Position numbers and translations under genes: made by a program
NCBI GenBank assembly: GCA_946413245.1
Contig: CAMKJS010000034.1
Coordinates: 1-33,305 of the forward strand
Direction of reading: 5' to 3'
Source: an uncultured Clostridia bacterium
Lineage (GTDB): Bacteria > Bacillota > Clostridia > Christensenellales > Aristaeellaceae
Length of the DNA: 33,305 nt
Notes under the pieces: generated by a model
The model's input: the letters and a program-made list of their open reading frames with translations, nothing else
Told to the model about the DNA's origin: nothing
Databases searched by the model: none
Shown: one piece after another, positions 1 through 33,305 of the stretch
How positions within the stretch are numbered: the first letter of the stretch is position 1
How the letters are laid out: each line of letters begins with the position of its first letter

Positions 1-162
1 AAAAACGGTCTCTGGGGATATATTGATGAAACGGCTCAATGGGTCATCCCGCCGCGGTATGACAGCGCGGATAGCTTTACAGACGGTCTCGCGCTGGTGG
101 AGAAAGACGGAAAGCTTCGATATATTGATCATCACGGAACTGTAGTGTGGGAGGAACTCTGA
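1..162 (+). CDS. WG-repeat protein, C-terminal fragment
   Basis: Frame 1 is open from the left edge to a TGA at 160-162, giving the last 53 residues of a protein whose start lies outside the window. The fragment contains NGLWGYID, then WVIPPRYDSADSF and DGLALVEKDGKLRYID. This is the pattern of WG (KWG) repeats: a Gly-Leu/Lys-Trp-Gly-hydrophobic-Ile-Asp strand followed by a P-x-x-Y-D turn. WG-repeat proteins are usually exported or surface-associated in Clostridia and have no defined reaction. One full repeat and part of a second are visible. The family call is sound; no function can be given. Confidence 0.75.
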   Translation, partial: KNGLWGYIDETAQWVIPPRYDSADSFTDGLALVEKDGKLRYIDHHGTVVWEEL

Positions 163-235
163 AGAACCATCTCAACTTGAAAGAAACGGAATCACCCCCA
201 CCTCCCAGCACCCCGCCGATCAACCTGTGAGGAAC

Positions 236-264
236 TTGACAAAGGAACTGCCGCATGATATTCT
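236..264 (+). promoter_or_regulatory. Sigma-A type promoter for the ATPase gene
   Basis: A perfect TTGACA (236-241) is followed by a 17-nt spacer and TATTCT (259-264), with a TG one base before the -10 (extended -10). Predicted transcription starts near 271, just before the hairpin repeat at 279-318, so that hairpin would be in the 5' leader. Confidence 0.7.
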
Positions 265-278
265 GTGTTCATAAAACA

Positions 279-318
279 AGCCACGGATAACAAAAAAACC
301 GTTTCGTGGCTCGTTATA
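279..318 (+). repeat. 40-bp hairpin repeat, left copy
   Basis: AGCCACGGAT (279-288) and TTTCGTGGCTC (302-312) form a stem of about 9 bp with one G-T pair. The last bases are TTATA. The unit recurs in the same orientation and with the same length at 1803-1842, on the other side of the ATPase gene. I count 30 of 40 positions identical, with the differences almost all in the loop. Here it lies between the promoter and the ribosome site (GGAGG, 322-326). Confidence 0.7.
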
Positions 319-331
319 ATCGGAGGCTGAT

Positions 332-1762
332 ATGATTGGCAGGCAGGAAGAGGTCAGAATCCTGCAGGAAAAATATGCGGGAACAGAAGCTGAATTCATA
401 GCAATCTATGGCCGTCGCAGAGTCGGAAAAACGTATCTGGTCGACGAAACGTTCAAAGGGCAGATTACGTTCCGCCATACAGGTCTTTCACCGGCGGAAT
501 TCCGGGGAAAGAATCTGATGAAAGCGCAGCTGGATCATTTTTATCAGTCTTTGCAGCTGTGCGGAGCCGCGCCGGATCACCGCCCAAAGGACTGGCTGGA
601 AGCATTTTTCATGCTCGAAATGTGGCTGCAGGCAAGGAGTGAGTTGGGAAGACAGCTGATTTTCCTGGATGAGCTGCCCTGGATGGATACACCTAAATCC
701 GGATTTCTGACAGGCCTGGAAGCCTTCTGGAACGGATGGGCATGTTATCATCATAATGTGATGTTGATTGTCTGCGGCAGCGCAAGCTCCTGGATTCTGG
801 ATCGCCTGATTAATAACCATGGGGGCCTATATGGCCGGGTTACGTATCAGATCAAACTGAGTCCCTTCTCTTTGCAGGAATGCGAAGAATTTCTGCTGAG
901 CAAAAACGTCCGTTATTCAAGATATGATATTGTACAGAGTTATATGCTTCTTGGCGGGATTCCCTACTATCTGGGGTATTTGAAGGGAGAACTCAGCCTG
1001 GCGCAGAACATTGACAGGTTGTTTTTTTCCCATCAGGCCGTTTTCCGTGATGAATACGACCGGCTGTTTGCCTCCGTATTTCAGAACGCGCCTGTTTTGA
1101 AATCCATTGTGGAGCTGCTGTATACCCGGAACGCGGGCTATACCAGAAAAGAAATCTGCGATAAACTGGGCTTTTCTTCCGGTGGGATTCTGACAAAAGA
1201 ACTGAGTGCTCTCATTGCAGGCGATTTTGTGGTCAAATATGTTCCTTTCGGCAGCAGCAAAAGGGAGGAACATTACAAACTGACAGATCCTTTCTGCCTT
1301 TTTTATCTTCACTATGTTCGGCAGCGTTCCGGGCTGGATGAATCCTTCTGGGCGGACAGTCAAAACACCCAGCCGGTTGTCAGCTGGAGAGGGTTTGCGT
1401 TTGAAAACGTCTGCTTCAATCATGTGGCACAGATCAAGCAGGCGTTGGGGATCAGCGGTGTTCGTTCCACTCAGTCAGCCTGGTCAAAACGGGAGGACGA
1501 TCCGGAAGGTGTTCAGATCGATTTGCTGATTGACCGGGATGATCATGTAGTCAATGCCTGTGAGATCAAGTTTTACAGCGAGGAGTTCACCGTTGACAAG
1601 TCGTACTACATGAAACTGATGCATCGGCAGAATCTGCTGCGGCAATACATTTCCCGCAAATCATCCATTTACCAAACGTTGATTACGACCTACGGATTGA
1701 TTCACAATGAATACTGGAGTGTCTTTACCCACGTTGTGACATTGGATGACCTTTTCAGATGA
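332..1762 (+). CDS. DUF234-type P-loop ATPase with C-terminal nuclease-like domain
   Basis: The product is a 476-residue AAA/STAND-like ATPase of the archaeal ATPase/DUF234 family, common and poorly understood in gut anaerobes. The Walker A motif GRRRVGKT is at residues 27-34, a Walker B-like IFLDELPWMD near 110, and the sensor-like CGSASSWI near 145. The C-terminal DUF234 region ends in a PD-(D/E)xK-like stretch (QIDLLIDRDD, then ACEIKFYSEEF), suggesting a nuclease-like fold. The ATG at 332 is set by GGAGG at 322-326. It is a single-gene unit with its own promoter and terminator hairpin, and base composition is lower in GC than the rest of the window, consistent with acquisition. The substrate is unknown. 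Confidence 0.85.
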   Translation: MIGRQEEVRILQEKYAGTEAEFIAIYGRRRVGKTYLVDETFKGQITFRHTGLSPAEFRGKNLMKAQLDHFYQSLQLCGAAPDHRPKDWLEAFFMLEMWLQARSELGRQLIFLDELPWMDTPKSGFLTGLEAFWNGWACYHHNVMLIVCGSASSWILDRLINNHGGLYGRVTYQIKLSPFSLQECEEFLLSKNVRYSRYDIVQSYMLLGGIPYYLGYLKGELSLAQNIDRLFFSHQAVFRDEYDRLFASVFQNAPVLKSIVELLYTRNAGYTRKEICDKLGFSSGGILTKELSALIAGDFVVKYVPFGSSKREEHYKLTDPFCLFYLHYVRQRSGLDESFWADSQNTQPVVSWRGFAFENVCFNHVAQIKQALGISGVRSTQSAWSKREDDPEGVQIDLLIDRDDHVVNACEIKFYSEEFTVDKSYYMKLMHRQNLLRQYISRKSSIYQTLITTYGLIHNEYWSVFTHVVTLDDLFR

Positions 1763-1801
1763 AAAGCGTTTACATATCATCAATCTGAATTCGCGGATAA
1801 C

Positions 1802-1848
1802 GAGCCACGGATGAGAATTTTAATCTTTCGTGGCTCATTATATTTTTG
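1802..1848 (+). terminator. Hairpin terminator of the ATPase gene
   Basis: GAGCCACG (1802-1809) pairs with CGTGGCTC (1829-1836), and the right arm is followed by a T-rich stretch with five Ts at 1843-1847. It can act as an intrinsic terminator for the gene ending at 1762, though the T tract starts 6 nt after the stem, so efficiency is uncertain. It is the same sequence as the right-hand repeat copy. Confidence 0.5.
1803..1842 (+). repeat. 40-bp hairpin repeat, right copy
   Basis: Direct repeat of 279-318: AGCCACGGAT at 1803-1812, TTTCGTGGCTC at 1826-1836 and TTATA at 1838-1842. The arms are conserved while the 13-nt middle differs. In addition ATAACGAGCCACG at 1797-1809 is an exact 13-nt inverted match of 305-317, so the gene is also bracketed by short inverted repeats. 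Confidence 0.7.
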
Positions 1849-1899
1849 TTCCTCCACAGAACCGGAATTTACTTTGCAAATTGAGGGGTTTATCAAAAA

Positions 1900-1929
1900 T
1901 TGACACGGAATACGAAAAAAACATGAAAA
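1900..1929 (+). promoter_or_regulatory. Weak candidate promoter for the sigma/anti-sigma pair
   Basis: A perfect TTGACA lies at 1900-1905 but is followed by no good TATAAT at 16-18 nt (ATGAAA/TGAAAA only). ECF sigma genes are often autoregulated from their own promoter class, so the -10 may be of another type. I cannot identify an ECF consensus with confidence. Confidence 0.25.
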
Positions 1930-1962
1930 TCGTTCGTCAAACAGGTGAAGGAGGTGAAGCGG

Positions 1963-2484
1963 ATGCAAGGGATCAAGGCGCCTGATCCTGAGATGGAAAA
2001 GATTTTTACAGAGCTCGTAAGCATGCACCAAACTTCCCTGCTGCGCATGTGCTATCTGAACCTGCATGATCTGGGTCTCGCAGAGGATGCGGTACAGGAG
2101 ACTTTTGTGAAAGCATGGAAAGCATTGCCCAGTTTTCGCGGAGACAGCAGCGTAACAACCTGGCTGATGCGGATTGCCATCAACACCTGCAGGGATATGC
2201 AGCGCGGAGCCTGGCTGAAGCATATCGGCCGTACAATTTCACTCGATCAATTAGCGGAACCGTCGGCATCCTTTTCAGAGAATGAATTTGCTGTGAACAT
2301 GGAGATTGCCAAACTGCCGGCCAAGCAGCGGGAAACGGTGCTGCTCTACTATTATCAGAATATGAATATTGATGAGGTTGCGAAAGCTCTTGGGATCGCT
2401 GTTTCCACAGCATCAGAACGACTGAGCCGGGCAAAGAAAAAACTACGCCTGGCACTAAAAGAGGAGATGTACTTTAATGAATGA
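1963..2484 (+). CDS. ECF-type RNA polymerase sigma factor
   Basis: This is a 173-residue sigma-70 family factor of the extracytoplasmic-function class. Region 2 is visible as LGLAEDAVQETFVKAWKAL followed by FRGDSSVTTWLMRIAINTC, the -10 binding helices. Region 4 is LPAKQRETVLLYYYQNMN, then the helix-turn-helix DEVAKALGIAVSTASERLSR that reads the -35. I chose ATG 1963 over an in-frame GTG at 1945 because AGGAGG at 1949-1954 is ideally spaced for 1963 and would lie inside the coding region if 1945 were used. Its stop overlaps the start of the next gene by 8 nt, so the two are translationally coupled. The pairing with a DUF4179 membrane protein implies release in response to an envelope signal, which is unknown. 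Confidence 0.92.
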   Translation: MQGIKAPDPEMEKIFTELVSMHQTSLLRMCYLNLHDLGLAEDAVQETFVKAWKALPSFRGDSSVTTWLMRIAINTCRDMQRGAWLKHIGRTISLDQLAEPSASFSENEFAVNMEIAKLPAKQRETVLLYYYQNMNIDEVAKALGIAVSTASERLSRAKKKLRLALKEEMYFNE

Positions 2485-3718
2485 TCAGAAAGACAGAAGC
2501 TTTGTACAAAATGCAATTGATACCGGTCTTGCCTCGGTTCAGGGCAATCCCTTCCTGGCACAGCGGATCATGAATCAGGAAACGAACGTAAAACCGGTAA
2601 TGAAAAGGAGAATGACTGTAGCATATGCTCTGGCGCTGTTACTGGTAGTCATGATCGCAACCGCGGCCGCCGGAGCGACCGATGAGATGTTTAACGCGTG
2701 GATATACCGGCAATGGCCGGATCTGGCTCTGACACTGATGCCGGTGAACCTGAGCTGTGAGGATCGGGGAATCCGGATGGAAGTCATCACCGCAGGCGTT
2801 GAGGATTCCGAAATGCTGATCAGCTACTCAATGCAGGACCTGGAGGAGAACCGGATTGATGAGCATACAGAAACAGATATGGATATTTTCTATGCGGGCT
2901 GCAGAAGTTCCGCCGGGACCTGGGGTGATCCGCTGTATGATGCCGGAGAACACAAAATCATATTCAGCGAATATATAAAATTTGATGCCGTCATTTCACC
3001 GAAGGACAACCAGCTGACTGCGACGGTAAGGTCCTTATGGCCTCAGCGGAAAATCAAAGTGGATTTGCTTCCCCTTTTCAGGGAATACGGAGATCAGGCA
3101 AAACCTGCATTCCTTCCGGAGGACACGTACATCATGGCCGGATATTCCCCCTATATTGGATCTTCCGTATACAGTAATCCGGATATATATGCTTCTTCTC
3201 AGAATTCACTGCGGGTACTGGATCAAAGCAGTATTCCGGATATACCGCTTGCGGATCATGTATTCCTGTCCGGGATTGGGATGGTGGACGGACTTCTTCA
3301 TGTGCAGTTTCATCTGGTGGACTGTGATCTGAAGGAAATCCTTCAGGACGGTCAGTATACAGGTTATTATCCGGTAAAGCTCTGGTCATACTTATATGAT
3401 GCGAGTGAAACAGAAGGGTATGATGTGCAGAATAAATATAAGGATCAGGAGAAGCTGCCCGGCGGGATCACCTGCCTAGCCTGGGGCAGCCAGCTGACAA
3501 AGGCGGAATATAATTCCTCGAGAAAGCAGCTGCTTTCGACTGATTCAGGCTCGAACGGTGCACAGGCATGGGAAGCCTGGGTGGAATATATTTATACAGT
3601 TGATTCTGAGCTGACGGAATCACAGGTGTTTCAGGCGGAGATCACCTTTACGGATCCTCCACTTTTCGGGAACTGGGAAGTCAATATTCCCCTGCGGCTT
3701 GTGAAAAACGCACTGTAG
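2477..3718 (+). CDS. DUF4179-type membrane anti-sigma factor
   Basis: The 413-residue protein has a cytoplasmic N-terminal segment of about 45 residues, a single membrane span (VAYALALLLVVMIATAAAGA, about residues 48-67) and a large outer domain. This architecture, and its position immediately after an ECF sigma gene with ATGA-type overlap, match the DUF4179 anti-sigma partners of Bacillota. The short N-terminal part would hold the sigma factor at the membrane and the outer domain would sense. The outer domain is rich in beta-type sequence and acidic residues, and I see no catalytic motif. The partner role is inferred from context; the ligand is unknown. No clear terminator follows before the next promoter at 3748. 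Confidence 0.82.
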   Translation: MNDQKDRSFVQNAIDTGLASVQGNPFLAQRIMNQETNVKPVMKRRMTVAYALALLLVVMIATAAAGATDEMFNAWIYRQWPDLALTLMPVNLSCEDRGIRMEVITAGVEDSEMLISYSMQDLEENRIDEHTETDMDIFYAGCRSSAGTWGDPLYDAGEHKIIFSEYIKFDAVISPKDNQLTATVRSLWPQRKIKVDLLPLFREYGDQAKPAFLPEDTYIMAGYSPYIGSSVYSNPDIYASSQNSLRVLDQSSIPDIPLADHVFLSGIGMVDGLLHVQFHLVDCDLKEILQDGQYTGYYPVKLWSYLYDASETEGYDVQNKYKDQEKLPGGITCLAWGSQLTKAEYNSSRKQLLSTDSGSNGAQAWEAWVEYIYTVDSELTESQVFQAEITFTDPPLFGNWEVNIPLRLVKNAL

Positions 3719-3747
3719 TATCCAGAATAAACCGTTTCTCAACCGCC

Positions 3748-3776
3748 TTGACGCGGAAAATTTTATACAGTAAAAT
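3748..3776 (+). promoter_or_regulatory. Promoter of the PfkB kinase gene
   Basis: TTGACG (3748-3753), a 17-nt spacer and TAAAAT (3771-3776). The -35 itself contains an in-frame TTG that could be mistaken for a start codon; the promoter shows that the true start is downstream at 3847. Confidence 0.65.
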
Positions 3777-3846
3777 GAAGCCAGTTTCAGAACCGTGTTA
3801 TTCTCTTCGCGATCAATTCTTCATTCCCCGGCAGGAGGTTTTCGCC

Positions 3847-4773
3847 GTGAGTATCGTCGTTCTTGGTTCCGTCTTTGTGGATATCAAGGGATATCCGTCC
3901 GGCAATTACATTCCCGGAGGCCGCAACGCCGGCCGGGTGGAATACATGCACGGCGGGGTCGGCCGGAATATTGCCGAGAATCTGGCCAACATGGGCCTCT
4001 CTCCGTTTTTCCTCAGCCTGCTGGATGAGAGCGGCGTGGCAGGGGACGTGCTCCGCCGTCTGCAGCGGCAGGGTGTGCGCACCGAGTATCTTCGCGCGGT
4101 ACCCGGAGGGATGGGCACCTGGCTGGCCGTCTTCGACAACAACAACGACGTCTGCGCCTCCATTTCCCGCCGGCCGGACATGCTCCCCCTGCTGGATACG
4201 CTGGAGGAAAGCGGCCTGGAGATCTTCTCCCAGGCGGACAGCGTCCTGCTGGAGCTGGACCTGGAGGAGCCCGTCGTGCGGAACGTACTGCAGCTGAGTG
4301 AAAAATACGGCAGGCGTGTTTACGCTGCCGTATCGAATATCAGTATTGCCCTGGAGCGCCGGGAAGAACTGCAGAAGGTATCCTGCCTGGTCTGCAACCG
4401 CAGCGAAGCCGAAATCCTGTTCTCCGCCTCCCTGAACAGCAAGGATCCCGACGCGCTGATCCGGGAGATTTCCGGCCATGTGCAGGCCGCCCGGATTCCC
4501 GCCGTGGTGGTCACTCTCGGCAGCGCCGGCGCTGTCTGGGCCGACCGGGAAGGCAACAGCGGCCTGAGCCCTGCCTGGCAGGTTCCGGTGGCGGACACCA
4601 CCGGCGCCGGGGACGCGTTTTTCTCCGGAGTCGCCGCCGGGCTTACCTACGGCAAAAGCCTGCAGGAAGCCTGCGATATCGGCACCCGGCTGGCAGCCTC
4701 CGTGGTCTGCACCCTGGAAAACACATGTCCCCGTTTTCTGCCGGAGGAATTCGGCCTGAAGCTGCCGGATTAA
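3847..4773 (+). CDS. PfkB-family carbohydrate/nucleoside kinase
   Basis: This is a cytoplasmic ribokinase-fold kinase of 308 residues, the usual length for the family, transferring the ATP gamma-phosphate to a sugar or nucleoside hydroxyl. The N-terminal substrate signature is visible as GGVGRNIAENLANMG near residues 38-52. The C-terminal PfkB signature DTTGAGDAFFSG, with the catalytic Asp of GAGD, lies near residue 250. The GTG at 3847 is preceded by AGGAGG (3833-3838) at good spacing; an upstream TTG at 3748 would add 33 residues unlike any PfkB protein and overlaps the promoter. It resembles pseudouridine/ribokinase-like members, but the substrate cannot be read from sequence. It converges with the minus-strand gene at 4789, 15 nt away. 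Confidence 0.88.
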   Translation: MSIVVLGSVFVDIKGYPSGNYIPGGRNAGRVEYMHGGVGRNIAENLANMGLSPFFLSLLDESGVAGDVLRRLQRQGVRTEYLRAVPGGMGTWLAVFDNNNDVCASISRRPDMLPLLDTLEESGLEIFSQADSVLLELDLEEPVVRNVLQLSEKYGRRVYAAVSNISIALERREELQKVSCLVCNRSEAEILFSASLNSKDPDALIREISGHVQAARIPAVVVTLGSAGAVWADREGNSGLSPAWQVPVADTTGAGDAFFSGVAAGLTYGKSLQEACDIGTRLAASVVCTLENTCPRFLPEEFGLKLPD

Positions 4774-4788
4774 TCTCCCGGGTTTCCG

Positions 4789-5808
4789 TCACTCAAAGCG
4801 CGGGAAGGTTTCCATAGCCCGATCCCAGGCTTCGCACATCGTGTCGCACCAGGCGTCGAATTCCGGATCCGGCACCTGGCATTCCGGATGGGAATAGATA
4901 TACTCCGCCGCCTCCCGGGCGCCGTCCGCAAAGCGTGTCGTCGCGTTGAACTCGGGGACGGCGCGTTTTATTTTGCTGTTGTCGAACAGCACGGAGTTGC
5001 TCTTGTCGCCGATCAGGCCGCCCACCTGGGACGCGTACAACTTTCCGATGGTATCGCTGGGAAGATACAGCGGGCGCACCGCGCATCCCAGGGCCTTCCC
5101 CACGCATTCATAGATCTGGTTCCATGTCAGGCTCTCGTCCGAAGTGATGTGGAAGACTTCACCGACAGCGTGAATATTACCCATCAGGCCGGTGAAAGCC
5201 ACCGCGAAGTCGCGGCTGTGGGTCAGGGTCCACAGGGTGGCGCCGTCACCCGGAATGATGACCCGCTTGCCCAGGCGGATGCGCTCCAGTACCTGGAAGG
5301 ATCCCTTCGGGCCGTGCAGCGCCAGGGGCATGCTCCGTTCGCAGTAGGTATGGCTGGGCCGGATAATGGTGATCGGGAAATTCCGCTGATCATAGGCTTC
5401 CCGCAGAATAGCTTCGCAGGCCGCCTTGTTCCGGCTGTACTCCCAGTAGGGATTGTGCAGGGGCGTTCCCTCGGTGATTACGGGCGAGGACAGGGGCTTC
5501 TGATAGGCTGAAGCGGAAGAAATAAAAAAGTACTGTTCCGTCATGCCTTCAAACAGCCGGATATCCCGCTCCACATCTTGGGGAGAAAAGGCGATGAAAT
5601 CCGCTACCACGTCAAAGTGCATTCCGGCCAGCAGGGCTTTGATTTCCTCTTCCTGATGGATGTCTCCGCGGAGAACCTTCGCCCCTTCCGGCACCAGATG
5701 CGCCGTGTTTCCGCGGTTCAGCAGTGTCAGATTCCAGCCCTTCCGAAGACAGAGTTTGCTGATTTCCAGAGAAATTGTTCCGGTTCCGCCGATAAACAGT
5801 GCTTTCAT
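4789..5808 (-). CDS. NAD-dependent epimerase/dehydratase-like protein (extended SDR)
   Basis: The product is an extended short-chain dehydrogenase-fold protein of 339 residues. The N-terminal nucleotide-binding loop is MKALFIGGTGTIS, followed by LLNRGN after the second strand. The active-site signature is SSASAY, then YSRNK (YxxxK) near residue 130. The sequence resembles the CSP41-like/sugar-nucleotide epimerase branch, so either a sugar-nucleotide enzyme or a divergent RNA-binding relative is possible. I placed the start at 5808, where AGGAGG lies 8 nt upstream; an in-frame ATG 39 nt further up has no such site. It lies 49 nt downstream of the SufB-like gene in the same direction and is probably the last gene of that operon. 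The substrate is unknown. Confidence 0.85.
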   Translation of the reverse strand: MKALFIGGTGTISLEISKLCLRKGWNLTLLNRGNTAHLVPEGAKVLRGDIHQEEEIKALLAGMHFDVVADFIAFSPQDVERDIRLFEGMTEQYFFISSASAYQKPLSSPVITEGTPLHNPYWEYSRNKAACEAILREAYDQRNFPITIIRPSHTYCERSMPLALHGPKGSFQVLERIRLGKRVIIPGDGATLWTLTHSRDFAVAFTGLMGNIHAVGEVFHITSDESLTWNQIYECVGKALGCAVRPLYLPSDTIGKLYASQVGGLIGDKSNSVLFDNSKIKRAVPEFNATTRFADGAREAAEYIYSHPECQVPDPEFDAWCDTMCEAWDRAMETFPRFE

Positions 5809-5857
5809 GCGTTTTCCCTCCTTCTGATTATGTTGATATATCATCATCCGGTCTCCG

Positions 5858-6784
5858 TTATTTCAGGAATCCGTTGATAATCTGTTCCTCCGCTTCCTTC
5901 TCCGTCAGGCCCAGCGTCATCAGCTTGATGATCTGATCCCCGGCGATCTTGCCGATGGCGGCCTCGTGCACCAGCTCCGCGTCCGTGTTGTTCGCCTCCA
6001 GGGCCGGCACCGCCAGGATTCTGCCCTGATCCATGATGATGGAGTCGCACTCCGTATGCCCGTGCCCCGGCGCGTTGCCGGTGATCTTCGCCTCAAAGCG
6101 CTGGAAAGAGCTGTCCCGGGCTACGGAACGGGAAACCACGTCCGCGCTGGCGCCTTCGCCGTCCAGCACAATGTCGTAGGTGCTCAGCGCCCGCTGCTCC
6201 CCGTGGGTCATCAGCCGTTCCCGGATCACCAGCCGGGCCCCGGCCTGCAGCACGGCCTTCGTGCTGCGGTCCGTGTCGTCCACGCCCTTGATCTGCACCA
6301 TTTCCATCTCGGCGTAGCTGTCCGGTTCCTGGTACACCTCCGTGCCGGGGTTCAGGATCCGCTTGCCGCTGCCGTCTCCGGAACCGTAGTGCTTTTCCAC
6401 ATATTTGATATGCGCGCCTCTTCCTACGAAGAAGCGGTGAATGCCGTCGTGCTCGGAGTCCTTCGGACCGCAGTTGTCGATACCGCAGCCCGCCACAATG
6501 ACCACATCCGCGTTCTCACCGATATAGAAATCGTTGTATACGAGTTCTTTGAGGCCGCTCTGGGTCATGACCACGGGAATATGAACGCTCTCGTTCTTCG
6601 TTCCAGGCCTGATCCGAACCTCCAGTCCGCTGACGCCCTCCTTGGACGTGATCTCGATGTTCGCCGTGGACTGCCTTCCGGCGGACTGGCTGTTGGAGCG
6701 GATGTTGTAGGCGCCTTCCGGCACCTGGTGGAGATCCGCCACCTCCCGTAGCAGGCGTTTTTGAATCTCATCCAGCTTCAGCAT
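5858..6784 (-). CDS. SufB/SufD-family Fe-S scaffold (minimal SMS/SUF-like type)
   Basis: This 308-residue protein is the scaffold subunit of an ABC-ATPase-driven iron-sulfur cluster assembly machine. It is much shorter than classical SufB (about 465-495 residues), matching the SufBC-only branch known as SmsB. The beta-helix core is recognisable in AGCGIDNCGPKDSEHDGIHR, with two cysteines, in ECDSIIMD, which corresponds to the QCDS stretch of SufB, and in NNTDAELVHEAAIGKI, which carries the His-Glu pair conserved at the SufB-SufD interface. The start at 6784 overlaps the end of the ATPase gene by 7 nt. An upstream extension of this frame to 7159 runs antisense-like through the ATPase gene and is not real. 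Cysteine desulfurase and SufU are not nearby. Confidence 0.9.
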   Translation of the reverse strand: MLKLDEIQKRLLREVADLHQVPEGAYNIRSNSQSAGRQSTANIEITSKEGVSGLEVRIRPGTKNESVHIPVVMTQSGLKELVYNDFYIGENADVVIVAGCGIDNCGPKDSEHDGIHRFFVGRGAHIKYVEKHYGSGDGSGKRILNPGTEVYQEPDSYAEMEMVQIKGVDDTDRSTKAVLQAGARLVIRERLMTHGEQRALSTYDIVLDGEGASADVVSRSVARDSSFQRFEAKITGNAPGHGHTECDSIIMDQGRILAVPALEANNTDAELVHEAAIGKIAGDQIIKLMTLGLTEKEAEEQIINGFLK

Positions 6785-7527
6785 ACCGCATCCCCCTTCT
6801 CCGAAACCTTCCGGCATTCCGGCACAGCCGACGCGGTGCCCACCAGCCCGGGCAGGATCTCCTCCCGCAGGCCCTGGGCCGTCAGCCGTCCGTCCTTCAG
6901 CACGACGACCTCGTCCGCGATATTCAGGATCCGTTCCTGGTGGGAAATAATCAGAATCGAGCTGCCGGAAATGTCCCTCCGCAGGCTCTCGAACACCTCG
7001 ATCAGGTTCTGGAAGCTCCACAGGTCGATACCGGCCTCCGGTTCGTCGAACACGGACAGCGCGGTGCCCCGGGCCAGCACGGTAGCGATCTCGATGCGCT
7101 TCAGTTCCCCGCCGGACAGGCTCGCGTTCACTTCCCGCTCGATATAGTCGCGGGCGCACAGCCCCACCCGGGACAGATAGTCGCAGGCGTCCGCCAGGGA
7201 CAAGGCGCGCCCCGCCGCCAGGCGGATCAGATCCTGCACGGTGATGCCCTTGAACCGGACCGGCTGCTGAAAGGCAAAGCCGATGCCCGCCCTGGCGCGC
7301 TCGGTGATTCCCCAGCCGGTGATATCCTCCCCGTTCAGCAGAATCTGCCCCTCCGTGGGTTTTTCAATGCCCGCGATCAGGCGGGCCAGGGTCGACTTGC
7401 CCCCGCCGTTGGGGCCGGTAATCACCACCAGGCGGCTGTCGGGCACCGTCAGGCTTACGTCATGGATAATTTCCTTCTCCGGACCGTCGTCCCGCACCTC
7501 GAAGGAAATATGTCGCAGTTCCAGCAT
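6778..7527 (-). CDS. sufC: SufC/SmsC-type Fe-S assembly ATPase
   Basis: This cytoplasmic ABC ATPase of 249 residues energises the scaffold encoded directly after it. Walker A is GPNGGGKST (38-46), the signature LSGGELKR begins at 137, Walker B is ALSVFDEPEAGID with Asp161-Glu162, and the switch His is in IISHQE. FDEPEAGID followed by NIADEVVVLKDGR is diagnostic of SufC. The C-terminal tail of about 25 residues beyond the usual end is unremarkable. The gene is translationally coupled to the SufB-like gene by a 7-nt overlap. Only these two components are present, the arrangement described as the SUF-like minimal system (SmsCB). I found no convincing promoter in 7528-7606. Confidence 0.92.
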   Translation of the reverse strand: MLELRHISFEVRDDGPEKEIIHDVSLTVPDSRLVVITGPNGGGKSTLARLIAGIEKPTEGQILLNGEDITGWGITERARAGIGFAFQQPVRFKGITVQDLIRLAAGRALSLADACDYLSRVGLCARDYIEREVNASLSGGELKRIEIATVLARGTALSVFDEPEAGIDLWSFQNLIEVFESLRRDISGSSILIISHQERILNIADEVVVLKDGRLTAQGLREEILPGLVGTASAVPECRKVSEKGDAVC

Positions 7528-7606
7528 GGATGTTCCTCTCTTTCGCTCTGTACACCATCACAAATCGGATTCCCGGATTCGGGATAGAGCAATCAGTATC
7601 AGGGAC

Positions 7607-7635
7607 GGATGGATTTGCCTGCGGCAAATCCATCC
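7607..7635. repeat. GATTTGCC palindromic repeat, copy 1
   Basis: Perfect inverted repeat with 13-bp arms (7607-7619 and 7623-7635) and a TGC loop. Its core GATTTGCCTGCGGCAAATC recurs in related form at 13272-13294 and, reverse complemented with one mismatch, at 28241-28259. It lies between the 3' end of the atp operon and the sufC start. Confidence 0.75.
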
Positions 7636-7655
7636 ATGTATGAAAATAGAGAAAA

Positions 7656-7690
7656 GCGAAGCGATGGCATGAATTCTGTCAAAGCTTCGC
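7656..7690 (-). terminator. Probable terminator of the atp operon
   Basis: Read on the minus strand, GCGAAGC (7690-7684) and GCTTCGC (7662-7656) flank a 21-nt loop, followed by TTTTCTCTATTTTC. It starts 8 nt after the atpC stop. The long loop makes it a weak-looking intrinsic terminator; the 13-bp palindrome just beyond may help. Confidence 0.45.
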
Positions 7691-7697
7691 AAGATCA

Positions 7698-9433
<1,736 letters not shown>

Positions 9434-9457
9434 ACAGGATCTTCTTCCAGATTCCGG

Positions 9458-10258
9458 TCACAGGCCGCTGCCGGCCACGATTTCCGTGATTTCCTGGGTA
9501 ATGGAATTCTGGCGCGCGCGGTTATATTGCAGCTGCAGCCGGTCGATCATCTCCTGGGCGTTCTTGCTCGCGGAGTCCATCGCCATGCGGCGGGCCGCCA
9601 CTTCGCTGGCGTAGCTTTCCCGTACGCAGGCGTGCAGCACGCCGCTGACAAAGGTGGGAACCGCCGCGTTCAGCACAGTCTGCTCGTCCGGCTCGAACAG
9701 CGGATCCGCCTTCCCAGTCTTCTCCGTTTTCTCCAGCGGCAGCACCCACAGCAGGGTGGCTTCCTGGCTCATCATGGATTTATACCGGGTGTACAGGATG
9801 CCCAGCCGGCCGAATTTTCCCTCCAGGAAATCCCGGCACTGCTCGTCCGCGATGCGCTTGGCGTCCAGGCCGGAGAATTTCTCCGATGACACAACCGGTT
9901 TTTCGAAACGGTCGCAGGCCCGCTTGCCCAGAGCGATCACTTCCGCCTCCGGCACCGTAGCCGCCAGCCGGAATACGTTCGCGTTGTATCCTCCCGCCAG
10001 CCCGCGGTCGCCCGCGATCACGATCAGGCGCGTTCCTTCTCCTGAAGGACTCATGTACGGCGTCCGTTCGCATTCCGGCGAGGCGCGGAGCACGCTGACC
10101 AGTTCGTCCAGCGCTCCCACGTATTCGCGGCTCGTGTTCATGTTCCGGGTCGCCCTGCGGATCTTGGAGGCTGCCACCAGTCCCATAGCCCGGGTCAGAT
10201 GCAGGGTGGAGTCCACCGACCGGATCCGGATTTTCAGGGATTTGATATCCGTAGCCAT
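9458..10258 (-). CDS. atpG: F1 ATP synthase gamma subunit
   Basis: This is the central rotor shaft that couples the c-ring to catalysis in beta. The 266-residue protein has the N-terminal coiled-coil helix (IKSLKIRIRSVDSTLHLTRAMGLVAASKIRR, residues 5-35) and the C-terminal helix (SASKNAQEMIDRL, then RARQNSITQEITEIVAGSGL). Conserved elements in between include VIAGDRGLAGGYNANVFR. It is some 20 residues shorter than the usual 285-290; the shortfall is in the central Rossmann-like domain, not the helices. The GGGAGG ribosome site is 15 nt or less from the atpA stop, so the two are cotranslated. Confidence 0.95.
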   Translation of the reverse strand: MATDIKSLKIRIRSVDSTLHLTRAMGLVAASKIRRATRNMNTSREYVGALDELVSVLRASPECERTPYMSPSGEGTRLIVIAGDRGLAGGYNANVFRLAATVPEAEVIALGKRACDRFEKPVVSSEKFSGLDAKRIADEQCRDFLEGKFGRLGILYTRYKSMMSQEATLLWVLPLEKTEKTGKADPLFEPDEQTVLNAAVPTFVSGVLHACVRESYASEVAARRMAMDSASKNAQEMIDRLQLQYNRARQNSITQEITEIVAGSGL

Positions 10259-10273
10259 GTCAATCCTCCCGCG

Positions 10274-11764
10274 TTATCTGAACTGCTTCAGGGCGTCGTC
10301 CAGCTCCGCCACGTCGCTGTTTTCCCAGAAGCCCTTTTCGATGCGGTCCAGCAGATTGCCGTGCCTGGATTCCAGGTATTCGAACAGCCGTGTTTCATAA
10401 TCGGCCACTTCCGCGGGCGCCACTTCGTTCAGATGGCCCCGGGTCACCGCGTACACGATGGCTACCTGGCAGCCCACACGCACCGGATTCGACCGGCCCT
10501 GCTTCAGCACTTCCACGATGCGTTCGCCCAGAGCCAGACGGGCTTTGGTATCCGCGTCCAGATCGCTGCCGAACTGGGAGAAAGCCTGCAGCTCGCGGTA
10601 CTGCGCATACAGCAGCTTCAGTTCGCCGGCCACCTTCTTCATGCCCTTCAGCTGCGCGGAGCCGCCCACGCGGCTCACGGAGATACCGGGGTTGATGGCG
10701 GGGCGGATACCGCTGTGGAACAGCTCCGTCTCCAGGAAGATCTGGCCGTCGGTGATGGAAATCACGTTGGTGGGAATGTAGGCGGATACGTCGCCCGCCT
10801 GGGTCTCGATGATCGGCAGGGCGGTAATGGAGCCGCCGCCGTATTCCGGCGCCACGCAGGCCGCCCGTTCCAGCAGGCGGGAATGCAGATAGAACACGTC
10901 GCCGGGATACGCTTCCCGTCCCGGAGGCCGGCGGATCAGCAGGCTCAGGGCCCGGTACGCCACCGCGTGCTTGCTCAGGTCGTCATAGATGATCAGCACG
11001 TCTCTGCCCTTGGCCCGGAAATACTCCGCCATGGCACAGCCGGAGTACGGCGCGATATACTGCAGCGGAGCGCTCTCCGCCGCAGAGGCGGAAACGATGA
11101 TCGTATAGGGCATGGCCCCGGCCTTTTCCAGCTCCTGGGCGATCTGCACCACGCTGGTCCGCTTCTGGCCGATGGCCACGTAGATACAGATCACGCCCGT
11201 TTCCTTCTGGTTCATAATCGTATCCACCGCGATGGTGGTCTTGCCGGTCTGCCGGTCGCCGATGATCAGCTCGCGCTGACCACGGCCGATGGGGATCATG
11301 GAGTCGATGGCCTTGATGCCCGTCTGCAGCGGCACGGAAACGCCCTTGCGCTGGATGATGCCCGGCGCAGGGGATTCGATGGGACGGATCTCCGTGGTTT
11401 CCGCGGGTCCCTTGCCGTCGATCGGCTCACCCAGCGCGTTCACCACGCGGCCCAGCAGGCCCTCACCCACCGGCACGCTCAGGGCTTCACCCGTGCGGAA
11501 TACCTCGGAGCCCTCGCGCACCGTATCCTTGTCGGAGAGGATGGCCACGGAAACGGTCTCCTCCTCCAGGTTCTGGGCCACGCCGAAGCTGCCGTCCTCG
11601 AACCGGAGCAGCTCATTGGCCATGCAGGAACGCAGCCCGTACACCGTGGCGATACCGTCGCCCACGGTGATCACCGTGCCGCTCTCCTTCATTTCAATTT
11701 TGGATTCGTACTGCCTGATCTGTTCTTTAATGATACTGCTGATTTCTCCGGCCTTGGAGCTCAT
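10274..11764 (-). CDS. atpA: F1 ATP synthase alpha subunit
   Basis: This is the non-catalytic nucleotide-binding subunit alternating with beta in F1, 496 residues, close to the usual 500-510. The P-loop GDRQTGKT is at 169-176. The arginine-finger region lies in the conserved [34 protein letters not shown] stretch around residues 345-375. The N-terminal crown domain has [14 protein letters not shown]. It begins with ATGA overlapping the atpH stop by 4 nt, and atpG follows after 9-15 nt, as in standard operons. Confidence 0.97.
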
Positions 11765-12291
11765 GAGTGCATCACTTCCTTGATCTTATCCAGCTTATTT
11801 CGAATACTTCCGTCAATGACCCTGCCGTCGATCTCCACGCGCATTCCGCCGATCAGGCCGGGATCCACCGCGCAGCGCAGCGTCACCTTCCGGCTGAACT
11901 TCTTTTCCAGCCCGATCCTCAGGGCCTCCGCTTCCTCGTCCTTCAACGGCACCGCGGACGTCACCCGGGCGATGGTCTCGCCCCGGTACTCGCGGGTCAG
12001 CTCCCCGTAAATGCGGCCCATATCCTCAAAGGAGGAGACGTGTCCCCGGGAAACCATCATCCGCAGAACGCCCAGCAGGATATCCGGGATCTTTCCCCGG
12101 AAGGCGCTGTCCAGCGAGCGCATTCTTTCTTCCCGGGGAATCGCGGGGCTGGCCAGCATCGCCCGGTAGGCAGGCGTTTCCGCCAGCGTATCGCGCACCG
12201 TCTCCAGCCCGGCCAGGGTCTCCTCGATCAGGTTGTCGCCCGCGGACAGCTCGAAGAGAGCCTGGGCATATTCCTTACTTGTCGTCGTCAT
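11761..12291 (-). CDS. atpH: F1 ATP synthase delta subunit
   Basis: Peripheral-stalk subunit (OSCP homologue) that clamps the b-subunit dimer to the top of F1. At 176 residues it has normal family length. The N-terminal helical domain starts [16 protein letters not shown], and the family signature is in the C-terminal part: [53 protein letters not shown], quoted here only to show DPGLIGG at about 145-151. Its start lies inside the 3' end of atpF (17-nt overlap) and its stop overlaps atpA by 4 nt, so expression of F-H-A is tightly coupled. Confidence 0.95.
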
Positions 12292-12790
12292 GGCCTATCT
12301 CCTGCAGGAAGGAGTCGATCAGCGAACGGTGGTCTTCGGCGTTGATTTCGCGCTCCAGCAGCTTTCCGGTCAGCTGGGCGGATACGTCGGCGATCTCCCG
12401 CTTCATATCGTCCTCCGCCTTCTTCTTCTCCAGCAGCGCGTCCGCCTCCGCCTGACGGCGGATGTCGTTCGCCTTTTCCCGGGCTTCCGAAATAATCTCG
12501 TTGCCCCGGTGCTCCGCCGTGCGCGCCGCGTCGGCGATGATCTGGTCTGACGTCTGCTTCGCCGCTTCCATGGCCGCGGCATAGTTCAGACGATCCTCCT
12601 CCGCCTGCTCCCGGGCGGCTTTCGCCTGGGCATAGTCCGCGTCGATGGCAGCCCGGCGGCTGTCCATGACTTTCTTCACGGGCTTATAGAGGAATTTCTT
12701 CACGATCAGCGTCAAAATCAGCAGATTGCACAGGGCAATCACGATATTCCAGATATTGACGGAAATCACACTCAGGAATGTTTTTTCCAT
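12275..12790 (-). CDS. atpF: Fo ATP synthase b subunit
   Basis: Peripheral-stalk subunit with one N-terminal membrane helix (residues about 8-30: VISVNIWNIVIALCNLLILT) followed by a long, highly charged Ala/Glu/Lys/Arg-rich coiled coil to the C-terminus at 171 residues. The segment VKKFLYKPVKKVMDSRR just after the membrane is the conserved neck of b subunits. A GGAGAAAAGC ribosome site precedes ATG 12790. It follows atpE after a 136-nt gap with two hairpins, and its 3' end overlaps atpH. Confidence 0.95.
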   Translation of the reverse strand: MEKTFLSVISVNIWNIVIALCNLLILTLIVKKFLYKPVKKVMDSRRAAIDADYAQAKAAREQAEEDRLNYAAAMEAAKQTSDQIIADAARTAEHRGNEIISEAREKANDIRRQAEADALLEKKKAEDDMKREIADVSAQLTGKLLEREINAEDHRSLIDSFLQEIGHDDDK

Positions 12791-12809
12791 GCTTTTCTCC
12801 GTTTCTCCG

Positions 12810-12875
12810 GACCGCCCTGGGGCGGCCCCTTTCAGGATTCATTTCTCGCGGCCCGGCCGGACGTCTCCCGTCCGG
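12810..12875 (-). promoter_or_regulatory. Two hairpins in the atpE-atpF gap
   Basis: A hairpin at 12857-12875 has perfect 7-bp arms, CCGGACG and CGTCCGG. A second at 12812-12825 pairs CCGCCC with GGGCGG, extended by G-C pairs beyond one mismatch. They directly follow atpE on the minus-strand transcript and precede the atpF ribosome site. No T tract follows either one. Confidence 0.6.
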
Positions 12876-12926
12876 TGCTTCGGCCGGCTTCGCGACACTC
12901 GTATGAACCCCTGATTACTTCAGCGT

Positions 12927-13238
<312 letters not shown>

Positions 13239-13240
13239 TC

Positions 13241-13254
13241 AGCCGTATTCGGCT
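13241..13254 (-). promoter_or_regulatory. Short hairpin before atpE
   Basis: AGCCG-TATT-CGGCT, a 5-bp stem with a tetraloop, about 20 nt upstream of the atpE start in the atpB-atpE gap. Together with the palindromic repeat at 13272-13294 it makes this 90-nt gap largely structured. Confidence 0.5.
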
Positions 13255-13271
13255 TTTATGCTTATTTTCCA

Positions 13272-13294
13272 TTGATTTGCCGGGGGCAAATCAA
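13272..13294. repeat. GATTTGCC palindromic repeat, copy 2
   Basis: TTGATTTGCC and GGCAAATCAA form a perfect 10-bp stem with a GGG loop. It lies between atpB and atpE, 17 nt after the atpB stop. It shares the ATTTGCC/GGCAAAT arms with copies at 7607-7635 and 28241-28259. Confidence 0.75.
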
Positions 13295-13310
13295 CAAGTC
13301 CCGTTCCCTG

Positions 13311-14246
13311 TCACGCCGCGGGCTGCTGCGCTGCTCCGGCCTTGCGCCGGGCCCGCTTTTCCTTCCGGGCGTTCCAGTCGTCCCAGGGCACCGCCCCGGA
13401 TACGTTCAGCATCGTCAGCATGGCGAAGATGAACGCCTGCATGCATCCGCTGAACACGTCAAAGTAAATGGACAGGATCGCCGGCAGACCGACGCGCAGG
13501 AAGGGAATCTCCCCCAGCACGCCCGGCAGCCATCCCAGCACTGTCTGGCTCAGGCCGCCCAGAGCCGAAGCCATCAGCGCGGAAATCACGGCGCCGCTCA
13601 GGATGTTTCCGTAATGACGGAACGCCATGGACAGCGGCGTGGCAAACTCCCCGATCAGGTTCATCGGGGCGAACACCGGAATCGGCTTGAACAGCCCGAT
13701 GAAGTAGTTCCAGAAGCCTCCGCGGAACTTGTAGTGCATGATCAGGAAGAACACCAGGATCGCCCAGCCGCCGGTGATGTTCACGTCCCCCGTGGGGGAG
13801 AACAGGCCCAGCAGGCAGATCAGCGAGGAGAACGCGCTCAGCGCGATGATCGCCGTCACGAAGGGACCCCAGGCGGAGAAATAGTCGCCCATGTTCTCGT
13901 TCACCAGGTTCTGGCATTTCTCCACAATCCATTCCGCCACCAGCTGCCGCTTCGTCACCGCCCGGGCGGTCAGCCCGTGGGTCAGATAGAGGCACAGCCC
14001 CAGGATGGAGATCATCACGCCCCAGCTGTTGACCTGGCTTTCGCTGATGATCAGCGGCATCACCGGCATCGCGTCATTCTGGTAAAAAACCAGCGCGCCG
14101 GAAATATGCACGCCCTCCGTAGCCGGGGTATAGATGATCTTCAGCACCATGCAGGCCAGAATCGGCAGAATCATCAGCGCGATCAGGGCCCGGTCCACAG
14201 CCTTGAAATGTTTGCTGTGGATGTCCGGCGCCATTTCTTCAGTCAA
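13311..14246 (-). CDS. atpB: Fo ATP synthase a subunit
   Basis: Membrane stator subunit that provides the ion half-channels against the c-ring. The 311-residue protein has at least five hydrophobic segments and the essential arginine (Arg210 by my count) in SMAFRHYGNILSG, followed by the conserved GN pair. Further support comes from NLIGEFATPLSMAFR and ILSIYFDVFSGCMQAFIFAMLT near the C-terminus. The Lys/Arg-rich tail after WDDWNARK is an extension of about 25 residues. It starts 8 nt inside the end of the atpI-like gene. Confidence 0.95.
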   Translation of the reverse strand: MTEEMAPDIHSKHFKAVDRALIALMILPILACMVLKIIYTPATEGVHISGALVFYQNDAMPVMPLIISESQVNSWGVMISILGLCLYLTHGLTARAVTKRQLVAEWIVEKCQNLVNENMGDYFSAWGPFVTAIIALSAFSSLICLLGLFSPTGDVNITGGWAILVFFLIMHYKFRGGFWNYFIGLFKPIPVFAPMNLIGEFATPLSMAFRHYGNILSGAVISALMASALGGLSQTVLGWLPGVLGEIPFLRVGLPAILSIYFDVFSGCMQAFIFAMLTMLNVSGAVPWDDWNARKEKRARRKAGAAQQPAA

Positions 14247-14667
14247 TCAGATCACTTCCTTCCGTTTCGGAAGATTCTGCGTCCCGCTTCCGGTCGATCG
14301 CCGGGCGGAACAGGATTCCGATCCTGGGGAACAGCAGCGGAATCAGGGTCGCGTATACGTTGGTCTTCAGCACCCCGACCAGCAGCGCGCAGAGCGCGCC
14401 AACCGCCAGCAGACGGATGGACGCGGAAGCCTTCACCCGCCGGGCAGCCTCGTCGGGCTTTCCTCCTTCCACCGCCAGGCTCACCGTCCGCGCCATGAGG
14501 AAGAAATTGCCGACAGCCACCGCCGCGCCGCTCAGGTTTCCCAGCAGCACGGACAGATCCCATTTCCCCAGGATCAGGAATACCGCTTCCATCACCAGGC
14601 TGAGCGCACCCGTCCAGCAGGCGATGTATCCGGTCTCCTTTCTGACCGCGGGATCCAGGTTCGCCAC
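14239..14667 (-). CDS. atpI: AtpI-like ATP synthase accessory membrane protein
   Basis: This small polytopic protein of 142 residues has four hydrophobic stretches (ACWTGALSLVMEAVFLIL, LLGNLSGAAVAVGNFFLMA, IRLLAVGALCALLVGVL and YATLIPLLFPRIGILF). Being the first gene of the atp operon and of the right size, it is the AtpI position, whose homologues assist c-ring assembly or Na+/Mg2+ supply. Sequence conservation in this family is low, so the call rests mainly on position and topology. I chose GTG 14667, which has AGGAGGG 8-9 nt upstream; the upstream ATG at 14694 has no ribosome site. Its end overlaps atpB by 8 nt. Confidence 0.8.
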   Translation of the reverse strand: MANLDPAVRKETGYIACWTGALSLVMEAVFLILGKWDLSVLLGNLSGAAVAVGNFFLMARTVSLAVEGGKPDEAARRVKASASIRLLAVGALCALLVGVLKTNVYATLIPLLFPRIGILFRPAIDRKRDAESSETEGSDLID

Positions 14668-14712
14668 CGATTTCCCCTCCTGTAAAAACGTCACGTCCGC
14701 TCTGTCATTCCC

Positions 14713-14729
14713 CGCGGCTGAACGCCGCG
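14713..14729 (-). promoter_or_regulatory. Leader hairpin of the atp operon
   Basis: CGCGGC and GCCGCG arms with a 5-nt loop lie between the promoter and the atpI start, in a predicted leader of about 80 nt. On the plus strand it is followed by five Ts, so it could alternatively stop antisense transcription. Confidence 0.45.
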
Positions 14730-14754
14730 TTTTTCATGAACAGAATCAAAGGAT

Positions 14755-14783
14755 ATTTTATCAAATCCAACCCGGTTTTGCAA
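14755..14783 (-). promoter_or_regulatory. Promoter of the ATP synthase operon
   Basis: On the minus strand TTGCAA (14783-14778), a 17-nt spacer and TAAAAT (14760-14755), preceded by TGA (extended -10). It is about 90 nt upstream of the atpI start and 50 nt downstream of the preceding minus-strand gene. Confidence 0.75.
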
Positions 14784-14835
14784 CCTTCCTCTCCCCCGGT
14801 TTCCCGGAAAAAGCAGGAAAAAACAGAAAAGAAAA

Positions 14836-16656
14836 TCACCAGTCAGAATCCCAGTCGGTATCGCCCGCGTCCCAGTCATCGTAGTCAGAGCTGTAACTGT
14901 CCCTGTCCCGTTCCGCCCGCCGGGCCGCCTCCTGTGCCTCCCGCTCAATTCTTATCTCTTCCGCCCGGATCCCGGCCCAGACCGCGGAGGTTTTGAAATC
15001 GGTGGCGTCCCAGTCCGACTCCCAGTCCGTCTGATAGGTTTCGCCCAGCCAGGTATCGGCGGTCTGATCCCGCGCTGGGCTGGAAGCCGATATCCAGCTG
15101 CTGCTGTCGGAGTCGTAGGAATACCACTTGCTCTTGTAATGGTAATAAACGGTATGGTTCTGTTCGTAGTAGCCGTTGACATCGTGCAGATCCGCCCAGA
15201 GCGCTGATTCCTTAAAGCTTGTAAAAGCCCAGGTTTCCTGCCACTCCCGCTGATAATAATTCCCCAGATATTTGATGCGGGCAGCGTTCAGATCCGGTTC
15301 CTCCGCGGATTGCCACAGTTTCTTTTCTCTGTCATAGGAATACCACGGTCCAACCACGTTCCCCGAAAGAATCCCCGGGAGATAAGACTTTTTATCCCGA
15401 CAGTAAACGGTGTCCTCCTGCCTGTAGTATCCGTCTTTCTCATGCTTCAGCGCATAGTATGTCGATTCATTGAAGGGCAGCACGTGTTCGGAAAGCTGAT
15501 CCGATCCCTTCAGGTCCTTCAGGTATTCCAGCTGATCCGCCGGAACGCCGAGTTTGAGGGGACAGGCGCATTCCGCCCAGTCATCCGCTTCCGCGCTGTA
15601 GCTGTACCAGTCATGGGCCAGCCCGGCAAACGTCATGCGGAACCTGTAGTAGACGGCGTCCGTACTCCGGTAATACCCTTCCTTGATCGGGAAGGTCGAA
15701 TAATCAGGCACTCCCCACGCATCCTGCCAGAAAGCTCCCAGATAGGTCTCCGCGCCGTGATAAACAGGCGCGGAAGCCTCTTTCCAGTCCTTCTCCTCCT
15801 CAATATACGCATACCAGCGGGAACCGTCCCGGTAATAAACAGCGGTATCCAGAACAGAAGCCTTCTCCCCGTCGGTCAGGCCGTCCCAATAGGATACCGT
15901 ACGGTAGTAACCGTACTGTGACAGGTAAGTTCTTTCCTCCGGTTGGTAATATCCGTCGTTCAGATGAGTGTTGCTTGCCGCGGAGACGGTGATTTCACCT
16001 GTATGGACGTTATAGGTATAGTACTGGTCGCCGATCTTTCTGCTGTCGTACGTTTTCGGATTCCGGTAAAAAGCTTCTCTCTCCTGCCGGATCACACGCT
16101 GCGTATGAATATACTGTATTGCTCCGCCGCCAGTGTACAAAAGGAGCAGCGCCAGCAGAAATGTCAGGATCTTGTGGGAATGCATCCAGTTCAGGATCGG
16201 GTTTTTATACTTCCGGACAGTCCTCGTTGTCCGGGTCGTCCCACCACCGGAAGTCCCCGGTCCGCCGCCGTCCGGATAGATTCCCCGGTTATGGCATTCC
16301 GAGAGCAGTTTCTCAAAGAGTTCCCGGACCGCGTATGCTTCGTCCGGGCCGTCGTACCGCACCGCCCGGGAACCGTCGGATTTGTTTTTGTAGACGACAA
16401 AACGGTTTTCTCCCGCCTTGTAGATTCCGAAGGCCCTGGCCTCCCGGAAGTCCTCACCGATAAAGAAGCGCATGCGCAGCCGCGGCATCCCGCGCTCCGC
16501 GCAGTATTCCTTCAGTTCCTCAATGGTTTTCGGCTGAAGAATCTTCCGGGGAGGATCCGGAACGTAGTTCTGATTCTGTCCTCCGCATTGCGGGCACGTC
16601 CGCTCGTCCGACCGGACCGTTCCCCCGCAGAAGCTGCATTTTGACGTCGATGCCAT
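14836..16656 (-). CDS. Zinc-ribbon membrane protein with four aromatic repeats
   Basis: I do not recognise a named family for the main part of this 606-residue protein. Residues 7-24 form a zinc ribbon (CSFC...CPQC). Residues about 40-125 are a mixed, probably cytoplasmic domain, then a Gly/Thr-rich linker leads to one membrane helix (about 162-182). The outer 380 residues hold four units starting near 235, 328, 409 and 495. Each unit has GYY, then VYY or VYC, then WYxY with a Trp 5-9 residues on, and often a later YLG...W...W stretch. The tail is Asp/Trp-rich (DWDAGDTDWDSDW). It has its own promoter and is divergent from another zinc-ribbon membrane protein. The topology (N-terminus in) is inferred. 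Confidence 0.8.
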   Translation of the reverse strand: MASTSKCSFCGGTVRSDERTCPQCGGQNQNYVPDPPRKILQPKTIEELKEYCAERGMPRLRMRFFIGEDFREARAFGIYKAGENRFVVYKNKSDGSRAVRYDGPDEAYAVRELFEKLLSECHNRGIYPDGGGPGTSGGGTTRTTRTVRKYKNPILNWMHSHKILTFLLALLLLYTGGGAIQYIHTQRVIRQEREAFYRNPKTYDSRKIGDQYYTYNVHTGEITVSAASNTHLNDGYYQPEERTYLSQYGYYRTVSYWDGLTDGEKASVLDTAVYYRDGSRWYAYIEEEKDWKEASAPVYHGAETYLGAFWQDAWGVPDYSTFPIKEGYYRSTDAVYYRFRMTFAGLAHDWYSYSAEADDWAECACPLKLGVPADQLEYLKDLKGSDQLSEHVLPFNESTYYALKHEKDGYYRQEDTVYCRDKKSYLPGILSGNVVGPWYSYDREKKLWQSAEEPDLNAARIKYLGNYYQREWQETWAFTSFKESALWADLHDVNGYYEQNHTVYYHYKSKWYSYDSDSSSWISASSPARDQTADTWLGETYQTDWESDWDATDFKTSAVWAGIRAEEIRIEREAQEAARRAERDRDSYSSDYDDWDAGDTDWDSDW

Positions 16657-16701
16657 CGTATTCTTTCTCCTGTTTCCTCACATTGTATGTCTGTGCCTCA
16701 G

Positions 16702-16731
16702 ATTATAGCAGATTTTCAAAAGAAGTGGCAA
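16702..16731 (-). promoter_or_regulatory. Promoter of the four-repeat protein gene
   Basis: On the minus strand TTGCCA (16731-16726), an 18-nt spacer and a perfect TATAAT (16707-16702), about 45 nt upstream of the ATG at 16656. Confidence 0.65.
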
Positions 16732-16735
16732 GCAA

Positions 16736-16782
16736 AAACAGGCAGACTTCCGGGGATTCCGCCGCCCGGCATCCGCCTGTTT
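16736..16782 (-). terminator. Terminator-like inverted repeat in the divergent region
   Basis: AAACAGGC (16736-16743) and GCCTGTTT (16775-16782) are exact inverted arms, with an inner CCGGG/CCCGG pairing. On the minus strand the structure ends in TTTTT, so it looks like an intrinsic terminator, yet no minus-strand gene is seen upstream of it. It immediately precedes the -35 of the promoter at 16702-16731. Confidence 0.45.
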
Positions 16783-16846
16783 CTTCCGGTTCAGCCGTTC
16801 TTCCGGATCAGGGCCGAAAAAGGATAGCGGAGAAACAAAAAAAGGA

Positions 16847-16875
16847 TAGTCAAGACCGGAAAAATGCGATAAAAT
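16847..16875 (+). promoter_or_regulatory. Promoter of the RanBP2-like zinc-finger protein gene
   Basis: TAGTCA (16847-16852, four of six consensus bases), a 17-nt spacer and TAAAAT (16870-16875). It gives a leader of about 80 nt with a small hairpin before the AAGGAG ribosome site. Confidence 0.5.
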
Positions 16876-16962
16876 GAAAGACGGAGAAAAAAGAATCTGC
16901 CGAAGGCCGCGTTCTGCGGCAAACCGGAAATTCCTGAAAAGACGGATTGTAAGGAGAATACC

Positions 16963-18090
16963 ATGGGAAAGCTTGTAATGGCGTACTGGGATTGCCCCTT
17001 CTGCGGCACGCAGGGCGTACGCGGCGACGTCGTGAACTGCCCTTCCTGCGGCCGGGCCCGCGGCGAGGTCAAGTTCTATATGAAGGACCACGCGGAAAAC
17101 GAAACCCGGGAAGCGAACGAAACCGGGGATATCGAATATCTGGACGAGGAGAAGGCGAAAACCTTCAGCAGGAATCCGGACTGGTACTGTTCCTTCTGCA
17201 ACTCGCTGAACAGTGACAACGCCGCCTTCTGTTCCAACTGCGGCGCTACCCGCGAGAGTTCTGAAGCGAACTATTTCGAGATGCACAAAAAGAAGGAGGA
17301 ACGCGAAAAGGCCAATCAGCCCGCGCAGGCAGCGCCCGCCCGCTCCGCCCCGCAGAGCAAGCGCCCGCTGTTCATCATCCTGGCTGTCATCCTCGTTATC
17401 GTCGGAGTCTTTGTGTACCTGAACGGGAACAAGACATCCGGGGATCTGACGGTATCCTCCGTTTCCTGGGCCCGGGCCATCCAGATCGAGGAGAATATTG
17501 AGTATCAGGAATCCGGCTGGAATCTGCCGGCCGGCGCCGAGGAAACCGCGCAGAAAACCGAGCTGCATCATTATGACAGCGTGCTCGACCATTACGAAGA
17601 CAAGGAAGTGGAGCGCTCCCGCCAGGTCATCGACCATTACGAAACCTATTACACCTATGAGGACCGGGGCAACGGCACCTTCGAGCAGATTCCCCACGAG
17701 CGCCCGGTGTACACCACCGAATATTACACGGAGACCGTGCAGCAGCCGGTCTATGTGCAGGTTCCGCGGTACGCCACCAAGTATTACTACAACATCTGGC
17801 GATGGACGCCGACCCGGACGGCTTCCGCCTCCGGAGAGGACAAGAAGCCTGCCTGGCCGGAAACCAATCTGGCGGAAAACGAACGCGAAGGCGACCGCCG
17901 GGAGGAATACCGTTTCACCGTCACCGCGAAGAAAGACAACGCCACCGCCGTGTACCGCCTGGCTGAGACGGACTGGAACAACCTGAACGTCGGAGATTCG
18001 ATCTACATCACTTCCAAACGCACCGGTGCCGACGCCTATATCTCTGATAAGAAGGGAAACAAAATCGCCGATATTGAACGGGTCAACTGA
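16963..18090 (+). CDS. Membrane protein with zinc ribbon and RanBP2-like zinc finger
   Basis: The product has 375 residues and no family name I can give with confidence. Cys11/14/26/29 form a zinc ribbon. A second finger, WYCSFCNSLNSDNAAFCSNC (residues 74-93), matches the RanBP2-type pattern W-x-C-x2-C-x3-N-x6-C-x2-C. After a Lys/Glu and Pro/Ala linker comes one membrane helix (about 135-153), then an outer domain unusually rich in Tyr and His, with repeated HYD/HYE motifs and paired Tyr residues. The last 90 residues look like a small beta domain (NVGDSIYITSKR). ATG 16963 has AAGGAG just upstream. It is divergent from the other zinc-ribbon protein and ends at a shared terminator. Confidence 0.8.
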   Translation: MGKLVMAYWDCPFCGTQGVRGDVVNCPSCGRARGEVKFYMKDHAENETREANETGDIEYLDEEKAKTFSRNPDWYCSFCNSLNSDNAAFCSNCGATRESSEANYFEMHKKKEEREKANQPAQAAPARSAPQSKRPLFIILAVILVIVGVFVYLNGNKTSGDLTVSSVSWARAIQIEENIEYQESGWNLPAGAEETAQKTELHHYDSVLDHYEDKEVERSRQVIDHYETYYTYEDRGNGTFEQIPHERPVYTTEYYTETVQQPVYVQVPRYATKYYYNIWRWTPTRTASASGEDKKPAWPETNLAENEREGDRREEYRFTVTAKKDNATAVYRLAETDWNNLNVGDSIYITSKRTGADAYISDKKGNKIADIERVN

Positions 18091-18100
18091 TCCGGCACAC

Positions 18101-18139
18101 AAAAACCGCGGGACGGCCTCACGCCGCCCCGCAGTTTTT
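18101..18139. terminator. Bidirectional terminator
   Basis: AAAAAC...CGGC and GCCG...GTTTTT arms (18101-18117 and 18123-18139) pair with two mismatches around a CTCAC loop. T tracts on both strands let it serve both the plus-strand gene ending at 18090 and the minus-strand lepB ending at 18186. Confidence 0.8.
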
Positions 18140-18140
18140 A

Positions 18141-18185
18141 TCTCTGCTCTTAGCTCTCCGCTCTTAACTCTTAAACTCTCCACTC
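18141..18185. repeat. Degenerate AGAG heptamer repeat
   Basis: On the minus strand AGAG occurs seven times in about 45 nt, with successive spacings of 7, 8, 7, 7, 7 and 5 nt. It sits between the lepB stop and the shared terminator. It codes for nothing visible. Confidence 0.5.
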
Positions 18186-19106
18186 TCACTGTACTCCCCG
18201 CCAGTCGCTGAACAGCACCCGGCGCACATGGCCGATGAGCATGCTGCGGGCGATAGGCCCGACGCTGCGGCTGTCGTTGGAGTTGTTCCGGTGGTCGCCG
18301 CAGACGAAGTAGTAATCCTCGTCCAGCTTAAATTCCTTCCCGACGATATCCTTCCACCAGTCGCTGCCCATTGTGTCGATATCCTGCCCGTTGATCAGCA
18401 GCGTTCCCTGATCATATTTCATCTTCGTGCCGTCTGCCGCGGTTCCGCTCACCGCCCCGCCCCGCCAGGGCCAGCTCTCTCCGTTCACCGTCAGGTCCAG
18501 GTGCGTTCCGTCCTGTTCCAGCAGCAGCGTGTCGCCCTTCTTCGGAACCCGATAGGTGTCCATTTCGCTGTTGAGCCCCTTCCGGTAGCTGACGTTGATA
18601 TAACTTTCCTCCTGCTTCTCCCCATTCACGTACAGCCAGCCTTCCTCAAAGGCGACCGTATCTCCCGGCAGGCCCACCACGCGCTTGACGAAGTTCGTGC
18701 CGCCCCGTCCGGGATACCGGCAGATCACCACGTTGAACCGCTCCGGGTTCCCGCCGAAGGTGAACCGCTGCGCGTTCTCCTGGGTTTCCGCGTCCACCCA
18801 GGGCAGGCACAGCCAGGTGCTGGAGAAATCGTACTTGGAAACCAGCATGATCTCGCCGTCCGCCAGCGTATCGTCCATGGAATGCCCGTCCACCCGTACC
18901 GGTTCAAAGATAAAGGAACGGATCAGCAGCGCGGCGACAACCGCCGTTACAATGGTCAGCACCCAGCTCAGGATTTCCTGCCCCACGGATTTCTTTTCCT
19001 TCTCCTTCTTTTTTCCTTTTTTGCCCCCGGCCTCTTTTACAGCCTCTTCCGTACTCTTTTTCCCGGTTTCTTCATGTACGTTTTCTTTCGTTTCCAGTTC
19101 AGACAT
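18186..19106 (-). CDS. lepB: Type I signal peptidase
   Basis: Membrane serine protease that removes signal peptides from exported proteins. The 306-residue protein has a highly charged cytoplasmic N-terminal extension of about 40 residues (Lys/Glu-rich), one membrane helix (about 45-63) and the outer catalytic domain. The nucleophile is Ser76 in GHSMDDTL and the general base Lys at about 141 in FVKRVVGLPGD. The C-terminal box GDHRNNSNDSRSVG is intact. An inserted stretch of about 60 residues lies between the two boxes (around 170-235). It starts 4 nt after the TPR gene, with its ribosome site inside that gene, and ends the chain of minus-strand genes. Confidence 0.95.
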   Translation of the reverse strand: MSELETKENVHEETGKKSTEEAVKEAGGKKGKKKEKEKKSVGQEILSWVLTIVTAVVAALLIRSFIFEPVRVDGHSMDDTLADGEIMLVSKYDFSSTWLCLPWVDAETQENAQRFTFGGNPERFNVVICRYPGRGGTNFVKRVVGLPGDTVAFEEGWLYVNGEKQEESYINVSYRKGLNSEMDTYRVPKKGDTLLLEQDGTHLDLTVNGESWPWRGGAVSGTAADGTKMKYDQGTLLINGQDIDTMGSDWWKDIVGKEFKLDEDYYFVCGDHRNNSNDSRSVGPIARSMLIGHVRRVLFSDWRGVQ

Positions 19107-19110
19107 GACT

Positions 19111-19977
19111 TCAGTTAACTCCTTTCAGCCGGGCGATTTCCCCGGAAATCTGCTCTTTCCCGCAGTAATTCAGCGGGGAGAAACGACCTTCCGCAGCCTT
19201 TTCCAGCTTTTCCAGCGCCGCGGCGTTCTTTCCTTCTTCCAGGTCGTACCGGCTCAGGAAGTAAAGGGTATCGATCTGCGTGTCCTTCAGGGCGTGGGCC
19301 TTCTCAAACCATTCCCGGGCCGCAGCGGGATCCTGCTTCACCCGGTACAGGAACTGACCCATGTTGTCCAGGCAGACGGGATCCTCGTCATCGTATTCCA
19401 CGCCTTTCCGGATGAATTCCTCCGCCTTGCTGACGCCGGCTTCCCACTCCTCTTCGGGAGAAAGCTTTTTCTCCGGCTCCGCCGCGCCTTCTCCGGCCGC
19501 CTGCTGTTCCCCGGCTTCGGCGGGCTCCTCAGCCTGTGCTTCCTGCTCTTCGGTCAGCATCTCCCGGGCCGCTTCGGCGGCAAAGTCCGGTTTGTTCGCC
19601 GCGTCGTACTTTTCCACATAGAGGTATCCCAGGGTCTGGTACAGCAGGCCGGTTTCCCCCTTGCGGTACTGCTGCTCCAGCGTGTTGATCCCCTTATCCA
19701 GGTCTCCCAGGCGGAAGCAGCAGGCAGCGTAGTCCACCAGCAGCGTCACCCGCTGGTCCGGCGTCATACCGGGCGCCTTCTGGTGCTTCACCAGGAAGTC
19801 CTTCGCTTTCTGGTATTCGCCGTTCCGGATAATCAGCAGCGCGTATGCCAGGTTATACCGGGGCTCGTTCAGCCCTTCGGCGAAAGCTTCCTCGTAAAGC
19901 CGAACGGCTTCCCCGGTCTCGCCCTTCCGCTGCAGTCTGTATGCCTTGTTGGCCTTGAATCCCGTCATCAGTCCCAT
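19111..19977 (-). CDS. Tetratricopeptide-repeat protein
   Basis: A 288-residue soluble protein made of TPR-like helical hairpins. Examples are GETGEAVRLYEEAFAEG near 18-34, GEYQKAKDFLVKH, RLGDLDKGINTLEQQY and DPAAAREWFEKAHAL. An Ala/Glu/Pro-rich disordered insert of about 40 residues lies in the middle (about 137-177). There is no signal peptide or membrane helix. TPR proteins are interaction scaffolds; the partner cannot be named. The gene is 4 nt from mrfB on one side and 4 nt from lepB on the other, so all three are translated from one message. Confidence 0.85.
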   Translation of the reverse strand: MGLMTGFKANKAYRLQRKGETGEAVRLYEEAFAEGLNEPRYNLAYALLIIRNGEYQKAKDFLVKHQKAPGMTPDQRVTLLVDYAACCFRLGDLDKGINTLEQQYRKGETGLLYQTLGYLYVEKYDAANKPDFAAEAAREMLTEEQEAQAEEPAEAGEQQAAGEGAAEPEKKLSPEEEWEAGVSKAEEFIRKGVEYDDEDPVCLDNMGQFLYRVKQDPAAAREWFEKAHALKDTQIDTLYFLSRYDLEEGKNAAALEKLEKAAEGRFSPLNYCGKEQISGEIARLKGVN

Positions 19978-19981
19978 GTGT

Positions 19982-21124
19982 TCACTGCTCCTTCAGCTTG
20001 CGTCTCAGTCGATCCATGCGGTATTGTAACGCATTTTGCTTTTCTTGTACAGTCAAATCCACCCGGAGGGAAGGCTCCGCCAGCAGCGCCATCGCCTGCT
20101 CCGTCAGTGCCAGCGCCGCCGCGGGATCCCGCAGCACGTGCTCGCTGTATTTGGCCAGCTCCACATACGGCTGAATGCCTCCCCGGCGCTCCGCGATCAT
20201 CTCCCGCCAGATCCGGGCCGCCTCCTGCCGTTCGCCGGCCCGTCGGTAGCTGGCGGCCAGCGCCTCGGCCGCTTCCGAGCCCATGCGTCCCCGCCGGGCC
20301 AGCCGGTAGCACTTTCGCGCTTCCGGGGCGTGATCCATCCGTTCCAGCGCCCGGCCCATGGAGTACACGTCCTCGCTGAAGCGGATCTTCTCCGGATGCT
20401 CGTAAAGATCCGCCATATGGTTCAGCAGCACGCACAGGCTCATGATGTCCTGGGCGTTATGCTTCAGGATATCGTCCAGCAGGGACATCTGCCCGGTTTT
20501 CAGATAGGTGAAATACCGTTCCGGCACCTCGCTGCCCGGCAGGTCGTCCTCCCGGGGCCGGCCGAGAATCACTTCCTCCAGCCGTCCGAGGTTGCACCGC
20601 CCCAGCCGCAGCCGCCACAGCCGGCGGCACATGTGCAGCAGATCCAGATGCGGCAGCTCCAGGCAGGAGCGGTCCATCCGGTTCATCAGAAAGCGCCCCT
20701 CCAGCAGAGGCACGTCGAAGGTCGTCCCGTTGAAAGTGCAGAGCACGTCGAACTTTCCCAGCCCCGCCGCCACGTGCTTCAGCAGATAGGGCTCCTCCGG
20801 ATAGTCCCGCATCAGGAACTGGTGCACCTCGAAACCGGTATCCGTCAGAAAACCCATGCCCACGAGGAAGGCCACCGTTCCGGCGCCGCCCAGCCCAGTG
20901 GTTTCCGTGTCCAGATACAGGATTTTCCGCGGATCCAGCGGCTCCGGCAGGCTCCGGTCGCTCATCAGGCGCAGGGTTTCCCCCCGCAGGTCGTAAGCTC
21001 CGGGAAACTCCTCCGCCGGGCGGGTGACCGCGAAGTGCCGGCAGTCCGTGCTTTTCTGCTCCGGCGTCGCCGGGGGCTTGCCGCCCGTTCCGCCCACAGC
21101 CCGGAGCTTGTCGCGCAGATTCAT
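19982..21124 (-). CDS. mrfB: MrfB (YprB)-like exonuclease with TPR-like tail
   Basis: DEDD-type 3'-5' exonuclease fold. LDTETTGL (71-78) is ExoI, FNGTTFDVPLLEGRF is ExoII and HNAQDIMSL is ExoIII. The C-terminal 120 residues are helical and TPR-like. In Bacillus subtilis, YprB (MrfB) works with the helicase YprA (MrfA) in repair of mitomycin-C adducts independently of UvrABC. The 380-residue length is close to that protein. Its start overlaps the mrfA stop by 4 nt, the classic arrangement of the pair. Identification rests on motifs and synteny and is strong. Confidence 0.9.
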   Translation of the reverse strand: MNLRDKLRAVGGTGGKPPATPEQKSTDCRHFAVTRPAEEFPGAYDLRGETLRLMSDRSLPEPLDPRKILYLDTETTGLGGAGTVAFLVGMGFLTDTGFEVHQFLMRDYPEEPYLLKHVAAGLGKFDVLCTFNGTTFDVPLLEGRFLMNRMDRSCLELPHLDLLHMCRRLWRLRLGRCNLGRLEEVILGRPREDDLPGSEVPERYFTYLKTGQMSLLDDILKHNAQDIMSLCVLLNHMADLYEHPEKIRFSEDVYSMGRALERMDHAPEARKCYRLARRGRMGSEAAEALAASYRRAGERQEAARIWREMIAERRGGIQPYVELAKYSEHVLRDPAAALALTEQAMALLAEPSLRVDLTVQEKQNALQYRMDRLRRKLKEQ

Positions 21125-23391
21125 TTCGTCAGCTCCCTCAGCAGCGTCACGGCCGTGCGCTTGCCGTTCTCCCCGATCTCGCCCACCGGCCCCACGCAGG
21201 AAGGACAGCCGTATTCACACCCGCAGTCTTCCGCCACCTGCAGCGCCTTCTGCAGCAGCACGTCCCGCATGCCGTACGCCTTGTGTGCCAGGCCGATGCC
21301 GCCCGGGCAGTTGTCGTACAGGATGATCGTGGGCTGATCCGTGATCGGGCTCTTCACCTGGTAGATCACCGCGATGTCCCGCGGCGCGCACATCAGGTAC
21401 AGCGGACACACGATGCGCAGCAGGTTGGCGATGCCCATCATGCCGTTTTTCAGCGTGTCGCTGGGGAAGCGCTGTGCCAGGTCTTCCGGCAGTGTCCACC
21501 ACATGGCGGTGGTGTGCATATCGGTTTCCGGCAGGCGCACGTGACCGAATCCCAGGGTTTCATGGGTGTCGAATTTGATCTTCTTGAACATGGTCACCAG
21601 GGCGGTCACCTTGATCTCCCCGATGGCGGTCACCCCGCCCCGGCGGTGCGGTTCCTCCTTCTCCACGTCCAGCAGGCTCAGGCTGATATTCAGGTCCGCG
21701 TCCGTGTAATAGCCCGTGTCCACAGCTCGAATGAAGGCCTTGCAGGCGTCAAAGTCCAGCTTCTCCACCTGGAACTGCCGGCCCTCATGCATATAAATCG
21801 CGTTCTCGTGCAGCAGCATCGGCGCGGTAAACCGGTCCATCTCTCCCACCACCCGGTGATGAGCCGGATCGGTGATGTCGATAATCATAAAGTTCTCCGC
21901 CGCGGCGGAGCGCAGGGAAATCTCGCTGGCCGGGAAGTCCTCCGCGCTCCAGTGGTATTTCCCCTCCGCGTGGTGCAGAATGCCCTCCTCCGTCAGGTAT
22001 TCCAGCATCTCCTCCGATCCGGGGGAGTTGCCGAAGCCTTCTCCGTCCGCGAAGGGCAGCTCAAAGGCGGCGCACTTGAAATGGCTGATCAGGATATACA
22101 GGTTGTCCGGGTTCAGCAGCGCGTTCTCCGGGCTCTGCCGCAGGAAATAGTCCGGATGGTTCACGATATACTGGTCGATGGCCGCGGAGGAAGCGATGAA
22201 GAACACGATGCTGGTTCCCTGCCGCCGGCCGGCCCGGCCCGCCTGCTGCCAGGCGCTGGCGATGGTGCCCGGATATCCGCAGAGCACACAGGCGTCCAGC
22301 GCGCCGATATCGATACCCAGCTCCAGGGCGTTGGTGGAAACCACCGCGTCCACCTGCCCGGACCGCAGGCCCTTCTCGATACCTCGGCGCTCCAGCGGCA
22401 GATAGCCGCCCCGGTAGCCCCGCACCCGGCCCGCGTTGCCCAGGGGATCCCGCACCATATCCTTCAGGTAGCGGGTCAGCACCTCCACCGTCAGCCGGGA
22501 CCGGGCGAAGGTGATGGCCTGGATGCCGTTTTTCAGCAGCATGCCGGAGATGGACCGGGTCACGGGAATCACGCCCTGGCGGATGCCCAGCTGCCGGTTC
22601 ACCACCGGCGGATTGTAGAATACGAAGTGCCGCTCTCCCATGGGAGCGCCGTTCTCGTCCACCAGGGTCACCGGCCGGCCGATCAGGGTTTCCGCCAGTT
22701 CCCGGGGATTGGCAATGGTGGCGCTGCACAGAATATACTGCGGGTGGCTTCCGTAGAATTCGCACAGCCGGGTCAGCCGCCGCAGCACGTTGGCCAGGTT
22801 GCTTCCGAACACCCCGCGGTAGCTGTGAATCTCGTCGATCACGATATAGTGCAGGTTCTCGAACAGCTTCACCCATTTGGTGTGGTGCGGCAGAATCCCG
22901 GAATGCAGCATATCCGGATTCGTCACCACGATGTGCCCCGCCTGGCGCACGGCCCGCCTCGCCGCCGCGGGAGTATCCCCGTCATAGGTGTAGGTCTTGA
23001 TATCCACACCCATGTCTTCGATCATTTCGTACAGCTCGCTCACCTGGTCGGCGGACAGCGCCTTTGTGGGAAACAGGTACAGCGCCCGGGTGTCCTCGTT
23101 CCGCAGGATCGCGGAGAGCACCGGCAGGTTGTAGCACATGGTCTTGCCGGAGGCGGTAGGCGTCACCACCGTCACGTCCTCGCCCCGGTCGGTGGCGGCC
23201 AGGCACTGGGCCTGGTGCACGTACAGGGAATGGATCCCCCGCTTCTCCAGCACCGGGCGGAGCCGCTCGTCCATGCAGTCCGGGAAAGGCGCGGTTTTGG
23301 CCGGGCGAGCCGGCATAACCTCCCAGCGGGTCACGTCCTTCATAAAATGATTGTCCCGGCGGAGCATGTCCGCCAGCTGTGTCACGTTCAT
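21121..23391 (-). CDS. mrfA: MrfA (YprA)-like DEXH helicase with DUF1998 Zn domain
   Basis: Superfamily 2 DNA helicase of 756 residues. Motif I is TPTASGKT (77-84), motif II DEIH (186-189), motif III SAT, and motif VI QQAGRAGRRQ. The long C-terminal region ends in the four-cysteine cluster CGCEYGCPSCVG (about 723-734) of the DUF1998/MZB domain, which in MrfA binds zinc. The ligase-independent mitomycin repair role is known for the B. subtilis homologue, and linkage to mrfB supports it here. The start at 23391 has AAAGGAGGG upstream. The Na/Pi symporter gene ends 37 nt before it in the same direction. Confidence 0.94.
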   Translation of the reverse strand: MNVTQLADMLRRDNHFMKDVTRWEVMPARPAKTAPFPDCMDERLRPVLEKRGIHSLYVHQAQCLAATDRGEDVTVVTPTASGKTMCYNLPVLSAILRNEDTRALYLFPTKALSADQVSELYEMIEDMGVDIKTYTYDGDTPAAARRAVRQAGHIVVTNPDMLHSGILPHHTKWVKLFENLHYIVIDEIHSYRGVFGSNLANVLRRLTRLCEFYGSHPQYILCSATIANPRELAETLIGRPVTLVDENGAPMGERHFVFYNPPVVNRQLGIRQGVIPVTRSISGMLLKNGIQAITFARSRLTVEVLTRYLKDMVRDPLGNAGRVRGYRGGYLPLERRGIEKGLRSGQVDAVVSTNALELGIDIGALDACVLCGYPGTIASAWQQAGRAGRRQGTSIVFFIASSAAIDQYIVNHPDYFLRQSPENALLNPDNLYILISHFKCAAFELPFADGEGFGNSPGSEEMLEYLTEEGILHHAEGKYHWSAEDFPASEISLRSAAAENFMIIDITDPAHHRVVGEMDRFTAPMLLHENAIYMHEGRQFQVEKLDFDACKAFIRAVDTGYYTDADLNISLSLLDVEKEEPHRRGGVTAIGEIKVTALVTMFKKIKFDTHETLGFGHVRLPETDMHTTAMWWTLPEDLAQRFPSDTLKNGMMGIANLLRIVCPLYLMCAPRDIAVIYQVKSPITDQPTIILYDNCPGGIGLAHKAYGMRDVLLQKALQVAEDCGCEYGCPSCVGPVGEIGENGKRTAVTLLRELTK

Positions 23392-23428
23392 CCGGCCTAC
23401 CCTCCTTTCATACCGTTCCTCGCGTTTT

Positions 23429-25219
23429 TTACTCGTCCGCTGTCAGCAGGTCCTTCTTGCTCAGATACCGGGCCTGGAACTCTTCGATATATTCCGTGTA
23501 ATGATGCTGGTGTTCCCGGTGCAGCACGTCGGACATTTCGTGCACGTCCAGCGCGTTCTCCGCCAGCTCCACGATCACCAGCGCGATATTGGAGCAGTGG
23601 TCCGACACCCGCTCGAAATCGCTGATCAGGTCGTTGAACACGTATCCGTTTCCGATGGTGCACTTGCCCTTCTGCAGCCGGGCGGTATGCTTCTCCCGCA
23701 TCTTCCGGCAGATCCGGTCGATCACCTGCTCCAGGGGTTCCACCCGGTACGCCTCGTCCACGTTGCCGGTCAGGAAGCTTTCGAAGGCGATGGACATGAT
23801 TTCCCGGATCGCGGCCACCAGGTTTTCCATTTCCTTCTGGCCCTTGTCGGAGAAGCGGATCTTCTTTTCCTGGATTTCCTGCGCCCGCTCGGCGATGTTC
23901 ATCGAGTGGTCGCTGATGCGCTCCAGATCCGTGATCGCCCGCAGGTACTGGCTGACGGCCTTGTTCTGGGTCTCCGTCATTTCGCGGCCGGTCAGCTTCA
24001 TCAGATAGCTGCCGATCTTGTCCTCGTAGCGGTCCACGGTGCTTTCCAGCTTCACCACGTCCTGGAAGCCCTTTTCCGTATACTCATGCAGCAAATCCGT
24101 GGCGCAGACGATACTGTCCCAGGTCAGCTGCGCCATCTTGTTGATGGTCAGCCGGGTCTGCTCCACTGCCAGGGTCGGATAGGCCAGGAAGCGCTCCTCC
24201 AGCCGTTTCATATCCTCCGATTCCGCCTGCTCCTCCGGATCGGTGGGCACCAGTGCGGTCACCAGCTTCTCAATCAGCGGAATGAACGGCGCCAGCAGCA
24301 GTACCGTGCTCAGGCGGAACAGGGTGTTCAGCAGCGCGATGCTGAACATGTTCATGGTCATGTGGGTGAAGGAGAAATGCAGGAACGCGTCCAGAATATA
24401 GAACGCCGCGGCGAACAGCACCACCCGGGAGATTTCCACCACCAGGTAGGACAGCGCCGCCCGCTTCCCGTTCCGGGAGGACCCCATGCCGGACATCAGT
24501 ACCGGCACCGAAGCGCCCACGGCGATACCCAGAATCATGGGCAGCGCCACGTCGAAGGTAATCAGCCCCGTGCTGGACAGCGCCTGCAGGATACCCACGG
24601 AAGCGGAAGCGCTCTGCAGAATCGCGGTGATCAGAATGCCCAGCAGGATGCCCAGAAACGGATTGCTGAAGCTGGTCATCAGGGACAGGAACGCGGGATC
24701 CGTGCGCAGGCCGGACACCGCACCGCTCATGGTCTTCATGCCGAACATCAGCACCGCGAAGCCCATCAGGATGTCGCCCACGTGCTTCATCGTCTGTTTT
24801 TTGCTGATCATGCGGAACAGGATGCCCGCCACCGCCACGATGGCGCTCAGGGTTTCCGTGCTCAGCAGCTGCAGAAACGGAGAGGCTCCTGTCTCCCCCA
24901 TGCCGGAAAGACAGATGACCCAGCCCGTCACGCTGGTGCCCAGCACCGCTCCCATGATCACCGCGATGGCCTGCCGCAGCGTCATCATCAGGGAGTTGAC
25001 GAAGCCCACCACCATCACGCTGGTAGCGGAGGAGGACTGGATCACCGCGGTCACGCCGGTGCCCAGCAGAATGCCCCGTAGCGGCGTGCTGGACAGCCGG
25101 TACAGAATCAGCTCCAGCTTGTTGCCCGCCACCTTTTTCAGCCCGTCCCCCATCAGGGACATGCCGAACAGGAACATGGCCACGCCGCCCAGCAGCAGAA
25201 TCACTGACGATAAACTCAT
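23429..25219 (-). CDS. Na+/phosphate cotransporter with C-terminal PhoU domain
   Basis: The 596-residue protein is of the Na/Pi-cotransporter II (NptA/YjbB-like) type. The membrane part (about residues 1-320) has two inverted repeats marked by QSSSATS near 60 and LQSASASVG in the second half, the signature substrate-binding motifs. The remainder (about 340-580) is two PhoU-like three-helix bundles, with repeated hydrophobic/acidic helices such as ERISDHSMNIAERAQEI and FERVSDHCSNIALVIVEL. It would import or export phosphate driven by Na+, with the PhoU part regulating. ATG 25219 has GGGAG 8 nt upstream. It lies 31 nt after metI and 37 nt before mrfA. Confidence 0.92.
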   Translation of the reverse strand: MSLSSVILLLGGVAMFLFGMSLMGDGLKKVAGNKLELILYRLSSTPLRGILLGTGVTAVIQSSSATSVMVVGFVNSLMMTLRQAIAVIMGAVLGTSVTGWVICLSGMGETGASPFLQLLSTETLSAIVAVAGILFRMISKKQTMKHVGDILMGFAVLMFGMKTMSGAVSGLRTDPAFLSLMTSFSNPFLGILLGILITAILQSASASVGILQALSSTGLITFDVALPMILGIAVGASVPVLMSGMGSSRNGKRAALSYLVVEISRVVLFAAAFYILDAFLHFSFTHMTMNMFSIALLNTLFRLSTVLLLAPFIPLIEKLVTALVPTDPEEQAESEDMKRLEERFLAYPTLAVEQTRLTINKMAQLTWDSIVCATDLLHEYTEKGFQDVVKLESTVDRYEDKIGSYLMKLTGREMTETQNKAVSQYLRAITDLERISDHSMNIAERAQEIQEKKIRFSDKGQKEMENLVAAIREIMSIAFESFLTGNVDEAYRVEPLEQVIDRICRKMREKHTARLQKGKCTIGNGYVFNDLISDFERVSDHCSNIALVIVELAENALDVHEMSDVLHREHQHHYTEYIEEFQARYLSKKDLLTADE

Positions 25220-25250
25220 AAACGCATCTCCCGTTATTTATCCGCGGTGT

Positions 25251-25961
25251 TTACTGGTTCTTCAGCCGCTTGTCCAGCTTCGCAGCCAGCCAGGTTCCGA
25301 AGCTCTGGATAATCTGGGTGATGACCACCAGCACGATCACCGCCAGATACAGCACCGCGAACCGGTACCGCTGGTATCCGTAGGCCAGAGCCAGCTTGCC
25401 CAGGCCGCCGCCGCCCACCGCGCCGGACATGGCCGTATATCCCATGATGGTGGTGATGGCCAGCGTAATGTTGGTTACCAGGCTCGGTACGCTCTCCGGC
25501 AGCATCACGTGGGTCACGATCTGCAGGGGAGACGCCCCCATGGACAGCGCCGTCTCGATGATGTTCGGGTTGATTTCCCGCAGGCTGGATTCCACCAGGC
25601 GGGCAATGAAGGGGAACGCCGCCACCGTCAGGGGAACGATGGCCGCCACCGTGCCCACCGAAGTCCCCACGATCACGCGGGTCAGCGGAATGATCATCAC
25701 CATCAGGATGATGAAGGGCACCGAGCGCAGCAGGTTGATCATCACGTTCAGAAAGCTCATAAAGGGCCGGGGAAGAGGCCGGATTCCCTTCTGCTCGCCC
25801 GTCACCAGCAGCACGCCCAGCGGCAGCCCGATAATGACGGCGAACAGCGTGGCCAGCAGCGTGGAATAAACCGTCTCCCATACGGCAAAGGGGAACTCCG
25901 TCAGCAGGCACTGCCAGGCTTCCTGCAGCCGTTCCGGGGTAAACGCGTTGGCGAAATTCAT
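25251..25961 (-). CDS. metI: Methionine ABC transporter permease
   Basis: Inner-membrane permease of 236 residues with about five membrane helices, forming the channel of the MetNIQ methionine importer. The MetI signature is visible as SLREINPNIIETALSMGASPLQIVTHVMLPES (the EAA coupling loop, about residues 133-164) followed by AMSGAVGGGGLGKLALAYGYQRY. The start overlaps the metN stop by 4 nt. The last residues are basic (KLDKRLKNQ). Nothing in it looks altered to match the unusual binding protein encoded upstream. Confidence 0.95.
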   Translation of the reverse strand: MNFANAFTPERLQEAWQCLLTEFPFAVWETVYSTLLATLFAVIIGLPLGVLLVTGEQKGIRPLPRPFMSFLNVMINLLRSVPFIILMVMIIPLTRVIVGTSVGTVAAIVPLTVAAFPFIARLVESSLREINPNIIETALSMGASPLQIVTHVMLPESVPSLVTNITLAITTIMGYTAMSGAVGGGGLGKLALAYGYQRYRFAVLYLAVIVLVVITQIIQSFGTWLAAKLDKRLKNQ

Positions 25962-26986
25962 GCCCTCTCCTCCTTTGCCGCGTATTCAGCTTCCACCTGA
26001 ACCGTGATGTTCGGAATCGTGCTCAGGTAGGCGATCGCCCTGCCGAGATCCTCCGGCGTCCCGGGAATGTCCAGCAGAATATATCCGTATGCCTTGTCTC
26101 CCACCGAGCGGGTGGAAGCGCCGAGAATGCTTGCCAGAATACCGCAGTCCACCGCCATTTTGGCGATCAGCGGCTCCCGGGAGGCGACCGCGCCGTTGAA
26201 GATGACCCGGATGCGCTGGCCGCCTTCGGGGAAGATGGCGTCATTTTCCGGATTCGACGGGTTGATCAGGTTCCGGGTCGCGGCAGCCCGCGGGTTCGCG
26301 AAGACCTCGGCCACCGTTCCTTCCTCGACCACCGTTCCGTTTTCCAGGATGGCCACCTTGTTGCATACTTCCTGCACCACGCTCATCTGATGTGTAATCA
26401 CGATCACGGTGATGCCCAGCTTCTGATTGATGTCCCGGATCAGTTCCAGGATCGCGTGGGTCGTTTTCGGATCCAGCGCGGAGGTCGCCTCGTCGCACAA
26501 CAGCACGTCCGGCTCCGTCACCAGGGCCCGGGCGATCGCCACCCGCTGCTGCTGACCGCCGGACAGCTGCGCGGGATAGGCGTTGGCCTTGTCCGGCAAC
26601 CCAACCAGCTCCAGCAGTTCCCGGGCCTTTTTCTCCGCGGCTTCCCGGTTTCCGCCGCTCAGCTTCAGCGGCAGCATCACGTTCTTCAGGCACGTCCGCT
26701 GCATCAGCAGATTGAACCCCTGGAAGATCATGGTGATCTTCCGCCGCATCGCCCGCAGCTCCTTCGCGGAGAGGGAGCCCATATCCCGGCCGTCCATCAG
26801 TACGCTGCCTTCCGTCGGCCGCTCCAGCATATTGATACAGCGGACCAGGGTACTCTTCCCGGCGCCGCTCATACCGATAATGCCATAGATATCCCCGTTC
26901 TCGATCGTAAGGTTGATCTGCTTCAGGGCGTCCACCCCTCCGTCCGAGGTGGTGAAGTGCTTGGAGAGGTTCCTCAGTTCAATCAT
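25958..26986 (-). CDS. metN: Methionine ABC transporter ATPase
   Basis: ATPase subunit of the methionine importer, 342 residues. Walker A is GMSGAGKST (38-46), the signature is LSGGQQQR from 141, and Walker B ends in Asp165-Glu166. The C-terminal NIL domain (about 262-335, QRIRVIFNGAVASREPLIA onward) is the methionine sensor that causes trans-inhibition in MetN proteins. I set the start at ATG 26986 with GGAGGG upstream; the frame is open further up, but that stretch contains the promoter and terminators. The gene has its own promoter (27018-27047), separated from metQ by strong terminators. Confidence 0.95.
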   Translation of the reverse strand: MIELRNLSKHFTTSDGGVDALKQINLTIENGDIYGIIGMSGAGKSTLVRCINMLERPTEGSVLMDGRDMGSLSAKELRAMRRKITMIFQGFNLLMQRTCLKNVMLPLKLSGGNREAAEKKARELLELVGLPDKANAYPAQLSGGQQQRVAIARALVTEPDVLLCDEATSALDPKTTHAILELIRDINQKLGITVIVITHQMSVVQEVCNKVAILENGTVVEEGTVAEVFANPRAAATRNLINPSNPENDAIFPEGGQRIRVIFNGAVASREPLIAKMAVDCGILASILGASTRSVGDKAYGYILLDIPGTPEDLGRAIAYLSTIPNITVQVEAEYAAKEERA

Positions 26987-27017
26987 ACCCGTCCCTCCGA
27001 AATCATGCTTACCTTTT

Positions 27018-27047
27018 ATTATACCCGAAATCCACTCTCTTCCGCAA
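27018..27047 (-). promoter_or_regulatory. Promoter of metN-metI
   Basis: On the minus strand TTGCGG (27047-27042), an 18-nt spacer and a perfect TATAAT (27023-27018). Predicted start near 27011 leaves a short leader of about 25 nt, too short for a riboswitch. Confidence 0.65.
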
Positions 27048-27059
27048 CCGGCTTCTCGC

Positions 27060-27094
27060 AAAAAAAGGATATCCGGGCTTCCGCCCGGATATCC
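27060..27094 (-). terminator. Strong terminator between metQ and metN
   Basis: On the minus strand GGATATCCGGGC-GGAA-GCCCGGATATCC, a perfect 12-bp stem, followed by seven Ts (27066-27060). Confidence 0.92.
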
Positions 27095-27140
27095 ATAGAT
27101 TTTGCTTCCAACCGAAGGTCCAGGGGTTCGCAGCGCCCGG

Positions 27141-27163
27141 AAAAAGAGCCGGTGGCTCTTTTT
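27141..27163. terminator. First terminator after metQ (bidirectional)
   Basis: AAAAAGAGCC-GGT-GGCTCTTTTT, a perfect 10-bp stem with T tracts on both strands, about 70 nt after the metQ stop. A smaller hairpin, CGCGTC-TGTT-GACGCG in minus-strand sense, lies directly after the stop codon. Confidence 0.85.
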
Positions 27164-27229
27164 CAGCGTAGAACGGGCGACAGCCCCGGGCATTCGGAAA
27201 GCCCTGGTCGCGTCAACAGACGCGAAATA

Positions 27230-28060
27230 TTACTGCAGTCCCAGCGCCGCCAGGTCAGCCTGCTGGCCCGCATACAGGCCCATGGGCTCGACATGCACGC
27301 CGGCGATGGTCACCAGACGGGTGCCGTTCTGGGCGTTGAAGTCTTCCTGATAGGGAGAATGCGCGAAGAAGTTCGCGAAGGCGTCTCCGTCGTTCACCAT
27401 GGTGTTGGGGGTTACATAGTCGTCCACGATGGTGATTTCCAGGGTGATTTCCTTCTCAGCCAGGATTTCCTTGGCGATGGCCAGCACGTAGGAATGCGGA
27501 TCCAGTGTGCAGATCACCTTGATGGTCTTGCCGGCCAGGGCGGCGTAATCCACGGTAGCGTCAAAGCCGTCGGTGGGATTCTCCACCACGGAGATGGCCT
27601 GTCCTTCATAATTGGAGAAGTAGTCCACAACCTTCTGGCTCAGCACGGCGGCAGCCAGGGCCTTGGCTTCGTCGGAATCCTTGTTCTCTTCGTTCACGCT
27701 CACCACGTTCACATAGGGGGATTCGGCGTTCTCATACAGCAGGGCCTTGTCCAGCTCCGCCGCCAGGGCATAGTTGCCATTGATGATGCCGTAGTCCACG
27801 TCCGCCAGAACGTTGGGCACCATAGCCGCTTCCACTTCCACGAACTCGATTCCCAGCGGGTTCTCTGTAATATCCGCGACCGTCGCGGTAATCCCGGCTT
27901 CTTCCTTCAGCTTCAGCAGACCCTGCGCCTGCAGCAGCAGGAGCGCGCGGCCTTCGTTCGTCGCGTCGTTGGGAACAGCGATCTTGATCCCGTCGGCAAA
28001 CGCGGCGGTCAGAGTCAGAGCCAGAACAGCAGCCAGTACCAGAGCAATCAGTTTCTTCAT
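27230..28060 (-). CDS. metQ: MetQ/NlpA-like methionine-binding protein, circularly permuted
   Basis: The 276-residue product begins with a signal peptide (1-22, cleavage likely after AFA). Residues about 23-159 (DGIKIAVPNDATNEGRALLL, later ITENPLGIEFVEVEAAMVP and SPYVNVVSV) correspond to the C-terminal half of ordinary MetQ. Residues about 178-276 (KTIKVICTLDPHSYVLAIAK, later ANFFAHSPYQEDF and GVHVEPMGLYAG) correspond to the normal N-terminal half. The order is therefore swapped, with an 18-residue linker joining the old ends. Both halves are complete and total length is normal. There is no lipobox cysteine, so it is not a lipoprotein. It lies upstream of metNI but behind terminators. Methionine as ligand is inferred from MetN/MetI linkage. 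The start has AAGGAG about 11 nt upstream. Confidence 0.9.
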   Translation of the reverse strand: MKKLIALVLAAVLALTLTAAFADGIKIAVPNDATNEGRALLLLQAQGLLKLKEEAGITATVADITENPLGIEFVEVEAAMVPNVLADVDYGIINGNYALAAELDKALLYENAESPYVNVVSVNEENKDSDEAKALAAAVLSQKVVDYFSNYEGQAISVVENPTDGFDATVDYAALAGKTIKVICTLDPHSYVLAIAKEILAEKEITLEITIVDDYVTPNTMVNDGDAFANFFAHSPYQEDFNAQNGTRLVTIAGVHVEPMGLYAGQQADLAALGLQ

Positions 28061-28193
28061 AGGGCAAAAAACTCCTTTCGTGTGATGAGGCATTATGTTC
28101 TCCCTCTGCCCCCCGTTTTCCTTTTTCAGTACAGGAAAAATGCACAGAAAAGTTTTCCGGCGGCGCAGCTCCGGTTTCCGCACACATCGTTTA

Positions 28194-28222
28194 TTGACAT
28201 TCCTGCCTCCCGCGCCTACAAT
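28194..28222 (+). promoter_or_regulatory. Promoter of the zinc-ribbon/TPM operon
   Basis: Perfect TTGACA (28194-28199), 17-nt spacer, TACAAT (28217-28222). Predicted start near 28229 puts the palindromic repeat at 28241-28259 in the leader. It shows that the upstream open frame reaching back to 28095 is not translated. Confidence 0.8.
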
Positions 28223-28240
28223 GATACCCGAACCCACGCC

Positions 28241-28259
28241 GATTTGCCGCAGGCAGATC
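28241..28259. repeat. GATTTGCC palindromic repeat, copy 3
   Basis: GATTTGCC-GCA-GGCAGATC, an 8-bp stem with one G-T pair. It is the reverse complement of the copy-1 core with one mismatch. It lies in the 5' leader of the gene starting at 28299. Confidence 0.65.
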
Positions 28260-28298
28260 ATAGAATCTCTTTACACATATAACAGGGGGGGATCAGGA

Positions 28299-29870
28299 AT
28301 GTACAGTTGTCCAGGATGCGGAAGCCAGATGACTTTCGACATCCCGACCCAGCAGCTGAAATGCGGCCGCTGCGACCGAACCCTATCCATTCAGGAGGCG
28401 GATCAGCGGGAAGCCCGCCATACCGGCAGCAGCTTCTCCGTGGATCTGCTCACCTGCCCGACCTGCGGGGCTGAAATCCGCGCGCTGAACGCTGCCGCCG
28501 CGGCCTTCTGCAGCTACTGCGGTTCCTCCGTGATGCTGGAGCGGCAGGACACCGAGTTTACCCCGCCCGAGGGGATCATTCCCTTCCGGATCACCCGGGA
28601 GGAATGCTTCGCCAAGTATCAGGGGCTCCTGAAGAAGAGCCTCTGCGCGGATCATCGCCTGCGGAAGAACATCACCCCGGACAGCTTCCGGGGAATCTAT
28701 GTTCCCTTCCACACCTACCGGGCTTCCGTGCAGGGCAACGCGGTCCTGAAGGGCACCCGCACCTCCGGGGACACTACCTATTATTATGATACGAAGGTCA
28801 CGCTGGATCACCGGTACGAGGGCATCCTGCACGACGCCAGCCGGGAATTCCCGGACGCCATGTCCCGGCGCATTTCCCGGATCGATCACAAGGATATCGG
28901 CGCGTTCTCCCCGGCGTATCTGAGCGGGTATTACGCGGACGTGCCGGACACTTCCGAACAGGAATACATGGATTACGCCCGGACGGAAGCGGTACGCAAG
29001 GGCCTCGAGGATACGCTCGCCGATATGAAGGACGGCTGCACGTATTCCACACTGGGAGCCCAGAAGGAACTGCTCAAGGTTTCCCACGCCGAGTATACCG
29101 GCGTCACCATGCTGCCCGTCTGGTTCATGTCCATGCGCAGCGGAAAGCGGATCCTTTACGCGGTCCAGAACGCCTGCACCGGGGAAATGGCCGCGGATAT
29201 CCCGATGGATTATCAGCGCTTCGGCATTTTCGCCCTGATTCTGGCCATTCCCTTCTTCTTCGTCCTGAACATGTTCCTGACCCTGCGGCCGGAAATGGTC
29301 ATGGTGCTGGCCATGCTGCTGGCCCTCGGCGCCCAGTTTATCGTCCATACCCGGCTGAAGAAGATTGCCGACCGGGACGCGGCATCGCTGCCGCAGGAGG
29401 GCCCGTTTGACATGCTGGGCCGCCTGAAGGAGGTCAACGCCCTGAAAAGGCGTGCCACCACAGCCGGCAGAACGATCTCGAGCCTGGTGGAAGGCGCCGG
29501 CGGCATCCTCCTGTGCGTTCTTGCCGTCATCGGGGTGAGCGCCATGGCGAACGTCGACGACATCCGTTATTTCAAGCTCGGCGCTTTCGCTCTGACGGCA
29601 GTCATGGCGATACTCCTCGCGGTTTCACTGATGAAGAAAAGAAAGCTTCCGGGCGGCAGTATCATGTCCTTCCTCGCGATGCTGGCCGGAGCCTTCATTC
29701 TGATCGTAAACCCCTTCAAAAGCGATGACCTTCCGGTCTATCTCGTCAGCGTTCTGTGCATGGCGGCGGTCATCTGGGAAAGCCTGGACCTGATCCTGCT
29801 GTACAACCGGGAATGCTCCAGCCCCCTGCCCCAGTTCGAAAGCCATCAGGGAGGTGACGACCGTGCGTAA
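28299..29870 (+). CDS. Polytopic membrane protein with two N-terminal zinc ribbons
   Basis: The 523-residue protein starts with two zinc ribbons: Cys4/7/22/25 (TFIIB-like, MYSCPGCGSQ) and Cys53/56/71/74. A soluble domain of about 200 residues follows (GIIPFRITREECF, GIYVPFHTYRASV, VTMLPVWFMSMRSGKRILYAV). Then come about six hydrophobic helices from residue 305 on. This arrangement matches the TFIIB-type zinc-ribbon proteins often found next to TPM-domain genes in Clostridia, for which no function is established. ATG 28299 has a GGGGGG purine run upstream and fits the promoter at 28194. Its stop lies inside the next gene (8-nt overlap), so the two are coupled. Confidence 0.85.
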   Translation: MYSCPGCGSQMTFDIPTQQLKCGRCDRTLSIQEADQREARHTGSSFSVDLLTCPTCGAEIRALNAAAAAFCSYCGSSVMLERQDTEFTPPEGIIPFRITREECFAKYQGLLKKSLCADHRLRKNITPDSFRGIYVPFHTYRASVQGNAVLKGTRTSGDTTYYYDTKVTLDHRYEGILHDASREFPDAMSRRISRIDHKDIGAFSPAYLSGYYADVPDTSEQEYMDYARTEAVRKGLEDTLADMKDGCTYSTLGAQKELLKVSHAEYTGVTMLPVWFMSMRSGKRILYAVQNACTGEMAADIPMDYQRFGIFALILAIPFFFVLNMFLTLRPEMVMVLAMLLALGAQFIVHTRLKKIADRDAASLPQEGPFDMLGRLKEVNALKRRATTAGRTISSLVEGAGGILLCVLAVIGVSAMANVDDIRYFKLGAFALTAVMAILLAVSLMKKRKLPGGSIMSFLAMLAGAFILIVNPFKSDDLPVYLVSVLCMAAVIWESLDLILLYNRECSSPLPQFESHQGGDDRA

Positions 29871-30618
29871 GACAATTCCCGCCCTGCTCCTGATTCTCGC
29901 GCTGCTGACGGTTCTGGTCTGCCCGGCTGCGTCGGCTGAATCCGCCGGAAAGTATCAGGCTGTGATCGACGATGCCGCCGGCCTGCTGAAGTCCGGCGAG
30001 GAGGCGAAGGTGCTGGCGGCCATGCAGCCCATCGCGGACGAATTCTGCAATGTGGGCTTCGTGACCTATTCCGGCTCGGATTCCTCCACCACCGTGGTGA
30101 ACAAGGCCAGATCCTGGGGAAATAAAACCTTCGGCCCCTCCGCGGATTTCACGGTCTTCATGATCGATATGGCCACCCGCCGGCTGGGCATCTACGCCAG
30201 CACCTATGTGTATAAGACGATCAATACAGGCCGGGCCAACACGATCACGGACAACGTGTACAAGTATGCCACCAACGGAAAATACGGGGACTGCGCCGTT
30301 TCCACCTTTGAGCAGATCACCCGCCTGCTCCGGGGCCAGAAGATCAACGCGCCGATGCAGCTGGTCAGCAACATCCTGCTGGCTGTGATCCTGGCGATCA
30401 TCGCCACCTATATCCTGGTCTCCTCCCGCATGAAGCAGGAGCAGGAAGTCTCCCTTCCCGATGTGGTCACCGTTGCCGGCGCCGGCGCGGCCACCATTGT
30501 CGCCGCTCATATCCTGACCAAAAAAGTGACCGCCCCCAAGAGCAGCGGCGGCCATGGAGGCGGCGGTCACGGCGGTGGCGGCGGTGGCGGCGGCGGTGGC
30601 GGAAGCCACGGCTTCTGA
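29863..30618 (+). CDS. TPM-domain (YgcG-like) secreted/membrane protein
   Basis: A 251-residue protein with a signal peptide (about 1-24, ending PAASA), then a TPM domain (residues about 28-165: IDDAAGLLKSGEEAKVLAAM, VGFVTYSG, ADFTVFMIDMATRRLGIY). A membrane helix follows (about 173-192) and a second hydrophobic stretch (VVTVAGAGAATIVAAHIL). The C-terminus is a Gly/His run (GGHGGGGHGG... to SHGF), as in many TPM proteins. TPM domains have been linked to photosystem assembly, metal binding and phosphatase activity in other organisms; none can be assigned here. GTG 29863 is favoured by GGGAGGTGA just upstream over the GTG at 29854, which lies within that site. Confidence 0.88.
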   Translation: MRKTIPALLLILALLTVLVCPAASAESAGKYQAVIDDAAGLLKSGEEAKVLAAMQPIADEFCNVGFVTYSGSDSSTTVVNKARSWGNKTFGPSADFTVFMIDMATRRLGIYASTYVYKTINTGRANTITDNVYKYATNGKYGDCAVSTFEQITRLLRGQKINAPMQLVSNILLAVILAIIATYILVSSRMKQEQEVSLPDVVTVAGAGAATIVAAHILTKKVTAPKSSGGHGGGGHGGGGGGGGGGGSHGF

Positions 30619-30690
30619 TCCCCTTCCCCGGCATTCCTCCGGTATTCCTTTCTGCCTTCACTCCCCTTATTCAGAAAAGAGGCTTTGTGT

Positions 30691-30975
30691 ATGGATATCA
30701 GAGAACTGAGAGAACAGATTGACGGGATCGACCGTCAGCTCGTGGATCTCTATATACAACGCATGGAAACAGCGCGGGCCATCGGCCGGTATAAACGGGA
30801 AAACGGAATCCCCGTGCTGGACAGCGAGCGGGAAAGACTCCTGCTGAACAAGGTCGCTGAACAGGCGGGAGAAGAATATGAACAGGGGATCCGGGCCCTG
30901 TACTGTCTCCTGATGGATCAGAGCAAGGCTTTTCAGCGGCTGGACGGCTGCCCGGAAAACCCGGCAGAACAATAA
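30691..30975 (+). CDS. AroQ-class monofunctional chorismate mutase
   Basis: All-helical enzyme of 94 residues converting chorismate to prephenate on the way to phenylalanine and tyrosine. The AroQ pattern is complete: ELREQIDGIDRQLVDLYIQR in helix 1 with the first active-site Arg, then METARAIGRYKRENGIPV with the second Arg and Lys, the Glu of DSERE, and a C-terminal Gln in LMDQSKAFQ. It has no fused dehydratase or dehydrogenase. ATG 30691 has GAGG 8 nt upstream; an in-frame TTG six bases earlier would overlap the spacer. It follows the TPM gene after 72 nt without a clear promoter and ends at a terminator. Confidence 0.9.
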   Translation: MDIRELREQIDGIDRQLVDLYIQRMETARAIGRYKRENGIPVLDSERERLLLNKVAEQAGEEYEQGIRALYCLLMDQSKAFQRLDGCPENPAEQ

Positions 30976-30985
30976 CAGTTCCAAA

Positions 30986-31032
30986 AAAGAGGCAGCCTCC
31001 TGCGATCTTCGCAAATCGCGGGAGGCTGCTTT
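30986..31032. terminator. Bidirectional terminator
   Basis: GCAGCCTCC and GGAGGCTGC (30992-31000 and 31021-31029) plus inner GCGAT/ATCGC give a stem of about 15 bp. Six As precede the left arm, so the minus-strand transcript ends in TTTTTT; on the plus strand a short TTT follows. It serves the converging genes at 30975 and 31045. Confidence 0.88.
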
Positions 31033-31044
31033 CATTCGGGCAGG

Positions 31045-31836
31045 TTATCCCTTCTTGCCGAACAGGGTTCCCAGCAGGCCCTTTTTCTTCACCTTGCCCT
31101 CGTCGATGGCCTGGCTCTTATCCAGGCCCTGTTCGATGGCTTTGGCTATACCTTCCTCGCCTTCGCCCTTCACGGCGGCCATAACCGCGTCGCCGATAGT
31201 CCGGCTCATGTTGTCCACCTGCATCTTCTGGCGGGTGGCGGATTTTTCCACCCAGCGGCTCAGAATACCGGCCACGCTGTTATAGAAATATCCCAGCTCC
31301 TTTTCGGGCACAAAGGTCGGAAAATGCATGTCGATGTTCATGTCGTTGCGGAAATAGGGAATATGCAGCACCCGCTCGCTCAGGTTGCCGGAGGCGTCCT
31401 TCTTTTCCGTCAGGGTGATGGATTCCTTCACCTGGCTGACGGTCAGCTTCGGCAGCCTGTCGGCATTCAGCATCTTGTCGAAGGGGCGGACCAGATCCAT
31501 ATCCAGCACGCAGTGATACTTATACTTGGCGGTTTCCGGCGTCACCACCGCGAATTCCCCGGTCGTCGTCCAGCTGTCATAGAAGATCCAGGCTTTTCCG
31601 TTTCGCTGAATGGCAGTCTTCCGGAATTCGATGGACTGGAATTTCTGCTCGCTCTCCTCCATTTCCTTCATCACGGCTTCCACCTGCTCCCTGTTCATAT
31701 GGTCCAGGCGCAGGAAAGGATTGGTCAGGTATTTGCATTCCGTACACACATACTCGCCCGACGTCAGCTTGGAGCGGCTCATTACTCCGACTTCCTTGCC
31801 GCAGAAGCAGCAGGCTTCCTTACTGAAAAGTCCCAT
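31045..31836 (-). CDS. DUF4428-domain zinc-ribbon protein
   Basis: The 263-residue protein opens with MGLFSKEACCFCGKEVG and has Cys9/12 and Cys31/34 as a zinc ribbon, the DUF4428 motif common in gut Clostridia. The middle (about 50-185) is a mixed alpha/beta region with no known catalytic motif. The C-terminal 60 residues are helical and charged, ending KKKGLLGTLFGKKG, which resembles an amphipathic, possibly membrane-binding tail. There is no signal peptide. I chose ATG 31836, which has AAGGAGGAGG upstream, over an ATG 33 nt further up. It lies 75 nt after the surface-protein gene in the same direction. The function is unknown. Confidence 0.82.
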   Translation of the reverse strand: MGLFSKEACCFCGKEVGVMSRSKLTSGEYVCTECKYLTNPFLRLDHMNREQVEAVMKEMEESEQKFQSIEFRKTAIQRNGKAWIFYDSWTTTGEFAVVTPETAKYKYHCVLDMDLVRPFDKMLNADRLPKLTVSQVKESITLTEKKDASGNLSERVLHIPYFRNDMNIDMHFPTFVPEKELGYFYNSVAGILSRWVEKSATRQKMQVDNMSRTIGDAVMAAVKGEGEEGIAKAIEQGLDKSQAIDEGKVKKKGLLGTLFGKKG

Positions 31837-31911
31837 ATTGCTCCTCCTCCTTCTCTGAAAACTCTCCATACCTCAGGGGAAGTGATTCTCCCCTTTGTTC
31901 CGTGCGGGGGA

Positions 31912-33305
31912 TTACTTGAAGGTAGCACCTCTCGGCATTCCCTTCTTCAGCAGCAGCGTCCTGTATGTCTTCACCATTCCCTTCGGGCAGGACACCGCAG
32001 GTTTGGCATATATACCCTTGAAAGCGTTGCTGCCCACTGTTCCGGCCTTCAGCAGCTTTGTCTTGATCACGATGGTCTTCAGCTTCGCGCAGCCGTTGAA
32101 TGCGTTCTTTCCGATCCCGGTAACCTGCTCAGCCAGGGTGAACTTCGCCAGTGCCTTGCAGCCCTTGAACGCACTGTCCCCGATGGTCTTCAGCTTCTTC
32201 AGCGTCGCCACGGAGGTCAGTTTCGCACAGCCCGCGAAGGCGCTGGCCCCGATGGTCTTCAGCTTGGCGCCGCCCTTCACGGTCTTCAGGCTTCCGCAGT
32301 CCGCGAAGGCGTTCTTCCCGATAGTCGTCACCGAAGCGCCAATGGTGAGCGTGGTCAGCTTGCTCATGCCCTTGCAGGCGCCGTCCGTGACGGCTGTTAC
32401 TTTGTAGGTCTGCTTGTTGGCCTTCACGGAAGCGTTCACCTTCAGGGTGGTCGCCGTCTTCTTCACCGGCTTGATGAAGGTCGCGGTCAGCTTCTCATGA
32501 TTCAGCGTGTATACGCCGCCGTTTGCGGTCACTTCATCCTTGCGGGTGGAAGTGTAGGTCACGATTGCCGTGTAATCCTCCGCGCCCATGACGTCGGATA
32601 CCTTTTTCCGGTCCGGCACACAGTTCGGGATTTCCGGAGACTTTACCGTGAATTCTTCTCCTTCTCTCCGGATATCCAGATAGGCATCCGCGGCCTTGGT
32701 GCCGTCCTCGAAGACGTAGTTGATCGTCAGATAATGCTTCGGATTCCCGTTGTAGGTGACGATAATGTTGACGTCTTCCTTTCCCATGACGCCGGACACC
32801 GTCGCCTGGTCAGGAGTATATCCGCCGACCTTCGGGGATTCCACTTCGTAGGAAACGCCCTCCCGCAGGGTGGCCAGATAGGCATCCGCGGCTTTCTTCC
32901 CGTCATCCAGTACATAGTTGATCGTCAGGTAGTGTTTCGGGCTCTTTTCAAAGATCGCTTTGATCTCAACGTTCGCCGTGCCGATTGTGAATTTGTCATC
33001 TTCTATCTTCACGCCGCCGGAAACAACTTTCCATTCCTTGAGCCGGTATCCGGGCTTCGGCGTCGCTGTCAGCGTCACTTCCGTACCAATGATACCCGAA
33101 TCCGGAGATGCGCTGGCCGTACCGTTCCCGTCATCTGTTACGGTTACAGTATATACAATTGCTTCAAAGACTGCTTTGATTTCAACGTTCTCTGTCCCGA
33201 TCGTGAACTTGTTGTTTGATACCGTCACACCGCCGGATACAACCTGCCACTCCTTGAACTGATACCCGGCATTCGGCGTCGCTGTCAGCGTCACTTCCGT
33301 GCCGC
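31912..33305 (-). CDS. Surface protein with InlB-like, MucBP-like and BspA-type LRR repeats (5' truncated)
   Basis: The reading frame is open to the right edge, so the N-terminus is missing; at least 464 residues are seen. From N to C there are two InlB B-type repeats (GTEVTLTATPxxGYxxKEW...VEIKAxFE) and two MucBP-like units (PKHYLTINYV...GKEDVNIIVTY, about 67 residues each, near 32943 and 32742). A linker follows, then BspA-type (LRR_5) leucine-rich repeats of about 23 residues (IGxxAFxxCxxLKT), from about 32400 to the end. Such proteins are exported adhesins or matrix proteins. No LPxTG or other sorting signal is present at the C-terminus (GMPRGATFK), so anchoring must be elsewhere or absent. 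Confidence 0.88.
   Translation of the reverse strand, partial: GTEVTLTATPNAGYQFKEWQVVSGGVTVSNNKFTIGTENVEIKAVFEAIVYTVTVTDDGNGTASASPDSGIIGTEVTLTATPKPGYRLKEWKVVSGGVKIEDDKFTIGTANVEIKAIFEKSPKHYLTINYVLDDGKKAADAYLATLREGVSYEVESPKVGGYTPDQATVSGVMGKEDVNIIVTYNGNPKHYLTINYVFEDGTKAADAYLDIRREGEEFTVKSPEIPNCVPDRKKVSDVMGAEDYTAIVTYTSTRKDEVTANGGVYTLNHEKLTATFIKPVKKTATTLKVNASVKANKQTYKVTAVTDGACKGMSKLTTLTIGASVTTIGKNAFADCGSLKTVKGGAKLKTIGASAFAGCAKLTSVATLKKLKTIGDSAFKGCKALAKFTLAEQVTGIGKNAFNGCAKLKTIVIKTKLLKAGTVGSNAFKGIYAKPAVSCPKGMVKTYRTLLLKKGMPRGATFK

Follow-up and report, generated by a model that had tools for sequence, protein, structure and literature searches.

A putative methionine-binding protein of the MetQ/NlpA family in circularly permuted order, encoded beside metN and metI in an uncultured Clostridia bacterium

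The metQ gene found at positions 27230..28060 (-) of the window, i.e. the whole stretch of 33,305 nucleotides that was analysed in this work, encodes a product of 276 aa plus stop, which on the evidence of its sequence is a MetQ/NlpA protein in a complete and conserved circular permutation. We consider it very probable that this product is functional and binds methionine for the MetNI ABC importer encoded next to it, and that the permuted order in which it is encoded is stable and inherited.

Order of the two halves and predicted fold

The chain starts with a signal peptide (residues ~1-22; 27995..28060 (-)), which was read by eye and is of the ...TAAFA/DG type without a lipobox cysteine. Next comes the normal C-terminal half of MetQ, placed first (residues 23-159; 27584..27994 (-); AVPNDATNEGRALLLL, IINGNYA, SPYVNV), then a conserved linker between the old C- and N-termini (residues 160-177; 27530..27583 (-); ENPTDGFDATVDYAALAG), and finally the normal N-terminal half, placed second (residues 178-276; 27233..27529 (-); DPHSYVL, DDYVTPN, ANFFAHSPY, HVEPMGLY). 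A preliminary description of this DNA had stated that the two halves are reversed, that the break lies exactly at their normal junction and that about 18 residues bridge the old termini, and all of these statements are borne out by the match to the family profile. The match of the product to PF03180 (203.5 bits in total, cut-off 27 bits) is non-collinear and consists of two reversed stretches, of which the first aligns residues 21-150 with profile positions 94-226 and the second aligns bases 27242-27523 with profile positions 1-94, whereas a normal-order relative serving as control (L199) shows a single stretch, 1-236. The sequence ...GLYAGQQADLAALGLQ forms the new C-terminus and DGIKIAVPND the new N-terminus, as had been claimed, and residues 160-177 correspond exactly to the linker. 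The gene is also a single open frame of normal length, which agrees with the earlier statement that it is complete and neither a fragment nor the result of a frameshift.

No domain other than PF03180 was found in this protein by the Pfam search (E up to 0.001). The scores for all three NCBIfam MetQ/NlpA models are below their cut-offs (139.4/374, 135.3/228.85 and 116.3/487 bits), as is expected of a split match. Searches of the PDB with phmmer and by profile search identified 22 MetQ/NlpA sequences each, and all 22 match the product in two stretches, with the best one at the reversed place (both stretches being printed for three of them); hence, none of these solved members shares the permuted order. 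Since order is ignored in Pfam scoring, permutations of this kind can be hidden by routine annotation.

The AlphaFold2 model of the protein, which was built from 14 close relatives, is compact and has a mean pLDDT of 88.7 (84.4-66.0 for the other four models) and a pTM of 0.82, with values of 86-98 in the blocks around the linker, and based on this model the protein is likely to close into two lobes. In Foldseek searches, MetQ chains were aligned with it over only 80-145 columns (among the 50 rows shown), which is expected of a sequential aligner meeting a permutation. The match of the same model to OpuAC was weak (TM 0.45-0.50, rmsd ~7).

Linkers, gene order and origins

Three kinds can be distinguished among the permuted proteins. 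Of 96 distinct ones, all kinds included, 78 have 18 residues between their half-models, and proteins with this gap, which is that of the window's protein, are referred to here as type A. Among 64 distinct type A stretches of exactly 18 residues, one Gly, one Tyr and the Gly directly before the second half are invariant, and two further positions are occupied by Asp in 95 and 97% of the stretches. The linker of type B is longer and different, and it was found in the window's family, in f31 (L190, L191) and in f58 (L196). Type C comprises two proteins, from Slackia faecicanis DSM 17537 (L139) and a Fournierella bin (L140), with other linkers and gaps of 17 and 16 residues. In all three types the break is near profile position 94, the first pieces starting at 88-99 and the second ending at 92-98 when pieces cut at contig edges are left out. 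The AlphaFold2 model for type B is weaker (pLDDT 75.9, pTM 0.71); the PDB chains that match it best belong to other binding proteins (rmsd 7-9), and the single NlpA-family chain among the 50 rows shown is 3k2d_A, at rank 50 with 11% identity, so that this search does not support the expected fold for type B.

The cluster in the window has the order metQ-metN-metI, with metQ first. The metN gene (25958..26986 (-), start chosen by eye) encodes an ATPase of 342 aa with a C-terminal NIL domain, and metI (25251..25961 (-)), which overlaps metN by 4 bases, encodes a permease of 236 aa. The 243 bases separating metQ from metN contain a terminator-like hairpin (27067..27094 (-)) with a 12 bp stem, 8 G-C pairs and a T7 tail, which could allow more of the binding protein than of the transporter to be produced; terminator-like sites in the region numbered 3 by scan, compared with 2.9 in shuffles, and are thus not in excess. 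Elsewhere in the window, a 606-codon open frame at 14836-16656 (-) is without a Pfam match (E up to 0.001).

In a count of gene neighbours from which loci L001-L024 and L053-L082 were left out, 65 of the 74 distinct type A genes have both metN and metI downstream on the same strand, whereas among 70 distinct normal-order genes they are both upstream in 46 and both downstream in 3; the others, many of them at the edge of a locus, lack one or both within reach. Both type C genes are located downstream of metN-metI, and the 17 type B genes lie ahead of this pair in 12 cases and behind it in 2. In two loci (L046 and L048), the type B permuted gene has directly upstream of it a MetQ-like gene of normal order and high divergence, and each of the two has its own metN-metI, so that two methionine-type importers stand back to back.

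A likely origin of the permuted form would be a tandem duplication of metQ, after which an in-frame fusion joined the copies and the outer halves were lost. Normal metQ genes standing two or three in tandem, an arrangement from which the permutation could arise, are seen in Campylobacter, Streptomyces and Anaerospora (L142-L144 and L148); the long matches to these arrays represent tandem normal-order genes and were excluded from the permuted count.

If this change occurred only once, in an ancestor of types A, B and C, then it was followed by changes in the linker and by shuffling of operons, and to such a single event we assign an even chance. The junction is nearly identical in the three types, and the MetQ tree is compatible with a common origin. 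In this tree, for which the halves were aligned separately and 93 of 160 rows were kept after thinning of near-identical ones, type A forms one clade (support 99). After removal of six long-branch or divergent rows and addition of three type B rows, types A and C are joined with support 83, and AU tests do not reject a single origin for A+B (p-AU 0.485), A+B+C (0.432) or A+L139 (0.605); further, holding A with L139 scored above the freely searched tree, which indicates that the free search was imperfect. However, the linkers of the three types are unrelated, and the location of type A genes, mostly ahead of metN-metI, differs from that of both C genes behind them. The partner transporters also speak against a single event. 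In a tree of MetN+MetI (79 rows kept of at most 112 after similar thinning), the partners of A and of B form separate clades, with support of 100 each, and those of C are placed among normal-order systems; in AU tests with two rows removed, A+C is rejected (p-AU 0.01) and A+B is disfavoured, though not significantly (0.072). These results for the transporters could also be explained by gene exchange between operons.

Anchoring, mechanics and ligand

The protein in the window has no lipobox cysteine, and its signal peptide is probably removed by signal peptidase I; the MetQs of the window's family that were examined, in both orders, are likewise without a lipobox. Among distinct permuted proteins, a lipobox is present by pattern in 42 of the 47 that come from named records, and in 7 of the 49 from the remaining genomes, which are mostly of the window's family. 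Lgt is present in the source genome, with six Lgt-family matches. Despite these six matches, no more than two of the readable SBP_bac_1 proteins of this genome (L221-L245; 25 matches, not all readable) look like lipoproteins, namely L230 and a gene in L234/L244; most have, by eye, a signal of the A-x-A type and no lipobox. Two other kinds of N-terminus were observed, viz. that of a Faecalibacterium prausnitzii permuted MetQ (L118:3845-4774), which has a twin-arginine signal (PF10518), a lipobox and a long tether rich in Ser and Ala, and those of L084 (type A) and L193 (type B), which by eye resemble an uncleaved transmembrane helix and show no signal peptide or lipobox.

Where a lipid anchor is present, it would hold the junction between the lobes instead of the outer end of lobe I. 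With a looser lipobox pattern, which gives at least one false hit (L031), the cysteine is located a median of 4 residues ahead of the first model position in type A (58 of 79 rows) and a median of 13 residues ahead in normal-order MetQ (41 of 72 rows); between the two, the positions used as reference differ by ~2 residues. Given this short distance, and if docking is unchanged, the hinge edge would have to sit near the membrane, at most ~25 Å away. For the MetQ of N. meningitidis, published work shows a requirement for the lipid in full stimulation of the transporter (PMC8416018).

In the type II topology, a cut at the first lobe crossing would leave a single covalent hinge strand, and the hinge or docking mechanics of permuted MetQ may be altered. 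The permutation could, however, also be a frozen accident left by tandem duplication, mechanically neutral in that hinge, anchoring and docking are unaffected, and to this explanation we assign an even chance. The permuted glucose-binding protein TpMglB-2 still binds its ligand and changes shape, and its authors saw no obvious advantage (PMC4990184). Neutrality accords less well with the type A linker being kept in both length and sequence and with the near-common break point across three kinds of linker, although neither of these is proof of an advantage. Taking origins and mechanics together, we put forward, as a possibility and not as the probable course of events, that MetQ underwent two or more independent permutations (types A and B, perhaps also C) with a near-identical junction, one covalent strand of the hinge being opened and the anchor moved to the hinge edge each time; in that case a flytrap with a single hinge strand, anchored at the hinge, would seem to offer a benefit on which selection can act.

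The residues that contact methionine in N. meningitidis MetQ are R156, N213 and N238 together with Y81, F98, H100 and Y103 (PMC6739813). Their counterparts in the window's protein, mapped by motif and spacing and not by structure alignment, are R38, N94/N96 and N118 in the first half and Y215, F232, H234 and Y237 in the second, and they are invariant in all 14 aligned type A proteins (A1). The half that carries R38, N94/N96 and N118, first in the chain, would hold the amino and carboxyl groups of methionine; the conserved linker of ~18 residues follows second, and third the half with Y215/F232/H234/Y237, which would supply the side-chain pocket. In this arrangement the halves would form the familiar flytrap of two lobes, which would bind methionine and dock on MetI while its chain ends lie at the junction between the lobes. 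Comparison of the window's metQ with six relatives gave pN/pS of 0.255-0.488 (0.168-0.483 for the linker alone), and selection on this gene is purifying.

Belonging to the family is not enough to determine the ligand, and it may be asked whether this is a permuted NlpA-family protein for another amino acid or a dipeptide. In favour of this, no Rfam family was detected in the window at gathering score, hence neither a SAM riboswitch nor a T-box, and type B proteins have INGT where type A proteins have INGN, INNN or INSN. We nevertheless regard such a ligand as quite unlikely, in view of the invariance of the contact counterparts noted above, the NIL domain on the partner MetN, and the fact that the permuted gene is the sole PF03180 match in seven near-complete genomes of the genus.

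Distribution among genomes and comparison with known systems

A search for homologues with the same order of halves identified many, in related bacteria of gut and rumen. In the genus, a permuted copy is present in 41 of the 45 genomes searched (source genome included); the exceptions are G014, G032 and G034, which have no PF03180 match, and G042, which has the normal order only. The seven genomes in which it is the only PF03180 match (G001, G002, G019, G023, G035, G038 and G044) are 96-99% complete, and four of them consist of one or two contigs. Outside the genus the permuted form is patchy: in 15 genomes sampled from other genera of the family, 5 have a permuted copy, 9 the normal order only and 1 neither, and none was found in 40 genomes from other families of the order. 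A type A profile (A1), built from 14 permuted proteins, was matched over nearly all of its 280 positions in 108 of 300 genomes of the family, the source genome among them. In the order sample (396 genomes searched with this profile), G512 and G531, both from another family, showed a match, as did 17 other genomes from 9 further families in the class sample (391 searched). When the divergent protein L140 was used to search the phylum sample (299 genomes), only the source genome, G670 and G1081 gave contiguous matches. From the named collection, 80 loci were kept, of which 50 are permuted and 30 are not; as these loci were ranked by similarity to the window's protein, 50/80 does not represent a frequency. 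The permuted loci include, besides the two of type C, those of F. prausnitzii APC923/61-1 (L118) and Oscillibacter sp. ER4 (L100), and also copies in two bins labelled Treponema (L121 and L123), which may be transfers or misbinned.

Although the window comes from a draft genome (134 contigs, 78.6% complete), an assembly or binning join, a frameshift or a degraded gene can be ruled out with near certainty, since the identical half order in more than 100 other genomes, including the four near-complete ones in one or two contigs, shows that no assembly join lies within the gene, which is one open frame of normal length and under purifying selection, its linker included.

What is known of permuted binding proteins stems mostly from engineered examples and a small number of distant natural ones. 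The significance of the present case is that both chain orders occur naturally in one family, in many homologues each with its own transporter, and that carriers of the permuted form include named strains, viz. F. prausnitzii APC923/61-1 and Slackia faecicanis DSM 17537. Homologues in the two orders allow direct tests of how connectivity and anchor position bear on flytrap opening, docking and uptake.

The preliminary description knew of no described case. For MetQ this statement holds, as no report of a permuted member was found among the matches listed from open-licence papers, but permuted binding proteins of other families have been published (PMC4990184, PMC2395249). Thus, natural permutation of binding proteins is already known, and it is for MetQ that it is apparently new. 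The window's protein resembles the known MetQ/NlpA methionine-binding lipoproteins (PF03180; solved members 4ib2, 4yah, 3ir1, 1xs5) in possessing both halves and the ligand-contact positions, in the adjoining metN and metI and in its similar length; it differs from them in that its halves are reversed, the old ends linked, the new ends located at the junction of the halves, and a lipobox lacking. It shares with TpMglB-2 (Tp0684) the character of a natural circular permutation in the binding protein of an ABC importer. TpMglB-2 is a type I glucose-binding protein, designated "Type Ic/Cluster Bc", whose form is found in many Gram-positive bacteria too and is probably tethered in most of them (PMC4990184). 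However, the window's protein shows no sequence match to MglB or other type I binding proteins (Pfam, E up to 0.001), and whereas the permutation in TpMglB-2 adds a fourth lobe crossing, the cut in permuted MetQ should remove one. Circular permutation among two-lobe binding proteins has likewise been reported by CPSARST for glycine betaine- and molybdate-binding proteins, with OpuAC on one side and ProX and the molybdate-binding proteins on the other; their relationship is distant, with <24% identity, and was detected by structure (PMC2395249). The window's protein has no match to the OpuAC Pfam family (PF03180 only), and, unlike those proteins, permuted and normal MetQ are homologues within one Pfam family, whose relationship is detected by sequence.
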